A stretch of DNA of 64,000 nucleotides from Gammaproteobacteria bacterium (GTDB taxonomy: Bacteria; Pseudomonadota; Gammaproteobacteria; SZUA-152). Every line of letters begins with the position of its first letter. Position 1 is the first letter of the stretch. Where the stretch lies: positions 1 through 64,000 of the forward strand of contig DROS01000069.1 of assembly GCA_011321815.1 (NCBI GenBank), written 5' to 3'. Under the pieces are notes generated by a model. That model was not told the DNA's origin. It ran no database searches and was given only the letters and a program-made list of their open reading frames with translations. This document shows positions 1 to 64,000 of the stretch, piece by piece. The translations under genes were made by a program, and so were the position numbers.

Positions 1-240
1 GTGAATCTACTGCGAAAAAACCATTTCGGCCCATTTTCTCGATCCTTTTCGTTGAATATGTCCAATATTCGCCTCAAACGATCAAAAAAATGGACTCAAA
101 ATGGTTTTCTCTCGCGACGATTCCCTAAGTCCGACAGACTCCTAGTACCTGACTTTTATGCTCAGGTAATATGCGCTACACTATCAAGCTTGGCTCGATA
201 ATAACCACCTGTTAATCATGGTTATTGTGAATTATTCAGT
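1..240. repeat. Remnant of a dispersed repeat and intergenic DNA
   Basis: The first bases (2-16, TGAATCTACTGCGAA) are identical to part of a longer motif found near 30808-30850 and 63321-63358. The rest, up to the glutaredoxin gene, is AT-rich. It includes GTCCGACAGACTCCTAG at about 131-147, which looks like flanking sequence of a decayed mobile element. The only open frame here (1-201, 66 codons) has no recognisable domain and is probably not a gene. Reading this as the edge of a mobile repeat is an inference. Confidence 0.4.
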
Positions 241-266
241 ACAAAGCAAGCGAGGTTATGAAATCA

Positions 267-596
267 ATGGACGTTTTGGAACGCATCAAACAACAGGTCG
301 AAAGTAACCCGGTGGTTATTTACATGAAAGGTACTCCACAATTGCCGCAGTGTGGTTTTTCCAGCCGTGCTGCGCAGGCCTTGCAGGCTTGCGAGCAGGA
401 ATTTGCTTATGTCAACGTGTTGGCTGATCCGGAAATTTTTGAAAATCTGCCGCGCTATGCCGATTGGCCTACCTTTCCGCAAATCTATATCAACGGTGAG
501 TTGATTGGTGGCTGCGATATCACGCTGGAATTGTTTCAACAGGGTGAGTTGAAGAAAATGGTGACAGAAGCAATGGAAAACGCCAAAGCCACTTAA
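267..596 (+). CDS. grxD: Monothiol glutaredoxin, Grx4 family
   Basis: Cytosolic monothiol glutaredoxin. The family binds a [2Fe-2S] cluster with glutathione and takes part in Fe-S trafficking and iron sensing, usually with a BolA partner. Visible features are the active-site CGFS (Cys about residue 29), the preceding YMKGTPQLPQ, WPTFPQIYI and the glutathione-binding GGCDI. The length of 109 residues is typical. The frame opens at ATG 258, but the GAGG at 252-255 lies only 2 nt before that codon and 11 nt before ATG 267. The E. coli N-terminus also fits 267. Convergent with rnt, with a hairpin terminator between them. Confidence 0.95.
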   Translation: MDVLERIKQQVESNPVVIYMKGTPQLPQCGFSSRAAQALQACEQEFAYVNVLADPEIFENLPRYADWPTFPQIYINGELIGGCDITLELFQQGELKKMVTEAMENAKAT

Positions 597-616
597 AGCG
601 GGGCTTTAATTGTCGA

Positions 617-656
617 ACGCAAAAAAAATGGCCTGCAAGGGCTATTTTTTTTGCGT
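617..656. terminator. Bidirectional hairpin terminator between grxD and rnt
   Basis: CGCAAAAAAAA at 618-628 pairs with TTTTTTTTGCG at about 645-655, extended by GGCC/GGGC-type pairs around a short loop. The A-run and T-run flank the GC core, so it can end transcription from both strands, which fits the convergent grxD (+) and rnt (-). Confidence 0.75.
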
Positions 657-749
657 TGGTAATTTGTGGATTGCTAATCCAGGAATTCTCAGTTGACCGC
701 TTCATTCTGAGATTAAGCTACTGACATGAAATACCGTTGCCGGGCGGGG

Positions 750-1466
750 CTAAACCGGACTGCCGCCAAGCGCCTTCCAGCGATTGACAATGGCGCAAAA
801 CAGCTCGGCAGTTTTTTCTGTGTCGTAAACAGCAGAGTGCGCTTCGTTGTTGTTCCATTCGATACCTGCGGCGGCAATGGCCCGGGCAAGCACTGTCTGG
901 CCATAAACGAGCCCGGAGAGTGTGGCTGTGTCAAAAGTGCTGAACTGGTGAAAGGGGTTGCGCTTTATGCCGGTGCGTTCCACGGCTGCCTTGACGAAGG
1001 CGAGGTCAAAGGATGGATTGTGGCCCACGAGAATTGCCCGTGAGCAATTGCTGCCTTTGAGTATGTTACGAATGGGTTCAAAGATTTTTTTTAGCGCTTT
1101 GCCTTCAGGTTCGGCGATGCGCAGTGGGTGGTGTGGGTCGATGCCAGTGAAGGCCAGTGCCGAGGCTTCCAGATTTGCGCCGGGAAAAGGTTCGACGTGG
1201 GCGCTGATGGTTTCACCGGGGTAAACCAATCCTGTTTCATCCATGTGGATGGGCACTGCGGCGATTTCCAGCAGGGCGTCGGTGTCGGCGTTGAAGCCGG
1301 CGGTCTCCACATCCACCACCACGGGTAAAAAACCGCGAAACCGGCGCGCAATACCGCGGCCCGTGGGGATGGGCGCGGCCAGTTCTTCAGGGGTTTCCGG
1401 GGCGTCCGGGTTTTTTGTCGGGAGTTTGGCCGGGGTGTCGGTCGGAATGTTCATAATAATTTCCAT
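750..1466 (-). CDS. rnt: Ribonuclease T (DEDDh 3'-5' exonuclease)
   Basis: RNase T trims the 3' ends of tRNA and other stable RNAs in the cytoplasm. The DEDDh catalytic set is visible: D52 and E54 in [12 protein letters not shown]154 in [11 protein letters not shown], and H210 and D215 in [14 protein letters not shown]. Basic residues in the C-terminal half fit the RNA-binding surface of the family. The protein has 238 residues with a Pro-rich N-terminal extension of about 40 residues. An alternative ATG at 1454 would shorten it by four residues. The start overlaps the end of pyrC by 16 bp, so the two are probably translationally coupled. Confidence 0.93.
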
Positions 1467-2542
1467 GCCAGTGTTTTTCCAGCGAAAAAGGGTATCAGTG
1501 TGTCGTTGGCAAAAGCCATTTCGGTAGCCAGGGTGTGCTCGCGCCGTTCCAGGGTGATGCTGCCGGTATTGCGTGGAAGGCCGTAAAAGTCAGCGCCGAA
1601 GTGGCTGGCAAAACCTTCAAGTCTGTCCAATGCATGGGCATGCTCAAAGGCCGTGGCATAAAGTTCCAGCGCGGCATGGGCGCTGTAAATGCCGGCACAG
1701 CCACAGGCGGATTCTTTTGCGCCTTTGGCATGTGGGGCGCTGTCGGTACCGAGGAAGAATTTTTCCCTGCCGCTGGTGGCGGCAGCGATCAGCGCCTTGC
1801 GGTGGGTTTCGCGCTTGAGTACAGGCAGGCAATAATTGTGCGGGTGTATGCCACCGACCAACATGGCATTGCGATTCAGTAGCAGGTGTTGCGGTGTAAT
1901 GGTTGCCGCAATGTGATTGCCGCTTCCCAGTACAAAGTCGACGGCATCTTTGGTGGTGATGTGTTCAAACACAATTTTCAGGCCGGGAAATTGTTGAGTG
2001 AGGGGTATGAGCTTCTGTTCGATAAACACCCTTTCACGGTCAAATACATCCACCGCAGGATCAGTGACCTCCCCGTGTATCAGCAGTGGCAGGCCACAGG
2101 CTTCCATAGCGGCCAATGCAGGGTAAATTTTTTGCAGGTGAGTGACTCCGCTGTCGGCATTGGTTGTGGCGCCGGCCGGATACAATTTGACGGCAAACAC
2201 CATGCCACTGCTTTTGGCGCGGGAAATTTCGTCTGGTGAAGTGTCGTCAGTAAGGTATAGGGTCATCAGGGGTTGGAAGTCACAGCCTGCTGGCAGAGCG
2301 TCCAGAATACGTTGGCGATAGGCCAGCGCCAATGCCGTTGTTGTTACTGGCGGGCTGAGGTTGGGCATGATAATGGCGCGCGCAAACTGTCGCGCAGTGT
2401 GCCCGATGACGGCGGCCATGGCGGCTCCGTCACGTACATGCAGATGCCAGTCATCGGGGCGTGTCAGTGTGAGCTGGGTGATGGATGAGTTCAAATGTGT
2501 GGTTCCGGCCGGGTCGTGTTTTGTGTTTGGGAGTGCTCTCAT
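1451..2542 (-). CDS. pyrC: Dihydroorotase, class II
   Basis: Third step of de novo pyrimidine synthesis: reversible cyclisation of carbamoyl aspartate to dihydroorotate. Zinc-site signatures of the class II enzyme are present: [24 protein letters not shown] with the Lys that is carbamylated in the family, [14 protein letters not shown] and GTDSAPH. The frame stays open to TTG 2587, but the N-terminus before [10 protein letters not shown] is not conserved. ATG 2542 gives 363 residues. TTG 2494 aligns exactly with the E. coli start and is a real alternative. Divergent from rsmE and overlapping rnt downstream. Confidence 0.93.
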
Positions 2543-2607
2543 TATGCCATGTTTGCCGCTGGCGCAGTGCGACGTGCCGGGTGACAATACAGTTTATTTT
2601 ATGCTCT

Positions 2608-2612
2608 GGAGG
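2608..2612 (+). promoter_or_regulatory. Ribosome binding site that fixes the rsmE start
   Basis: GGAGG at 2608-2612 lies 4 nt before GTG 2617. The open frame extends 44 codons further upstream, but those residues are Cys/Arg-rich and lie inside the divergent pyrC leader. This site and the family N-terminus MRIPRIY place the start at 2617. Confidence 0.8.
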
Positions 2613-2616
2613 TTTT

Positions 2617-3390
2617 GTGCGTATTCCCCGGATTTATCAGCCGATGCCACTGGCCAGTGGTCAGACAATTGAGCTGGATGCTCAGGCGACGGTGCATCTC
2701 ACCAGGGTGTTGCGCCTGCGGGTGGGTGATGTGCTGGTGCTTTTTAACGGCAAGGAGAACGCTGATGGTGAAAACGGGGAGTTTATGGCGCGGGTGAGTG
2801 CTGTGGAGCGGCGTTCAGCGTTGATTGACGTTGGTGAGTTTGTGCTACGTTCGCCGGAGTCGTTGTTGGAACTGGTGTTGTTACAGGGGGTTTCGCGTGG
2901 AGAACGCATGGATTACACGGTGCAAAAAGCAGTGGAATTGGGTGTTTCGCGCATTGTGCCGGTGTTGAGTGAGCGCACGGTGGTGAATCTTAAGGGGGAG
3001 CGGCAGGAGAAGCGTCGTGTGCACTGGCAGGGGGTGGTGAACAGCGCCTGCGAGCAGTGTGGTCGTAACCGGGTACCGGTGGTGGCAGCGGTGCAGTCAT
3101 TTGCTCAGGTGCTTGCGGAGACGGCAGAAACGGACAGTCTGAAGCTGGTGTTGCATCATCGTGCTGAGACAGATCTTGCTATGTTGCCAGCACCCCGGGG
3201 GGCGGTGAGCCTGTTGATAGGTCCCGAGGGCGGGTTGTCGGGGCAGGAAATTGCGGCAGCGGAAGCCGCAGGGTTTATACCATTACGACTCGGTCCTCGG
3301 GTGTTGCGCACGGAGACTGCGGCGTTGGCTGCAATTTCGGTATTACAGTGGCGCTGGGGTGATTTCACTGTCGGAGCTGACTCAAAGTGA
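2617..3390 (+). CDS. rsmE: 16S rRNA m3U1498 methyltransferase
   Basis: SPOUT-family enzyme that methylates N3 of U1498 in 16S rRNA on the 30S subunit. The start VRIPRIYQP matches the conserved RsmE N-terminus. Family motifs follow: RGERMDYTVQKAVELGV, ACEQCGRNRVP, LLIGPEGGLS and LGPRVLRTETA, the last two forming the AdoMet-binding trefoil knot. The protein has 257 residues, normal for the family. Its stop overlaps the next gene's GTG by 4 nt, so the pair is coupled. Confidence 0.95.
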   Translation: MRIPRIYQPMPLASGQTIELDAQATVHLTRVLRLRVGDVLVLFNGKENADGENGEFMARVSAVERRSALIDVGEFVLRSPESLLELVLLQGVSRGERMDYTVQKAVELGVSRIVPVLSERTVVNLKGERQEKRRVHWQGVVNSACEQCGRNRVPVVAAVQSFAQVLAETAETDSLKLVLHHRAETDLAMLPAPRGAVSLLIGPEGGLSGQEIAAAEAAGFIPLRLGPRVLRTETAALAAISVLQWRWGDFTVGADSK

Positions 3391-3908
3391 ATGTGCTGAC
3401 ATTTTTACGCAGGTTGAGTTTTCTGTCTGTACGGCAGCGGCTGGAATGGTTTCCGCCTTTTTTTCTGATGCGCGTGAAGGTGTTGGAGTTGACCGACGAT
3501 TGGCAAACCGTGCGTTTGCATCTGCCGCTGAATGCCTTTTCGCGCAATATGAGTGACAGCATGTTTGGTGGTTACCAGGCCTCGCTGGCTGACCCCATTG
3601 CTGCCCTGGCCTGTGCGCAGCGTTACCCAGGGCACGAGGTGTGGACGCGGGCCATGCACGTTGACTTTGTGGCTGAGGGCAACAGTGATCTGGAGCTGCG
3701 CTTTGAATTTGATGCGGCTATCGACCGGAAAATCCGGGATGACCTTGCCGCCCGTGGCCGTAGCACTCCGCAGTTTGAGTATGGTTTTTACCGGCAGGAT
3801 GGTGTGCTGTGCAGTCGGATAACCAATACGGTGGCGATTCGTCCCAAGGGTTATATTGCGCTTCCCGGAATAACAGGGAGCGAAAAAAGAGATTCACGTG
3901 AAAAGTAA
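3387..3908 (+). CDS. DUF4442 hotdog-fold protein, thioesterase-like
   Basis: Protein of 173 residues resembling the DUF4442/PaaI-like hotdog families. The FGGYQASLADPIAALACAQR segment (about 60-78) matches the central helix, followed by a beta-rich half with MHVDFVAEGNSDLELRFEF. Proteins of this kind hydrolyse acyl-CoA thioesters or bind them; no substrate can be deduced. The GTG start overlaps the rsmE stop (GTGA), so it is translated from the same message. A charged tail (EKRDSREK) follows the domain. Confidence 0.7.
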   Translation: MNVLTFLRRLSFLSVRQRLEWFPPFFLMRVKVLELTDDWQTVRLHLPLNAFSRNMSDSMFGGYQASLADPIAALACAQRYPGHEVWTRAMHVDFVAEGNSDLELRFEFDAAIDRKIRDDLAARGRSTPQFEYGFYRQDGVLCSRITNTVAIRPKGYIALPGITGSEKRDSREK

Positions 3909-4183
3909 AATCCACTCGCAGTTTCTATTATGGGAGATGGCATAACCGAGGGGTGAGATCGGAGGATAACGCAACCGTACGCTAGGATGTGGCATTGTTT
4001 AATGGGTCACAAATTACTGTCATTTACAGGGATTTTCTGACAGAATTCGCGGCGCGCTACTGGCAGGGTTGGGGCAGGATTGGGTCAGTGCGTAAGCATA
4101 TGGCAGGACTTAAGGGAATAAATAAAAGCAGGCATCAGGCAGTGTTTTTTTATGCGCTGAGGGGTGTTTGCTAATAACACAGG

Positions 4184-4822
4184 ATGAAACACATGCGTGA
4201 ACAAGACACATTTGCCAGTCGATTAACCCAGTTGATTCGTGAACACAATATCTCCCACGCAGAAGTTGGTCGTGTGGTAGGCGTTTCCGGCCAGGCTGTG
4301 GGCAAGTGGGCCAAGGGCGGGAACATCGAATACGATAATCTTAAGACGGTGGCAGCCCATTTTGATGTGAACTGGATCTGGCTGCGTTATGGTGATGACG
4401 CAATGACCTCATTCAGCGAGCGTCGCACCGGCAGCAAAGTGCGCCGTGCGGTGATCAAATCCATCGTTGATAATGAGCAACGCATGCGTCTGGCATTGGA
4501 GGCTGCCACCATAGGCACCTGGGATCTTGATATTGTGGGTGACCAGATGGTGTTGTCCGATGTGGCAGAAAAGCTGCTGAGGGTAGGCAAGAACGGTTTT
4601 CGTGGTAACAAAAATGACCTGCTGTCGTACGTTGCAACGGCTGATCGCGCCCAGGTGGATGAGGCTTTGAATAATGTGATCGAAGGCCGGGAGACGAATT
4701 TTGATGTGACCCACCGCCTCACCAATGGCGCGGGGCGTGTGCAGCAGCGTGGCAAGATAGTCGAAGATGATGCCGGGCGACCGGTGCGCATTATCTGTGT
4801 TATTACTGCGGCAGAGTCCTGA
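4184..4822 (+). CDS. XRE-type HTH regulator with a PAS domain
   Basis: An N-terminal XRE helix-turn-helix (about residues 8-65, with SHAEVGRVVGVSGQAVGKWAKG) is joined to a PAS_3-like domain (about 95-210, with LALEAATIGTWDLD and a late RGKIVEDDAGRPVRI strand). The pairing suggests a one-component regulator that binds DNA and senses a small ligand or redox state. The pyruvate dehydrogenase operon starts 243 bp downstream on the same strand, so local control of it is possible but unproven. The 275-bp stretch before the gene holds no convincing gene. ATG 4193 is an alternative start. Confidence 0.75.
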   Translation: MKHMREQDTFASRLTQLIREHNISHAEVGRVVGVSGQAVGKWAKGGNIEYDNLKTVAAHFDVNWIWLRYGDDAMTSFSERRTGSKVRRAVIKSIVDNEQRMRLALEAATIGTWDLDIVGDQMVLSDVAEKLLRVGKNGFRGNKNDLLSYVATADRAQVDEALNNVIEGRETNFDVTHRLTNGAGRVQQRGKIVEDDAGRPVRIICVITAAES

Positions 4823-5065
4823 TTCCGGTTTTGACTGCGCAGCGTTTAGCACCGATATTAATCATTAACTTATTGTTTTGTAAATGGTTTGGTCTGTGAT
4901 TTGTGCTTGGGTCCGCGCTGCGCTGGCTTGACCTGTACGGGTAAAACAACGATCATACGCGGCTCTTTTTTGCCGCGGCCTCTGCTTACTTCGTCAATGT
5001 CACTTTGGCGGGGTTCGGGTGTCCTGGCGAATCAAGCAGGCACGAATTTCTAAAGAGGTTGGAAC

Positions 5066-7732
5066 ATGTCCCAGCAATTGCAAATGTCTGATGTTGATGC
5101 CACAGAAACTCAGGAGTGGGTAGAAGCGCTGGCGGCGGTGATTGAGCACGAAGGTGTCGAGCGTGCCCACTTTCTGCTTGAGCAGCTCATCGACAAGGCG
5201 CGGCGCTCCGGCGCCAATCTGCCGTTTTCCGCCAATACCGCCTATGTGAACACCATTCCCACGCACCTGGAAGCCGAGCTGCCGGGTGATCAGGCTATTG
5301 AGGATCGCATTCGTTCCTACATTCGCTGGAATGCCATGGCCATGGTGGTCAAGGCCAATCGTAAAAGCAGCGAGCTGGGTGGGCACATTGCCACTTTTGC
5401 GTCGGCGGCAACACTGTATGACATCGGCTTCAACCACTTCTGGCATGCGCCCAACAGTGAGCATGGCGGTGACTTGGTCTTTTTCCAGGGCCATGCCTCA
5501 CCCGGCATGTACTCGCGTGCCTTTCTCGAAGGCCGCCTGACAGAGGAACAATTGGATAACTTCCGTCAGGAAGTGGGCGGCAAAGGCCTGTCGTCCTATC
5601 CGCACCCGCATCTGATGGACAATTTCTGGCAGTTTCCCACGGTATCCATGGGGCTGGGGCCAATCATGTCCATTTATCAGGCGCGCTTCATGAAGTACCT
5701 GCAACATCGCAGTCTGGCCAATACAGAAGCACGCAAAGTGTGGGCGTTTATTGGTGATGGTGAGACCGATGAGCCGGAAACCCTGGGCGCTATTTCACTG
5801 GCCGGTCGGGAAAAGCTCGATAATCTCGTATGGGTGGTGAATTGCAACCTGCAACGCCTCGATGGCCCGGTGCGTGGCAATGGCAAAATCATACAAGAGC
5901 TGGAGGCCAACTTTCGTGGTACCGGCTGGAATGTGATCAAGGTCTTGTGGGGAAGTTATTGGGACCCCTTGCTGGCTATGGATAAAGACGGTTTGTTGCA
6001 ACAGCGCATGATGGAATGTGTGGATGGCGACTTCCAGAATTACAAATCCAAAGATGGCGCTTACGTACGCGAACACTTTTTTGGCAAGTACCCGGAATTA
6101 AAAGCCATGGTGGCGAAGATGTCTGATGAAGATATCTGGCGCCTTAATCGTGGCGGGCATGATCCGCATAAAGTTTATGCGGCTTATCATGCAGCAGTGA
6201 ACACCAGTGGCCAGCCCACGGTGATTCTGGCGCAAACTGTGAAGGGGTACGGTATGGGGTCCGCCGGTGAAGCCCAGAACCGCACGCATTCACAAAAAAA
6301 GCTGCAAGATAACGAAATGCTGGACTTCCGCGACCGGTTCAATATTCCACTGAATGACGAAGATGCCGCCGCCGGTAAATATTATGTGCCTGAAGCGGAC
6401 AGTGAAGAAATGCAGTACATGAATGCCCGCCGTGCAGAACTTGGTGGCCATTTACCGGTACGCAGCACACAGGCTGCGCCACTGGATATCCCGCCTTTGT
6501 CGATTTTTGATGCGATGCTGGCAGGCAGCGGTGATAAAGAGATGTCTACTACCATGGCCTGGGTGCGGATGTTGACCATATTGTGCCGCGATAAAAATAT
6601 CGGCAAAAATGTGGTGCCCATTGTGCCGGATGAAGCGCGCACTTTTGGTATGGAGGGTATGTTCCGCCAGCTGGGTATTTACTCTTCGGTGGGCCAATTG
6701 TATACGCCGCAGGATAAAGACCAGATCATGTTCTACAAGGAAGACATGAGTGGACAGATCCTCGAAGAAGGCATTAACGAAGCCGGCGCCATGTCATCCT
6801 GGATTGCTGCGTCCACGGCGTACAGTTCACACGGCGTCAACATGATTCCGTTTTATATTTATTACTCCATGTTCGGTTTTCAACGCATAGGTGACTTGGC
6901 CTGGGCCGCAGGTGACATGCAGGCGCGAGGTTTTCTGATTGGTGGCACGGCGGGTCGCACCACACTGGCTGGTGAGGGTTTGCAGCACCAGGATGGGCAC
7001 AGCCTGATTCTGTCCGGTACCATTCCCAACTGCATCAGTTATGACCCTGCTTTCAGTTATGAAATGGCGGTGATCATTCACGACGGCATGCGCCGCATGT
7101 TTGCCGAGCAGGAAAATGTGTTTTATTACGTCACCGCGATGAATGAGAACTACGCGCATCCGGCCATGCCTGAAGGTGCCGAAGCAGGTATTATCAAGGG
7201 GCTATACAAATTCCGCGCCGCAGAGAATACCAAGGCGGCAACAGTGCAGCTTATGGGCAGTGGTGCGATTTTGCGTGAAGTGATCGCGGCAGCAGACTTG
7301 TTGCGTGACGATTGGGCGGTGGATGCAGATATCTGGAGTGCCACCAGCTTTACCGAGCTGGCCCGTGACGGGCGTGACTGTGATCGCTGGAATCGCCTGC
7401 ATCCTGTTGATGAAGCCCGCGTACCCTACATAACACAATGTTTTGCCGGCCATGCCGGCCCGGTAATCGCTGCCACTGACTATATTCAGTTATATGCTGA
7501 CAAGGTGCGCAAGTGGATACCGGCGCGCTATGAGGTTCTGGGTACCGATGGCTTTGGCCGCAGCGATACCCGTTCCCAATTACGCAAGCATTTTGAAGTC
7601 AATGCTGTGTATATTGCCCTTACGGCACTGAAGGCATTGGCGGATGAAGGCAGTATTGATGCCGTTACTGTGGCCGAAGCCATTGATAAATACGGTGTTG
7701 ACCCGGAAAAAATCAACCCACTGCATGCTTGA
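5066..7732 (+). CDS. aceE: Pyruvate dehydrogenase E1 component, homodimeric type
   Basis: Thiamine-diphosphate enzyme that decarboxylates pyruvate and reductively acetylates the lipoyl groups of E2 in the cytosolic PDH complex. The ThDP motif starts with GDGETDEPETLGA at about residue 229 and ends with NCNLQRLDGPV. DIGFNHFWHAPNSEHGGDL and the conserved phosphate-binding and C-terminal segments are also present. The 888 residues match the full-length gammaproteobacterial AceE. AAAGAGG lies a short distance before ATG 5066. It heads an aceE-aceF-lpdA cluster, with a 132-144-bp gap before aceF. Confidence 0.97.
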   Translation: MSQQLQMSDVDATETQEWVEALAAVIEHEGVERAHFLLEQLIDKARRSGANLPFSANTAYVNTIPTHLEAELPGDQAIEDRIRSYIRWNAMAMVVKANRKSSELGGHIATFASAATLYDIGFNHFWHAPNSEHGGDLVFFQGHASPGMYSRAFLEGRLTEEQLDNFRQEVGGKGLSSYPHPHLMDNFWQFPTVSMGLGPIMSIYQARFMKYLQHRSLANTEARKVWAFIGDGETDEPETLGAISLAGREKLDNLVWVVNCNLQRLDGPVRGNGKIIQELEANFRGTGWNVIKVLWGSYWDPLLAMDKDGLLQQRMMECVDGDFQNYKSKDGAYVREHFFGKYPELKAMVAKMSDEDIWRLNRGGHDPHKVYAAYHAAVNTSGQPTVILAQTVKGYGMGSAGEAQNRTHSQKKLQDNEMLDFRDRFNIPLNDEDAAAGKYYVPEADSEEMQYMNARRAELGGHLPVRSTQAAPLDIPPLSIFDAMLAGSGDKEMSTTMAWVRMLTILCRDKNIGKNVVPIVPDEARTFGMEGMFRQLGIYSSVGQLYTPQDKDQIMFYKEDMSGQILEEGINEAGAMSSWIAASTAYSSHGVNMIPFYIYYSMFGFQRIGDLAWAAGDMQARGFLIGGTAGRTTLAGEGLQHQDGHSLILSGTIPNCISYDPAFSYEMAVIIHDGMRRMFAEQENVFYYVTAMNENYAHPAMPEGAEAGIIKGLYKFRAAENTKAATVQLMGSGAILREVIAAADLLRDDWAVDADIWSATSFTELARDGRDCDRWNRLHPVDEARVPYITQCFAGHAGPVIAATDYIQLYADKVRKWIPARYEVLGTDGFGRSDTRSQLRKHFEVNAVYIALTALKALADEGSIDAVTVAEAIDKYGVDPEKINPLHA

Positions 7733-7876
7733 TTGGGTAGGCATTGCCCGCCACCTGGCCGCGGCATAATCCTGTTAGAATAATAATTGGTGGGTAATTG
7801 CCCACTCTACAAATGATCGGGAACGTACACATTGTTTCATGCGCGTTCCTGACTGACGTTCAAGTTGGCAAAAAAC

Positions 7877-9172
7877 ATGGCAAAAGACTCTTTGATAAAA
7901 GAAGTGGTAATACCCGACATCGGTGACTTTGACAGTGTTGAAGTGATCGAAGTACTGGTTGATGCAGGTGACACCATTGCCGCAGAAGACTCTCTGATTT
8001 CCGTGGAGTCTGACAAAGCCACCATGGAAATCCCCGCCCCCGAAGCAGGTGTGGTGAAAGAGGTAAAGGTTTCGGTGGGTGATCAGGTCTCCCAGGGCAG
8101 CTTGATATTGCTGTTGGAGCCCAGTGGTGATGTGCCTGCGGAGGCCGCGCCCGCGACACAGGAAAGTACGCCAGCGCCGGTGGCCAGTAACCCGGCTGCA
8201 CCTGCGCCACAACCCGTTGCACAGCCTCCGCACCATCGCCCCTCGCCCACAGCAAAAATCGATGAGGTGAGTTTTGCCCGCGCGTATGCCAGCCCCTCGG
8301 TGCGTAAATTTGCCCGTGAGCTGGGAGTAGACCTGGGGCGTGTCGCTGGCAGTGGCCGCAAAGGCCGGGTTATCAAGGATGATGTAAAGGCCTTTGTTAA
8401 ACAGGCTTTGACCCAGGGCACTGGCGGCGGTGGTTTGGCTGTGGCCCCCATGCCGGACATTGATTTCAGCCAGTGGGGTGAGATTGAAAGCCAAAAGCTG
8501 AGCAAGATCAACAAACTCACAGGCAAATTTCTGCACCGCAACTGGGTTACCATACCGCATGTTACGCAGTTTGATCAGGCCGATATCACCGAGCTGGATG
8601 CCCTGCGCAAAACCATGGCGGCGGAATACAAAGACAAAGGCATCAAGATCACCATGCTGGCCTTTTTGATCAAGGCCGTAGTGGCCGGGTTGCGTGAGCT
8701 GCCACGTTTCAATGCATCGCTGGATGCCCGTGGCGAAAACCTGATATTGAAGCATTATTTCAATATTGGCATTGCCGTGGACACACCGGATGGACTGGTG
8801 GTGCCCGTAGTGCGTGATGCCGACAGCAAAAGTCTGGTGGATATCGCAGCCGAACTGGGTGAAATCAGCCAAAAGGCCCGTGACAAAAAACTCAAACCCT
8901 CGGACATGCAGGGTGGCTGTATGACGATTTCCAGTTTGGGCGGCATTGGCGGCACGCAATTCACGCCTATCGTCAATGCGCCGGAAGTGGCCATTCTTGG
9001 TGTGTCACGTCACAAAATAACACCGGTATGGAATGGTGAAACCTTTGAGCCCCGGCTGATGCTGCCGTTGTCATTATCTTACGACCATCGTGTGGTTGAT
9101 GGTGCTGATGGCGCACGTTTTACCCGTTTTATGGGCCGGGTGTTGGCAGATGCCAACGGACTGGTGAAATAA
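7877..9172 (+). CDS. aceF: Pyruvate dehydrogenase E2, dihydrolipoamide acetyltransferase
   Basis: Transfers the acetyl group from lipoyl-lysine to CoA and forms the core of the PDH complex. Order of domains: one lipoyl domain (1-80, lipoylated Lys in [13 protein letters not shown] at about 47), an Ala/Pro-rich linker (about 85-130), a peripheral-subunit-binding domain (about 136-172, YASPSVRKFARELG) and the catalytic domain ending in SYDHRVVDGADG near 400. Only one lipoyl domain is present, against three in E. coli. ATG 7877 is preferred; TTG 7865 in frame would add four residues. The stop is 3 nt before lpdA. Confidence 0.96.
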   Translation: MAKDSLIKEVVIPDIGDFDSVEVIEVLVDAGDTIAAEDSLISVESDKATMEIPAPEAGVVKEVKVSVGDQVSQGSLILLLEPSGDVPAEAAPATQESTPAPVASNPAAPAPQPVAQPPHHRPSPTAKIDEVSFARAYASPSVRKFARELGVDLGRVAGSGRKGRVIKDDVKAFVKQALTQGTGGGGLAVAPMPDIDFSQWGEIESQKLSKINKLTGKFLHRNWVTIPHVTQFDQADITELDALRKTMAAEYKDKGIKITMLAFLIKAVVAGLRELPRFNASLDARGENLILKHYFNIGIAVDTPDGLVVPVVRDADSKSLVDIAAELGEISQKARDKKLKPSDMQGGCMTISSLGGIGGTQFTPIVNAPEVAILGVSRHKITPVWNGETFEPRLMLPLSLSYDHRVVDGADGARFTRFMGRVLADANGLVK

Positions 9173-9175
9173 ATT

Positions 9176-10939
9176 ATGAGCAGTCTGACCGAAGTCAAAA
9201 TACCCAACATCGGCGATTTCGACGGTGTTGAAGTGATCGAAATTCTGGTAGCCGCTGGCGATCCTGTTGCGGTGGAAGATTCGCTGATATCCGTGGAGTC
9301 TGACAAAGCCACCATGGAAATTCCCGCACCACAGGCGGGTGTGGTTAAAGAAGTGCTGGTATCTGTGGGCGACACCGTGGCCGAAGGCAGCACGATCCTG
9401 ATGCTGGAAACAGAAGAATCCGGGGCGTCTGCGCCAGCGGGCAGCAGCAAACCGGCGGTAACTGAACAAGTGCCAATAGCAGCCCCAACGGCAAGCCAAT
9501 ACAGCGGTGATGTCGATATCAGTACACAGGTTGTGGTGCTGGGTTCCGGTCCCGGTGGTTATACCGCAGCATTCCGTGCCGCAGACCTGGGTCTGAGCGT
9601 GGTGATGATCGAGCGCTACGAAAGCATCGGCGGTGTGTGTCTCAATGTAGGCTGTATTCCCTCCAAAGCGCTGTTGCATACTGCGCAGGTGCTCAATGAA
9701 GCGGCAGAATTTGCTGACATCGGCGTCAACTTCAACAAGCCCGAAATCGACCTTGATAAACTGCGTGCGCACAAAGACCGTGTGCTGGGCAAACTCACCG
9801 GCGGTCTCAAACAGCTGGCCAAGCAACGTAAAGTGAACATTGTGCATGGCTACGGCAAATTCACTTCCGCCAACACTATCAAAGTGGAAGCAGAGGACGG
9901 CAGCAAAACCGTGGTGGGTTTTGACAATTGCATTATCGCCGCTGGTTCCAGGGTTACCAAACTGCCCTTTATTCCCTGGGATGATCCGCGGGTAATGGAC
10001 TCCACCGACGCACTGGAAATTGAAGAAATCCCGGAGCGACTACTTGTCGTTGGAGGCGGTATCATTGGTTTGGAAATGGCCACTGTGTATGATGCGCTGG
10101 GCGCCAAAGTCACCGTTGTGGAACTGTCCTCCGGCCTGATTCCGGGCGCTGATCGTGACGTGGTGCGCCCGCTGGAACGGCGCATTAAAAAACGTTACGA
10201 AAATATTTATTTGAACACCAAAGTGACCGCCATTGAAGCCACTGAAAAAGGCATGTTGTGTTCTTTTGATGGTAAGAAGGCGCCGGAAAGCGATACCTTT
10301 GACCGTGTGTTGGTATCCATCGGGCGTAGCCCCAATGGTTTGCTGATTGATGCCGATAAGGCAGGTGTGTCAGTGGATGAGCGTGGTTTTATTGCTGTGG
10401 ACAAACAACAGCGCACCAACGTGAATCATATTTTTGCTATCGGCGACATAGTCGGTCAGCCCATGCTTGCACACAAGGCCACCCATGAAGGCAAAGTGGC
10501 GGCAGAAGTCATCAGTGGTAAAAAGACTTTCTTTGATGCCCGCACCATTCCTTCGGTGTGTTACACCGATCCTGAAGTGGCATGGATGGGCAAGACCGAA
10601 GACGAATGCAAGGCGGAAGGTGTGGCCTATGAAAAAGGCGTGTTTCCCTGGGCTGCCAGTGGGCGCTCGTTATCACTGGGACGCGATGAAGGCATGACCA
10701 AAGTCTTGTTTGACGACAATCATCGCATCATTGGTGCAGCGATGACCGGCCCCAATGCGGGTGAATTGATTGCCGAGGCGGTGTTGGCGCTGGAATTGGG
10801 TGCTGATATTGAAGATATCGCCCTGACCATTCACCCACACCCAACCCTGTCGGAAACATTCAACTTTGCCGCCGAGGTAGCCGAAGGAACATGCACCGAT
10901 ATTTATGCACCCAAAAAAGCGGCGAAGAAAAAGAAGTAA
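9176..10939 (+). CDS. lpdA: Dihydrolipoamide dehydrogenase with N-terminal lipoyl domain
   Basis: FAD enzyme (E3) that reoxidises dihydrolipoyl groups and reduces NAD+. An extra lipoyl domain occupies residues 1-80 ([13 protein letters not shown], Lys about 44), then an Ala-rich linker, the FAD-binding [17 protein letters not shown] (about 122), the redox disulfide in [13 protein letters not shown] (about 152-163), the NAD site [12 protein letters not shown] and the C-terminal active-site HPHPTLSE. The 587 residues exceed plain E3 (about 475) because of the lipoyl domain, an arrangement known in several proteobacteria. The lysine-rich tail (AAKKKK) is unusual. Confidence 0.96.
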
Positions 10940-10960
10940 ATTTTATGTATCGGTCAACGG

Positions 10961-11377
10961 ATGATGAGTAAACAAAAACCATCAGGTGTATCATCCACTG
11001 ACGATTATTTTTTGATAAAAGACGGTGTGGAATATTCAGGGGCGCACTTATTGATTGATTTGTGGGGCGCCTCCCGGCTGGATGATCGTCCGTATATCGA
11101 AGAAGTATTGAAGCATTGTGTCACGGCCTGCCATGCAACGCTGTTGCATATTCATTTACACCAGTTTTCAGAAAGCGGCGGTATTTCGGGCGTCGCCGTG
11201 CTCGCAGAGTCGCATATCAGCGTACATACCTGGCCGGAACGTAACTATGCTGCCTTTGATGTATTTATGTGCGGGGCAGCCACGCCTTCAAATGCCCCTG
11301 CTGTTTTAAATAAAGCATTCAGGCCGAGTGAGCTGAAAGTAAAAGAAGTATTACGTGGATATAAAGAAGACGGATAA
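10961..11377 (+). CDS. speH: S-adenosylmethionine decarboxylase, pyruvoyl type
   Basis: Makes decarboxylated AdoMet, the aminopropyl donor for polyamines. The self-cleavage site is visible in LAESHISVHTWPE: the chain is cut between Glu83 and Ser84, and Ser84 becomes the pyruvoyl group. The conserved catalytic Cys lies in MCGAATPSNA (about 104). The 138 residues fit the short bacterial class. ATG 10961 or 10964 can start it. It begins 21 bp after lpdA with no obvious terminator, and the aminopropyltransferase-like gene follows, so it looks like the first gene of the next functional block. Confidence 0.9.
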   Translation: MMSKQKPSGVSSTDDYFLIKDGVEYSGAHLLIDLWGASRLDDRPYIEEVLKHCVTACHATLLHIHLHQFSESGGISGVAVLAESHISVHTWPERNYAAFDVFMCGAATPSNAPAVLNKAFRPSELKVKEVLRGYKEDG

Positions 11378-11442
11378 AATGTCGTTATCTCGTCATTCCG
11401 GCAGTTAACCCCGACACAGCGTAACCTTTCAGGGTTCAAAAA

Positions 11443-13155
11443 ATGAACCAGCCCCTATCGAAATTATCATTGCGTCAACATGACTTTATGTTGTTTGCCA
11501 TCATGGGCATTCTGGCAGGTTGTGGGCTTATTTATGAATATTTGTTATCACATTATGCGGGGCGTATTTTAGGCGCGGTTGAACAAGTCATTTTTGCCAT
11601 GATCGGCGTGATGATCGTAGCAATGGGGCTGGGTGCTTTTGCAGCACGTGTTTTTAAGTCGTATTTTAATGCTTTTGTCTGGCTGGAAGTCAGCATCGCA
11701 TTCATTGGCGTCAGCTCGGTATTAGTGCTGGCCGCGACAACGGCGCTGGCAAATATACTGCCGCAAATTCTGATGGAAACATTTTTGTTGCCGCCTGATT
11801 TGATTCCTCGTGGTGGCATGATTCTCTGGGCGCATAAAATAGCCGCCATCATGCCTTACGTGGTCGGTTTTATTTTAGGATTTTTTATTGGTATGGAAAT
11901 CCCGCTGATTGCCAGTATCCGGGAAACTATTTATGGTGAGCATGTTGAGCATAATGCTGGGTCGGTTTATGGTGCGGATTACATTGGAGCGGGTATAGGC
12001 GCGGCCGTTTGGGTTCTGTTTATGCTGAGTTTGCCGCCCACCACTGCTGCGGTAATCACCGCCAGTGTCAATCTGCTGGTTGGCTTGCTGTTTTATGGCA
12101 TATACCGAAAACGTATTCGTTTGGGTGGCTGGGTAGTGGGCACACACCTCCTGATAGCCGGCGTTGTCACGGTGATTGCCATGAAAGGCATAGATTGGGA
12201 TAACGCCATGGAAGACTTGCTCTATAAAGACAAAGTCATTTTCAGTTATAACACCGAATATCAGCATGTCACCATTACTGAACGTATTATGGACCCGGCC
12301 AAACCAAAAATTGTTTCGATGTTTATTAATGGCCGCTCACAGTTCGCCAGCAACGATGAGATTATTTACCATGCAATGCTGGTTGCGCCAGTCATGCATG
12401 CCTCTGCCCGCCATGATAATATTTTGATTATCGGAGGAGGAGACGGCCTGGCGCTACGTGATGTGTTGCGCTGGCAGCCACAGTCGGTTGATCTTGTTGA
12501 TATTGATGCGGCCATCGTTGAGTTTTTTACCACGCCTCGCCTTAACAATGGGAGAGTCATCAATCAGGCACTGCTGGATTTAAACCAGTATGCTTTCAGT
12601 GATCCCCGGGTGCAGACACATTTTGGTGATGCTTTCCTTAAAGTGGATGAGTTTATTCAACAGCAACGTTTATATGATGCCATCATCGTGGATTTACCTG
12701 ATCCCAATCATCCGGATCTGAATAAACTATATTCCGCCCGTTTTTACGCCAAACTTAAAACATTATTAGCCGGGGATGGTGCTATGGTGGTGCAGTCCAC
12801 ATCACCTTATCATGCCAAAAATACCTTTTTATCCATTGGTAAAACGGTGAAGTACGCAGGCTTTATGCATGTGGAGCAATATCACCACAATGTTCCCAGT
12901 TTTGGCGAATGGGGCTGGACTATTGCCACTAAAAACGGTGTTTCCGCCAAGGCCCGGCTGGCACAAAAAGACCGCCTGGCGGTGAACGATGGCTGGTCCA
13001 CGCGGGGTGTTTTATTGGCGGCATTTGAGTTCAACCGACATTTTTTTGATCAGCTGGAAAGCATAAAAGTGAACAGAATCAACAATCAGGTGGCCTATCA
13101 GTATCATAAGGCCGACTGGGAAAAACAGCAGGGCATATATATTATTGATCAATAG
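11443..13155 (+). CDS. Membrane-anchored spermidine synthase-like aminopropyltransferase
   Basis: An N-terminal domain of about seven hydrophobic segments (residues 15-240) is fused to a class I methyltransferase-fold aminopropyltransferase domain (about 270-540). The latter has IIGGGDGLALRDVLRW, VDLVDIDAAI and the acidic loop IIVDLPDPNHPDLNKLYS; YQHVTITE matches the start of the SpeE fold. Soluble SpeE is about 290 residues, so this 570-residue form is the membrane version. The acceptor amine cannot be read from the sequence. It lies behind the AdoMet decarboxylase gene, which would supply its donor. Confidence 0.8.
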   Translation: MNQPLSKLSLRQHDFMLFAIMGILAGCGLIYEYLLSHYAGRILGAVEQVIFAMIGVMIVAMGLGAFAARVFKSYFNAFVWLEVSIAFIGVSSVLVLAATTALANILPQILMETFLLPPDLIPRGGMILWAHKIAAIMPYVVGFILGFFIGMEIPLIASIRETIYGEHVEHNAGSVYGADYIGAGIGAAVWVLFMLSLPPTTAAVITASVNLLVGLLFYGIYRKRIRLGGWVVGTHLLIAGVVTVIAMKGIDWDNAMEDLLYKDKVIFSYNTEYQHVTITERIMDPAKPKIVSMFINGRSQFASNDEIIYHAMLVAPVMHASARHDNILIIGGGDGLALRDVLRWQPQSVDLVDIDAAIVEFFTTPRLNNGRVINQALLDLNQYAFSDPRVQTHFGDAFLKVDEFIQQQRLYDAIIVDLPDPNHPDLNKLYSARFYAKLKTLLAGDGAMVVQSTSPYHAKNTFLSIGKTVKYAGFMHVEQYHHNVPSFGEWGWTIATKNGVSAKARLAQKDRLAVNDGWSTRGVLLAAFEFNRHFFDQLESIKVNRINNQVAYQYHKADWEKQQGIYIIDQ

Positions 13156-13157
13156 TT

Positions 13158-13188
13158 GACATAATATGTCCCGACGACATATTATGTC
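13158..13188. promoter_or_regulatory. Perfect 13-bp inverted repeat before the DUF2170-pspA genes
   Basis: GACATAATATGTC (13158-13170) and its exact reverse complement GACATATTATGTC (13176-13188) are separated by CCGAC. Each arm is itself a near-palindrome (GACAT-N3-ATGTC), so the site can be read as two adjacent operators or as one hairpin. There is no T-run, so a simple terminator is less likely. It lies 25 bp before the ATG at 13214. Confidence 0.6.
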
Positions 13189-13213
13189 TCATCCCTTGAG
13201 TAGCGGAGGAAAT

Positions 13214-13639
13214 ATGAGCACTGAAAAGTTAGAGCAATTGATGAAGGGTTTGGCTGGAAAGCAATTGTCAGATGGTGTCGGTTTGTCGATAGAAATGTTT
13301 GATGCCGAAAATGCAGTGGCCTGCATCAAGGTGGAGGACCGGGAGGAGTTTCCCATTTATATGACGGTCGACGAAGGGCAGATACTGTGTATCAGCTATT
13401 TGTTTGGTGATGAACAGGTTGATCCAGACAAGCGTGCGGCCATGGTGGAAGCCATGTTGATGATGAATGTGTCCATTCCATTATCGGCATTTTCGAAAAT
13501 TGGAGATCAGTACATTATGTTTGGTGCATTGTCACCTGCTGCCAGTACTGATGAGCTATTACATGAAATAGAGTTGCTCAGTGACAATGTGTTGGAAGCC
13601 ATTGAAGCAATATCGGATTATTTAAAGGAGGCTGCATAA
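13214..13639 (+). CDS. DUF2170 family protein (YjfI-like)
   Basis: Acidic cytosolic protein of 141 residues resembling E. coli YjfI. Family function is unknown. GLSIEMFDAENAVACIKVEDREEFP and a Met-rich middle (AAMVEAMLMMNVSIPLSAFSK) are visible, with a helical C-terminus. The start at 13214 is set by GGAGGA at 13205-13210; the frame is open to 13166, but those codons cover the inverted repeat. It is 3 bp upstream of the PspA homologue, the same order as yjfI-yjfJ-yjfK. Confidence 0.8.
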   Translation: MSTEKLEQLMKGLAGKQLSDGVGLSIEMFDAENAVACIKVEDREEFPIYMTVDEGQILCISYLFGDEQVDPDKRAAMVEAMLMMNVSIPLSAFSKIGDQYIMFGALSPAASTDELLHEIELLSDNVLEAIEAISDYLKEAA

Positions 13640-13642
13640 GCC

Positions 13643-14338
13643 ATGGGTATATTTAACAAATTATTGACCGCAGTACGCGGTGGAGCAACAGAAGTGGGCG
13701 AAGCGATTGTTGATTCGCAGGCCATTCGTATTCTGGAACAGGAAATACGTGACTCGAAAAAAGCCCTGCACGATGCCAAAACCGGTTTGACGTCGATTAT
13801 GGCTGAAAAGATGGGTGTTGATCGGAAAGTAAAGGATCTTACTGCGAAAATCACTGAGCATGAGGCCTATGCCATGCAGGCGATGGAAAAAGGCGATGAA
13901 AATCTGGCGCTGGACATCGCAAACAAAATTGCCGAATTTGAGCATGAGTTGACGATTCAGCAGGGTATACGCGATGGTTACGATTCCAAAGTGGCCAGCC
14001 TGAAAAAAATGATCCGCCAAAGCGAACGAAACATTCAGGCAATGGATCGTGAAGTATCGGTGGTGAAAACGACAGCAAAAGTGCAAAAAGCCAATGATCT
14101 GGCTTCGGCCAAATTTTCGGGCTCAAACTCATCGTTACGCAGTGCCACAGAGTCACTGGAACGTGTCAAGGCACGCCAGCAGCAACGTGAAGATCAGGCA
14201 GCAGCGGCAATGGAGCTGCATGCAGACGAAAATGGTGATGACTTGCAAGCCAGATTGAAAAATGCCGGTATTGTTGATTCAGGCAGCTCAGGTTCATCGA
14301 TTCTGGACAGGTTGAAAAAACAGAAAGAGCAGAGTTAG
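13643..14338 (+). CDS. PspA/IM30 family protein (YjfJ-like)
   Basis: Protein of 231 residues predicted to be almost wholly helical coiled coil, typical of PspA/IM30 (ESCRT-III superfamily) proteins that polymerise on the inner membrane and protect it under stress. The N-terminus MGIFNKLLTAVRGGATEVGEAIVD gives an amphipathic helix, followed by long helices (about 25-190) and a disordered tail ending SSILDRLKKQKEQS. No pspF or pspBC gene is present, so this is the YjfJ-type subgroup embedded in a DUF2170/DUF2491/DUF350 cluster. Confidence 0.85.
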   Translation: MGIFNKLLTAVRGGATEVGEAIVDSQAIRILEQEIRDSKKALHDAKTGLTSIMAEKMGVDRKVKDLTAKITEHEAYAMQAMEKGDENLALDIANKIAEFEHELTIQQGIRDGYDSKVASLKKMIRQSERNIQAMDREVSVVKTTAKVQKANDLASAKFSGSNSSLRSATESLERVKARQQQREDQAAAAMELHADENGDDLQARLKNAGIVDSGSSGSSILDRLKKQKEQS

Positions 14339-14340
14339 TC

Positions 14341-14982
14341 ATGGGTTTGTTCAAATCGTTACTGGGCGGTGGCGATAAGTCACCGCCCCCTCGTGCCATC
14401 GAATCGCCAAAAGATTTACGGCCAGGGGATATGCTGAAAATGGAGTTTGCGGAGCAAACGCTGATATCCGGGCAGACATTAAAAGTGTCTGAGCAGGTGT
14501 TTTATGACATCAGTGCGGTAGAAAACTGCAAAACGGTTTCTATTCTGGAAGGGGTTGGCCAGCGTGTCTTGTTATCCGTCAGTACGGTTAACCCGGACCG
14601 GCCTCTGGAGGTGGCGCTGGCCGTCCTGCCGGAAAAAGTATTTGAAATTTTTGGTCGTGATCAGTTTGTTGCCATTTTTGACGAGCCGGACAATACGGAT
14701 CATCGAATTCATCGTCAAGCCAATGTGGCGTTGAACGAACTGCAAGGGTTTGTCGGGGGCTCTTATTTTCAAGAGCGCACCAACGAGGCCTATCGCAGCA
14801 AAAAAGACTGCCGCAATGAAGCATTAACAGATGCCGACTGGGAGGGGTTTGATTATAAATTACTGGTCACTGATGACAGATGTCATGCGGTACGCATTGA
14901 AGTATTTGATGGTGGCCGTACCGATGTGTATTTGATTGCTTATTTGGCGCTCAATAAAGTGGAAGAGTATTGGCTTGCGTAA
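14341..14982 (+). CDS. DUF2491 family protein (YjfK-like)
   Basis: Soluble protein of 213 residues matching the DUF2491 family (E. coli YjfK), of unknown function. The N-terminus MGLFKSLLGGGDKSPPPRA resembles that of the adjacent PspA homologue and may form a membrane-touching helix. The body is beta-rich and acidic, with LRPGDMLKMEFAEQTLISGQ and ending in VEEYWLA. It starts 2 bp after pspA and overlaps nothing. Tight spacing on both sides indicates one transcript and probably one complex or pathway with PspA. Confidence 0.78.
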   Translation: MGLFKSLLGGGDKSPPPRAIESPKDLRPGDMLKMEFAEQTLISGQTLKVSEQVFYDISAVENCKTVSILEGVGQRVLLSVSTVNPDRPLEVALAVLPEKVFEIFGRDQFVAIFDEPDNTDHRIHRQANVALNELQGFVGGSYFQERTNEAYRSKKDCRNEALTDADWEGFDYKLLVTDDRCHAVRIEVFDGGRTDVYLIAYLALNKVEEYWLA

Positions 14983-14983
14983 T

Positions 14984-15304
14984 ATGACAGCAAAGAAGAA
15001 AATCCCCAGTGCCTGGACAAAATCAGATAAAAATATTCGTGCCGTTCAGGTGATATTTGAATTGGAGCAGGAGCAATTCAAGGCGGTGCGCATGAAGGCC
15101 ATTGAGAAAAATTTAAGCCCGTCAGATTACATCCGTGATATCGTTGGTTTGCCACGAAAAAAACCCATACGACCCAGGCTGAGTATTAGTTTGTCGGCTG
15201 AAGATTACGAAATACTGGCCCGGCGTTATCGGTTAACGGCAGATATGAAAGAGAAAATCCGCGAGAAAATAAAAGAGGAGTTGGTGAGTACGACAAAAAA
15301 ATAA
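14984..15304 (+). CDS. Small basic protein of unknown function
   Basis: Protein of 106 residues, strongly basic, starting at ATG 14984 one base after the DUF2491 stop. The middle (EQFKAVRMKAIEKNLSPSDY then IRDIVG) resembles a ribbon-helix-helix unit, and a similar strand-helix pattern appears at LSISLSAEDYEILARRYRL. A DNA-binding or nucleating role, for instance autoregulation through the palindrome at 13158, is a guess. I do not recognise a named family. Its end is 22 bp before the channel gene. Confidence 0.55.
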   Translation: MTAKKKIPSAWTKSDKNIRAVQVIFELEQEQFKAVRMKAIEKNLSPSDYIRDIVGLPRKKPIRPRLSISLSAEDYEILARRYRLTADMKEKIREKIKEELVSTTKK

Positions 15305-15326
15305 GTCACCGGCTTAACCCACCTTT

Positions 15327-16421
15327 ATGCACTTAATACTACGTTACTTTATAAAAAAACGTGACAGACTAAAACACGGCGCGCAGCATAACTTACTTCA
15401 CTCGATCAGAAACTCCTGTTTTCTGTTGGTGGTCATTTTCATTTTACACATTGGTTTTATGGTGCATTACGAGGGGCTGGGTATCGGGGATGCCGCCTGG
15501 TTGACATTCACCACAGCCACCACAGTGGGTTATGGCGATATATCAGCCAGTACCACTCAAGGGCGCATTGCCACTGTTTTTCTGATTTATCTGGGCGGAA
15601 TCTTTATATTGGCCAAAGTGGTCGGCGACTATTTCGATTATCGTTTTGCGGTGCGTGAGCAAAAAACCAAAGGTCATTGGAGTTGGGATATGAATCAGCA
15701 TATTGTTATTTTAAATACCCCTTCGTATTCTGGTGAGCGTTATCTGCAACGCTTGATAAAACAATTCAGAGCAACAGATCATTATAAGGATACGGTTATT
15801 TACCTGCTGACCCGGCAGTTTCCGCAGGGCTTGCCTGATTTTATCACCCAGCTTGATAATGTGGTGCATTACAATGGCAATTCCAGCAATCCTCAAGACC
15901 TGGTGGCTGTCTGTGTGGCACAGGCCCGGGATATCATTGTGCTGGCGAAAGATGAAAACGATGAAAGTTCTGATGGCCGCACGTTTGACATTCTGCATCG
16001 TTTAAAAGATTTGAACGTCAAGGCCAATATCCTGGCAGAATGTGTTGAAGACAGCAATCGTAAGCGGCTTGAGGGTGCAGGGGCCTGTGTTGTTATACGC
16101 CCGATTCGCGCATACCCTGAAATGATTGTGCGCGCCTTTGATGCCCCGGGTTCAGAGCGAATCATCGAAAACATGTTCAGTAGTGAGGGAGACGAATACC
16201 GGCGCTACGATGTGGAAATAAGCGGGATGGACTGGTGTGATGTGGTGGCGCGTTTAATCACGCATGATGCAGGTATTGCGGTGGCCTATATTGACCGTCA
16301 TAGTCAGGAGCTGGTGTATAACCCGCCTGCGCGTGCAAAGCCGGACATACAGGCATTAATCACCATCAGCAAGGATAATAACATGCACAGCAATGATGAT
16401 GTGAGAGCATTGATTTCATAG
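15327..16421 (+). CDS. Two-pore-helix K+ channel with cytosolic RCK (TrkA-N) domain
   Basis: Residues 28-110 contain two membrane helices flanking a pore loop with the selectivity filter TTATTVGYGD (about 62-71), the signature of K+ channels. The cytosolic part (about 120-364) has a TrkA-N-like Rossmann fold (HIVILNTPSYSGERYLQRLI, later VCVAQARDIIVLAKDENDES) that usually gates such channels through nucleotides or ions. The first Rossmann glycine motif is degenerate (NTPSYSG), so the ligand may not be NAD. Membership in the PspA block suggests a link to membrane potential, which is inference. Confidence 0.85.
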   Translation: MHLILRYFIKKRDRLKHGAQHNLLHSIRNSCFLLVVIFILHIGFMVHYEGLGIGDAAWLTFTTATTVGYGDISASTTQGRIATVFLIYLGGIFILAKVVGDYFDYRFAVREQKTKGHWSWDMNQHIVILNTPSYSGERYLQRLIKQFRATDHYKDTVIYLLTRQFPQGLPDFITQLDNVVHYNGNSSNPQDLVAVCVAQARDIIVLAKDENDESSDGRTFDILHRLKDLNVKANILAECVEDSNRKRLEGAGACVVIRPIRAYPEMIVRAFDAPGSERIIENMFSSEGDEYRRYDVEISGMDWCDVVARLITHDAGIAVAYIDRHSQELVYNPPARAKPDIQALITISKDNNMHSNDDVRALIS

Positions 16422-16430
16422 GAGTAAACA

Positions 16431-17360
16431 ATGCAGACAGATAAACTAAGGATATTGACATGTTCGCTTGGGCTCTTGCTGGTAATCGCCTTGTTATCAG
16501 CTTGTGGCAATCGTTTTGAGGAACAATTGCGTGAAGCTCATAAAAATGCGCAATCCAGCCTGGCGTATTTAAAAGATCAGCTGGATGCCCGCGAATTAAG
16601 CAATGCCTTGTTAATTGACAAGTATGCCAGTGCGCTGATTCAGCAAAAGCCGGATTATAGGGATATCGCAACATTATTGAAAAAGGAGGCGACATCTCAA
16701 GGTAAAGCTTATACCACATTGAGTCAGCGGCTGGCGGCAGTCAATCTGACACCGACCGATACGGAAACGGCCTCCAGTGGTCTACAGGAATTACAATTAA
16801 TCAATTCAGCCGCCGATGTTTACGAATTCAACAACAGTCTGGCGGATGTGGTCAACACGCTTGCTGCATTGTCTGATGGCCAGCTGGCGGTGATTAATGT
16901 ACCTGCTTCACAGCGGGCCAGTGCCCAACAGGCCAATGCGCTGGTGGGTAATCCAGCTTATGGCAGCTGGACCCAAGGGAGTAACGGGCAATCTTTTTGG
17001 GCCTGGTATGGCATGTATTCTTTGTTTAATAACGTGCTGGGCATGAATCGCTATGATTACGGTTCATGGTCATCGCGTCCCCATTACAGTTATTACGGAA
17101 ATTATGGCCGCAACCGTTGGGGTTCAGATGCCGATGTTACCCGAAATCAGAAGTTAAGCCAGCGTTATCCCAGCAAATACAACAAGCCCAGTGCCGCCAC
17201 TAATGCTCGTTATGCAACGACGGCTAAACGTTCATCCAGCTATGGAGGGAAACAGTCAAAATCGTCATCAAAGTCATCCTCATCCCGCTACAGCTCGTAT
17301 GGCTCCAGTAGTCGAAGTTCGTCATACTCAGGTGCGCGCAGCTCACGCTCAGGCAAATAA
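16431..17360 (+). CDS. Lipoprotein with Ser/Tyr-rich C-terminal region
   Basis: Protein of 309 residues with a signal peptide and lipobox LLSACGN (Cys25), so it is lipidated and envelope-anchored. The N-terminal half (25-165) is helical. A middle segment around FWAWYGMYSLFNNVLGMNRYDYGSW is aromatic, and the last 70 residues are mainly Ser, Arg, Tyr and Lys in low-complexity repeats. It occupies the place held in E. coli by the YjfM/DUF1190 lipoprotein, which also has a Ser-rich tail, but I see no clear sequence match. No enzymatic motif is present. Confidence 0.65.
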   Translation: MQTDKLRILTCSLGLLLVIALLSACGNRFEEQLREAHKNAQSSLAYLKDQLDARELSNALLIDKYASALIQQKPDYRDIATLLKKEATSQGKAYTTLSQRLAAVNLTPTDTETASSGLQELQLINSAADVYEFNNSLADVVNTLAALSDGQLAVINVPASQRASAQQANALVGNPAYGSWTQGSNGQSFWAWYGMYSLFNNVLGMNRYDYGSWSSRPHYSYYGNYGRNRWGSDADVTRNQKLSQRYPSKYNKPSAATNARYATTAKRSSSYGGKQSKSSSKSSSSRYSSYGSSSRSSSYSGARSSRSGK

Positions 17361-17370
17361 GGAAACAAAA

Positions 17371-18276
17371 ATGTTCATGGATTTTGTTAATGTAGACATA
17401 GGTTTGGCATCTTATTATCTGGTGGATTTCCTGATTGCAGTGGCATTATTGAGTGCGATGCGTTTTTTTGCCGGCTTGGTTGGCAATGTGTCTGCCACAA
17501 AAGAAATTTCACATAATGACAACAAGGCTTTTGGCGTGTCACTGGCAGGGGCTATGGTTGCCGTCAGTATTATGCTGATGGGGGTCGTGTCCGGTGATGC
17601 CGGTTATAATCTGGCTAATGAAGTATTGACGGTCATTTTATTTGGTGTCATTGGCATAACGCTTATGTGGTTGACGCGCATTGCTTTTGATCGTATCTCA
17701 TTTCCCGGATTATCAATTCACGATCAGATCATGAAAGGCAATATGTCTGCCAGCATCATTGATGCCTGCAATATGATTGCGACGGCCATTATTATCAAAG
17801 GGGCCATGGTCTGGGTCGATGGTGGCATGGCAATGGCCATTTTTGCAGTAATCATCAGCTTTATCGCATCACAAATTATCATGGCTCTGGCAACGTTGTA
17901 TCGTGTCAAAGTGTATGCAAAACGCCACAGCCATAAGGGAAAACAGTTGCACGAAGCGATTGAAGAAAACAACGTTGCTCTGGCGCTGCGTTTCAGTGCT
18001 TATCGCGTAGGCATTGCCATCGCGGTAAGTGCAGCTTTCACCGCAGTGGAATATGAGGCCGATGCCTTTCTGTATGTTTTTATGCTGTGGTTTGCTGTTG
18101 CATTGGTTTTATTTGTTTTATTGACCTTGATTGCCATTGTGATTCGGCACGGTGTGTTACCCCGCATCAATATCGGGGAAGAAGTGGGTGAACAAGGCAA
18201 TATTGCTGTGGGTGTCATTGAAGGCAGTATTTATATCGTCGTTGGCCTGTTGTTGTCCGGACTCATCGGGGCCTGA
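17371..18276 (+). CDS. Double DUF350 inner-membrane protein (YjfL-like)
   Basis: Protein of 301 residues with about eight hydrophobic segments arranged as two repeats of the DUF350/UPF0719 unit: residues 12-140 and 155-300. Each repeat has a conserved ADNKA/NNVAL-type turn (HNDNKAFGVSLAGAMVAVSI, EENNVALALRFSAYRVGIAI). E. coli YjfL has a single unit. The start ATG 17371 follows GGAAAC; the frame extends further upstream inside the lipoprotein gene but codes for no conserved sequence. Transport or channel activity is assumed for the family but unproven. Confidence 0.78.
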   Translation: MFMDFVNVDIGLASYYLVDFLIAVALLSAMRFFAGLVGNVSATKEISHNDNKAFGVSLAGAMVAVSIMLMGVVSGDAGYNLANEVLTVILFGVIGITLMWLTRIAFDRISFPGLSIHDQIMKGNMSASIIDACNMIATAIIIKGAMVWVDGGMAMAIFAVIISFIASQIIMALATLYRVKVYAKRHSHKGKQLHEAIEENNVALALRFSAYRVGIAIAVSAAFTAVEYEADAFLYVFMLWFAVALVLFVLLTLIAIVIRHGVLPRINIGEEVGEQGNIAVGVIEGSIYIVVGLLLSGLIGA

Positions 18277-18293
18277 TTGTCATCAAAAATGCA

Positions 18294-18959
18294 ATGATCC
18301 TTACACCCCGGCAGCAGCTCATCCTTTTTATTGTTGCCGCCTTTATTGTTGATTATTTACCGTTTATCAATTTACCTTTTTTGTGGAGTGAAACCTTTTT
18401 TCATGAAATAAGCCATGGGCTTGCGGCGCTGTTGACGGGGGGGGCGATTCGTAACATCACTTTGTCTTTTGACGGCTCCGGCGTATGTATCACCAGTGGT
18501 GGCTCACGTTTTTTAATCAGTTTTTCAGGCTATGCAGGTAGCGCGCTGTGGGGTTTGCTTATATACAGTGTTGCAGGTGTCCTCTCCCAAAAAAATGCAA
18601 AGCTCATGGCTGGAGTAATGGTGCTGATGCTGGGAGTGACTTTGCTGTTGTGGGCGCGAGATATACCAACCATTATCATTCTGTTGATTTTATTACTGAT
18701 GTATGCTTTGCCGTTAGTGAAATCGTCATGGGTCAGTGTTAAGTTTTTTATTCAGTTAGTCGGTGTTTTTGTCATGCTGGACGCCATCCGCAGTCCATTG
18801 TATTTACTGGATGGCCGTGACCTTGGCGATGGTGCCAGCTTGGCGCAGTTAACCGGCCTGCCAGAGTTTTTTTGGGTGGTTTTATGGTTTGTCATTGCCG
18901 TTGGCTGTTTGTACCGTCTGTGGGCAAAACCCAGTGAAAATAAAAAAGCTACGGCATGA
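18294..18959 (+). CDS. M50B-like integral membrane metallopeptidase
   Basis: Hydrophobic protein of 221 residues with about six membrane segments and the zinc motif HEISH at residues 37-41 inside the first part of the chain, as in site-2-protease-like M50B families. SGYAGSALWGLLIY after it matches the conserved Gly-rich second helix of these proteins, and LLDGRDLGDGASLAQLTGLP near 170-190 supplies the late acidic segment. Substrates are unknown. It is the last intact gene of the PspA block, 17 bp after the DUF350 gene. Confidence 0.7.
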   Translation: MILTPRQQLILFIVAAFIVDYLPFINLPFLWSETFFHEISHGLAALLTGGAIRNITLSFDGSGVCITSGGSRFLISFSGYAGSALWGLLIYSVAGVLSQKNAKLMAGVMVLMLGVTLLLWARDIPTIIILLILLLMYALPLVKSSWVSVKFFIQLVGVFVMLDAIRSPLYLLDGRDLGDGASLAQLTGLPEFFWVVLWFVIAVGCLYRLWAKPSENKKATA

Positions 18960-19257
18960 GGCCGGATGTATGTAAACAAAGCATTATTGCTGGCATTGAT
19001 TCCGGGGTTTGTCCTGTGGGCGGGTTATCAATAAATGCTGAGGAGGTTATCCCGCAGCCAATGGCAGCAACGCTTATATTGTGGTTGATGCTGATGCCGT
19101 GCGTAACGGGGCGTTTGTTGGAACCTGGCAGGCGTGACACGAGCTGCGCGGGGGAGTCTAAGGAACGGGCAGCCAGATACGTTGCTATTTGCCTTACAGG
19201 GCGGTGATGGTGGACAATTCGCTTTTCCCCAAGCGTTTCCTGAGAGAGTAACACATC
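18960..19257 (+). pseudogene. Possible decayed small gene(s) between the PspA block and argG
   Basis: ATG 18967 opens a 22-residue hydrophobic peptide (MYVNKALLLALIPGFVLWAG..) that reads like a signal peptide and stops at 19035. About 15 nt later another frame reads GGYPAANGSNAYIVVDADAV without a start and stops at a TGA near 19130. Together they look like one secreted-protein gene broken by frameshifts. The alternative 83-codon frame starting at 18956 (ATGA overlap with the peptidase stop) has no family features. This is weak evidence. Confidence 0.3.
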
Positions 19258-20475
19258 ATGTCGAAAGCCAATGTCAACAAAGTCGTACTCGCGTATTCCG
19301 GTGGTTTGGACACCTCCATCATTCTTAAATGGTTGCAGGATGAATATGATTGTGAGGTGGTCACCTTCACCGCCGATATCGGTCAGGGCGAAGAGGTCGA
19401 ACCAGCACGGGCCAAGGCACAGGCGGCAGGGGTCAAAGAAATTTATATTGATGATCTGCGTGAAGAATATGCACGCGATTTTGTATTCCCCATGTTTCGC
19501 GCCAATGCGATTTACGAAGGCGAATATCTGCTGGGCACTTCCATCGCACGGCCCTTGATTTCCAAGCGCCAGATTGAAATTGCCCATGAAACCGGTGCTG
19601 ATGCGGTGTCGCATGGCGCTACCGGCAAGGGCAATGATCAGGTGCGTTTCGAGCTGGGTTATTACGGCCTCAAACCGGATGTGCAGGTTATCGCCCCCTG
19701 GCGTGAATGGGACCTCAATTCACGCGAAAAACTCATGGCCTATGCCAAGACACACGGCATTCCCGTGGAGCAGAAACGCGGCAAAAAATCCCCTTATTCC
19801 ATGGACGCCAACCTGTTGCATATTTCCTATGAAGGCGGCGTGCTGGAAGACCCCTGGGCTGGCCCGGAAGATGACATGTGGCGCTGGACCGTATCACCGG
19901 AAAATGCGCCAGACGTGGCCACTGTTGTCGAGCTGAGTTTTGAAAAAGGTGACATCGTTGCCATCGACGGGCAGGCCATGAGCCCTGCGCAGGTGATGGC
20001 GCACCTCAACAAAGTGGCGGGCGCCAATGGCATCGGTCGTGATGACATCGTGGAAAACCGTTACGTGGGTATGAAATCGCGCGGCTGTTATGAAACGCCA
20101 GCGGGTACGGTGATGCTTAAAGCCCACCGTGCCATGGAGTCCATTACGCTGGATCGTGAAGTGGCACACCTGAAAGATGAACTTATGCCGCGTTATGCCA
20201 CGCTGATTTATAACGGCTACTGGTGGGCGCCGGAGCGCCGGATGTTGCAGGAAATGATTGATGCCTCCCAGGTGACCGTCAATGGTCGGGTACGACTCAA
20301 GTTGTACAAAGGCAATGTTATTGTCGAGGGGCGTGAGTCCGCCACGGACAGCCTGTTTGATGCCAATATCGCCACTTTCGAAGATGATGAAGGCGCCTAT
20401 AATCAACAGGACGCCGAGGGTTTTATCAAACTCAATGCCTTGCGTATGCGCATTGCCGCCAGAAAAACCAGCTGA
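19258..20475 (+). CDS. argG: Argininosuccinate synthase
   Basis: Joins citrulline and aspartate using ATP in arginine biosynthesis (cytosol). The P-loop-like pyrophosphatase motif [12 protein letters not shown] lies at residues 10-21, with [15 protein letters not shown] and [13 protein letters not shown]-like family segments downstream. The 405 residues are the standard length of the type I enzyme. It stands alone on the + strand, after a 298-bp spacer. In Pseudomonas argG lies next to pyrC, rnt and grxD, which here are 17 kb away, separated by the PDH and PspA blocks. Confidence 0.97.
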
Positions 20476-20706
20476 TTTCCCTATAAGCCATTGGCAATAC
20501 TACCATTTTATGGTTAGATGCCGGTGCAGCCAGCAAACCCACGGTTTTCCGTCTGAATACTGCAAGTAACTGCACTGGCAGGCTCAGGTGCCACACTTCC
20601 CAAACTGTATGGCGGTGACACCCGCCGGGGGCTGACTGGATTTTGTAGAAAATTAAAATAATCGCCTCGATTTTTATATCGAAGTCACCTTGGGAAGGGG
20701 GGTTGT

Positions 20707-23133
20707 TTGCAAACGATGCTAAATCTCGTTAAAGGCATTACCCAAAAGGAATTACCCGGTATCACTGTGGAACCGGGTGAAGGCATCGTGGCTCTCGATC
20801 AACAAGGGTGTGTGTTAAGTATTAACCAGGAGGCCGAGCGCATGCTTGGCTGGAAGACCACTGATATTGTCGGTGAAAATTTCTTTTCCCTGACTGAGTT
20901 TTCTCTTGGCAACGTTGCTGTCCTGGGTTCCGGGTCACCATGCATCGCACTAAAAACCGTTAACTGCCCTCATCTTAATGTCAACGCGAATTTTCATCGC
21001 AAAGACGGCGCGTTGGTCAATATTGACTTCATGCTTACCACCCTGTTTGACCAGGGCTTGGTATCAGGCAAGTTGTTTGTTTTCCGTGAACGCCACCAAA
21101 AAGTGAATGAAACAGATGCGCGGCATGCACAGGAGCTGATAGAAACTGCGGCAAGCATCATGGTCAAATTGAATGCGGCGGGTGAAGTGATTTTTGCCAA
21201 CCGGCAGGGCCAGCGGGTGTTTGGTGAAATGAGTGATGCGGATTTATTGCCAGACTTTATCCGTACCCTGTTGCTGAATAGCCCGCATCAGCTGGACCAA
21301 CAAACGCTGTTAGATCATCGCTGGGTGGGAGGGCAGGAAAAAGAAATTTGTGTGGCCTGGTCGGTATCTGTGCTGCGCAATGCCCAGGGTGATGTGGACG
21401 GTGCGGTTTGTGTGGGCAATGACTTTACTGACCAGCATCATGCATTGAAAAGCCAATTACATGAAAGCGCCATTGTGCAAAAGGTTTTCGAGCATATTCG
21501 TGATGGTGTGATTACGGTGGATATCGAAGGCCGTGTAGAGTACCTCAACCCCATTGCTGAACAGTTGAGCGGTTGGAGTAACGGTGAAGCCCGGGGCCAA
21601 CTGCTGAAAGATGTTTACCACGTGGTGGACGAATACAGCCTGGAGGGTGCGGACGATCTGGTGATGCGGTGCCTGCGTGATCGCAGCAGTGTGAGTTGCC
21701 AGGGCAGTCGGATATTACTGCGTCGAGGTGGCTGGGAATTTACTGTGCAGGATACGGCGACGCCGGTGCATGATATCAATGGTGAGATAACCGGTGTAGT
21801 CGTGGTGTTCAACGATGTGTCTGAATTGCGTGGGATGGAACGCTGGATGGAATATGAATCCAGGCATGACTCCCTTACCGGGTTGATTAATCGACAGCAA
21901 TTTGAAGAGCGTTTACAAGCCGCGTTGTTCAGTGCGCAAGCAAATGATGAACACCATGTGTTGTGTTATCTGGATCTTGATCAATTTAAGTTGATTAATG
22001 ACGCTTATGGTCATTCTGTGGGAGACCAGCTGATCAGGGGAATTTCCGGGCTGTTGAAGGCGTGCCTGGGCGACAACGACAGTCTGGCAAGGCTGGGTGG
22101 TGATGAGTTTGGCATCATTCTCAAACATCAGTCGCTGGAAACCGCACGACGCGATGCCAAGGCACTGTGCCGGGCAGTGCGTGATTTTCATTATATGGGG
22201 AAGGGCAAACCCTATGAAGTGAGCGTAAGCATTGGTCTCGTACCCATTACGGCACAGTGGCATGACTTGGCGGAGATTATGCGCGTAGCTGATTCTGCCT
22301 GCGACGTGGCCAAGGATATGGGGCGGAATCGCGTGCATGTCTACGCACCACAAGATCTGGCCCTGCGTCAGCGTGAAGTGGAAATGCGCTGGATACAGCG
22401 CATCCGGCAAGCATTAAGGGATGGGCGTTTTCAGCTGTACTACCAAAACATCGTGCCTTTGGGTGGTCGTGCACAACACGATACACATTACGAAATTCTG
22501 CTACGCATGGAAGACGATGATGGCAGAATGATCCGCCCCACCGAATTCATTGCGGCAGCAGAGCGTTACCATTTGATGCCAGCAATTGATCGCTGGGTGA
22601 TAACCCATGCGCTGGCGTTATTAAGCAAGCGTTTACTGCGCAGTGATTTTAACAGTATGTTTGCGATTAATATTTCCGGGCAGTCGTTGGACGATGAAGA
22701 ATTCCTGTATTTTGTCATGAGTCAACTTAGTCATAGTGCAGTGCCACCGGAAATGATTTGTTTTGAAATTACCGAAACCGTGGCGGCAACCAATCTGGCG
22801 GTGGTGCAACGCTTTATATCGGCGTTGCGTAACGTAGGGTGTTGTTTTGCACTGGATGATTTTGGCCGGGGCATTTCCTCGTTTGCCTATCTCAAGAATC
22901 TTAACGTTGATTACCTGAAAATTGATGGCATGTTTGTGAAAGATATTGTTGATGACAAAATTGGTTACGCCATGGTGGAATCCATTAACCGCATCGGCCA
23001 CATCATGGGTATGCAAACCATTGCCGAATTTGTTGAGTCACAGCATGTGCTGGAGAAACTTATCGAACTGGGAGTGGACCACGTACAGGGTTACCAGCTG
23101 GGGTATCCTCGCCCCATGCCGTCTGCCCACTGA
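20707..23133 (+). CDS. PAS-PAS-PAS-GGDEF-EAL c-di-GMP turnover protein
   Basis: 808 residues without clear membrane segments. PAS-like domains lie at about 20-125, 135-245 and 255-380 (last one FEHIRDGVITVDIEGRVEYLNP). The GGDEF domain (about 385-550) keeps RLGGDEF near 461. The EAL domain (about 570-805) keeps EILLRME, NISGQSL, CFEITET, LDDFGRG, YLKIDG, AEFVES and VQGYQLGYP, so both the cyclase and the phosphodiesterase may be active. TTG 20707 sits 6 nt after a GGAAGGGG site; ATG 20716 is an alternative. A monocistronic sensor gene. Confidence 0.92.
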   Translation: MQTMLNLVKGITQKELPGITVEPGEGIVALDQQGCVLSINQEAERMLGWKTTDIVGENFFSLTEFSLGNVAVLGSGSPCIALKTVNCPHLNVNANFHRKDGALVNIDFMLTTLFDQGLVSGKLFVFRERHQKVNETDARHAQELIETAASIMVKLNAAGEVIFANRQGQRVFGEMSDADLLPDFIRTLLLNSPHQLDQQTLLDHRWVGGQEKEICVAWSVSVLRNAQGDVDGAVCVGNDFTDQHHALKSQLHESAIVQKVFEHIRDGVITVDIEGRVEYLNPIAEQLSGWSNGEARGQLLKDVYHVVDEYSLEGADDLVMRCLRDRSSVSCQGSRILLRRGGWEFTVQDTATPVHDINGEITGVVVVFNDVSELRGMERWMEYESRHDSLTGLINRQQFEERLQAALFSAQANDEHHVLCYLDLDQFKLINDAYGHSVGDQLIRGISGLLKACLGDNDSLARLGGDEFGIILKHQSLETARRDAKALCRAVRDFHYMGKGKPYEVSVSIGLVPITAQWHDLAEIMRVADSACDVAKDMGRNRVHVYAPQDLALRQREVEMRWIQRIRQALRDGRFQLYYQNIVPLGGRAQHDTHYEILLRMEDDDGRMIRPTEFIAAAERYHLMPAIDRWVITHALALLSKRLLRSDFNSMFAINISGQSLDDEEFLYFVMSQLSHSAVPPEMICFEITETVAATNLAVVQRFISALRNVGCCFALDDFGRGISSFAYLKNLNVDYLKIDGMFVKDIVDDKIGYAMVESINRIGHIMGMQTIAEFVESQHVLEKLIELGVDHVQGYQLGYPRPMPSAH

Positions 23134-23268
23134 TTATTCCTGATAAGTAGCAACCGTATTTTATGCAGGTTGTAACATTTTCGTCTATTGTTCATCTTTG
23201 TGTTGTAACGGGCAGGTGAAAGCCTGTTTGTAAAAATGATCATTCCCCCTGTATGGAGTACGACAAAG

Positions 23269-23535
23269 ATGAAGAATAGTAAATTGATTGCCCAATCCGC
23301 CCTTGCCAGTTTGTTTGCTGTTGGTGTGTTAACTGCCAGCCTGCCCGTGGAGGCCGGCAAAAAAAACATGGAAAAATGTTATGGCATTGTTAAAGCCGGA
23401 CAAAATGATTGCCAGACATCAAACAGCGCCTGTGCGGGTACCGCAGAAACTGATGCCAAGCCGACCGCGTTTATAGTGGTACCCAAAGGTACTTGCGACA
23501 AAATTGTCGGCGGCAGCCTGAAGCCCAAAGCTTAA
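23269..23535 (+). CDS. bufA1: Bufferin precursor, DUF2282 family
   Basis: Precursor peptide of 88 residues with a Sec-type signal peptide (1-29, ending PVEAG). The core has four cysteines in the DUF2282 pattern: [21 protein letters not shown] and GTCDKI. In bufferins these Cys are modified by the DUF692 partner enzyme and the secreted product binds copper. The upstream frame reaches 23236, but ATG 23269 gives the proper signal peptide. It heads bufA1-bufB-bufC-bufD, the standard gene order. Confidence 0.92.
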
Positions 23536-23562
23536 CGGCTCAAAGAGCGGATTGATTCGCGG

Positions 23563-24456
23563 ATGATTCCCCGTATTAACAGTGACATCCCGGCGCGCGC
23601 AGGTATTGGTCTGCGTGCGCCGCATTTTGAGACCGTGCTGGAACAGCTGCCGGATGTGGCGTGGTTTGAAGCACACAGTGAAAATTATTTCGGGTTGGCG
23701 CATGGTGACAGAGTGGGTGGAAAACCACTGTATTATCTTGAACGAATCCGCGAGCACTATCCCCTCAGCCTGCATGGTGTGGGCCTGTCTCTGGGCTCGG
23801 TTGACCCGCTTAACCGCCCGCATCTTAAACAGCTTAAAAACCTCATTGATGTAATTGAACCCGGCCTGGTGTCAGAGCATCTTTCCTGGAGTTCGGTAAA
23901 CGGGCGTTATTTTAATGACTTGTTGCCAATGCCCTATACAGAAGAAGTATTGGCGCACATGGTGAATCGAGTGTCGGCAACGCAGGACCTGCTGGGACGG
24001 CAGATCCTCATTGAAAATGCCTCGTCGTATCTGGAGTTTTCTGCATCCACAATACCCGAATGGGAGTTTGTCGTGGCATTGGCCCAGCAGGCCGATTGCA
24101 AGCTCTTGTTGGATGTTAACAATATTTATGTCAATGCAATGAATCACATGTTTGACCCGTTATTGTTTTTACAGTCCGTGCCGGCAGAATTGGTACAGGA
24201 AATTCATCTCGCCGGACATACCACAAAAACCTTTGAGGAAGGCGTTTTGCGTATCGACACGCATGACCAGTTAGTGTGTGACGCTGTGTGGTCACTTTAC
24301 GGAGCCGCTGTTTCCCGCTTTGCTGACGTGCCGGCACTGATCGAATGGGACAGCAACCTGCCGCCATTGGCGGTATTGTTGGAAGAAGCGCAACGTGCCG
24401 ATGCTGTTGCGGGATTTGTTGCAAATGCGGAAGAGCGTCATGAACACATTGCGTGA
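23563..24456 (+). CDS. bufB: DUF692 multinuclear iron oxidative enzyme for bufferin maturation
   Basis: MNIO-family enzyme (297 residues) expected to oxidise Cys residues of the adjacent precursor, using non-heme irons in a TIM-barrel. Candidate ligands are H71 in SLHGVGLSLGS, E105 and H106 in VSEHLSW, E151 and N152 in LIENASSY, D184 in LLLDVNN, H215 and H219 in EIHLAGH, D232 and H234 in IDTHD, and E261 in IEWDS. It follows bufA1 by 27 bp and overlaps bufC by 17 bp. Cytosolic. Confidence 0.92.
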   Translation: MIPRINSDIPARAGIGLRAPHFETVLEQLPDVAWFEAHSENYFGLAHGDRVGGKPLYYLERIREHYPLSLHGVGLSLGSVDPLNRPHLKQLKNLIDVIEPGLVSEHLSWSSVNGRYFNDLLPMPYTEEVLAHMVNRVSATQDLLGRQILIENASSYLEFSASTIPEWEFVVALAQQADCKLLLDVNNIYVNAMNHMFDPLLFLQSVPAELVQEIHLAGHTTKTFEEGVLRIDTHDQLVCDAVWSLYGAAVSRFADVPALIEWDSNLPPLAVLLEEAQRADAVAGFVANAEERHEHIA

Positions 24457-25240
24457 ACAGCAACGCAGCTTTGCGCAATTTATCGTCAATGGCGAGGATG
24501 GGGGGGATGCCCCGGAAACACCTGTTTTGAAGCAATCTCCATCCAGTCAATTTAAAGACATACAACGTTTGCAGATTTATCGTAATAATTTTGTGATCAG
24601 CCTGCGTGAAGCCCTGGCTGGAGTTTATCCCGTGATTCATAAACTGGTGGGCGAAGCATTTTTTCATCATGTTGCCCGTGAATATATCCAGCACCACCCC
24701 TCATGCACGGGAAACCTGCATGATTTTGGTGACAAATTTGCAGATTTTCTACAAGCTTTTCCCGGCCTGGAAGCGCTGCCTTATTTGCCGGATGTGGCGC
24801 GGCTGGAGTGGGCTTACCATCAGGTATTTCATGCTACAGAAGGTGAGATGTTGAATCTTTCGGCGCTGGATGAAAAGCAAATGGCCAGTCTGACTTTTGA
24901 GCTTTCCAGCCATTGTGTCTGGTTATCATCGGATTATCCCGTATTACGTATTTGGCAGGCGAATCAGGATGGCCAGGAAGAAACAACAGTATCGTTGGAT
25001 GAAGGCGGTGTTCGGTATGTGGTGTTACGTCACGGGCCGCAGATTGAATTTCATCTGCTCAGTGCTGGTGTGTTTACGCTGATTGACTCGCTGGCAAAAA
25101 GCAACACTTTTGCACAGGCCTGTGAAGACGCACTGGGAGTTGAGGCCGATTGTGATATCGCAGTGGCATTACAGTTTTTGGTAACACAAAAAATAGTGAA
25201 TGGATTCTCCCACCCGCCCACTGCATCCCGCACCACATAA
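24440..25240 (+). CDS. bufC: DUF2063 family partner protein of bufferin maturation
   Basis: Protein of 266 residues. The N-terminal domain (about 1-95) is the DUF2063 unit with REQQRSFAQFIVNG, IQRLQIYRNNFVISLREAL and YPVIHKLVGEAFFHHVAREY. The C-terminal part is a winged-helix/RRE-like region thought in this family to bind the precursor leader for the DUF692 enzyme. ATG 24440 overlaps the bufB end by 17 bp, which indicates coupled translation. The frame is open further upstream but without homology. Confidence 0.85.
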   Translation: MNTLREQQRSFAQFIVNGEDGGDAPETPVLKQSPSSQFKDIQRLQIYRNNFVISLREALAGVYPVIHKLVGEAFFHHVAREYIQHHPSCTGNLHDFGDKFADFLQAFPGLEALPYLPDVARLEWAYHQVFHATEGEMLNLSALDEKQMASLTFELSSHCVWLSSDYPVLRIWQANQDGQEETTVSLDEGGVRYVVLRHGPQIEFHLLSAGVFTLIDSLAKSNTFAQACEDALGVEADCDIAVALQFLVTQKIVNGFSHPPTASRTT

Positions 25241-25269
25241 ACACGTTATTTATTAAACAGGAAAAGCAT

Positions 25270-25743
25270 ATGACGACGTTGTCTGACAATGCCTTGCTAA
25301 GCAAAGTAACAGGATGGGTGACCCCCGTTTATGAAAAGCTCGACTGGCTCTCGCCGCTGAGTATTTTGGCAATCCGTCTCTGGGTCGCGTGGGTCTTTTT
25401 TAAATCCGGCCTGACCAAAATCAATTCCTGGGACTCTACCCTGTATCTGTTTGAGTATGAATATGCGGTGCCGCTGTTATCGCCGGAAATGGCCGCCTAT
25501 CTGGGTACGGCTGCCGAGCTATCATTGCCCGTTTTATTGGCCTTTGGCTTGGCGGGGCGCTTGGGCGCCATTGCCCTGTTTATTTTTAATATCACCGCAG
25601 TGCTCTCGTACCCGGATCTGAACGCGGCGGGAATACGCGATCATCAGGTGTGGGGCATTATGTTGCTGGTGCCGTTGTTGCACGGGCCAGGCAAACTGTC
25701 GATTGACTACCTGCTGTGCAAAAAACTGGGCTGTAAAACCTGA
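25270..25743 (+). CDS. bufD: DoxX family inner-membrane protein
   Basis: Membrane protein of 157 residues with four hydrophobic segments, including the DoxX signature RLWVAWVFFKSGLTKINSW and a conserved LGTAAELSLPVLLAFGLAGR. DoxX proteins are usual fourth members of bufferin operons; the reaction or role is not established. It lies 29 bp after bufC, and its stop is 12 bp from the convergent DUF1841 gene. Confidence 0.88.
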   Translation: MTTLSDNALLSKVTGWVTPVYEKLDWLSPLSILAIRLWVAWVFFKSGLTKINSWDSTLYLFEYEYAVPLLSPEMAAYLGTAAELSLPVLLAFGLAGRLGAIALFIFNITAVLSYPDLNAAGIRDHQVWGIMLLVPLLHGPGKLSIDYLLCKKLGCKT

Positions 25744-25755
25744 GCGGAAAACAGA

Positions 25756-26190
25756 CTACTTTTTACTGGCCCGCTTTTGCACACACCGGAGATATTGTGA
25801 CTCATCCGGTGCACTGTTGTTGCGTTGCGCCTCCCACAATGATTCGCCCAGACACTCCATGATTTGATGTTCCACTTCATGCACATCCTGCAAACGCAAC
25901 AGCAGTTTCTTGTGCGCCAGCACGATACCGCCTGGCCGGTCGGTGGCCAATTGCTCCCGAATCGCAATGTGCATACCCATGTGCATAAAGGGGTTGGTTT
26001 CACCCATTTCGGGTAGGAAATCCTTGTTCAGTGCATCCTTCCCCTTTTCCAGCAGGGCATGATATTCCGGATGCAGAGCAATCACCTCGGCGATCATCAG
26101 CTCCAGTGGCTGCATCAGCTCACCGCCCTGTCGCTTGCGCCAGGCGTCGAAGTACATCTGTCGAAGCTGATTGCGATCCTGTCCAAACAT
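25756..26190 (-). CDS. DUF1841 family protein
   Basis: Acidic cytosolic protein of 144 residues with the DUF1841 pattern: MFGQDRNQLRQMYFDAWRK at the start and FMHMGMHIAIREQLATDRP in the middle, followed by a helical end (EVEHQIMECLGESLWEAQR). His residues in HMGMHIAIREQ could bind a metal, but no function is known. The start codon overlaps the nth stop by one base, so it is co-transcribed with nth. Its tail is convergent with the bufferin operon. Confidence 0.85.
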   Translation of the reverse strand: MFGQDRNQLRQMYFDAWRKRQGGELMQPLELMIAEVIALHPEYHALLEKGKDALNKDFLPEMGETNPFMHMGMHIAIREQLATDRPGGIVLAHKKLLLRLQDVHEVEHQIMECLGESLWEAQRNNSAPDESQYLRCVQKRASKK

Positions 26191-26825
26191 TATTCATATA
26201 CCTTTTTTTTGTATTCACATAAATCCTCGATTACGCAAGAACCGCAACGCGGTTTGCGGGCAACACAGGTGTAGCGCCCATGCAGGATCAGCCAGTGATG
26301 CGCATCGAGTTTGAATTCATCCGGAACAAATTTCAGCAGTTTTTTTTCCACTTCCAGCACAGTTTTACCCGGTGCGATGCGGGTACGATTGGCGACCCGG
26401 AAAATATGTGTATCGACCGCGATGGTGGGATGACCAAAAGCAGTGTTTAAAATCACGTTGGCGGTTTTTCGCCCTACTCCGGGCAACGCTTCCAGCGCGG
26501 CACGGTCTTCCGGTACCACACTGTTGTGCTGTTCCACCAATATCCGGCAGGCTTTGATAATGTGCCTGGCCTTGCTGTTAAAGAGCCCGATGGTTTTAAT
26601 GTACTTTTTCAGGCCGTCTTCACCCAGTGCCAAAACAGCTGCCGGGGTATGGGCCACCGGGAAGAGTTTGGCTGTGGCCTTGTTGACACCCTTATCAGTG
26701 GCCTGTGCAGACAGCGTCACCGCCACCAGCAGCTCAAACGGTGTGCGATAGTGCAATTCAGTGGTGGGTTCCGGAATGTGTTGTTGCAACCGCTGGAATA
26801 TTTCTTGTCGTTTTTGTGCGTTCAT
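26190..26825 (-). CDS. nth: Endonuclease III, DNA glycosylase/AP lyase
   Basis: Base-excision repair enzyme that removes oxidised pyrimidines. The helix-hairpin-helix LPGVGRKTANVIL with the catalytic Lys (about 120) and the catalytic Asp in VDTHIFRVANR (about 138) are present. The [4Fe-4S] loop is C-x6-C-x2-C-x5-C in CVARKPRCGSCVIEDLC near the C-terminus. The 211 residues match E. coli Nth. Divergent from priA across a 521-bp spacer. Confidence 0.96.
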   Translation of the reverse strand: MNAQKRQEIFQRLQQHIPEPTTELHYRTPFELLVAVTLSAQATDKGVNKATAKLFPVAHTPAAVLALGEDGLKKYIKTIGLFNSKARHIIKACRILVEQHNSVVPEDRAALEALPGVGRKTANVILNTAFGHPTIAVDTHIFRVANRTRIAPGKTVLEVEKKLLKFVPDEFKLDAHHWLILHGRYTCVARKPRCGSCVIEDLCEYKKKVYE

Positions 26826-27346
26826 GGCGCGGGCATTCTAAACTGTTTCTGGCTGCAATGCTGTCACGCGATTTGTGTCGCTGGACAGGCCGGTATGCGG
26901 CTCTTTTTTTTAGTGCCCAATGATGCGTTAAGGGGGTAAAAAATGCCCCATACCGTCACAAGCCTTATGTTGCATAGTGAAAAAAAATGTCAAGGCTTTT
27001 TGAGTTTATACACAATATTTTTTCCGCATGAAAATAACCGCAATGTGTGCTGGTAATTTTGACGGCAAGTCATTGATAGGCTGTAACTCATTGAATAATC
27101 AGCGAAATAAAATATGGTTAAAAAATGACCATTTTAAATATGACGCTAGTATTACAGTGTGAAGTGATTTTTTACCGCAGTTGTCCACAAAGTTATCCAC
27201 AGGTTTTGTGGATAACCGGGAAAGCGATTGTGCGACAATCAGTTAGCGTCAAGTGCTGACAATATCAGTGAGTCTCGGTGGCTAAAATTGTGCTTGTCAG
27301 CACACAAAAAAGAAGACAGACCCCAGGGTCTGGTAAAGTGGTGCAG
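26826..27346. other. AT-rich divergent intergenic region with a DnaA-box cluster
   Basis: Between nth (-) and priA (+). Consensus-type DnaA boxes are TTATACACA 27006-27014, TTGTCCACA 27181-27189, TTATCCACA 27193-27201 and, inverted, TGTGGATAA 27207-27215. An AT-rich stretch of about 60 bp (27115-27175) lies just before the last three. A small GC palindrome is at 27317-27332. No gene was seen. The site could be an origin, a DnaA-titration site or a DnaA-controlled promoter for priA. Confidence 0.7.
27317..27332. repeat. Short palindrome CAGACC-CCAG-GGTCTG
   Basis: CAGACCCCAGGGTCTG forms a 6-bp stem just upstream of the priA start. A close relative (TGACCCCCAGGGTCA) lies at 34478-34492. REP-like extragenic palindrome is one reading; the two examples here are too few to be sure. 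Confidence 0.35.
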
Positions 27347-29596
27347 ATGTCCGCAGCCAATATTTTTTTACGTGTCGCCATACCCTCCCCGTTGCGTCGT
27401 TGTTTTGACTACCTCCCGCCAGCGGCCTGTGATTTGCACACACTACAACCGGGCATCCGCCTGCGAGTACCGTTTGGGCGTACTACCGTGATCGCTGTGT
27501 TATTGGCAATCAGTGATGAAACGGATGTGCCTAAATCACGCCTCAAGCGAGTGGCTGAGGTGCTGGATGTAACACCGGTGTTGTCGCGTTCACTGCTGAA
27601 GTTACTGATGTGGGCGAGCAGCTATTATCAACACCCCATTGGCGAGGTGACGAGCAATGCCTTGCCCGCCCTGTTGCGCCAGGGACAGGCGCCCGAGGTG
27701 AAGGGGGAGTCGGTCTGGCAGTTAACAAGTGAAGGGCGTGCACTGGGTTCATCGGTATTGGAACAAACCCGTCGTCGAGCCCCCCGGCAGGCTGCGCTGT
27801 TGCAATTATTAAGCGCCGCACCCGATGCCATGTCTGCACAGCACATTGGTGCTGTGCAGAATAACTGGCGACCGGTGATGCGCAAGTTGGTGGACAAGGG
27901 CTGGGTAATGGTGACAGAGCACGCTTGTTTGTTGCCACTGCCGGCTAGCAAACCAACAACGGCCCCCCAATTGAATGCCGCCCAGACTGATGCGGTTGAG
28001 GCCATTGCCACAGGGCTGGGCAGCTTTGGGGTACATCTTGTGGATGGTGTTACCGGCAGCGGCAAGACCGAGGTGTATCTGGCTCTCATCGAATCCGTGC
28101 TGGCGCGAGGCCAACAGGCACTGGTGCTGGTGCCGGAGATTGGTCTCACCCCGCAACTGGTGTCGCGCTTCCAGCAACGTTTCGCGAAGCCCATTGCCGT
28201 GTTGCATTCAGGGCTGTCAGACCGCGAACGTCTCTGCGCCTGGCTGACGGCCCGCAGCGGAGAGGCAGCCATTGTTATCGGTACCCGCTCAGCCGTGTTC
28301 ACACCGTTTGCCAAATTGGGATTGATGATTCTTGATGAAGAACACGATACCTCGTTCAAACAACAGGAAGGTTTTCGTTATTCTGCGCGCGATGTGGCGG
28401 TGAAACGAGCCCATCTTGAAGGTCTGCCAGTGGTGCTGGGGTCAGCCACGCCGTCGCTGGAAACATTGCATAATGCCCAGCAGGGTCGTTACTCCCGGTT
28501 GGTCCTGGCAAAGCGGGCCGGTGCTGCGCAACCGCCGCATATTGCTGTGCTCGACGTGCGCAAACAGCCCATGTTTGACGGCCTGTCCACCGCACTGGTC
28601 AACACCTTGCGCCATCACCTCGACAAAGGCGGACAGGTGCTGATATTTCTCAACCGGCGGGGCTATGCGCCCGCCATGTTGTGCCATGACTGTGGCTGGG
28701 TAGCCAAGTGTCGACGCTGTGATGCGAACTTGACATTGTTCAACGGCGATACACGCTTACGCTGCCATCACTGCGGCAGTGAACGGCGCGCTGACTCACA
28801 TTGTCCCGACTGTCAGGGTAATCAGTTGCGGCCTGTGGGCGCGGGCACCGAGCGGCTGGAAGCCGCACTCAAACAGCAATTTCCCGACACCGGCATCGTA
28901 CGCATCGACCGGGATACTACCCGCCGCAGAGGCGCCATACAGAACTTGCTGGACAGTGTGCACGATGGCAGCAAACGCATTCTGGTCGGCACGCAAATGC
29001 TCGCCAAAGGGCACCATTTTCCAAATGTCACTTTGGTGGGTATTGTGGATATTGATCAAGGGCTGTTCAGTGCCGACTTTCGTGCCACCGAGCGTATGGC
29101 GCAGTTATTGGTGCAAGTGGCCGGTCGTGCCGGGCGGGCAGAAAAACCTGGGCAGGTGCTGATCCAGACGCATCACCCCGACCACCCCTTGCTGCAAATA
29201 TTATTGCAACAAGGGTACTCCGCCTTCGCGCAGGCTGCATTGGATGAGCGCCGACAGGCACAGCTTGCGCCACACAGTTACATGGCACTGTTGCGTGCTG
29301 AAGCGGTGGACAGCCAGTTACCATTGCAGTTTCTTGCGCACGCCCGCCGGCTTGCGGAACAACTTGGAGCAGCCTTTGGGGCAAATTTTGGTGAAAGCAG
29401 TGTGCAACTGCTGGGCCCCATTCCCGCCCCCATGGAACGCCGGGCAGGACGCATTCGTGCGCAACTTTTGCTACAGGCTTCAGAACGGGCAGCACTGCAC
29501 CACCTGCTGGAACCCTGGCTGCAACAACTGGAGTCTGACAGGCTGGGCCGCAAAGTGCGCTGGTCCATCGACGTAGACCCGCAGGAGATGTTTTGA
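27347..29596 (+). CDS. priA: Primosomal replication protein N', PriA helicase
   Basis: 3'-5' DNA helicase that restarts collapsed replication forks by loading DnaB. An N-terminal 3'-DNA-binding domain (1-105) precedes Walker A GVTGSGKTEVYL (about 233), the DEEHD box (about 330), GSATPSLET, and the paired zinc sites CHDCGWVAKCRRC and CHHCGSERRADSHCPDC (about 445-490). QVAGRAGRAEKPGQVL is helicase motif VI. ATG 27347 fits the family N-terminus (ANIFLRVAIP); upstream in-frame codons reach 27278. The 749 residues are normal length. Confidence 0.95.
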   Translation: MSAANIFLRVAIPSPLRRCFDYLPPAACDLHTLQPGIRLRVPFGRTTVIAVLLAISDETDVPKSRLKRVAEVLDVTPVLSRSLLKLLMWASSYYQHPIGEVTSNALPALLRQGQAPEVKGESVWQLTSEGRALGSSVLEQTRRRAPRQAALLQLLSAAPDAMSAQHIGAVQNNWRPVMRKLVDKGWVMVTEHACLLPLPASKPTTAPQLNAAQTDAVEAIATGLGSFGVHLVDGVTGSGKTEVYLALIESVLARGQQALVLVPEIGLTPQLVSRFQQRFAKPIAVLHSGLSDRERLCAWLTARSGEAAIVIGTRSAVFTPFAKLGLMILDEEHDTSFKQQEGFRYSARDVAVKRAHLEGLPVVLGSATPSLETLHNAQQGRYSRLVLAKRAGAAQPPHIAVLDVRKQPMFDGLSTALVNTLRHHLDKGGQVLIFLNRRGYAPAMLCHDCGWVAKCRRCDANLTLFNGDTRLRCHHCGSERRADSHCPDCQGNQLRPVGAGTERLEAALKQQFPDTGIVRIDRDTTRRRGAIQNLLDSVHDGSKRILVGTQMLAKGHHFPNVTLVGIVDIDQGLFSADFRATERMAQLLVQVAGRAGRAEKPGQVLIQTHHPDHPLLQILLQQGYSAFAQAALDERRQAQLAPHSYMALLRAEAVDSQLPLQFLAHARRLAEQLGAAFGANFGESSVQLLGPIPAPMERRAGRIRAQLLLQASERAALHHLLEPWLQQLESDRLGRKVRWSIDVDPQEMF

Positions 29597-29832
29597 CCTG
29601 GAAAACTCAGTTGGGTGGATCAAGAGCTTGTATGGACTTTTCTGATTCAGCGGGTTTTTCAGGTTGTAAAGTAAGGAAAACGGCGGAGGCGGTTTTTGGC
29701 TGGGCTAAATTGCCGGACATCATGAACGGCGTGTCGGAATACTTTACGCATTGATTGGCGAGGGGGCGTGAAGCATGGTATCTGATTGTTTAAAAAAAGG
29801 ATTTTTTAATGGCATAAAATATGCTTATTACT

Positions 29833-29848
29833 TGGCGAGTCGTGAGCA
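29833..29848 (+). promoter_or_regulatory. Candidate sigma-54 promoter of the first PEP-CTERM gene
   Basis: TGGCGAGTCGTGAGCA keeps the essential GG and GC separated by 10 nt, but fits the rest of the -24/-12 consensus (TGGCACG-N4-TTGCA) poorly. It lies 37 bp before the ATG at 29885. Support comes mainly from the better site in the same position at the neighbouring gene. Confidence 0.35.
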
Positions 29849-29884
29849 TCTGGGACGAATCGTTTTATCAAGAGGTAAGATGTA

Positions 29885-30538
29885 ATGAAAAAATATCTGT
29901 ACAGGGTTGCTGCGGCACTGGTTTTGGCTGGTGGTTTTATGACATCGGCGCACGCAGTTCCGGTGACGATCAACATGACAGCGGACAATATTGCCAGTGT
30001 TGGCGGGTTGTGTGCTGACGCCAGTTGCCGGAGCGGCACGGGCTGGAATGCGCTAAATGGCGGCCCGCTGGGAAATAGCAGGCGGGACTGGAGGCAGTCT
30101 GATTCGTTGACTGTCGACCTTGATGCCGGCACCTATTATTTTGCGTGGCGAGTGCGGAATATCGGCAGAGCTTCCCGGTCCAATCCCGCAGGCCTGCTGG
30201 CCGAGATTCTTTGGGATGGGGGGGCAAATTATTCCTCATCTGACTGGGAAGTGTTTAACCGCAACACTGGCGTTTTTCTCGCCAATGCGACCGATTACGG
30301 CCTCAACGGTGGCGCTAATATCTGGACCAACGCCAACGGTGGCAACCCGGTTGCCGGAATCAGCACAAATGCCAGCTGGATTTATACGGCGAATAATTTT
30401 GCCAATGCGGACCGCGCTGCATGGTTTCGCACCAGCATTACCATTGCCCCGACTTCGGTGCCTGAACCCGGTGCTCTTGGGTTGTTTGGTATAGGTTTGA
30501 TCGGCTTGGCCATGGTGCGTCGCAAACGCACCGCTTAA
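29885..30538 (+). CDS. PEP-CTERM sorted secreted protein
   Basis: Exported protein of 217 residues with a signal peptide (1-25, ending SAHA) and a C-terminal PEP-CTERM sorting signal: VPEP, a hydrophobic helix (GALGLFGIGLIGLAMV) and a basic end (RRKRTA). The middle is beta-rich, Asn/Gly-rich and has one Cys pair (GLCADASCRS). Such proteins are cut by exosortase and delivered to the envelope or exopolysaccharide matrix. No enzyme motif was recognised. A strong terminator follows at 30591-30616. Confidence 0.88.
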   Translation: MKKYLYRVAAALVLAGGFMTSAHAVPVTINMTADNIASVGGLCADASCRSGTGWNALNGGPLGNSRRDWRQSDSLTVDLDAGTYYFAWRVRNIGRASRSNPAGLLAEILWDGGANYSSSDWEVFNRNTGVFLANATDYGLNGGANIWTNANGGNPVAGISTNASWIYTANNFANADRAAWFRTSITIAPTSVPEPGALGLFGIGLIGLAMVRRKRTA

Positions 30539-30590
30539 TGTCAGGGCGCATTAATATCCCAACGTAATAAGCCCATCGACGTATTTATAA

Positions 30591-30616
30591 AACCGCCTGA
30601 ACAGGCGGTTTTTTTT
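30591..30616 (+). terminator. Rho-independent terminator after the PEP-CTERM gene
   Basis: AACCGCCTG (30591-30599) pairs perfectly with CAGGCGGTT (30602-30610) around AA, followed by a T-run to 30616. It lies 52 bp after the stop codon. Confidence 0.92.
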
Positions 30617-30891
30617 GCGCTTCAGGCTGCTGGTTGCTCGTCGTTTATTTGGAGTTGCTAAACGTCTTTCCCCCCTCGCCTAAAGCTGTTGATGTCTGAC
30701 GACCGTTCAGGCGCAGCAACAGGACTGTCAAAATGATTGTTAGCCCCCTCCTGTATTTGTGTAAGCATCTAACAAGATGCGGGAGTCCCTGTGTGCTTGC
30801 GCCATAGGCGTTCGCAGTAGATTCAACGGAGTAATTTAGGATAAACGCGATGTTTCTTGTTTCAGTGCTGTGAAGAGGGGTATTGCATACA
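30617..30891. repeat. Intergenic stretch holding a copy of the dispersed repeat
   Basis: Lies between the convergent PEP-CTERM genes. Bases about 30809-30850 are, in reverse complement, nearly identical over about 37 bp to 63321-63358 (core TTGAATCTACTGCGAACG followed by CCTATG). No coding frame has family features, and no terminal inverted repeat partner was found for this copy. Confidence 0.6.
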
Positions 30892-30920
30892 AAAACGCCA
30901 CTCGTACTGAGTGGCGTTTT
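30892..30920 (-). terminator. Terminator of the minus-strand PEP-CTERM gene
   Basis: AAAACGCCACT (30892-30902) pairs perfectly with AGTGGCGTTTT (30910-30920) around a 7-nt loop. Read on the minus strand it ends in a run of T, 36 bp after that gene's stop. The A-run on the other side makes it partly bidirectional. Confidence 0.88.
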
Positions 30921-30955
30921 GTCATCCACCGATTTTGAACGTGGCCGGTGGTTTT

Positions 30956-31651
30956 TTATGTGCTGCTTTTGTGGCGAAAAATGCTAAAACCAATGAGCCC
31001 TATTGCCAGCAGGGCAATGGATGAGGGTTCCGGCACACTTGTTGTGGAACAGCTGTCCTGATTGATCGAGAAATTACCTACCCCCCAATATTCCGGGTCA
31101 ATGGTGACGGAGCTGATAGCTGAACAGCTGCCCGCACTATTATCGGCGTAAATACCGAAGCCGGGTGTGTTGTCACGACTGACATTGAACCAATATTTAT
31201 TATCGATTCCTGAGCCGTTGGACTCACTTGCGGTGAGCCATGCATTGTTGCGCGTGCCGCCCAGGTTAGCGCCGATACTAAAGGAAAAGGCCCGGGTGTT
31301 TTCAGGTAGCAAGATGGTGACCAGATAGTTGCTTGTTGTATAGATATCATAATCGCTGGTTTCACCATTGCCCCACCAGCTTACATCGTTAGCCAGGCGA
31401 CGGGTCAGAGACAGGGCATTGCCATCGGCGTCACGAAAATTCAGTGAACCGCTAATGGGTGACATAACGTTTGTTGTACGGCCACCTGCGCCGTTGGTCA
31501 CGGCAAAATCGGTCATGTTGTAATCACCAATTGTGGTCGGTGTTGCCGTGCCAGATGCGTATGGCGCCAGAATCAACGAAGCAGACGCCGGTGAAGACAG
31601 GTTGAGTGTTGTTAATGCGAACAGTGTAATGACGGTTAAATGTTTGAACAT
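30956..31651 (-). CDS. PEP-CTERM sorted secreted protein
   Basis: Protein of 231 residues with a signal peptide (MFKHLTVITLFALTTLNL..ASAS) and the C-terminal signal VPEPSSIALLAIGLIGFSIFRH. The body is beta-rich with aromatic and Asn-rich segments (NDVSWWGNGETSDYD) and two Cys. I do not recognise a domain beyond the sorting signal. The frame is open to 31750, but ATG 31651 gives the proper signal peptide and lies 55 bp downstream of a good sigma-54 site. Confidence 0.86.
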   Translation of the reverse strand: MFKHLTVITLFALTTLNLSSPASASLILAPYASGTATPTTIGDYNMTDFAVTNGAGGRTTNVMSPISGSLNFRDADGNALSLTRRLANDVSWWGNGETSDYDIYTTSNYLVTILLPENTRAFSFSIGANLGGTRNNAWLTASESNGSGIDNKYWFNVSRDNTPGFGIYADNSAGSCSAISSVTIDPEYWGVGNFSINQDSCSTTSVPEPSSIALLAIGLIGFSIFRHKSST

Positions 31652-31705
31652 GATACTTCGTACCCCAATGGTGAAACTGTTGGTTTGATTAATGTTTAAC
31701 CACTT

Positions 31706-31721
31706 AGCATTTATCGTACCA
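31706..31721 (-). promoter_or_regulatory. Sigma-54 promoter of the minus-strand PEP-CTERM gene
   Basis: On the minus strand TGGTACG-ATAA-ATGCT matches the -24/-12 consensus TGGYACG-N4-TTGCW at all but one core position, with exact GG-N10-GC spacing. It is 55 bp upstream of ATG 31651. PEP-CTERM genes in several proteobacteria use sigma-54 with the PrsR activator; no PrsR gene is in this window. Confidence 0.72.
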
Positions 31722-32085
31722 AGATATTTTTTTGTATATTTAATAATCATATAACCGATTTTAAGGTTGTTTGTGATCGGCGTGTGTAAAGAATTCCGAC
31801 AATAAAAATTGCCGGTTTTAGTGTCTTGAAATACTCACAGTTTACTCATGCGCAGCGCTTGAACGGTAAGCAAGTGTGTTTATGGCGGGGTGGATATTTT
31901 CATCGGTCAGGAACCAGGTCTCTGCAAAAAGAGGTGTTATGAGAGGTGTTATGTGCGATGAAGCGCGGGCCGTTGCGTAGCGGATAGATCGCAACATAAC
32001 TTGCGCCTGAAAAATGGAAGCCAGCTTGTACTTGGCGGCGTGCTCAAGCGATAATGGCGCGCTTTCCTTCGCCGTGACCGCCAAC
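31722..32085. other. Intergenic region before argS
   Basis: No gene seen. The only notable item is a tandem direct repeat of GAGGTGTTATGA/GAGGTGTTATGT at about 31931-31954 (period 12). The argS frame is open to 32014, but without conserved residues before 32086. Confidence 0.5.
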
Positions 32086-33858
32086 ATGAAACAACAGCTT
32101 GCTTCTTTGATTCAAACCGCCATCGACACACTGAAACTTCAGGGTGTGTTGCCTGTGGATTTGTCGCCGAAGATCCAGGTTGATCGCACCCGCGATGCCA
32201 GTCACGGCGACTATGCCTGCAATATTGCATTGATGCTGGCCAAACCGGCACGTTGTAAACCTCGTGATCTGGCAGAGAAAATTGTTGCTGCATTGCCATC
32301 CTCTGATCAGCTGAAGAAGGTCGAAATTGCCGGGCCGGGGTTTATTAATTTTACGCTTACCGGTGCGGCGGCTTATGCCGTGGTGAGTACAGTACTGGAG
32401 GCCGGTGAGGCTTACGGGCGCTCTACCGTGGGCGATGACAAATCGGTGCTGGTGGAGTTTGTTTCCGCGAATCCCACAGGCCCGCTGCATGTGGGGCATG
32501 GTCGTGGTGCCGCTTATGGTGCCGCGGTGGCGGACCTGTTGGCGGCGGTGGGTTTTAAGGTGCATCGTGAATATTATGTCAATGACGCCGGGCGGCAGAT
32601 GGATATTCTTGCTGTCAGTGTGTGGTTGCGTTATCTCGATTTATGCGGTGAAAACAGTAATGACGAACTGCCATTTCCGGCTAATGGCTACAAGGGTGAT
32701 TACGTGTGGGATATTGCTGCCACGTTGCAGCGTGAGCATGGTGATGCTTTTCGGCATGCGGCACACATCGTACTGACAAATCTGCCCGCTGACGAAACCG
32801 ATGGTGGTGATAAGGAGCAGTATATTGATGCCGTCATCAACCGCGCCAAGGAGTTATTGGGGGATGCGGCTTTTCGGGTGGTGTTTGAGACGGGGCTCAA
32901 CAGCATTCTCGATGATATCCGCCGCGACCTCGAAGGCTTTGGTGTGGTTTACGAAGAATGGTTTTCTGAGCGCTCACTTATCGAGTCGGGCGCTGTGGGG
33001 CGAGCCATTGAGCGCCTCAAAGATGCCAACCACCTTTACCAAAAAGAAGGTGCGTGGTGGTTCCGTTCCACTGATTTTGGTGATGAAAAAGACCGTGTGG
33101 TGGTACGTGACAATGGCCAAACCACTTATTTTGCATCCGATATTGCCTACCATATGCAGAAACTGGAACGTGGTTTTGATCGTGTTATTGACGTATGGGG
33201 TGCTGATCACCACGGCTACGTGCCGCGCGTGAAAGCTGCATTAACTGCGCTGGGTGATGACGCCGACAGGCTTGATGTGCTGCTGGTGCAGTTTGCGATT
33301 TTGTACCGTGGCGGTGAAAAAATGCAAATGTCCACCCGTTCCGGCGAATTTGTCACTTTGCGTGAGTTGCGTGAAGAAGTGGGTGACGATGCAGCACGAT
33401 TTTTTTATGTGATGCGCAAATGCGAACAGCACATGGATTTTGATCTCGATCTCGCCAAGTCACAGAGCAGTGATAATCCGGTGTACTATATCCAGTACGC
33501 TCACGCACGGGTGTGTAGTGTGTTGCGCCAGTTGACCGAAAAAAACCTGACCCATGATTGCGACAATGGTCTTGCCAATTTGGCCGTGTTGAAGGAATCA
33601 CACGAACAGGCCTTGCTTACCGGTCTTTCGCGTTATCCGGAAGTGGTGGAAACTGCAGCGTTGAATGGTGAGCCGCACCAGTTGGCGCACTTTCTGCGCG
33701 AGCTGGCTAATGATTTCCATGCCTACTACAACGCCCATCAGTTTTTGGTGGATGATGCCGCAGTGCGTGACGCGCGTCTGTGTTTGATCAAGGCAGCACA
33801 GCGGGTGCTTGCGAATGGCCTGGGTTTGTTGGCGGTGTCTGCGCCGGAAGTGATGTAG
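32086..33858 (+). CDS. argS: Arginyl-tRNA synthetase
   Basis: Class I aminoacyl-tRNA synthetase that charges tRNA-Arg. An N-terminal additional domain (about 1-115) precedes the HIGH-type motif [15 protein letters not shown] (about 124-138). A KMSKS-like loop ([14 protein letters not shown], about 410) and the DALR anticodon-binding domain (about 470-590) follow. The 590 residues match the family. ATG 32086 is chosen because the additional domain begins [18 protein letters not shown]-domain gene follows after 13 bp, as in many gammaproteobacteria. Confidence 0.96.
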
Positions 33859-33871
33859 CGTATTTCCGGTT

Positions 33872-34453
33872 ATGGCCAAAGATTACAAAAACACGGCGAG
33901 ATCCAAAGCCAAAAAAAAAGCGCCCAAACCGACACCGGGTTGGGTATGGATGCTCGGAGGCCTGTTCATTGGTTTGTTGGTGGCGCTGTTGGTGTACCTC
34001 AGGGATGATCTGCAAATAGGCGATGAGCGCACAACATCGGCACCTGTGGTGGAAAAAAGCCAAATTGCCCCCAAGCAAACAACAAAAAATGACAAACCGA
34101 GGGAACAAACAGACAAAAAACCACGTTTTGACTTCTATAATCTGTTACCGGAGATGGAGGTGTTTATCCCGCCGCAAGAATTGGCGGGGGAGCGCGAGCG
34201 CAAGGCCGCGAAAGAGTCCATTGCATATTATTTGCAGGTGGGCTCTTTTCGGCGCACGGAAGATGCGGATCGCATGCGGGCCCAGCTGGCATTGAACAAT
34301 GTTGAATCCCATATTCAGCGTGTCACCATTAATGACAGCCAAACCTGGTACCGGGTACGGGTCGGCCCTTTTCAGAGTGCGCGCAAAATGGACATAGTGC
34401 GTAACCGCCTACGGGCACAATCTATCGATCCGATGGTGCTTAAGGTCAAATAA
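33872..34453 (+). CDS. SPOR-domain membrane protein, FtsN-like
   Basis: Bitopic protein of 193 residues: a Lys-rich cytosolic start (MAKDYKNTARSKAKKK), one membrane helix (about 24-43, VWMLGGLFIGLLVALLVYL), a variable periplasmic linker and a C-terminal SPOR domain (about 118-193, YYLQVGSFRRTEDADRMRAQL). SPOR domains bind denuded septal peptidoglycan, so a division role like FtsN is likely. It is shorter than E. coli FtsN (319) but normal for the argS-linked homologue. RBS and spacing to argS suggest an operon. Confidence 0.85.
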   Translation: MAKDYKNTARSKAKKKAPKPTPGWVWMLGGLFIGLLVALLVYLRDDLQIGDERTTSAPVVEKSQIAPKQTTKNDKPREQTDKKPRFDFYNLLPEMEVFIPPQELAGERERKAAKESIAYYLQVGSFRRTEDADRMRAQLALNNVESHIQRVTINDSQTWYRVRVGPFQSARKMDIVRNRLRAQSIDPMVLKVK

Positions 34454-34477
34454 GTCCTTTTTATGCGTTTTTCCAGT

Positions 34478-34492
34478 TGACCCCCAGGGTCA
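34478..34492. repeat. Short palindrome TGACCC-CCA-GGGTCA
   Basis: 6-bp stem with a 3-nt loop, 25 bp after the SPOR gene stop. It is similar to the palindrome at 27317-27332. Without a T-run it is a weak terminator candidate or a REP-like element. Confidence 0.35.
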
Positions 34493-34660
34493 GCTTCTGA
34501 CACTCTGTGACACTCGTCACGGTACGGTGAGTTGGCCCACTTTACACTGTAAATCAGGGGGGTTTGCTGTAAACCTTTCGCCTTCTCTGCCGTTATACTT
34601 TGCAGGGAAAGTCGCTGACTTTGCTGCCTTTTTTAGCCTGCCAGAGCCGATGATCAAATA

Positions 34661-37600
34661 ATGAGTGCTGCCAAACAACTGCTGGATCACAAGTTGCTGA
34701 GGTCGTTGTCGCCGCTGTGCGACCTGTCGCCTGATATGTTGGCGGAACTCAGTGGTAAATCACGAGTGACACAGGTGGTGGCTGGCGCAACAATTTTCAA
34801 ACAGGGTGAGCGGGATCACCGCACCCTGTACCTTGTGGCAGGCAAACTGGAACTTACCGACGCTTCGGGAAAAACCACCAAATTAACCGCCAACAGCAAG
34901 CAGGCGCGTCAGCCGCTGGACCCCGAATCACCCCACACCGTCACTGCTGTTGCGAAGACACCAGTTTCTCTACTGAATATTGATACCGACCTGTTGGAAA
35001 TGTTGCTCAGCTGGGGGGGTAAACAACAAACCTACAAAGTATCCAGTCTGGCCGTGGAAGAAGAGGAAGAAGATACCGACTGGATGAGTCGATTCCTGCA
35101 ATCCAAGGTTTTCCTCAAGCTGCGTGCCGAAAATATTCAGACCATGATGATGCGCATGGAAGAAATCAAGGTGCGCGCAAATGAAGTCGTGATCAATCAG
35201 GATGACGAAGACGACAACTATTACATCATTGCCAAGGGCCGGGCGAAGGTTGCCCGCCGGGTAGCCCCAAGTGCGCCGCTGATGAAGCTGGCGATTCTGA
35301 CGCCGGGGACCGGTTTTGGTGAAGAAGCGTTGATCAGCAATGGCAAACGCAATGCCTCAGTAACCATGATGGAAGACGGTACGCTGATGCGGCTGTCGAA
35401 AAAGGATTTTATCAGCCTGCTGGTCACTCCTATTCTGCAATATGTGTCGTTTGATGAAGCCAAGGCCATGGCAGGGCCAGACGTGCAATGGCTGGATGTG
35501 CGCAAGCTGGCTGAATACTCCCGTGGCAGCCTGCCCGGCGCGCGCAACATTCAGCTGGCTGAAATGCGCTTACAACTGCGCAAGCTTAACAAATTGCACA
35601 AATATATTGTTTTCAGTGACGGTGGCAGTCGTGCAGCGGCGGCGGTATTTTTGTTGAATCAGTATGGTCTGGATGCCTTTGTATTGCGTGATGGTCTGAA
35701 TGCCCTTTCAGCGTCCGCGCTGGAAAAAAAGGCAGGGAAGCAGCCGTCCGCTGCAACAACACAAACACCTGCACAAACAAAACCGCAAGCCGTACCGACG
35801 CTGAAACCGGAAGATAATGTGGTCAGCCTGCATGGCGAAACCGCTGCGAGCAATGCAGAAAGTGATGGTCGTGTGGAAGCGCTGATGAGCAAGGCCAAGC
35901 AGCGTGTGCAACAGGAAATGCAACGCACCCAGGCGGCGGACAACGCCCGCAAACAGGCGTTGTCCGAGGTGGCGCGACTCAAGGAAGAAGCTGAAATTGC
36001 ACGCAAAAAAGCAGAAAACGAAGCGCGGCGTGCGGCAGATCTGGCACGCAGCGAGGCGGAGCGTGCAGCGGCGCAAAAGCGGGCTGATGATCTGGCTGCC
36101 GAGCAGGCGGAGCGTGAAGCCGCTGTACGGCGGGCAGAAGAGGAAACTGTGCGGGCTGAGCAGGCCATGCAGGCACAGAAAAAGGCCGAAGAAGAAATTG
36201 AGCGCCTAAAACAGGATGCCGCTGCAGCGCGCCGCGATATGGAGGCGCTGGCGCGTCAGTCGGCAGATAAGGCGAAAAAAGAGGCGGAAGAGGAAATTAT
36301 TCGCCTTAAGGCCGAAGCCGAAATGGCGCGTCGGCGCGTTGAAGAGCAGGCCAGACTGGCTGCCGACGCAGCGCGTTCGGAGACAGAACGCAAGATGGCT
36401 CAGCAGCGTGCTGAAGAAGTCAGTCGCCATCAGCGGGAAGCTGAAGGCGCTTTGCAAAAAGCCGAAATCGAGGCCATGCGTGCGCAACAGGCTGAAATGG
36501 CACGGCAACAGGCCGAAGATGAGGCCGAGCGCATGCGCACCCGTGCCGAAGAAACCCAGCGCGAAATGGAAGAACAGGCCCGTTTGGCGGCGGATCAGGC
36601 GCGTTCCGAAGCCGAGCGTGATGCCGCCCGACAACGTGCCGAAGCTCTGGCCGAGCAACAGGAAGAGCTGGAAAATGCCGTGCGCAAGGCTGAATCAGAA
36701 GCGGCGCGCGCGCAGGCAGCCGAGAGTGAAGTTGAGCGTCTGACAAAACTGGCAGATGAGGCACGACTTCAGGCCGAAGCACAGGCGCGCATGGCCGCGG
36801 ATCAGGCCCGCAGTGAAGCCGAGCGTGAAATGGCGGCGCAACGTGCGCAGGAAATGGGGCGTTTGCAGGCTGAGCGGGAGGAAATGGCAAGCAGGGCCGA
36901 AGATGAGGCGCGCCGGACCCGGGCTGCTGAAGAAGCCCGTTTACAAGCTGAAGCCGAAATCCAGCGGTTGAAAGTTGATGCCGAAGTGGCTCGCATGCAG
37001 CTGGAAGAACAGGCACAACGTGTTGCCGATGCGGCGCGTTCTGATGCAGAACGGGAGGCAATGCGTGCACAGGCTGCCGAAGAGGCGCGTCTGGAAGCAG
37101 TGCATGAGCTGGAGCGCCTGGAAGCTGAAACAGAGCGGACGCGTTTGGCCGCCGAAGCGCAGGCACGTCTGGCAGCAGATCAGGCGCGCAGTGAGGCAGA
37201 GCGCGCGGCAGCCAGTCTGCGCGCCGAAGAACTGGCTCAACAACAGGCCCAATTGGAAGAAATTGCCCGTCGAGCCGAGGAGGAGGCGGCTCGCGCGGAA
37301 GAGGCTGATGCTGCACGCCAACGGGCCGAAAACGAGATTATCCGGCGTCAGGCTGAGGCCGAGGAGGCCGAACGACGTGCGACCGAAGAAGCGAATCGTG
37401 CCCGTGAGGCTGAAGCGGCCCGCCAGCAAATGGAAAACGAAATGGCGCAACTGCGAGCTGAAGCGGCAGCGGCGCGTGAGCAGGTGGAAAAACAGGCAAG
37501 GTTGTTTGCGGCGGCACAAAAAATTGAGGCAGAAGAAGCGCAGAAAAACAGTTTGGCAGCGATGGATGCTGAGCGTAAGAGGCGTGAAGCTGCCGAAGTG

Positions 37601-39358
37601 GCTGCACAACAACAGGCGCAGCGGCAGAGAGAGGTCGAGGCGGCGGCCGAACAGGAGCGTGTGGCCAGTGCGGAAGCAAAACGCCGTAAACAGGAAATGG
37701 ATGCTGCTGCCCGCGTAGCCAGAGAAGAGGCGGTGCGGGCGCAACAGGTTGCCGAAAAAATGCGTCAGGAGGCGGAAGAGGAGATTAAACGCCTGAAAGC
37801 AGAGGCTGAAGCCTCGCGTTTGCAGGCTGAGCTGGAGCACAAACGCTCGGTTATTGCTGCGCGGCGTGAGGTGGACAAAGACAAGATCAAGCAGGCAGCC
37901 CAGGCCAAGGCAAAAAAGGCCGCCGCTATTCAGCAACGCAGAAAAGCAGATGCGGGTAAAGCACGCCGGGCCCGCGAAGCACGCGAGGCGGCGCTAAAGG
38001 CGATTGGCAAAAATGACGAGAGTCTGGATGATTTTATGGATCTGGAGGCGGCGGCGGAAGAAATTGCCGAAGTGGAAAGCGCCATCGTTGTGAATGAACG
38101 GGAAATTGCCGAACGTGCCAAAGCCCGCTCCAATCTGATTGATCCCCGGGAAGTGATGAAGGTCGAAAAGCGGGAACAAAAACGACAATGGGTATCGGAC
38201 GATTTTATTTGGGAGGCAACGCTGGGGTATCGTGATGACCCACATGTGGACGCCATTGGTTCGCCGGCAGACTCTGTCGGTGTTGAAAATGAGCGTAACC
38301 AAAAGGCAGAAAAAATTGCCGAGGAAAAAAATGCGAGACAGAGATCAGTTGCACAAAATCCTTCAGCGGAAGCAGATGATAATCCGGCGGCACAAAAGCC
38401 GTTGTTTGAGACACAGGAAATCAATCGGTCGATTCGTCCACAACAGGATGTGGTGACGCGAAAACCGAAACGTAGCCTGAGTGCACGGTGGATGGTGAGC
38501 GCTGCGCTGTTTTTGGTTGTTATTTCCGGGGTGGGCTGGTTTTATCTTTCCGGTGATGATGCATCGGGAAAATTGAAGGCCGTGGTGGATCAGGGGACAG
38601 AGACACTGAGTGAAATTACTCACAAGGTAACTTCGAGTATTGGTGAAATAGGCCAGTCTGAGCCCGAAGCATCTGTTGCCAGTGAAACAGATCAGTCTGA
38701 ACCTGGAACACCTGCCGGCTCCGATGTGAAAAATGCCAAGAGTGAAGAGGCTATGGCGCGCTTACGTGAACGCTTGGCGTCGATCAAGGCCGAGGCCGCG
38801 CGAAAAGCGGATGTGAGAGCGAAACCTGTGGTGGTACCTCCGCCACCAGTGGCTACAACACCTGCTGTAGCAGAACCTCCCGTAGTTGAGGAGCCCCCTG
38901 TGGCTGAGGTGTTCATGGAAGCATCACCCATTCCGGATGCCCGGCCGGAAGAGCTGGCAATAACAACAGAAGAACAGGCGGTGGAAGTGGAAGAAGAGGT
39001 CGTGCTTGAGACAGTTGATGATGTGATGAAAGCGCTGAATGCGCCAGAGGCTAATGCATCAGAGATTGTTGTTGAGACATTGGAGCCTGAAATGGCAGTG
39101 GAGGCCGAGGCCATTGAGCCTGCTGAAACGGCAGAGCCCGAAATAACGGATGCTGTGAGTGCAGACAAAGTCAGCACAGTGGAATCGGCGGGCAGTTTGC
39201 CTGTCACTGCTGGTGAGACGGTTGTTGATGCGCCTGTTACCGGAACCGTTGCGGAAACGGCAGTCCCTGTTGCTGCCACGAGTGATGTTGTTGCGAAAGA
39301 ATCAGAGGATGCGGAGGTGTTGGTGGAAGAGCCAGTGGAGAGTGTTGTCACCCCTTAA
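34661..39358 (+). CDS. Giant cNMP-binding/rhodanese/coiled-coil membrane protein
   Basis: 1565 residues. Domains in order: two cyclic-nucleotide-binding-like folds (about 18-130 and 144-262, second with GFGEEALISNGKRNAS), a rhodanese fold (about 265-350), a long Ala/Glu/Arg-rich coiled coil (about 405-1140), a linker, one membrane helix near 1276-1296 (MVSAALFLVVISGVGWFYL) and an acidic Pro/Val/Glu-rich C-terminus of about 265 residues, probably periplasmic. The rhodanese Cys is replaced: the active loop reads FSDGGSR. The coiled coil has irregular repeats of ARLAADQARSEAER. It looks like a scaffold or sensor tethered to the membrane; I know no named family for the whole. Confidence 0.8.
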   Translation: MSAAKQLLDHKLLRSLSPLCDLSPDMLAELSGKSRVTQVVAGATIFKQGERDHRTLYLVAGKLELTDASGKTTKLTANSKQARQPLDPESPHTVTAVAKTPVSLLNIDTDLLEMLLSWGGKQQTYKVSSLAVEEEEEDTDWMSRFLQSKVFLKLRAENIQTMMMRMEEIKVRANEVVINQDDEDDNYYIIAKGRAKVARRVAPSAPLMKLAILTPGTGFGEEALISNGKRNASVTMMEDGTLMRLSKKDFISLLVTPILQYVSFDEAKAMAGPDVQWLDVRKLAEYSRGSLPGARNIQLAEMRLQLRKLNKLHKYIVFSDGGSRAAAAVFLLNQYGLDAFVLRDGLNALSASALEKKAGKQPSAATTQTPAQTKPQAVPTLKPEDNVVSLHGETAASNAESDGRVEALMSKAKQRVQQEMQRTQAADNARKQALSEVARLKEEAEIARKKAENEARRAADLARSEAERAAAQKRADDLAAEQAEREAAVRRAEEETVRAEQAMQAQKKAEEEIERLKQDAAAARRDMEALARQSADKAKKEAEEEIIRLKAEAEMARRRVEEQARLAADAARSETERKMAQQRAEEVSRHQREAEGALQKAEIEAMRAQQAEMARQQAEDEAERMRTRAEETQREMEEQARLAADQARSEAERDAARQRAEALAEQQEELENAVRKAESEAARAQAAESEVERLTKLADEARLQAEAQARMAADQARSEAEREMAAQRAQEMGRLQAEREEMASRAEDEARRTRAAEEARLQAEAEIQRLKVDAEVARMQLEEQAQRVADAARSDAEREAMRAQAAEEARLEAVHELERLEAETERTRLAAEAQARLAADQARSEAERAAASLRAEELAQQQAQLEEIARRAEEEAARAEEADAARQRAENEIIRRQAEAEEAERRATEEANRAREAEAARQQMENEMAQLRAEAAAAREQVEKQARLFAAAQKIEAEEAQKNSLAAMDAERKRREAAEVAAQQQAQRQREVEAAAEQERVASAEAKRRKQEMDAAARVAREEAVRAQQVAEKMRQEAEEEIKRLKAEAEASRLQAELEHKRSVIAARREVDKDKIKQAAQAKAKKAAAIQQRRKADAGKARRAREAREAALKAIGKNDESLDDFMDLEAAAEEIAEVESAIVVNEREIAERAKARSNLIDPREVMKVEKREQKRQWVSDDFIWEATLGYRDDPHVDAIGSPADSVGVENERNQKAEKIAEEKNARQRSVAQNPSAEADDNPAAQKPLFETQEINRSIRPQQDVVTRKPKRSLSARWMVSAALFLVVISGVGWFYLSGDDASGKLKAVVDQGTETLSEITHKVTSSIGEIGQSEPEASVASETDQSEPGTPAGSDVKNAKSEEAMARLRERLASIKAEAARKADVRAKPVVVPPPPVATTPAVAEPPVVEEPPVAEVFMEASPIPDARPEELAITTEEQAVEVEEEVVLETVDDVMKALNAPEANASEIVVETLEPEMAVEAEAIEPAETAEPEITDAVSADKVSTVESAGSLPVTAGETVVDAPVTGTVAETAVPVAATSDVVAKESEDAEVLVEEPVESVVTP

Positions 39359-39376
39359 GGGTGCGCGCCCAAGCGT

Positions 39377-39853
39377 TCACTCCGTAGCCGTTGCTGCCAC
39401 GTACTCAAATGTGCTGGTGTGCAGAGTTTCACCACTTTCGTTATTTACCGCCACTGTCCACGTCCCTGTCCACTCGGGCAATAGGTTTTTACTGGAATAA
39501 ACCCGCCAACGTGCCCCTGAGCCAACCTTAAAGGTGATCTCGGCCATGATCTGGCCATTATGTTCCCAGCGATGGGTAACAATTTGTCCGCTGAGCCCGC
39601 GCAGGTCAGTAAAAAAAAAGACCCGGTCGATATTTGTCGAAAGTGTTTCCAGTGCGTCCACTGGCTCCCGGTCAACGATGGCCGTGGTGAAAATGGCCCG
39701 CGCAACGCGGCCGGCTGGTATTGTCTGGGGCTCGCCCGCTATCCCTTCTGTGGTTTCCGCAATACCGGGTGAGCTCATTGCTGCGCCAGCCAGCAGTATC
39801 AGTATTGTGTTGCGGGTTATCCGTCCGATGGAAACAAAGTAGGGGGCAAACAT
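39377..39853 (-). CDS. Exported DUF2914 protein
   Basis: 158 residues: an N-terminal signal sequence (about 14-32, LILLAGAAMSSPGIAET) and a DUF2914 domain (about 48-155) with RAIFTTAIVDREPVD, VFFFTDLRGLSGQIVTHRWE and WRVYSSKNLLPEWTGTW. The family is exported or membrane-linked and of unknown function. The gene is convergent with the giant coiled-coil gene, the two stops being 18 bp apart. Confidence 0.82.
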   Translation of the reverse strand: MFAPYFVSIGRITRNTILILLAGAAMSSPGIAETTEGIAGEPQTIPAGRVARAIFTTAIVDREPVDALETLSTNIDRVFFFTDLRGLSGQIVTHRWEHNGQIMAEITFKVGSGARWRVYSSKNLLPEWTGTWTVAVNNESGETLHTSTFEYVAATATE

Positions 39854-40014
39854 GGGGCTGACTCCTTTGCTGTCTTGTTCTGGGTTTTGGGGCGCGCACG
39901 GGGCAGTGTTGATGGAATGAGTGTATCAGAGTTCGTGTGTGTGAAAACGGGTGACGGTGTGGTTGGTGAAATTGCCACCGGGGACAGGTTATTATTATAC
40001 AGTCCCCGGTACTT

Positions 40015-40467
40015 TTATTTACACCATTTATCGGCAACTTTTTGTGCCTCGACCAAGCGCGCCTGAATGTCTGCGTCACTGAGGAAACGACGTTCGCCCT
40101 GATCAGTGATTTCGTATTGACGACCACCAAGCTTCAGGCTGATGACGCGGCGTTTTGCATTGGAGCAGTTTTTGTCCCGTCGTTCTTTTTCTGCCGCCGC
40201 TTTGTTTGCCGCCTCTTTTTTGTCTTTACGCTCCTGGGCAAAGGCATCCAGCAGCTTATTGGTGGCGTCCTGCTGATTGACCGTGCGGGGAGCCGATGTG
40301 CGTGCCGGGCCTTTGGGTACTTTGATTTGTGTCGCCTGTCGATTGGGTGGGCGTTCACTGTAATGGGTGTTGCCTTCGTCATCGGTCCATTTATAAATTT
40401 TACTGGCAAAGCTCAAGGGGGACAGGCATAACAGGAAAACAGTTGCCAGGGTAATCAGGTTTTTCAT
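40015..40467 (-). CDS. Exported DUF4124 protein
   Basis: 150 residues with a signal peptide (1-21, ending SFASKIYKW) and the DUF4124 motif SKIYKWTDDEGNTHYSERPP. A Lys/Glu/Ala-rich helical middle and two Cys (KNCSNAK, DKWCK) follow. The family is periplasmic and of unknown function. ATG 40467 gives a clean signal peptide; the longer frame to 40581 does not. Confidence 0.82.
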   Translation of the reverse strand: MKNLITLATVFLLCLSPLSFASKIYKWTDDEGNTHYSERPPNRQATQIKVPKGPARTSAPRTVNQQDATNKLLDAFAQERKDKKEAANKAAAEKERRDKNCSNAKRRVISLKLGGRQYEITDQGERRFLSDADIQARLVEAQKVADKWCK

Positions 40468-40676
40468 GTATGACCTCGTCGAGGATGGGCGTTGCAGGAA
40501 GCATAGCGTGGAACAGTAGGCCTGTAAATTTAGCGGCGCTACAGGCCCAGACTTTAGTCGATTGCCGAGTGCCGGACACATTCAAAAACACTTGTCATGC
40601 CCGGTGAATAGTGCAAAGGCCCATGTATACTACTCTGTACAAACTCCAGTACATTGCCTGCGCACTGCGTCTTGTA

Positions 40677-40700
40677 GCGAAACACCACAGGAACGCTGAA
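40677..40700. repeat. 24-bp repeat shared with the element at 45365-45611
   Basis: These 24 bases, with core AAACACCACAGGAACGC, are the exact reverse complement of 45395-45418, one arm of an internal stem in the 247-bp element. Only this part of the element is present here, upstream of the AraC gene. Confidence 0.8.
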
Positions 40701-40714
40701 CCCGGCAAAATAAC

Positions 40715-41707
40715 ATGGGTAATGTACCAGCCGTAGACTGCTTGGAAAACGGATGCGATATCATGGGTAATAAAGTGCCAACGGATGCCAGGATTGTACC
40801 GGTGTACTACGAGCCAGCGACAACCTATAACCTGGACCTGGAGGTTTTTCCTGTGTCAGCGTTAAGGCAGCGTGCAAATACGCAATGCGGGGCGCATACC
40901 ATTGAGCATATTGAATTTTATTTGCTGATTTATATCACGGAAGGGCGGTGCCGGCATATGGTTGATTTTGAAACCATTGCCTGTGCACAAGGTTCACTAC
41001 TTGTCGTGCGGCCGGGGCAAATACAGCGTTTCGATATGAGTGGCAACTGGCAGGGCTGGATATTGATTTTCCGTCCGGAATTTTTGCAGCCTCTCTTGCA
41101 ATCCTCCCCGCCGTTTTTTTCGCAACAAAAAGCCACTGCAACGCTCGTGGCTGAGCTGGAAATATTCAGTTGCCTGGAAATGTTACCCACGCATCTTGCG
41201 CTAAATGAGGATACGCAAAAAGCGGTGTTGGAAAGCATTATCCGCATGTCACAGGATGCTCAACTGAAATTTGACACTAAAACCCTGCACATGCTGTTAC
41301 GTAACCAATTGCATGCTTTGCTTATCCGTCTGTATCTCGTTCAGGCTGATAATGAAAAAGTGGAAACAAGCCCACCTGTCTTTCTGAAACGATTTATCGC
41401 ATACCGGCTTGCTGTGGAACGTCATTTTCAGCGCTGGCACCAGGTTGCAGAATATGCGAAACATCTGGCGTGCTCAGAAAAAAGCCTGAGCCGTGCAACA
41501 CATAGTGTTGCAAAGCTTAGCGCAAAGGCTTTTTTGTCAAAAAGAATTTCATTGGAGGCGCAGCGTTTGTTGTCTCATACCAATCTGCCCATAACCAATA
41601 TTGCGGACAGCCTGGGTTTTGATGAAGCAACAAACTTTATCAAATTCTTCCGGCGCGAAGTTGGTTGTTCGCCTGGGGAATTTCGCCAGCAGCACAATGA
41701 TCGCTAA
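40715..41707 (+). CDS. AraC family transcriptional regulator
   Basis: 330 residues: an N-terminal cupin-like sensing domain (about 40-190, with EFYLLIYITEGRCRHMVDFE and LLVVRPGQIQRFDM) and a C-terminal pair of helix-turn-helix units (about 230-325), ending with the AraC signature ITNIADSLGFDEATNFIKFF and RREVGCSPGEFR. ATG 40763 is an in-frame alternative start. The secreted SnoaL-like gene 287 bp downstream on the same strand is the most obvious possible target. The effector is unknown. Confidence 0.88.
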   Translation: MGNVPAVDCLENGCDIMGNKVPTDARIVPVYYEPATTYNLDLEVFPVSALRQRANTQCGAHTIEHIEFYLLIYITEGRCRHMVDFETIACAQGSLLVVRPGQIQRFDMSGNWQGWILIFRPEFLQPLLQSSPPFFSQQKATATLVAELEIFSCLEMLPTHLALNEDTQKAVLESIIRMSQDAQLKFDTKTLHMLLRNQLHALLIRLYLVQADNEKVETSPPVFLKRFIAYRLAVERHFQRWHQVAEYAKHLACSEKSLSRATHSVAKLSAKAFLSKRISLEAQRLLSHTNLPITNIADSLGFDEATNFIKFFRREVGCSPGEFRQQHNDR

Positions 41708-41994
41708 AACCAGTTACCTTGTCTGTGATGTGGTTTGTGTAAAATATCCCTTCCCGTAAAGATGTTCGGCCAATAAAAATATGTCCGTTTTCGATAATCT
41801 TTAGGCAGGTTTTTACCTCGCCCCAATTTTACCACTGTAATAATGTGGTTGCGTAGTAATCATACCCGCAACGATTGAGTTTTAAGTGCGCGTAATAGTT
41901 GGCTGTTGCAAGGACAACAACGTAGCCATCTAAACCTGAATTTCAATCACCGTGGGTATAAATAGTCCCTTATTCACTCAAGGAGTTTTGGCTC

Positions 41995-42879
41995 ATGATG
42001 CCCGGCATTTTACGGAAATCTATCAGTTGCGCTGTTGCGCTCATCACCCTGTCCGCATTTTTTTACACAATAAGCACGGCAAGTTCTGCAAATAGACAAC
42101 AGGAGGACCATATGAAAAACAGCTATAAACAACAAGTGGTTGATTTGTTAAAAAGTATGGAGACCGGTGCGCCGGAGCCCGCCATGATCATTAATCCGGA
42201 AAAATATATACAGCACAATTTAGCCGTTGCCGACGGTCTCGCCGGTTTTTCAGCAGTGTTGAAGCAACTCCCCCAAGGGTCTGCAAAGGTTAATACCGTA
42301 CGTGTTTTTCAGGATGGTAATTATGTTGTTACACATACCGACTATGATTTTTTCGGGCCCAAAGTCGGTTTTGATATATTTCGTTTTGAAAATGGGATGA
42401 TTGTGGAGCACTGGGATAATCTGCAAAAAAAACCGGAAACAGCAAACCCCAGTGGCCGTACCATGCTGGATAACATTACGCCAATAATTGATATTGATAA
42501 AACGGAATCCAACAAAATATTGGTGCAGACTTTTGTCAAAGACATCCTGGTCAATGGTCAGATGGAAAAACTTGCCGGTTACTTTGACGGTGATAATTAT
42601 ATCCAGCACAACCCCCATATTGCCGATGGTTTATCAGGTCTGGGCGTTGCGCTTGAAGCGATGACCAAGCAAGGCATTACTATGAAATACGAGCGCATCC
42701 ACATGGTGTTGGGTGAAGGTAATTTTGTGCTGGTTGTCAGCGAAGGCAGTTTTGCCGGGAAACACACTTCTTTTTACGATCTGTTCCGTGTGGAGAATGG
42801 CAAAATTGCCGAGCACTGGGATACGATGGAAACCATTCCGGTGCGTAGTGAGTGGAAAAATAACAATGGAAAATTTTGA
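41995..42879 (+). CDS. Secreted tandem SnoaL-like (NTF2-fold) protein
   Basis: 294 residues. A signal sequence (about 8-32) is followed by two SnoaL/NTF2-like domains (about 45-150 and 170-285). They are tandem duplicates: YIQHNLAVADGLAG and YIQHNPHIADGLSG, then DIFRFENGMIVEHWDN and DLFRVENGKIAEHWDT. The His and Asp residues kept in both halves (QHN, EHWD) line the pocket in this fold. Such proteins are cyclases, hydratases or binding proteins; no substrate can be assigned. The gene follows an AraC regulator. Confidence 0.8.
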   Translation: MMPGILRKSISCAVALITLSAFFYTISTASSANRQQEDHMKNSYKQQVVDLLKSMETGAPEPAMIINPEKYIQHNLAVADGLAGFSAVLKQLPQGSAKVNTVRVFQDGNYVVTHTDYDFFGPKVGFDIFRFENGMIVEHWDNLQKKPETANPSGRTMLDNITPIIDIDKTESNKILVQTFVKDILVNGQMEKLAGYFDGDNYIQHNPHIADGLSGLGVALEAMTKQGITMKYERIHMVLGEGNFVLVVSEGSFAGKHTSFYDLFRVENGKIAEHWDTMETIPVRSEWKNNNGKF

Positions 42880-42919
42880 CGCGGGTTTGCTCGGAGGCTT
42901 CCTGAAATACCGGTAAAAA

Positions 42920-42941
42920 AAGTGCCCCGTGAGGGGCACTT
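42920..42941 (-). terminator. Terminator after amtB
   Basis: AAGTGCCCC (42920-42928) pairs perfectly with GGGGCACTT (42933-42941) around GTGA. On the minus strand the stem is followed by seven T, 46 bp after the amtB stop. It also lies 41 bp after the convergent SnoaL gene. Confidence 0.9.
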
Positions 42942-42986
42942 GGAGTTGCCTGTTTATAGACAGGCTTATTATTATCCGGCTTTGAG

Positions 42987-44261
42987 CTATTTATTGGTGA
43001 ACTCGGGATAAGCCTCCATGCCACATTCGGCAAGGTCAACACCCTCGTATTCCTCCTCTTCAGAAACACGCACGCCCATGATCATCTTGATGACCATCCA
43101 GGTGATGTAGCTGACGACGAATACCCAGACCAGAATGGTGAGCAGGCCCACGATTTGGCCGCCAAAGCTGGTGCCGTCATTGGTGAGTGGTACGGCCAAC
43201 AGACCCCACATGCCGACGACGCCATGCACTGAAATCGCACCCACCGGGTCATCTATTTTGAGTTTGTCCAGGCCGATAATGGCGAACACCACAAGCACTC
43301 CGCCGAAACCACCAATCAGCGTAGCCTCCAGGGCGGAGGGTGTGGAAGGCTCAGCGGTAATGGCCACCAAGCCGGCCAATGCGCCATTGAGCGTCATGGT
43401 CAAGTCTGCCTTGCCGAACAGCAGCTTGGCAACAATCAGTGCGGCAATCACACCACCCGCAGCGGCGGCATTGGTATTCAGAAATACCATGGCTACCGAG
43501 TTGGCATTGGCGATATCACCCAACTTGAGCACGGAGCCGCCGTTGAAACCGAACCAGCCCATCCACAGGATGAAGGTACCCAGCGTTGCCAGGGGCAGGT
43601 TGGCGCCAGGAATGGCGTTGACCGAGCCGTCTTTACCGTACTTGCCTTTGCGGGCCCCCAGTACCAATACGCCAGCCAATGCCGCCGCTGCACCGGCCAA
43701 GTGCACAATGCCGGAGCCGGCAAAGTCAGAAAAACCGAAGTCGTCGCCCAGGCTGTACATGCCGAACACCGAGCCGCCACCCCAGGTCCAGTTGCCTTCC
43801 ATGGGGTAGATGAAGCCGGTCATCACCACCGCAAACAGCATAAACGCCCAAAGCTTCATGCGTTCAGCAACGGCGCCAGAGACGATTGACATGGCGGTTG
43901 CTACAAACACCACCTGGAAGAAGAAGTCAGACGCCTTGGAGTAAACCGAGCCACCCGTAAACCCATCTTCACGTCCGGCCATACTCTTCAAGGCGTCATC
44001 CACCAAGCCGTCGCCACCGGCAATACCGGAAAGGAAATAACCGCCGTCGTACATGATGGCGTAACCACACGCCAGATACATGGTGCAGGCAATGGCAAAC
44101 AACACAACGTTTTTGGTGAGAATTTCTGTGGTGTTTTTAGACCGGACCAGCCCTGCTTCCAGCATGGCAAAACCTGCTGCCATCCACATTACCAAGGCGC
44201 CACAGACCAGAAAGTAAAAGGTGTCCATGGCGTACTGCAAATGAAAAATATTAGCTTCCAT
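42987..44261 (-). CDS. amtB: Ammonium transporter AmtB
   Basis: Inner-membrane ammonium channel of 424 residues with 11 expected membrane segments. Visible family features are AGFAMLEAGLVRSKN, the conserved FxxGxxAERM segment (SIVSGAVAERMKLW), DFAGSGIVHLAGAAAALAG with the pore His, and AISVHGVVGMWGLL with the second pore His. The C-terminal tail carries the GlnK contact region. There is no cleavable signal peptide. It is 18 bp after glnK in the usual glnK-amtB operon. Confidence 0.96.
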   Translation of the reverse strand: MEANIFHLQYAMDTFYFLVCGALVMWMAAGFAMLEAGLVRSKNTTEILTKNVVLFAIACTMYLACGYAIMYDGGYFLSGIAGGDGLVDDALKSMAGREDGFTGGSVYSKASDFFFQVVFVATAMSIVSGAVAERMKLWAFMLFAVVMTGFIYPMEGNWTWGGGSVFGMYSLGDDFGFSDFAGSGIVHLAGAAAALAGVLVLGARKGKYGKDGSVNAIPGANLPLATLGTFILWMGWFGFNGGSVLKLGDIANANSVAMVFLNTNAAAAGGVIAALIVAKLLFGKADLTMTLNGALAGLVAITAEPSTPSALEATLIGGFGGVLVVFAIIGLDKLKIDDPVGAISVHGVVGMWGLLAVPLTNDGTSFGGQIVGLLTILVWVFVVSYITWMVIKMIMGVRVSEEEEYEGVDLAECGMEAYPEFTNK

Positions 44262-44279
44262 TATTATGTGCTCCCCGTT

Positions 44280-44705
<426 letters not shown>

Positions 44706-44812
44706 TTACAGTTTGAAAAACTTGCCCGACTTATCAGGCCTCACTGTTTTTTTCATATTTTCTCCCCAAATTAAAAATGTGGTATTTGATTGGAAAATCT
44801 CCACCCACATAT

Positions 44813-44828
44813 AGCACCGACTGTGCCA
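44813..44828 (-). promoter_or_regulatory. Sigma-54 promoter of glnK-amtB
   Basis: On the minus strand TGGCACA-GTCG-GTGCT matches the -24/-12 consensus TGGCACG-N4-TTGCW with GG-N10-GC spacing. It lies 195 bp before the glnK ATG, which implies a long leader. The NtrC-type site 107 bp upstream supports the call. Confidence 0.75.
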
Positions 44829-44892
44829 ATATCTGTAATGGTATTTTTTTCAGTAAGTTATGGTAATTTTGCATACTCAATAGACATTGGGT

Positions 44893-44950
44893 TGCACCAA
44901 GATGAGGAGGAGGTTGGAATGTGCACCATCATAGAGCACTATATTGGTGC
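44893..44950 (-). promoter_or_regulatory. NtrC enhancer site(s) for glnK-amtB
   Basis: GCACTATATTGGTGC at 44936-44950 is a full NtrC site (GCAC-N7-GTGC), of the type known before E. coli glnA. Half-sites TGCACCAA (44893) and TGCACCAT (44922) lie next to it. The distance of about 110 bp to the sigma-54 element is right for an enhancer. An NtrC gene is not in this window. Confidence 0.75.
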
Positions 44951-45089
44951 GGGTGTTTCCAGGCACGAAACCAACGTAAGCTGCATCTGATTGTACGTAC
45001 GTCACTGGCCAGCGTCGGCCTGATCTCGTTAAGATGTGTGGCAGGAGCAACGTACCGTTGAGAAAATTACTATTAAGGAGGTCAACAAG

Positions 45090-45347
45090 GTGTTTGAAAA
45101 TCGTTTAGACCCTAAAAAACTGGATGAGCTGGCTCGCGGTGTGTTGGACAAACTGCCGGCTGGTTTTCAGACCATGCAGCAGGATATGGAAAAAAATGTG
45201 CGGGCGGCCCTACAGACTGCACTGAGCAAGATGGAGTTGGTGACCCGTGACGAATTTGAAGTGCAGAGCGCCGTGCTGCAACGTAGCCGTGAAAAACTGG
45301 AGGCGCTGGAGGCGAGAGTGGCCGAACTTGAAAAACAATTGAAATAG
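45090..45347 (+). CDS. ubiK: Ubiquinone biosynthesis accessory factor UbiK
   Basis: Small coiled-coil protein of 85 residues (YqiC/BMFP family) that helps assemble the aerobic ubiquinone biosynthesis complex and can act on membranes. The N-terminus LDPKKLDELARGVLDKLPAG and the trimeric coiled coil (LVTRDEFEVQSAVLQRSREK then LEALEARVAELEKQ) match E. coli. The GTG start at 45090 is set by AAGGAGG at 45075-45081 (8-nt spacer); the open frame further upstream is not conserved. Confidence 0.9.
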   Translation: MFENRLDPKKLDELARGVLDKLPAGFQTMQQDMEKNVRAALQTALSKMELVTRDEFEVQSAVLQRSREKLEALEARVAELEKQLK

Positions 45348-45364
45348 CTTTTTTGCAGTAGGTT

Positions 45365-45611
45365 CTAGTACTCTTTCAAGGTAATAAATTGGGATTCAGC
45401 GTTCCTGTGGTGTTTCGCGGCACCAACAGTAGGCGCTTTAGGCGACGCCGCAGCGGAACACCACAGGAACGCCCGAAGGGTTGGCCTGTCAGCGTCCATG
45501 GCGGCGTTGCTCCTCTTGCAAAGGACGACGGCCATTCGCTGCGAGGAGCATCTTGCCCTGAACGCTGACAGACCAACTGAACCCCAATTTATTACCTTGA
45601 AAGAGTACTAG
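45365..45611. mobile_element. 247-bp MITE-like element with nested inverted repeats
   Basis: The ends 45365-45393 and 45583-45611 are perfect 29-bp inverted repeats (outer end CTAGTACTCTTTCAAGG). Inside are two further inverted repeats side by side: 45399-45414 with 45457-45472 (16/16) and 45480-45495 with 45562-45577 (15/16), the latter enclosing GCTCCTC/GAGGAGC. The element codes for no recognisable protein. A clear target-site duplication was not seen. It lies between ubiK and mgtE. Confidence 0.8.
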
Positions 45612-45675
45612 CATCCGACAAGCTCCCGGTACTCCGCCATAGGGTAGAATGCCGCCACATTACCGGTGGATTGTT

Positions 45676-47037
45676 ATGCCCAATTTAAACAAAGAACACG
45701 AACATCGCACCAAACGGTTGCAGGCATTCACGGATTTACTCCGTGATGGCACGCTTGCCCGTGTGAAACGTGAATTGCACGAGCTGCATCCAGCAGAAAT
45801 CGCCCATTTGCTGGAAGCGTTGCCACATGAGCAGCGAGACGCTGTATGGGAGTTGGTTTCAGCTGAGCAGGAAGGCGATGTGTTGTTGCAGGTTAACGAT
45901 GATGTGCGTGAGCGACTGATTCGTGACATGGACAACAGCGAACTGCTGGCTGCTGCTGAAGGGCTGGAGACCGATGACCTTGCCGATATTCTCAGCAATT
46001 TTCCTGATGCGGTGACCGAGCAGGTATTGGAGGCGATGGACGCCCAACACCGTGAGAGATTGGAAGCAGTGATGTCCTATCCCGAGGATACCGCTGGTGG
46101 GTTGATGAATACCGACACCATCACCGTGCGTGCAGACATTAGCCTTGATGTGGTGTTGCGTTATCTGCGGCGTATCGGTGAAATCCCGGAAATGACCGAT
46201 CAGCTCATCGTTACCAATCGCGAAAATAAATACCTGGGTTTGCTGCCGCTGACTGATCTGCTGATCCAAAATCCTGACACCCTTGTGGCAGAACATATGG
46301 ATCGTGAGCGTGAAGCAATTCTTGCCACCCTGCCCGAGCAGGAAGTGGCCAGCCTGTTTGAAAAACGTGATCTGGTGTCGGCACCAGTGGTGGATGAAGA
46401 AGGCAGGTTGTTGGGACGTATTACCATTGATGATGTGGTGGATGTCATTCGGGACGAGGCCGAACATTCACTGATGAGCATGGCGGGTCTCTCGGAAGAG
46501 GACGACATGTTTGCGCCGGTGGCCACCAGTTCGCAGCGCCGGGCTGTCTGGCTGGGGGTGAATTTACTCACTGCCCTGCTGGCTTCATGGGTGATTGGCC
46601 AGTTTGATGCGACCCTGGAAAAAATGGTGGCGCTGGCCATTCTCATGCCCATTGTTGCCAGTATGGGCGGTATTGCGGGCAATCAGACCCTGACTTTGGT
46701 TATCCGTGGCATGGCGCTGGGACAGATCAGCCGCTCCAATGCACGCCGGTTGTTTAACAAGGAGTTGTTGGTGGGCGGGCTTAACGGAGTGGTTTGGGCG
46801 TTGATCGTCGGCGGTATTGTGGTGGCTTGGTTTGGCGATGTGCAATTGGGCGGTATTATTGCTGCGGCAATGCTGATTAATCTGGTCGTCGCTGCCATGG
46901 CCGGGGCCACTATTCCGCTGTTGCTCAAGCAAGTGGGTATTGATCCGGCGCTGGCTGGTGGTGTGTTACTCACCACCGTCACGGATGTTATTGGTTTCCT
47001 GGCCTTTTTGGGGCTGGCAGCCCTGTTATTGTATTGA
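45676..47037 (+). CDS. mgtE: Magnesium transporter MgtE
   Basis: Inner-membrane Mg2+ channel of 453 residues. The cytosolic MgtE_N domain (about 20-125, HPAEIAHLLEALPHEQRDAVW) is followed by two CBS domains (about 135-260), a plug helix and five membrane segments (about 285-450) with the conserved PIVASMGGIAGNQTLTLVIRG. In the family the acidic cytosolic part closes the channel when Mg2+ is high. ATG 45676 is chosen because the family begins close to it; the frame is open to 45649. Confidence 0.93.
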   Translation: MPNLNKEHEHRTKRLQAFTDLLRDGTLARVKRELHELHPAEIAHLLEALPHEQRDAVWELVSAEQEGDVLLQVNDDVRERLIRDMDNSELLAAAEGLETDDLADILSNFPDAVTEQVLEAMDAQHRERLEAVMSYPEDTAGGLMNTDTITVRADISLDVVLRYLRRIGEIPEMTDQLIVTNRENKYLGLLPLTDLLIQNPDTLVAEHMDREREAILATLPEQEVASLFEKRDLVSAPVVDEEGRLLGRITIDDVVDVIRDEAEHSLMSMAGLSEEDDMFAPVATSSQRRAVWLGVNLLTALLASWVIGQFDATLEKMVALAILMPIVASMGGIAGNQTLTLVIRGMALGQISRSNARRLFNKELLVGGLNGVVWALIVGGIVVAWFGDVQLGGIIAAAMLINLVVAAMAGATIPLLLKQVGIDPALAGGVLLTTVTDVIGFLAFLGLAALLLY

Positions 47038-47064
47038 TGTTTATAGTTGCAGATAATCAAGCCG

Positions 47065-47505
47065 ATGCCCGCGCCTGAAACGCCCAAGCTGACCGTCGAT
47101 ATAATCATTGAGCTTACCGACCGGCCCGGTGGGCCTATTCTGCTTATCGAGCGTAAAAATCCGCCTTATGGCTGGGCGATTCCTGGTGGTTTTGTGGATG
47201 TGGGTGAAAGCCTGGAGCAGGCTGCGATACGGGAAGCGGCGGAAGAAGTTTCACTGCCGGTAAAACTCATTACTTTGCTGGGGTGTTACTCAGACCCGGG
47301 CCGTGACCCGCGAGGCCACACCGTGTGTGCCGTATATACTGCCCAAGCCTGTGGTGAGCCCCGGGCCGCCGATGATGCCGCGAATGTGCAGATTTTTTCG
47401 CCTGAGGCCTTGCCCTCACCACTGGCTTTTGATCATGCTTTGATTCTTGCGGATTATCTGCATTATCGGCAAAGCGGAGAACGGACACCGCTGCGCGTTC
47501 TTTAA
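47065..47505 (+). CDS. Nudix hydrolase
   Basis: Protein of 146 residues from ATG 47065 (a TTG at 47047 would add six). The Nudix box [22 protein letters not shown] is complete, including the REXXEE-type metal-binding core. It follows IPGGFV and the substrate-side strand [13 protein letters not shown]. Related ADP-ribose and sugar-nucleotide hydrolases have similar length, but the substrate is not evident. It starts 27 bp after mgtE and may be co-transcribed. Confidence 0.88.
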
Positions 47506-47652
47506 GGGCAAAAAAAAGAACGAAAAACCGGCCTTCGATGCAGGCAGGCTCAGCGTTTGCACACACCTAAAGCCCTTCTGTCGTTTGCCGATACCACCAG
47601 TATCAAACAAGCGCCTGGCCTGTGTCAGTGCTCACTTGCAAGGATTGCCATT

Positions 47653-48861
47653 GTGTCTGACTTTTTCATTGCCCGCCAACCCATCTATGATCGCAAACTG
47701 TACGTGTATGCTTACGAGCTGTTGTATCGCTCCAGCGAAAACAATCACGCCAATGTGGTTGATGGCGATGACGCCACCTCCCAGGTGCTGGTCAATGCAC
47801 TGATGGAGGTTGGTCTGCCCGAGCTGGTAGGGCAGTCACTGGCCTTTATTAACCTGACCGAGCGTTACATTGTGGAAGGCCTGCCACCATCTTTGGCGCA
47901 GGACAATCTGGTCTTGGAAGTGCTGGAAGACATTGCGCCTACGGAAGCGGTGATTGCCGGACTGAAAGAACTGAAAGCCGCCGGTCATGTCATCGTGCTT
48001 GATGATTTTATTTGTGATGGCAGTAAACAGGCATTGGTGGAGCTGGCAGATATTATCAAGTTTGACCTGTTCACCCTGCCTGGGGGCACGTTGACTGAGC
48101 AGGTAAAAAAACTTCGCCCAACAGGTACACGTTTACTGGCAGAAAAAGTTGAAACGCCGGAAGAATACGAGTATTGCAAAGCGCTGGGTTTTGATTATTT
48201 TCAAGGTTATTTTTTTTGCAAGCCAAAAATTGTCAAGGGTGCGCGTACCCTGACAAGCCGTATGGCCATCATGCAATTACTGACCAAGTTGCAGAACCCC
48301 GAACTGGATTTCAGTGAATTACAGGCATTGGTGGCGCAAGATGTTTCTTTGTCATACCGGATTTTGCGTTACATCAATTCTGCGCACTTCAGTGTGGGAA
48401 GAAAAGTCGAATCCATACAGCAGGCCATCAGTTTGCTGGGTCTCAATACCATCAAAACCTGGGTGGCAATTCTGGCTATGTCCAGTGTTGATGATAAACC
48501 TTATGAATTGATTCTCACAGCGTTGATCCGGGCACACATGTGCGAAAAACTGTCCATCGACACCGCTATATCGGCCGAGAATGCGTTTACTGTGGGACTG
48601 TTTTCTGTGCTGGATGCTTTCATCAACAAACCACTGGATGAAATCCTGGATGATTTGCCGCTATCCGATACACTGCACCATGCCCTGTTGGACAAAACTG
48701 GTGAGCTGGGGCAGTTGTTGTCACTGGTGTTGAGTTATGAGCGCGGCCAATGGAACAATCTGAGTAATACGCAATATGATAGCAACACTTTACGCACAGC
48801 CTATCTGGCCTCAATTCGCTGGGCGGGTGATATCAGCGATTCGCTGATCGCCAAGAAATAA
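47653..48861 (+). CDS. EAL-HDOD signalling protein
   Basis: 402 residues. An EAL-like domain (about 1-205) starts FFIARQPIYDRKLYVYAYEL and ends FDYFQGYFFCKPK. It keeps the first Glu, NLTE and LDDF, but lacks the second Asp/Glu context of active enzymes (LEVLEDI, AEKVET), so phosphodiesterase activity is doubtful. A HDOD domain (about 210-395) contains LSYRILRYINSAHF and QQAISLLGLNTIKTWV. The family (YuxH-like) is thought to be regulatory. GTG 47653 follows AAGGA with a 9-nt spacer; the frame is open to 47557. Confidence 0.85.
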   Translation: MSDFFIARQPIYDRKLYVYAYELLYRSSENNHANVVDGDDATSQVLVNALMEVGLPELVGQSLAFINLTERYIVEGLPPSLAQDNLVLEVLEDIAPTEAVIAGLKELKAAGHVIVLDDFICDGSKQALVELADIIKFDLFTLPGGTLTEQVKKLRPTGTRLLAEKVETPEEYEYCKALGFDYFQGYFFCKPKIVKGARTLTSRMAIMQLLTKLQNPELDFSELQALVAQDVSLSYRILRYINSAHFSVGRKVESIQQAISLLGLNTIKTWVAILAMSSVDDKPYELILTALIRAHMCEKLSIDTAISAENAFTVGLFSVLDAFINKPLDEILDDLPLSDTLHHALLDKTGELGQLLSLVLSYERGQWNNLSNTQYDSNTLRTAYLASIRWAGDISDSLIAKK

Positions 48862-49180
48862 CGTTAACAGATGCCAGGTCTTGTACATTGTGAGTACGGG
48901 TTAGGACGTGCTGTTTTCAGTATCAAACGCCACGGGTACATATAAACCTGAATCTGTACCTTCATGCTGTTCCGCACTTGTAACGGATACTGATGGTGTT
49001 AGGTGGACCAAAGAGCAAGGCAGAATATCTTCATAACACAAAAGAGAACGGATTTTTGTCGTGTATGCGGTAGCTCTGTGCCCCGAAGAGCCTGAAAGCA
49101 TTTATGGAAAAACAGACACCTAACCACCCAACAAGCGTTTCTGCCTGCATAAGTGGCGCCGGCCTGTATCGGCCTCGCCT
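48862..49180. other. Intergenic region between the EAL-HDOD gene and smg
   Basis: 319 bp between convergent genes. GTTAGGTGG near 48998 and CCACC-type partner CACCTAAC near 49120 form a distant inverted repeat. No terminator with a clear T-run and no gene were seen. Confidence 0.4.
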
Positions 49181-49660
49181 TTAATGCAGAGGCTGTTGGA
49201 ACTCTTCCATTACCATATTTTCCAGCCAGGTGAAGGCCTCTTCCAGTCCGGGCTGGTTGAATAGCACCATCAGTACCACCCACTTGACTTGATCGAGGTC
49301 AATTTCCAGTGATTCCAGAGCCATGATGCGGTTGATGACCAGTTCACGGCTGGCGCTATTAAGCACTCCCATCTGTTCCAGAAATATCAAAAACCCCCGG
49401 CACTCCACATCCAGCTTTTTTTCTTCCGTTGGGCTGAAAACACGAATGGAATAGCCTCCGTATGACGGATGCGCCCCAGCCCCTTCTTGCAGTACAGATA
49501 AATCTTCCAGCCAGGTAAAGGCCTTGTTGATTTCAGTGCTGAGGAAGCCTGCTTCGCGGAGCTGTGTTTTGAGGGTTTCGGAGTCCGCCTCCATGGCGAT
49601 ATCATCATCCATATAGTTCTCGAAGAGATACATGAGTACGTCGAGTACGTCTTCTTTCAT
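49181..49660 (-). CDS. smg: Smg/DUF494 protein
   Basis: Acidic all-helical cytosolic protein of 159 residues matching Smg. It starts MKEDVLDVLMYLFENYMDDD and ends with QVKWVVLMVLFNQPG and WLENMVMEE. The function is unknown, but it is nearly always linked to dprA, as here (61 bp gap). It is last in the minus-strand group LysM-dprA-smg. Confidence 0.92.
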   Translation of the reverse strand: MKEDVLDVLMYLFENYMDDDIAMEADSETLKTQLREAGFLSTEINKAFTWLEDLSVLQEGAGAHPSYGGYSIRVFSPTEEKKLDVECRGFLIFLEQMGVLNSASRELVINRIMALESLEIDLDQVKWVVLMVLFNQPGLEEAFTWLENMVMEEFQQPLH

Positions 49661-49721
49661 AGGTACCTACTATGTCGTATTTTCATGATGCAGTTAACTG
49701 TTTTATGCTGAACAAGTCCAT

Positions 49722-50918
49722 TCAGTTTATCCGGTTATACAGCCCGCCAGATGAAGCCACAATTCCTTGTATTTCCAGCGTCAACAGCATGGAGGAAACG
49801 GCCTCTGCCGTCAATCCACTGCGTTCCACCAGCGCATCAATGGATATGGGCTCGAATCCCATCTTTTCAAGAAACGGATGCTCAGGAAATGCAGAATTTC
49901 CGGTGGAGGCTGAGTTTTTAAGTGTATGTTCATGCTCCATAACAAAGCTAACCAACGGTGATAGTTCTTCGAGGATGTCATTGACTTCCATGGTCAGCTT
50001 GGCACCTTGCTGGATCAGTATATGGCAGCCTCTGGCCAGTGGGTTGTGAATAGAGCCGGGAATGGCAAACACTTCACGACCCTGTTCAGCGGCGAGCCGT
50101 GCGGTAATCAGTGAGCCGCTTTTGAGTGCGGCTTCAATTACCAGTGTGCCCAGGCTGAGCCCGCTGATTATGCGATTACGGCGTGGAAAATTACTGGCGA
50201 TAGGCGGTGTGCCTGGCGGGAATTCGCTGACCAGCGCTCCTTGTTCGGCGATGTGATGCCCCAGCTCCCGATGGCGGGCAGGATAGATACGGTCCAGCCC
50301 GGTACCAGCCACGGCAATGGTTTTGCCGTCGGCATTCAGGGCGCCCTGGTGGCTGGCTGCATCAATGCCCAGCGCCAGGCCGCTGGTGATGGTCAGGTTG
50401 CGGCGGCTTAGTGAGGCCGCAAAATCATGGGCCAGCTGGGAGCCGCTGGCGCTGGGGTTTCGACTGCCGACCATGGCCAGCTGGGGTTGGGTGAGCAGGT
50501 CGATATCACCCCGCACAAAAAGAATGGGCGGTGGGTCGGGAATTTCTTTTAGCAGTGCGGGGTAGCGAGAGTCAATCAGGGCAATAATATGGCAATGTCT
50601 GTCCTCGGCCCAGGCCAGTGCAGCGTCCGCAGCTTTCCAGTTGGGTTTTGCCAGGTAGCGGCGTAGTTCGGGAGGGATGCCTGGTTTATTGCAGGAGGCG
50701 CCACGGTCGGCAAAAAAACGGGGCAGGTCGGATTCGTGGGCGAGAATGCGCAAAAACCGCACCGCACCGACTCCCGGGGCATGCAGCAGCGCAAGCCAGT
50801 GACGCAGGGTGTTGATATCGGGAACGAGCGGAGGGGGTGTAGCCTGTTCGGAAGCCGTATGCGGAACAGGGAACGGCGTGACGCCAGAAGATTGCGAAGC
50901 ATGTTGTGATATGTCCAA
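49722..50918 (-). CDS. dprA: DNA processing protein DprA
   Basis: Loads RecA on incoming single-stranded DNA in natural transformation. 398 residues: a helical N-terminal domain (about 38-100), a Rossmann-like domain (about 125-330) with AMVGSRNPSASGSQLA, TITSGLALGIDAASHQGAL and NRIISGLSLGTLVIEA, and a C-terminal winged helix (about 345-398). The first 35 residues are Pro-rich and not conserved. It follows the LysM gene and precedes smg on the minus strand. Confidence 0.94.
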   Translation of the reverse strand: MDISQHASQSSGVTPFPVPHTASEQATPPPLVPDINTLRHWLALLHAPGVGAVRFLRILAHESDLPRFFADRGASCNKPGIPPELRRYLAKPNWKAADAALAWAEDRHCHIIALIDSRYPALLKEIPDPPPILFVRGDIDLLTQPQLAMVGSRNPSASGSQLAHDFAASLSRRNLTITSGLALGIDAASHQGALNADGKTIAVAGTGLDRIYPARHRELGHHIAEQGALVSEFPPGTPPIASNFPRRNRIISGLSLGTLVIEAALKSGSLITARLAAEQGREVFAIPGSIHNPLARGCHILIQQGAKLTMEVNDILEELSPLVSFVMEHEHTLKNSASTGNSAFPEHPFLEKMGFEPISIDALVERSGLTAEAVSSMLLTLEIQGIVASSGGLYNRIN

Positions 50919-50967
50919 AACGAGGCCCCTCCCTGAGCCGGGTGCTGCGATTGCAGGAAAGCGTTAC

Positions 50968-52053
50968 CTACGGGTTCCGCACGTAATCATATACCGCCAT
51001 GTCACGTTCAGCTTCCATTACCAGCGCATAGCTGACACGATCAAACGTGCGGTACACCAGTACGATACCGGCGCGTTGATCTGGCAAAGTCACTTTTTCG
51101 CCGCGTTTTTTGGCATTGTAATCGCGCACAACTTTGCCAGCCCGGTATACGGCCAGCACATGACCGGTTTCGAGGCCATCCTGTTCGCCCTGATTAAGTA
51201 CGACTGTCTGGAATTGACCAACACGGGAGACACCGTCAATGACGGCAATAATCTGGCCTTCCATCGGTGTTTCCGGTGGTTTGGGAATAAATGCCTGATC
51301 GAGTCCCGAGGCTTTTTTCGGAATGAGACGGTCTCCCATCAGGGTTTCGCGGGTGGAGTCTTTGACGCGCAGAGTGGACGGGTCACCGAAGTCTTCCACC
51401 TGGGCATCGGCGACATGCAGGGCTTCGTAGCCAAGAATATCGTCAGGTTTGGCGCCGGGGTTGCGATAGGCCTTGCCAATGCGCAGTACGGCGTAAGTGG
51501 AGTTGGGATCTTCGCCGGGGATCAGGCCGCGGGCATAAATACGGTCGCCGGAGCCTGACATCAATCGCGCATCCTTACCGGAAAGCACGTAACCGGCATT
51601 GTCTATTTCACGTTGGCTGAGCACACGGGGTTCGCCCAAAAACTGTTCAATGGCATTGAGTGGAATGCTGGCAATGGGGGTGTCTACACGGGTGGCGTGC
51701 ACCTGTGGCGACATTTTTACGGTTGCCTGACCACGGCTGACACGTAAAATCGGCCGCCCCTGGGCATCGTATTCGAGATACACCACATCACCGGGATAAA
51801 TAAGATGGGGGTTTTCGATTTGCGGATTGTAGCTCCACACTTCAGGCCATTTCCATGGGCTTTGCAAAAAATGCGCGGAGATGTCCCAGAGGGTGTCACC
51901 TTTTACTACCGTATATTTATCCGGGTGGTCGGATTTGAGTTTGATGGTGTCAGCCAGCGCTGTGCTGCTGCCAATGAGGGCCAGGCCCAAAATAATCAGA
52001 CTCAGAAATCCTTTTCCAAGGACCAGGTTTTTTTTAACAGATAATACTTTCAT
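50968..52053 (-). CDS. LysM-domain exported protein
   Basis: 361 residues. Signal sequence (about 15-34, LSLIILGLALIGSSTALA), then a LysM peptidoglycan-binding domain (about 45-92, YTVVKGDTLWDISAHFLQSP and NPHLIYPGDVVYL) and a long C-terminal beta-rich region. The homologue is regularly found beside dprA, opposite def, in gammaproteobacteria. ATG 52053 gives the signal peptide; the frame is open to 52158. Function beyond wall binding is unknown. Confidence 0.88.
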   Translation of the reverse strand: MKVLSVKKNLVLGKGFLSLIILGLALIGSSTALADTIKLKSDHPDKYTVVKGDTLWDISAHFLQSPWKWPEVWSYNPQIENPHLIYPGDVVYLEYDAQGRPILRVSRGQATVKMSPQVHATRVDTPIASIPLNAIEQFLGEPRVLSQREIDNAGYVLSGKDARLMSGSGDRIYARGLIPGEDPNSTYAVLRIGKAYRNPGAKPDDILGYEALHVADAQVEDFGDPSTLRVKDSTRETLMGDRLIPKKASGLDQAFIPKPPETPMEGQIIAVIDGVSRVGQFQTVVLNQGEQDGLETGHVLAVYRAGKVVRDYNAKKRGEKVTLPDQRAGIVLVYRTFDRVSYALVMEAERDMAVYDYVRNP

Positions 52054-52438
52054 CGACACGATGATCCCTCTGTTTATCAATTTGCCCGAGTGTAGACGAA
52101 TCATATTCCAGACTCCAGTGAAGCATTTTAAGGTTAACAGGATAAGCATGAATGCCAAACCTGATTTGAATGTATCATTTTTACGTGATTTTGAGCAGTG
52201 TTGTTGACGTTGCCGGGTATGTGCCAGGGTGGTGAGGGTTCGGGCATTATTGCATGTCCTGTTTATTCCATGGCGGCGTTAAAGTTCTTTGCACTGGCCT
52301 GACTGCCAAGCATCATTTTGGTTGGTTATAAAATAAACAGGTTGTGCGCTATTCGCCTAAAGCCTCATTACTTTGGGTATAATGTCGGCAGCGATTATCA
52401 TATCTTTTGTCTGTTACCCCGAATTTGATCGAGTTCAC

Positions 52439-52942
52439 ATGTCCATACTCAATATTTTACAGTTTCCTGATCCCAAATTACGTCAAAAAGCTGCGCCGGT
52501 GGCGTCAGTGGATGACCGTATCCGCACCCTGGTGGATGACATGTTCGAGACCATGTACAGTGCGCCGGGTATTGGCCTTGCGGCAGTACAGGTAGAAGTG
52601 CTGAAGCGGGTGATTGTTATCGACATCTCAGAAGACAAAAGTCAGCCGAAATGTTTTATCAATCCGGAAATCATTGAGTGCAGCGGCCATGAAAAAATGG
52701 ATGAGGGTTGTCTGTCTGTGCCCGGTATTTATGAGCCGGTTTCCCGGGCAAAAGACATCACCGTGCGCTATCTGGACCGTGAGGGAAAGGCGCAGGAATT
52801 GACTGTGGATGGCCTGCTGGCAGTGTGTATTCAGCATGAAATGGACCACCTCGACGGCAAGTTGTTTGTGGATTATCTGTCAGAAATGAAGCGTAACCGC
52901 ATCCGTAAAAAGATGGAAAAAATGCGTCAGCATACGTTGTGA
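52439..52942 (+). CDS. def: Peptide deformylase
   Basis: Removes the formyl group from nascent proteins, with a metal held by Cys and two His. All three motifs are visible: GIGLAAVQV (about 45), EGCLSVPG with the Cys ligand (about 92) and [11 protein letters not shown] (about 135). The 167 residues are normal. The start 52439 gives [15 protein letters not shown], as in the family; upstream codons to 52373 are not conserved. It begins the + strand def-fmt-rsmB run, divergent from the LysM gene across about 385 bp with no gene. Confidence 0.96.
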
Positions 52943-52986
52943 CGGTTGTCTGTATTGCCCAAAAACCAACCATTTAAGGAAGCGCT

Positions 52987-53925
52987 GTGCCTCAGGGTCT
53001 GAAAGTCATCTTTGCCGGTACACCGGCCTTCGCAGCCAGCAGCTTGCAGGCGTTATTGGATTCCGGGCACGAGGTGCTGGCGGTTTATACCCAGCCGGAT
53101 CGTCCGGCCGGTCGTGGCCGCAAACTTACGGCCAGCCCGGTGAAGGTATTGGCACAGAGGCATGGTTTGCCTGTATTGCAGCCGGAGAGCCTGCGCGACG
53201 AGCTGGTCCAACAGGTGCTGGCAGACTGGCAGGCTGATGTGCTGGTGGTCGTGGCTTACGGGCTGATCCTGCCCGAACCTGTGCTGGTTGCGCCGCGCCT
53301 GGGATGTATCAATGTGCATGCCTCGTTGCTGCCACGCTGGCGCGGTGCCGCTCCCATTCAGCGGGCGATTTTGGCGGGGGATGTGCAAACCGGCGTCACC
53401 ATTATGCAAATGGATGCGGGGCTGGATACCGGTGACATGCTGCATAAAGTGGTATGCCCCATCGAAAATGCCGACACAGCCGAGACTTTGCACGATAAGC
53501 TGGCCGCCTTGGGGGCTACGGCGCTGTGCCATACCCTGAGGCTGCTGGCCGATGGTGCCGCAGTGCCGGAAAAACAGGACGATGCCGATGCCAATTATGC
53601 CGGAAAGCTGCAAAAAGCAGAGGCGGAAATTGACTGGACACAGTCGGCGCAGGTGCTGTCGCGCACTGTACGCGCATTTAATCCCTGGCCAGTGGCTTTT
53701 ACCCGTGTTGACGATAAAAATCTGCGCATTTGGTTTGCCGGGGCTGTGGATGCGGCCAGCGATGCAACACCGGGCACTGTACTGGCCGAATCCCGTGAGG
53801 GGATCGACGTAGCCACCGGCAATGGCATATTGCGCGTTCATCAGTTGCAGTTGCCGGGCGGCAAGGTGTTGGATGCCGGGCAGTTTCTTCATGCCCACAG
53901 CCTGCTGGGTGTCCAGCTTGGATAG
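52987..53925 (+). CDS. fmt: Methionyl-tRNA formyltransferase
   Basis: Formylates initiator Met-tRNA using 10-formyl-tetrahydrofolate. The GART fold shows VIFAGTPAFAASSLQALL at the start, the catalytic segment INVHASLLPRWRGAAPIQ and the conserved MQMDAGLDTGDML. The C-terminal OB-like domain (about 205-312) binds tRNA. It has 312 residues and starts at GTG 52987 after AAGGAAG at 52976-52982. The next gene follows after 3 bp. Confidence 0.95.
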   Translation: MPQGLKVIFAGTPAFAASSLQALLDSGHEVLAVYTQPDRPAGRGRKLTASPVKVLAQRHGLPVLQPESLRDELVQQVLADWQADVLVVVAYGLILPEPVLVAPRLGCINVHASLLPRWRGAAPIQRAILAGDVQTGVTIMQMDAGLDTGDMLHKVVCPIENADTAETLHDKLAALGATALCHTLRLLADGAAVPEKQDDADANYAGKLQKAEAEIDWTQSAQVLSRTVRAFNPWPVAFTRVDDKNLRIWFAGAVDAASDATPGTVLAESREGIDVATGNGILRVHQLQLPGGKVLDAGQFLHAHSLLGVQLG

Positions 53926-53928
53926 CTT

Positions 53929-55254
53929 TTGCCCAAATTCACACCGCTAATGGCCCCGGCAAAACAAAACCCACGAGCCACGGCTGCGCGTATTCTCAGC
54001 CAGGTCATCCGTGACGGGCGTTCGTTGTCGCGCGCCCTGGAAGACGTGCCGCCTGCGCTGGGTGATGAACGCGCGCTGATTCAGGAGATGTGTTACGGCG
54101 TGTTGCGTGAATATCATTCACTTTCCATCATGGTTGCCAGCCTGTTAAAAAAACCGCTGAAAGAAAAAGATGCAGATGTGCAGGCACTGTTATTGCTGGG
54201 ACTGTATCAGTTGCTGCACATGCGGGTACCGGATCATGCCGCTGTGTCAGAAACCGTGGCCGCCACGGCAACTTTAAAAAAGGTTTGGGCACGGGGCATG
54301 GTGAATGGTGTGTTGCGCAACTTTCAGCGCCAGCAGGAAAAACTGTCAGCGCAGGCCATTGTCACGGAAGAGGGGTGCTGGTCCCATCCACAATGGTTGA
54401 TCAATGCGCTGCGCGTGGCCTGGCCCGCAGACTGGCAAGCGGTACTGGCGGCCAATAATCAACGACCACCCATGTGCCTGCGCATCAATACGGCAAAAAT
54501 CAGCGCGAATGACTATTTGCGACTATTGGAAAAAAATAAAATTGCCGCCAGTTGCAGCGAATTCACTGCAAGCGTTGTTCGACTCGGGCGACCACAGGAT
54601 GTGACCGCATTGCCAGGTTTTGCTGATGGCTGGTTGTCGGTGCAGGACGAGGCCGCACAGCAGGCGGCTTTTCTGATGGCGCTGGAACCGGGGCAGCGTG
54701 TGCTCGATGTGTGTGCGGCGCCCGGCGGTAAAACCGCGCATATGCTGGAGTTGGCCGAGGTGGAAATGGTTGCAGTGGATGTGGATTCCGCCCGTCTGCA
54801 ACGAGTGGCGGAAAATCTGCAACGTTTGGGTAAAACCGCCCGGTGTATTGTGGGCGACGCCAGCACACCAAAAAAATGGTGGGATGGTCAGCCATTTGAT
54901 CGTATTCTGCTGGATGCACCTTGCTCGGCTACCGGGGTGATCCGTCGTCATCCTGATATCAAATTATTACGGCGCGAATCCGACATCGAAAAACTGGTGA
55001 CATTGCAGGCACAAATACTGGATGCCATCTGGCCCTTGCTCAAGCCTGGCGGTATGCTGGTATACGCGACGTGTTCGGTATTGCCCGACGAAAACGCCAG
55101 ACAAATAACGGCGTTTGTGGGCAGGCAGCCCGATGCGCAGTGCAGGGCGATCAACGTACCGTGGGGGGTATCCGATGAGGAGGGGCGACAAGTGCTGACG
55201 GGAAACAACGGCATGGACGGGTTTTATTACGCATGTTTGGAAAAAACAGCATAA
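53929..55254 (+). CDS. rsmB: 16S rRNA m5C967 methyltransferase
   Basis: AdoMet-dependent enzyme for C967 of 16S rRNA. The N-terminal NusB-like domain (about 12-140) precedes the catalytic fold (about 235-440) with VCAAPGGKTAHMLEL, VDVDSARLQRVAENLQR and the two catalytic Cys motifs LDAPCSATGV (about 330) and YATCSVLPDENA (about 381). 441 residues from TTG 53929; ATG 53950 is an alternative and perhaps better start. It overlaps the DUF4390 gene by 22 bp. Confidence 0.94.
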   Translation: MPKFTPLMAPAKQNPRATAARILSQVIRDGRSLSRALEDVPPALGDERALIQEMCYGVLREYHSLSIMVASLLKKPLKEKDADVQALLLLGLYQLLHMRVPDHAAVSETVAATATLKKVWARGMVNGVLRNFQRQQEKLSAQAIVTEEGCWSHPQWLINALRVAWPADWQAVLAANNQRPPMCLRINTAKISANDYLRLLEKNKIAASCSEFTASVVRLGRPQDVTALPGFADGWLSVQDEAAQQAAFLMALEPGQRVLDVCAAPGGKTAHMLELAEVEMVAVDVDSARLQRVAENLQRLGKTARCIVGDASTPKKWWDGQPFDRILLDAPCSATGVIRRHPDIKLLRRESDIEKLVTLQAQILDAIWPLLKPGGMLVYATCSVLPDENARQITAFVGRQPDAQCRAINVPWGVSDEEGRQVLTGNNGMDGFYYACLEKTA

Positions 55255-55817
55255 ACACTAAAAGCAGGCATTGCGGCTTAATGGCCGTATTGCTTGTTTT
55301 CAGTGGCTTTGCGCTGGCGGCAAATGCAGCCACTCCGTTATTCACAGTGCATAATGCAAAAACAGAGTTAGTGGGCGACATCTATCGCCTGGACGCAAAC
55401 CTGGAATTAAGACTCACACCGCAGGCGCTCACAGCGCTGGATAATGGCGTTACGCTTACTATCGTTCTGGATATTGAAGTCTATACGCCCAGTCGTTATC
55501 TGTGGGACAGCGTGCTGGCCGCGTTGGAGCAGCGATACGAAATTCAATATCACACTCTGGCTGATCAATATTTGTTGCGCAACATTAACAGCGGCTCCCA
55601 GTCTGTTTATTCCACATTAGATGCAGCCCTTGATGCGTTGGGTAAAATTGAACAGTTACCTATTCTGGATGCACATTTGTTGCAGGCAAAAAAGCAGTAC
55701 AAGGTGCGTGTCCGTTCCCGTCTGGATTTGAGCAGCCTGCCCGTGCCCATGCAACTCAGAGCCTATATTTCCAGTGAGTGGTGGTTAAACAGCGGGTGGT
55801 ACTCATGGGATTTGTGA
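55233..55817 (+). CDS. Exported DUF4390 protein
   Basis: 194 residues with a signal sequence (about 15-33, GLMAVLLVFSGFALAANA) and a DUF4390 domain with RLDANLELRLTPQALTALDN and LRAYISSEWWLNSGWYSWDL. The family is exported, of unknown function, and typically sits between rsmB and the NtrY-like kinase, as here. It overlaps rsmB by 22 bp and ends 30 bp before the kinase start. Confidence 0.82.
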   Translation: MFGKNSINTKSRHCGLMAVLLVFSGFALAANAATPLFTVHNAKTELVGDIYRLDANLELRLTPQALTALDNGVTLTIVLDIEVYTPSRYLWDSVLAALEQRYEIQYHTLADQYLLRNINSGSQSVYSTLDAALDALGKIEQLPILDAHLLQAKKQYKVRVRSRLDLSSLPVPMQLRAYISSEWWLNSGWYSWDL

Positions 55818-55847
55818 TGAGCTGTTTTGTGCAGCAGGCAGGTGGTT

Positions 55848-58079
55848 ATGGGTAAATTGCTGGTATGGCTGCGGCGCATGTCCACCAGTGTGGTGCCAGT
55901 AATCGTCATGGCCATTTTTATGCTCGGGTCATTGTGGCTGTTGAGCGCGGCAACAGAAAATTCCGGCCAGTTTGGGCGTATGCACGTGATGCTGGTGGTG
56001 GTCAATGTGCTGGGGCTGATTGTGCTGGTGGGTTTGATCGGTGTCGATGTGGTACGTCTGGTTCGCCAGTATCGTCGTACTGCCACTGGTTCGCGGTTGA
56101 CGGTCAGGCTTGTGGTGATATTTGTAGTTATGTCATTAGTGCCCGTCTCCATTGTTTTCTATTTTTCGTTAGGTTTTTTACAAAAAGGTATTGATAGTTG
56201 GTTCGATGTGCGTGTAGAGCGGGCCATGGAAGATTCATTGGAGCTGAGTCGTTCATCGCTGGACATGCGTATGCGTGACCGGCTCAAGCAAACACGGGCC
56301 ATTGCTGCCGAGTTGCAGGAAACGCCAGATGCAATTGTCATGTTCAGGCTGAATGAATTGCGCGACGAGAGTGGCGCCAGCGAACTTACCCTGCTATTTC
56401 AAAGCGGACGGGTTATTGCTTCGTCAAGTGCCGATACCATGGCGATTATTCCGCAGAAACCGAGTGGCTCGATTCTGTCGCAGGTGCGCGATAAGCATGA
56501 CTACGTGGGACTGGCCCCCATTGACAATATGGGCTTGCATATTCGTGCCGCAGTGCAAATAGATGCATCGAGTGCTGCTGTTGATCCACGCATATTATTT
56601 ATGCTGTACCCGATAGATGCACGGGTCAGCGTGTTGGCAGATGGCGTGCAATCGGCCATTACCAAATACAAAGAGCTGGTGTATTTGCGCGACCCATTGA
56701 AACAAAGTTTTAGTTTCACTCTGGCGTTGGTGTTGTTGGTGACATTGCTGTCTGCGGTGTGGGCAGCCTTCTTTTTCGCCCGGCGACTGGTTGCCCCGAT
56801 ACGCATTCTGGCCATTGGCACACGCGCTGTGGCTTCGGGTAATTACCAGAAAAAATTACCGGTTACACGCACGGATGAACTGGGCGCATTGGTACAGTCG
56901 TTTATTGATATGACCAACAAGGTTTCTGAAGCACAACAGGATGCACAAAAAAGTCAGCACCGTGCCGAGCGCGAACAAAATTATTTACGTGCAGTGCTGG
57001 GGCGGCTTTCATCCGGGGTTATCACTCTGGATAAAAATCAACGTATACGTGCCGTCAACGCTGCGGCCAGTCATATCCTGGAGCTGGATATGGAGGCTGC
57101 CATGGGCAACAGTCTGACTCAGATCGGGCATGATGCACCGGAGCTGGAAACGTTTATCAGCGCCATTGCAAAACACATTGGTGATGATGTTGATGACTGG
57201 CGTGAAGAGATTGCATTAACCGGTCTCGGGCGACACAAAACCCTGATGTGTCAAGGCGCAAGGTTGCCAGGCGTAAAGGGCATGACATCAGGATTTGTGG
57301 TGGTGTTTGATGACGTGACCGCGATGATTCAGGCGCAGCGTGATGCTGCCTGGGGAGAGGTGGCGCGGCGGCTGGCGCATGAAATTAAAAACCCGCTAAC
57401 ACCCATCCAGCTTTCCGCAGAACGTCTGCGGCATAAATATCTCGGCAAAATGGCGCCGGAAGATGCCGAAGTATTGGAGCGCTCCACACACACTATTGTG
57501 CAGCAGGTGCAGTCAATGAAAGACATGGTGGAGGCTTTTTCTGAATATGCGCGTGCGCCAAAATTGCAACCGTTGCCACTGGTGTTAGAGGCCCTGATTA
57601 GCGAAGTGCTGGATTTATATGCGGGGGAAAAGCAGACAATCACTTTGCAGGTACATGCCGAAGAACCAGAATCAACGCCAATGGTGGAAGCCGATGCTGG
57701 CCGTATTCGCCAGCTGCTGCATAACCTGATTCGTAATGCGATTGAATCGTTGTCGGATACGCCACAGGGCCGAGTGGATATTCATTTACAAAAAATCGAA
57801 CATGCCTCGGAGCATGTTGTGGAAATCAAAATTGAAGACAATGGCCCGGGTATTCCCCCCGACATGCTGGAAAACCTGTTTGAACCCTACGTTACCGGTA
57901 AATCAAAAGGCAGCGGTTTGGGTTTGGCGGTGGTTAAGCGTATTGTCGAAGAGCATGACGGTATGCTGTATGCAGAAAACCGAAAGGAAGGTGGGGCGCG
58001 TATTGTAATACGTTTGCCCGCCTTAAAATTAGACATGACTCCCGCCGCAGAAACACAGCGGATGCAGAATAGCGGATAA
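55848..58079 (+). CDS. NtrY-like sensor histidine kinase
   Basis: 743 residues. Membrane helices lie near 12-35, 50-72, 85-108 and 285-310, with a periplasmic domain between the last two. Then HAMP (about 305-360), a PAS domain (about 375-490), the phospho-acceptor HEIKNPLTPIQLSAERL (about 511) and the ATPase core with NLIRNAIESL, DNGPGIPP and GSGLGLAVVKRI. This is the NtrY layout, a sensor of redox or nitrogen state in known cases. ATG 55848 is used; the frame is open to 55827. The response regulator follows. Confidence 0.9.
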   Translation: MGKLLVWLRRMSTSVVPVIVMAIFMLGSLWLLSAATENSGQFGRMHVMLVVVNVLGLIVLVGLIGVDVVRLVRQYRRTATGSRLTVRLVVIFVVMSLVPVSIVFYFSLGFLQKGIDSWFDVRVERAMEDSLELSRSSLDMRMRDRLKQTRAIAAELQETPDAIVMFRLNELRDESGASELTLLFQSGRVIASSSADTMAIIPQKPSGSILSQVRDKHDYVGLAPIDNMGLHIRAAVQIDASSAAVDPRILFMLYPIDARVSVLADGVQSAITKYKELVYLRDPLKQSFSFTLALVLLVTLLSAVWAAFFFARRLVAPIRILAIGTRAVASGNYQKKLPVTRTDELGALVQSFIDMTNKVSEAQQDAQKSQHRAEREQNYLRAVLGRLSSGVITLDKNQRIRAVNAAASHILELDMEAAMGNSLTQIGHDAPELETFISAIAKHIGDDVDDWREEIALTGLGRHKTLMCQGARLPGVKGMTSGFVVVFDDVTAMIQAQRDAAWGEVARRLAHEIKNPLTPIQLSAERLRHKYLGKMAPEDAEVLERSTHTIVQQVQSMKDMVEAFSEYARAPKLQPLPLVLEALISEVLDLYAGEKQTITLQVHAEEPESTPMVEADAGRIRQLLHNLIRNAIESLSDTPQGRVDIHLQKIEHASEHVVEIKIEDNGPGIPPDMLENLFEPYVTGKSKGSGLGLAVVKRIVEEHDGMLYAENRKEGGARIVIRLPALKLDMTPAAETQRMQNSG

Positions 58080-58142
58080 TCCCGGGTTTTGCAGTGGCGG
58101 GCTCCAGAGCACTGAAATTTTGTCTAAAGGCAAACTGAAACA

Positions 58143-59501
58143 ATGAAACCTTATATTTTAGTGGTGGATGATGAGCCAGACATTTGTACGTCGGTAAAGG
58201 ATATCCTGGAAGATGAAGGTTATACCGTAGCCATTGCAGAAAACGGTGAAGCAGCGCGGCATTTAGTGCGCCAAAAAATTCCCGACATGGTTTTGCTGGA
58301 TATCTGGATGCCTGATGTTGATGGTATTTCGCTGTTAAAAGAATTTTCCAGTGACCTGGCCATGACGGCGCCAGTAATCATGATGTCCGGCCACGGCAAT
58401 GTGGAAACAGCGGTGGAGGCCACCCGCCTGGGAGCGAAAGATTTTATTGAGAAGCCTCTGTCGCTGGCCAGACTGTTGCACACTGTTGAACATGCGCTGA
58501 CAGAAGCAAAACAGGACCCACCGAATAACCCACAGCAAATACCACTGCGGCCAGTGCCGCCGGTAGGCAAAACAGTGCAGATTCAATTGCTGCGTGAGCA
58601 GTTGGAAAAATTGGCGCATCACTCAGGGACCGTATTGTTTTATGGTGAGCCGGGCAGCGGGAAAACATTCAGTGCGGAGTATATTCATGCCCGTTCTGCA
58701 CGACAGCAAGGCCCGTTTATCAATGTGCATACCCGGCAGTTTCATGATGGCCAGGGTGATGTATTGTTGTTTGGCAAAGAAGAGGGCGCAGATATCCAGC
58801 CCGGTTTTCTCGAACAGGCACAGGGTGGCACGCTGTTTCTGGATGATATCGCCGAGCTGGATGTCGACATGCAGGATAGCCTGTTTGCTGTGCTGAGCAC
58901 CGGCAAATGGGTGCGTATGAATGGCAGCCAGCCCCTGACGCTGGATGCGCGCATTATTACGGCGACCCACTATGATCTGGAACAGGAAATCCGTGCGGGC
59001 CGTTTTCGTGAGGACCTGTATCATCTACTTAATGTTGTGCCAGTGCATGTACCTGCCCTGCGCGAGCATGTGGAAGATGTTACCGAGCTACTGGTGTATT
59101 TCGTCAATCTGCTGGTGGACAAAGAAGCATTGCCTTACCGCAATTTTACCGTGGCGGCACAAAATCGCTTGCGTCACTATGAATGGCCGGGCAATATCCG
59201 CGAGTTGGAAGGCTTGGTGCGGCGTTTACTGGTGCTGGGGTTGGAAACCGATATTGAGCTGAGCGAGGTTGAGGCGGCGCTGGATGCTGGTGCGGTATCC
59301 TTTGGGGGGATGGACCCGGCAAATTTTGATTTGCCTCTGCGCCAGGCACGGGAGCAGTTTGAAAAGGCCTATCTTGAATATCATTTACAACAGGCCGGTG
59401 GCAGTGTGGGTAAGGTGGCCAGGCTGGTGGGCATGGAGCGGACGAACCTTTATCGCAAATTGCGTACCCTGGGAATTGACACGCGACGAATGGGCCGTTG
59501 A
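58143..59501 (+). CDS. NtrX-like response regulator with an altered AAA+ domain
   Basis: 452 residues: a receiver domain (1-120, phospho-acceptor D53 in LLDIWMPDVDG, K104 in FIEKP), an AAA+ domain (about 145-370) and a Fis-type helix-turn-helix (about 410-450, VGKVARLVGMERTNLYRKLR). Walker A is GEPGSGKT (168-175). The sigma-54 contact motif GAFTGA is missing: LLFGKEEGADIQPGFLEQA runs straight through the place. Walker B reads FLDDI instead of FLDEI. It probably works without activating sigma-54. Partner of the preceding kinase. Confidence 0.88.
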   Translation: MKPYILVVDDEPDICTSVKDILEDEGYTVAIAENGEAARHLVRQKIPDMVLLDIWMPDVDGISLLKEFSSDLAMTAPVIMMSGHGNVETAVEATRLGAKDFIEKPLSLARLLHTVEHALTEAKQDPPNNPQQIPLRPVPPVGKTVQIQLLREQLEKLAHHSGTVLFYGEPGSGKTFSAEYIHARSARQQGPFINVHTRQFHDGQGDVLLFGKEEGADIQPGFLEQAQGGTLFLDDIAELDVDMQDSLFAVLSTGKWVRMNGSQPLTLDARIITATHYDLEQEIRAGRFREDLYHLLNVVPVHVPALREHVEDVTELLVYFVNLLVDKEALPYRNFTVAAQNRLRHYEWPGNIRELEGLVRRLLVLGLETDIELSEVEAALDAGAVSFGGMDPANFDLPLRQAREQFEKAYLEYHLQQAGGSVGKVARLVGMERTNLYRKLRTLGIDTRRMGR

Positions 59502-59536
59502 GTGTGATGCAATACCTGGGCAATAATTAGGGATTT

Positions 59537-60910
59537 ATGAAAATAATAATATTGGGCGCAGGTCAGGTGGGCACTTCGGTGGCAGAGGTGCTGGCGACTG
59601 AAGCGAGTGATATCACCGTGGTGGATATCGACGAAACCAAGCTGGAAGCCTTGCGCGACCGTCTGGATATCGGCACCGTGGTGGGTGAGGCAGCTCATCC
59701 TGAAGTGCTGGCGCGTGCCGGTGCCGAAGATGCCGACATGATTCTTGCTGTTACCAACAGCGACGAAATCAACATGATCGCCTGTCAAGTGGCCTATACC
59801 CTGTTTCATACACCGACCAAAATTGCCAGGGTACGCAGTATTGGCTATTTATCCCACCCTCAATTGTTTACACAGGAAGCCTTGCCGGTAGATGTGCTTA
59901 TCAGCCCTGAGCAACTGGTCACTGACTATGTGCAGCGGTTGATCGAGCACCCAGGGGCATTGCAAGTGCTGGACTTTGCTGGTGGCAAAGTCCAGCTGGT
60001 GGCCGTACGTGCCTACTACGGCGGCCTACTGGTCGGTCAGGCATTAAAAACCCTGCGTGAACACATGCCGGGTATAGAGACACGGGTGGCGGCCATCTAC
60101 CGCCGTGGCCATGCCATTGCACCTGATGGTGATACCGTGATCGAAGCGGATGATGAAGTCTTTTTCATCGCAGCCAAACGCCATATTCGTGTTGTGATGA
60201 AGGAACTGCGGCGTCTGGATCGCCCCGTCAAACGAGTCATACTCGCGGGAGGCGGCAACATCGGCACACGCCTTGCCAAAGCCCTGGAATATAAATATCA
60301 AGTCAAGCTGATTGACCATAATGCGGAACGCTCAAAGCGCATTTCCATTGACCTGGAAAAAACCATCGTGCTGCATGGTGACGCTGCCGATGAAGAATTG
60401 TTAATGGACGAGAATATTGAGCACACTGATGTATTTTGTGCCGTGACCAATGATGATGAAGCCAATATTCTTTCTGCAATGCTGGCCAAACGTCTTGGTG
60501 CGCAAAAAGTCATGGCATTGATTAACCGCGCGGCTTATGTCGACCTGGTGCAAAGCGGCATTATTGATATTGCCATCTCACCACAACAAGCCACCATCGG
60601 CAGCCTGTTAACTCATGTACGCCGTGGTGATGTCACTGCTGTGCATTCTTTGCGTCGGGGTGCAGCGGAGGCTATAGAGGCTGTGGCTCATGGTGATGAA
60701 AGGTCATCAAAGGTAGTGGGGCGGGCCATTGAGAATATCAAATTGCCGGTGGGTACCAATATCGGCGCTATTGTACGGGATGACAAAGTTGTCATTGCTC
60801 ATCATGATACTGTGATTGAGGCAGACGACCACGTGATTTTATTTGTTGTGGACAAAGAGCGTATTCCTGATGTGGAGCGTTTATTTCAGGTTGGGGTCAC
60901 TTTTTTGTGA
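59537..60910 (+). CDS. trkA: Trk potassium uptake NAD-binding subunit TrkA
   Basis: Cytosolic gating subunit of 457 residues with two tandem RCK units. Each has a Rossmann fold: [19 protein letters not shown] at 1 and [18 protein letters not shown] at about 235, plus TrkA-C domains at about 140-225 and 370-455. In the family NAD(H) and ATP binding controls K+ flow through TrkH. It follows the NtrX-like gene by 35 bp and precedes trkH by 116 bp, a common gammaproteobacterial order. Confidence 0.96.
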
Positions 60911-61026
60911 AGGCAGAGAAAAAAGTGAAAACAAAAGAGAAAAGGATGATTTTGTTTCGGTCTGATGGCCTGTGTATTGTTGGGTTCTTTTCTCCTTCCG
61001 CTTTTCTTTTTTTCCTGTAATCACCA
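60911..61026 (+). other. Purine-rich then pyrimidine-rich trkA-trkH spacer
   Basis: The first 45 bases are almost all A and G (GAAAACAAAAGAGAAAAGGA region) and the last 45 mostly T and C (TTCTTTTCTCCTTCCGC region), so the transcript could form an imperfect long hairpin before trkH. Whether it regulates trkH is unknown. No gene. Confidence 0.4.
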
Positions 61027-62478
61027 ATGCAACGTCCTGTCATTCAACGTATCGTCGGATTGTTGTTGATGGTGTTCAGCTTTACCATGCTGCCACCGGC
61101 CGCAGTGGGTGTGTGGTATGGCGATGGCGCGATTTATCCTTTTATTGCCGCGTTTATTGCGACACTCATCATGGGGCTGGTGATATGGTTTCCCGTGCGC
61201 AAGGTGAAAATGGAAGTGCGCTTGCGCGGCGGGTTTATTATTGTCGCCGTATTCTGGCTGGTGCTGGGCATGTCAGGTTCGCTGCCGTTTCTGCTGGCGG
61301 AAACCCCTCATATGTCATTGACGGATGCGGTATTTGAATCCATTTCCGCATTGACTACCACCGGCGCCACGGTGATTACCGGCATTGATGATCTGCCGCA
61401 TGCCATTCTGTTTTACCGCCAACAATTACAGTGGATGGGCGGCATGGGTATCATCGTGCTGGCTGTCGCCATTCTGCCCATGCTGGGAATCGGTGGTATG
61501 CAGTTGTACCGTGCTGAAACACCGGGGCCGATGAAAGACAGCAAGCTTACGCCGCGTATTACCGAAACGGCCAAGGCCCTGTGGTACATTTATCTGGGAC
61601 TGACAATCGCCTGTGCCCTGGCCTATTGGTTGGCGGGAATGAGTGGCTTTGATGCTATTGCCCATAGTTTTTCCACGATTGCTATTGGTGGATTTTCTAC
61701 ACATGATGCCAGTATCGGTTATTTTGACAGTATGGTTATTGAAATGGTCGCCGCAGTGTTTATGTTGCTCGCGGGTATCAATTTTGCGTTACATTTTTTG
61801 GCGTGGCGTGGTATGAGCTTGAAACCGTATTTGTATGACCCGGAAGTGCGCACTTATATTTTTGTATTATCGGTCAGCGCTGTCATCACCAGTGTTTATC
61901 TCTATCAGACAAAGACTTTTGATACCGTTGGCAATGCCCTGCATCACGGGATTTTTCAGGCAGTGTCCATTGGCACTACCAGTGGATTTACCACGACAGA
62001 TTATTACAACTGGCCGGGGTTTTTGCCGGTGTTGTTATTGTTTACCAGCTTTATTGGTGGCTGCGCAGGTTCCACTGGTGGCGGGCTCAAAGTGGTCCGG
62101 TTTTTGTTGCTGGTCAAGCAGGGATTGCGGGAAATTTTCCGCCTGATTCATCCCAATGCGCAGATTCCGGTTAAAATTGGCAACAAACCTTTGCCCGAGC
62201 GGGTCATCAATGCAGTGTGGGGTTTTTTTGCGCTGTATATTGCCTCATTCGCGGTGATGATGTTGTTGATTATGATGACAGGACTGGATCAGGTCACAGC
62301 CTTTTCCGCCGTAGCGGCTTCCATGAACAACCTTGGCCCCGGTCTGGGCGATGTGGGCGCACATTACGGCGATATCAACGCCACCGCAAAATGGATTTTG
62401 TGCTTTGCCATGCTGCTGGGGCGGTTGGAAATCTTTACCTTACTGGTGTTGCTGACGCCGGCTTTCTGGCGTAAATAA
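61027..62478 (+). CDS. trkH: Trk potassium uptake membrane subunit TrkH
   Basis: Inner-membrane K+ translocation subunit of 483 residues with four repeated pore units. The selectivity-filter segments appear as LTTTGATVITGIDDLP, TIAIGGFSTHDASIGYF, SIGTTSGFTTTDYYNWP and SMNNLGPGLGDVGAHYG. FIGGCAGSTGGGLKVVRFLLL matches the intramembrane loop region. Membrane segments run from residue 8 to the end. It works with TrkA just upstream. Confidence 0.96.
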   Translation: MQRPVIQRIVGLLLMVFSFTMLPPAAVGVWYGDGAIYPFIAAFIATLIMGLVIWFPVRKVKMEVRLRGGFIIVAVFWLVLGMSGSLPFLLAETPHMSLTDAVFESISALTTTGATVITGIDDLPHAILFYRQQLQWMGGMGIIVLAVAILPMLGIGGMQLYRAETPGPMKDSKLTPRITETAKALWYIYLGLTIACALAYWLAGMSGFDAIAHSFSTIAIGGFSTHDASIGYFDSMVIEMVAAVFMLLAGINFALHFLAWRGMSLKPYLYDPEVRTYIFVLSVSAVITSVYLYQTKTFDTVGNALHHGIFQAVSIGTTSGFTTTDYYNWPGFLPVLLLFTSFIGGCAGSTGGGLKVVRFLLLVKQGLREIFRLIHPNAQIPVKIGNKPLPERVINAVWGFFALYIASFAVMMLLIMMTGLDQVTAFSAVAASMNNLGPGLGDVGAHYGDINATAKWILCFAMLLGRLEIFTLLVLLTPAFWRK

Positions 62479-62552
62479 CGCCGCACTTCCTCAAGGGGCT
62501 TTCACCGCATATTTGTTTGTCTTTATTCAATAAAGGAATGCTTATCCCTGAT

Positions 62553-62867
62553 CTACTCGTGCGGAATGCGATAGGCATCCATTTCCACCTCGCGCAGGGC
62601 CTGTCCGAACATTACGATACGCCCTTGATACCGTTCAGCGCCATCGCTGGTAAATTCAAAAAAATATAAACGGCATAACTGGATTTTTCCTTGTGCATTA
62701 CGCCGGAACCATTGCCGTTTCCGTTCGACGGTGTCGTCGAGAAATTGTACCCCGGCCTGTTGACAGGCCCGCAACCCAGCGTTGCGGGCAAGTTCCTGAG
62801 TGCGCACACTGTCCCACCAATACCATATGCTCAGCCCCAATATGATCAGCCACAAAATGTCGGTCAT
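62553..62867 (-). CDS. DUF3301 membrane protein
   Basis: 104 residues starting with one membrane helix (MTDILWLIILGLSIWYWWDS) followed by a cytosolic-looking domain with RACQQAGVQFLDDTVERKRQ and CRLYFFEFTSDGAERYQG. This matches the DUF3301 family of unknown function. It lies on the minus strand downstream of slyX and convergent with trkH; 140 bp of gene-free sequence separate it from slyX. Confidence 0.85.
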   Translation of the reverse strand: MTDILWLIILGLSIWYWWDSVRTQELARNAGLRACQQAGVQFLDDTVERKRQWFRRNAQGKIQLCRLYFFEFTSDGAERYQGRIVMFGQALREVEMDAYRIPHE

Positions 62868-63007
62868 TGTGGGTTAGGGGGGGTAACAATCACCGTTCGT
62901 GGTGCGATTCTGGCCCTTTTCCGCGCCTTGCCGGCACGAAAAATACCTCAGAATCGTATTCACGAAGGTCATTGTTAACATCCCTTAGCATCCCCCGAAA
63001 TCGGCAT

Positions 63008-63211
63008 TTAATAATGTGGTGGCGGTGGTTCGTTCGCCAGTTCGGCAATGTTGCCAGCATTGCTATCTTGCAGCTGTTGTCGCAAGTGAGAGAGGTCATC
63101 CTGCAATTTGTTAATCAGTGTATGCTGCGCCAGCAATACGCCATTTATTTCTTCCAGTGCCGCCTCCTGGTGTGTGAGACGGATTTCCAGGTCGGTTATT
63201 CTGTTTTCCAT
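63008..63211 (-). CDS. slyX: SlyX family protein
   Basis: Small coiled-coil protein of 67 residues with the SlyX pattern: MENRITDLEIRLTHQEAALE, then a heptad-rich stretch to about 50 and the conserved proline-tyrosine end PPPPHY. Function is unknown. Divergent from the methyltransferase gene across about 230 bp that contains a small inverted-repeat element. Confidence 0.9.
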   Translation of the reverse strand: MENRITDLEIRLTHQEAALEEINGVLLAQHTLINKLQDDLSHLRQQLQDSNAGNIAELANEPPPPHY

Positions 63212-63314
63212 TGCAGAGTCATTCCGGTTGAGTTGATGGTATTTGTGGGTTTTAAATATAGAATGAATGATCTTTCGCTATTGGCCGTCGGTGGTCAAGT
63301 GAAGTTTGCTCTCT

Positions 63315-63437
63315 GTTAAACCTAAATTAATCCGTTGAATCTACTGCGAACGCCTATGACACAGAATCCAAAAAGTCTTTTATCTTCAGCGCTATAGTCG
63401 CTCTCGCTACGATCCAGCTGATTAATTTAGGTTAAAC
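63315..63437. mobile_element. 123-bp inverted-repeat element carrying the dispersed repeat
   Basis: GTTAAACCTAAATTAATC (63315-63332) and GATTAATTTAGGTTAAAC (63420-63437) form terminal inverted repeats with one mismatch in 18. The left end runs into the motif TTGAATCTACTGCGAACG, which also occurs near 30809-30850 (inverted) and partly at 2-16. No protein is coded. The right end stops 1 bp before ATG 63439 of the methyltransferase. Confidence 0.7.
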
Positions 63438-63438
63438 A

Positions 63439-64000
63439 ATGTATGTGGGAACAATGTCAGTAAAATACGAGCAGGAAAAGTGGGATCGCCGGTATGCGGC
63501 TGCAAAGGGTAAACCCCGGGCAGCGCAGGTTTTGTGGGAGGGGCATCATCTATTGCCACCATCGGGCGATGCCCTGGATCTGGCCTGTGGCCTGGGTGGC
63601 AATGCGTTGTTATTGGCACAGGCGGGGTTGACTGTACAGGCCTGGGATTTGTCACCGGTGGCAATCGCAGCACTGCAATCACGAGCGGCGGCGGCGCGTT
63701 TGCATGTGCAGGCTGTTGTACGTGACGTGGATGCGCAACCACCGATGCCTGCATCATTTGATGTTATTACCGTCAGTTATTTTTTGCAGCGGGCTCTGGT
63801 GCCGGCATTGTGTGCGGCATTGCGCCCCGGTGGCTTGTTGTTTTATCAGACATTTGTAAAAGACAAAGTGTTTCAGACAGGCCCGGCCAATGCTGATTTT
63901 TTATTGGCCGAAAGTGAACTGCTGACGATGTTCGCGCCGTTGTGCCTGCGGGTGTATCACGAAGCAGGTGCGTTGGGTGATATCACGCAAGGGCTACGCA
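63439..64000 (+). CDS. SAM-dependent methyltransferase, class I, partial
   Basis: The gene continues beyond the window; 187 codons are visible. From ATG 63439 (or 63454, MSVKYEQEKWDRRYA) it shows motif I LDLACGLGGNALLLAQAG, WDLSPVAIAAL and the motif for the fourth strand in FDVITVSYFLQR, then LRPGGLLFYQTFV. This resembles TehB/UbiG-like small-molecule methyltransferases; the substrate is unknown. Its start lies against an inverted-repeat element, so the promoter may be inside that element. Confidence 0.85.
   Translation, partial: MYVGTMSVKYEQEKWDRRYAAAKGKPRAAQVLWEGHHLLPPSGDALDLACGLGGNALLLAQAGLTVQAWDLSPVAIAALQSRAAAARLHVQAVVRDVDAQPPMPASFDVITVSYFLQRALVPALCAALRPGGLLFYQTFVKDKVFQTGPANADFLLAESELLTMFAPLCLRVYHEAGALGDITQGLR

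Follow-up and report, generated by a model that had tools for sequence, protein, structure and literature searches.

A conserved envelope module pairs a membrane aminopropyltransferase with lysine-ended partner proteins: possible aminopropylation of a C-terminal lysine

The closest described relatives of the locus considered here are the CesT/Tir-PspA operons of Ravi et al. 2024 (PMC11237479), and its operon type is already published as group 2 of that study, exemplified by Shewanella AAN56744-AAN56747. According to the accessible sections of that paper, group 2 shares with our locus an adjacent DUF2170-PspA dyad (13166-14338 here), a spermidine-synthase domain fused to an N-terminal transmembrane (TM) domain, an eight-TM DUF350 protein, a lipoprotein, a DUF4178 protein and sometimes a ribbon-helix-helix (RHH) protein, whereas an AdoMet decarboxylase (AdoMetDC), an RCK-type K+ channel and an M50B peptidase are extra here. 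The same sections already allow aminopropylation of other substrates; they make no mention of a lysine end and assign no substrate. Linkage of AdoMetDC, an MFS-spermidine-synthase fusion and DUF350 was described by Li et al. 2019 (Biochem J 476:2579), who reportedly propose a non-polyamine role, and the enzyme pair and DUF350 recur in our locus. What is new here is the near-constant pairing of the membrane aminopropyltransferase (APT) with a partner whose last residue is lysine.

The window, that is, the whole stretch of 64,000 nucleotides analysed, carries ten open reading frames on the + strand at 10961-18959, with gaps of 1-65 bp (in order, 21 to lpdA, then 65, 10, 3, 2, 1, 22, 9, 10 and 17 bp) and a distance of 298 bp from the M50B gene to argG. 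This agrees with the original prediction of ten co-directional genes with mostly short gaps, and profile matches likewise bear out its assignments of AdoMetDC, the membrane APT, DUF2170, PspA, the RCK K+ channel, double DUF350 and M50B. The host of this putative membrane-stress operon is a marine methane-oxidiser-like bacterium. Matches to a sigma-54 promoter as in bacA are no commoner at the block than by chance, and counts of sigma-70 promoters and terminators there fall within or near those of shuffles. A single good -35/-10 match upstream of DUF2170 (13156-13185) is a candidate promoter. A screen for anti-phage defence gave no system, its sole match being an incidental mad2 methyltransferase-fold match on the APT.

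The first gene (10961..11377) encodes a class 1b AdoMetDC of the SpeD/SpeH type (PF02675, E 2.2e-33; TIGR03330, 127 bits against a cut-off of 76), retains both the ESH-ISVHTWPE processing motif and the Cys-Gly further along, and is the only PF02675 gene in the genome. The APT (11443..13155) has eight predicted N-terminal helices (residues 7-259) followed by a spermidine-synthase-like domain (264-507), and matches NF002956 (568 bits, cut-off 472) and Spermine_synth (E 4e-32); its predicted structure matches spermidine synthases (Foldseek E 7e-15). Its motifs GGGDG and DLPDP correspond to the decarboxylated-AdoMet-binding and catalytic motifs (GGGDG, DxxDP), which also align with those of solved spermidine synthases, and the G331-G335 region, D417 and D420 are invariant in 30 relatives.

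The third and fourth genes encode DUF2170 (YjfI/BacA; 13166..13639, PF09938, E 9.5e-31), to which the literature assigns a CesT/Tir-like chaperone fold, and a PspA/IM30 family protein of the YjfJ/BacB type (13643..14338, PF04012, E 3.5e-39). The fifth product (14341..14982) had been taken for DUF2491, an identity ruled out by its family: seven of 25 relatives match DUF4178 (PF13785, best 3.6e-7, the window protein itself lying below threshold), none matches DUF2491, and the alignment with E. coli YjfK is weak and partial, covering only about 64 N-terminal residues. A DUF4178 protein holds the same position in the Shewanella loci, and a literature search on DUF4178 found nothing beyond Ravi et al. 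The small basic protein that follows (14984..15304) probably starts at 14984 and looks like an RHH protein, judging from the family alignment and a below-cut-off NikA-like match (9.7e-5); it is likely a regulator. The two-TM K+ channel (15327..16421; Ion_trans_2, Slo-like_RCK) has MthK as its best PDB match (2e-28) and both MthK-like features, a TxGYGD filter (TVGYGD) and an RCK domain. Beyond the lipoprotein (16431..17360) lie the double DUF350 membrane protein (17371..18276; PF03994, E 1.8e-38, in two stretches) and an M50B-like intramembrane metallopeptidase (18294..18959; PF13398, E 1.8e-42), whose HExxH motif, HEISH at residue 37, falls in a membrane helix. PMC12730115 was discarded as a source on DUF350, as it contains DUF3509 instead.

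The genes belong together, as had been proposed. A core of APT, DUF2170, PspA, DUF4178 protein, RHH protein, Ser-rich lipoprotein and double DUF350, often with a K+ channel, is kept in about 80 independent loci, AdoMetDC being present in a minority of module loci. Searches started from the lipoprotein found it adjoining double DUF350 in 9/9 cases, those from the channel recovered linkage to the module in 5/8, and those from the peptidase in 8/9, within the order; such linkage elsewhere argues against a chance assembly. The M50B peptidase is lineage-restricted and has for the most part been added locally. The suggestion that the block was gained as an island between lpdA and argG is supported by close relatives without the module, which read aceE-aceF-lpdA-cNMP-binding gene-argG, by an argG tree that separates carriers from non-carriers (support 0.99), and by a GC content of 46.5% against 50-58% in flanking genes, the lower value that had been predicted. 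The description of the block as an expanded yjf-type module proved imprecise: E. coli yjfIJKL shares three of its families rather than four, since gene 5 is not DUF2491, and the block falls in the separate group 2 of Ravi et al. Its role in membrane stress is our inference.

The lipoprotein (lipobox LLSAC) was characterised by alignment, a predicted model, C-terminus statistics and codon use. In the model, a helical N-terminal part is followed by a disordered Ser/Arg-rich tail ending in SSRSGK; the fold has no significant PDB match, and no Pfam family was matched. It is orthologous to the lipoprotein of the Shewanella loci; the laboratory strain Shewanella oneidensis MR-1 carries the orthologous operon. 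Group 2 includes a novel lipoprotein with a Ctha_1186 domain, and no library model of that name matched the window protein. Homology to DUF1190 was rejected, its profile failing to align with YjfM. The last residue is lysine in 29/29 non-redundant members (<60% identity), preceded by glycine in 28 of them, and also in 79/79 full-length lipoproteins and in 8 found independently, while lysine is nearly absent from the 18 preceding positions. Across the family, this conserved -GK end (17352..17360 in the window, stop included) is written with either Lys codon, any of the four Gly codons and any of the three stops, and thus selection acts on the amino acid. Lipoprotein and APT subfamily co-occur, even unlinked, in 8/184 genomes, and one 98% complete genome has channel, lipoprotein and DUF350 with no APT detected.

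The pairing extends to a divergent set of 43 APT loci, from Pseudomonadota and one Gemmatimonadota plasmid. A Lys-ended partner was found in 40 (38 by a strict rule and two by eye), a count that partly relied on looking for lysine; at least one of the three exceptions arises because the contig ends. These partners are other exported or TM proteins or a DUF4178 tail, unlike the window lipoprotein. As a control, lysine is the last residue in 4/119 other cluster genes of these loci, and when the longest TM reading frame was chosen in intergenic slots of up to 450 bp regardless of its last residue, 13/14 ended in lysine. DUF1190 lipoproteins adjoining YgiC/YjfC-type ligases end instead in GG (28), GS (7) or SS (1; n=36). 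YgiC and YjfC are reported to be peptide-spermidine ligases (Pederick 2023, cited by title in PMC12568646).

Our preferred reading, held at somewhat below even confidence, is that the APT aminopropylates the partner's C-terminal lysine to give a protein-borne spermidine-like tail, and that the operon is a conserved envelope module with a protein-modifying enzyme at its centre. The AdoMetDC would supply decarboxylated AdoMet, and the membrane-anchored APT would transfer the aminopropyl group onto the side-chain amine of the lipoprotein's last residue, lysine 309 being the acceptor proposed from sequence. The product would be a cationic tail at the C-terminus of an exported protein, spermidine-like because lysine presents, in its side chain, the aminobutyl group that spermidine synthase otherwise receives from putrescine. 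The tailed protein would be anchored or otherwise handled by DUF350, which both types of system contain; DUF2170 and PspA would have their site of action at the inner membrane, with the K+ channel tuning ion flow and the RHH protein serving as regulator. The acceptor role of the lysine, like the roles of all the other parts, is inferred. Topology counts against this scheme: the APT domain is expected on the cytosolic side, whereas the tails of the lipoprotein and the TM partners should end outside, so that modification must precede or accompany export. A literature search found no paper on C-terminal lysine aminopropylation.

The lysine may instead be a recognition element. Sorting commonly relies on short motifs at the C-terminus, and DUF350, the export machinery or a protease could recognise a lysine that stays unmodified while the APT acts on something else; the residue is indeed kept in two genomes without an adjacent APT, one of which has an APT elsewhere. 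We consider this rather unlikely, as the last residue tracks the enzyme (Lys with APT, Gly/Ser with spermidine ligase) although DUF350 is common to both. Also unlikely, at a slightly lower grade, is a lipid target. MprF adds lysine to phosphatidylglycerol, and the APT might comparably aminopropylate a membrane lipid such as phosphatidylethanolamine, making the membrane less anionic, with the Lys-ended lipoprotein as partner rather than substrate. Fusion of the catalytic domain to eight membrane helices, partners (PspA or SPFH) that act on membranes and the lack of a diamine supply among the tested decarboxylase folds all fit; a lipid target leaves the terminal lysine of several unrelated partner architectures unexplained.

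It is improbable that, for membrane protection, the operon turns imported diamine into spermidine or some related free polyamine, even though the AdoMetDC and aminopropyltransferase motifs are intact and a diamine may come from imported putrescine or another route, e.g., a pyruvoyl arginine decarboxylase (PF01862). The original prediction that the system makes polyamines is not borne out: the membrane APT is the sole aminopropyltransferase in the 99% complete genome, in which the two PLP folds searched for yielded no arginine, ornithine or lysine decarboxylase, the ODC/ADC fold being represented only by LysA and an exosortase-associated enzyme and fold-I decarboxylases not at all. Free spermidine is thus an unlikely product. 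A same-genus species without the operon, by contrast, carries SpeA, a long SpeD and a soluble SpeE, and fusions of this kind reportedly do not rescue an E. coli mutant in spermidine synthase.

Extending aminopropylation of the terminal lysine beyond this locus, we suggest, still more tentatively, that MFS-type spermidine synthase fusions across Pseudomonadota and beyond may be protein aminopropyltransferases that add a tail to the lysine ending their dedicated partners, which are exported or membrane proteins, that enterobacteria may arrive at a nearly equivalent tail by joining spermidine to a glycine at the C-terminus, and that DUF350 may serve both. If true, this would constitute a new post-translational modification and a logic shared by several uncharacterised operons, tie membrane maintenance of the PspA type to the chemistry of polyamines, and let DUF350, DUF4178, DUF1190 and a number of unnamed small proteins be interpreted together. 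The terminal lysine on otherwise unrelated partners is a concrete substrate candidate for these widespread fusions, which outside Pseudomonadota include an actinobacterial DUF4247/DUF2617 type.

Among known systems, the APT resembles MprF in fusing a membrane domain to a cationising synthase. Deoxyhypusine synthase puts a polyamine-derived group on a protein lysine, as proposed for the APT. Both likenesses are analogies of function only, as folds, donors and targets all differ. Pseudomonas aeruginosa bacABCDEF shares DUF2170 and PspA in one operon, in or around which its authors found no spermidine synthase. E. coli yjfIJKLMC/ygiBC, of which yjfIJKLMC represents group 3 of Ravi et al., shares DUF2170, PspA, DUF350, a polyamine enzyme and a lipoprotein rich in Ser, but has DUF2491 where the window has DUF4178. 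No DUF1190 (PF06693) occurs in the window genome and no ATP-grasp peptide-spermidine ligase is encoded within 10961-18959; the E. coli lipoprotein is a DUF1190 protein ending in -GG, whereas that of the window ends in -GK, and the E. coli combination of an ATP-grasp peptide-spermidine ligase with a single DUF350 is matched here by the APT with a double DUF350.

Ten genes form a single plus-strand series from 10961 to 18959, as the original prediction held, with intergenic gaps of, in order, 65, 10, 3, 2, 1, 22, 9, 10 and 17 bp, and the series lies 21 bp from lpdA and 298 bp from argG. Family searches upheld the labels of the AdoMet decarboxylase (AdoMetDC), the membrane aminopropyltransferase (APT, 11443–13155), DUF2170, PspA, the RCK-domain K+ channel, the two-copy DUF350 protein and the M50B peptidase; the APT is assigned as a polyamine aminopropyltransferase by NCBIfam NF002956 (568 bits, cut-off 472), and the decarboxylase gene as an adenosylmethionine decarboxylase by NCBIfam TIGR03330. 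The fifth gene had been named DUF2491, which is withdrawn: 25 relatives gave no DUF2491 match and seven DUF4178 matches, and a profile alignment with E. coli YjfK covered just ~64 N-terminal residues. The protein described as small and basic is relabelled on its likeness to ribbon-helix-helix (RHH) proteins. Directly upstream of DUF2170, a good sigma-70-like match (TTGACA, 18, TATTAT) lies at 13156–13185. It might mark a promoter inside the gene series, in which case DUF2170 would start at a later ATG; matches of this kind are about as numerous as expected by chance. AdoMetDC starts 21 bp past lpdA (10939–10961), and since this adjacency is kept in genome G006, where the remaining module lies elsewhere, the gene may share a transcript with those for pyruvate dehydrogenase.

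Scanning the APT alignment against one genome per species gave 80 loci, for the most part from Gammaproteobacteria. Home-made profiles run on the fetched loci, genus relatives included, matched APT (94), DUF350 (83), the lipoprotein (80), DUF2170 (75), PspA (73), the DUF4178-type protein (73), RHH (61) and the channel (57), as well as AdoMetDC and M50B in only 18 and 12 cases, respectively. Two sub-blocks recur in changing order, namely lipoprotein-DUF350 and DUF2170-PspA-DUF4178-RHH-channel. In Shewanella (loci L049, L100 and L103), the channel slot is filled by a different, longer channel lacking the RCK domain, and hence, channel function may be conserved where the channel gene is not. Among 184 evenly drawn Gammaproteobacteria, the lipoprotein occurs in nine genomes, adjoined by the double DUF350 gene in every case, and the full-length APT subfamily in eight, all of which have the lipoprotein; the RCK channel occurs in 8/184, five times within the module. 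M50B was found in 9 of 24 genomes of the order, linked to the module in eight, and also within the module in one other family (L177). The predicted linkage of channel, lipoprotein and peptidase to the module thus holds outside the window. The module is reduced to channel, lipoprotein and double DUF350 at loci L175 and L176, which have neither APT nor PspA; of the two genomes concerned, G078 encodes APT on another contig, whereas in G198 none was detected.

The lipoprotein comprises a lipobox, a helical part predicted with confidence and a disordered tail rich in Ser and Arg. Lysine is the last residue in all 79 full-length lipoproteins of the scan, as well as in eight independent finds. A set below 60% identity (n = 29) has a terminal Lys in every member, directly preceded by Gly in 28, and Lys hardly occurs in the 18 preceding positions. 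The codons at this end vary, covering both for Lys, all four for Gly and all three stops, so selection acts at the amino acid level.

Lysine-ended partners also accompany distant APTs. In 43 divergent loci from plasmid and genome searches, in which SPFH or TelA proteins stand in for PspA, a strict script found such a partner in 38, and two more were recognized by eye (L267, L025); of the other three, one locus lacks the remaining cluster genes, one is cut by a contig end and one is an outlier. The partners, for which no Pfam family was found, are single-TM proteins of 48–100 residues ending in THK, GHK, GRVK, GSGK or RGGK, long lipoproteins ending in SGK, or the DUF4178 protein itself, with a TM segment and a GGHK tail. 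Among the remaining genes of these clusters, 4/119 have a terminal Lys. Because the partner search itself looked for Lys, a control took the longest TM ORF per gap, its end ignored. In gaps of ≤450 bp between cluster genes, Lys closes 13 of 14 such ORFs, and the one that differs is an unrecognised DUF350; across all internal gaps the count is 14/21, the remainder being mostly other genes in long gaps, and in flanking gaps just 1/26. In a Burkholderia-like group (L262, L263, L264, L222, L227, L228), the genes for APT and an FAD oxidoreductase run divergently from SPFH-DUF4178-microprotein-speD; the FAD enzyme recurs in Novosphingobium and Gemmatirosa.

We propose that AdoMetDC would supply decarboxylated AdoMet, that APT would modify the C-terminal Lys at the membrane's inner face, either ahead of export or while it proceeds, that DUF350 would handle the tailed protein, and that PspA, the channel and the regulator would couple the process to membrane state. 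However, the predicted active site and the tail appear to end on opposite membrane sides, and in G198 no APT was detected despite the lipoprotein, unlike G078, which has both on separate contigs. Rival explanations are aminopropylation of a lipid and a role of the Lys as a mere signal.

Ordinary polyamine synthesis is the third rival. The window genome (99% complete) encodes one aminopropyltransferase, that of the block, and one AdoMetDC; of the alanine-racemase fold it has two decarboxylases, LysA and an exosortase-associated enzyme, and of the aspartate-aminotransferase fold none. By comparison, G010, a member of the genus that lacks the module, encodes SpeA, a long SpeD and a soluble SpeE. 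This makes free spermidine an unlikely product, although import or other routes could still supply the diamine, and the suggestion that the block makes polyamines is not borne out. In 2019, Li et al. reportedly saw no complementation of a spermidine synthase mutant. Ravi et al. (PMC11237479), citing Li et al. 2019, already allow for "aminopropylation of other substrates".

The predicted island gain between lpdA and argG is favored by gene order in the genus, the argG tree and low GC. Module-free species of the genus have aceE-aceF-lpdA-cNMP-binding gene-argG; between lpdA and argG, the window carries AdoMetDC together with the module. In L162 (5795–6313) and L164 (9865–10407), from module-free relatives, a cNMP-binding-domain gene occupies the window's module position. 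Separation of lpdA-AdoMetDC from APT...M50B-argG in G006 and G009 suggests a later rearrangement. The unrooted argG tree splits carriers from non-carriers (support 0.99), and block GC is 46.5% versus 50–58% in flanking genes (GC3 48% versus 53–61%). A single gain is the simplest reading, with loss in the non-carrier branch a possible alternative; G011 holds a divergent copy at another place. Strong AT skew (0.40) at 36–38 kb is due to a gene at 34661–39358, encoding a protein of 1565 residues whose N-terminal parts are cyclic-nucleotide-binding-like and rhodanese-like and which also has a very long Ala/Glu/Arg coiled coil.

The operon type is already known, as group 2 of Ravi et al. (PMC11237479) and from the linkage in Li et al. 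2019; the window holds a variant of it that includes AdoMetDC, the RCK channel and M50B. A search reaching a minority of subscription journals found no report of a C-terminal Lys conserved across unrelated partners. YgiC and YjfC are peptide-spermidine ligases according to a title cited in PMC12568646, and DUF1190 lipoproteins (n = 36), nearly all beside a ligase of this type, end in GG (28), GS (7) or SS (1). The last residue thus differs between the two systems, Gly/Ser versus Lys, in line with what each reaction would need: an amide ligase acts on a carboxylate, an aminopropyltransferase on an amine. In chemical terms, glycyl-spermidine and a glycine followed by aminopropyl-lysine would closely resemble each other.
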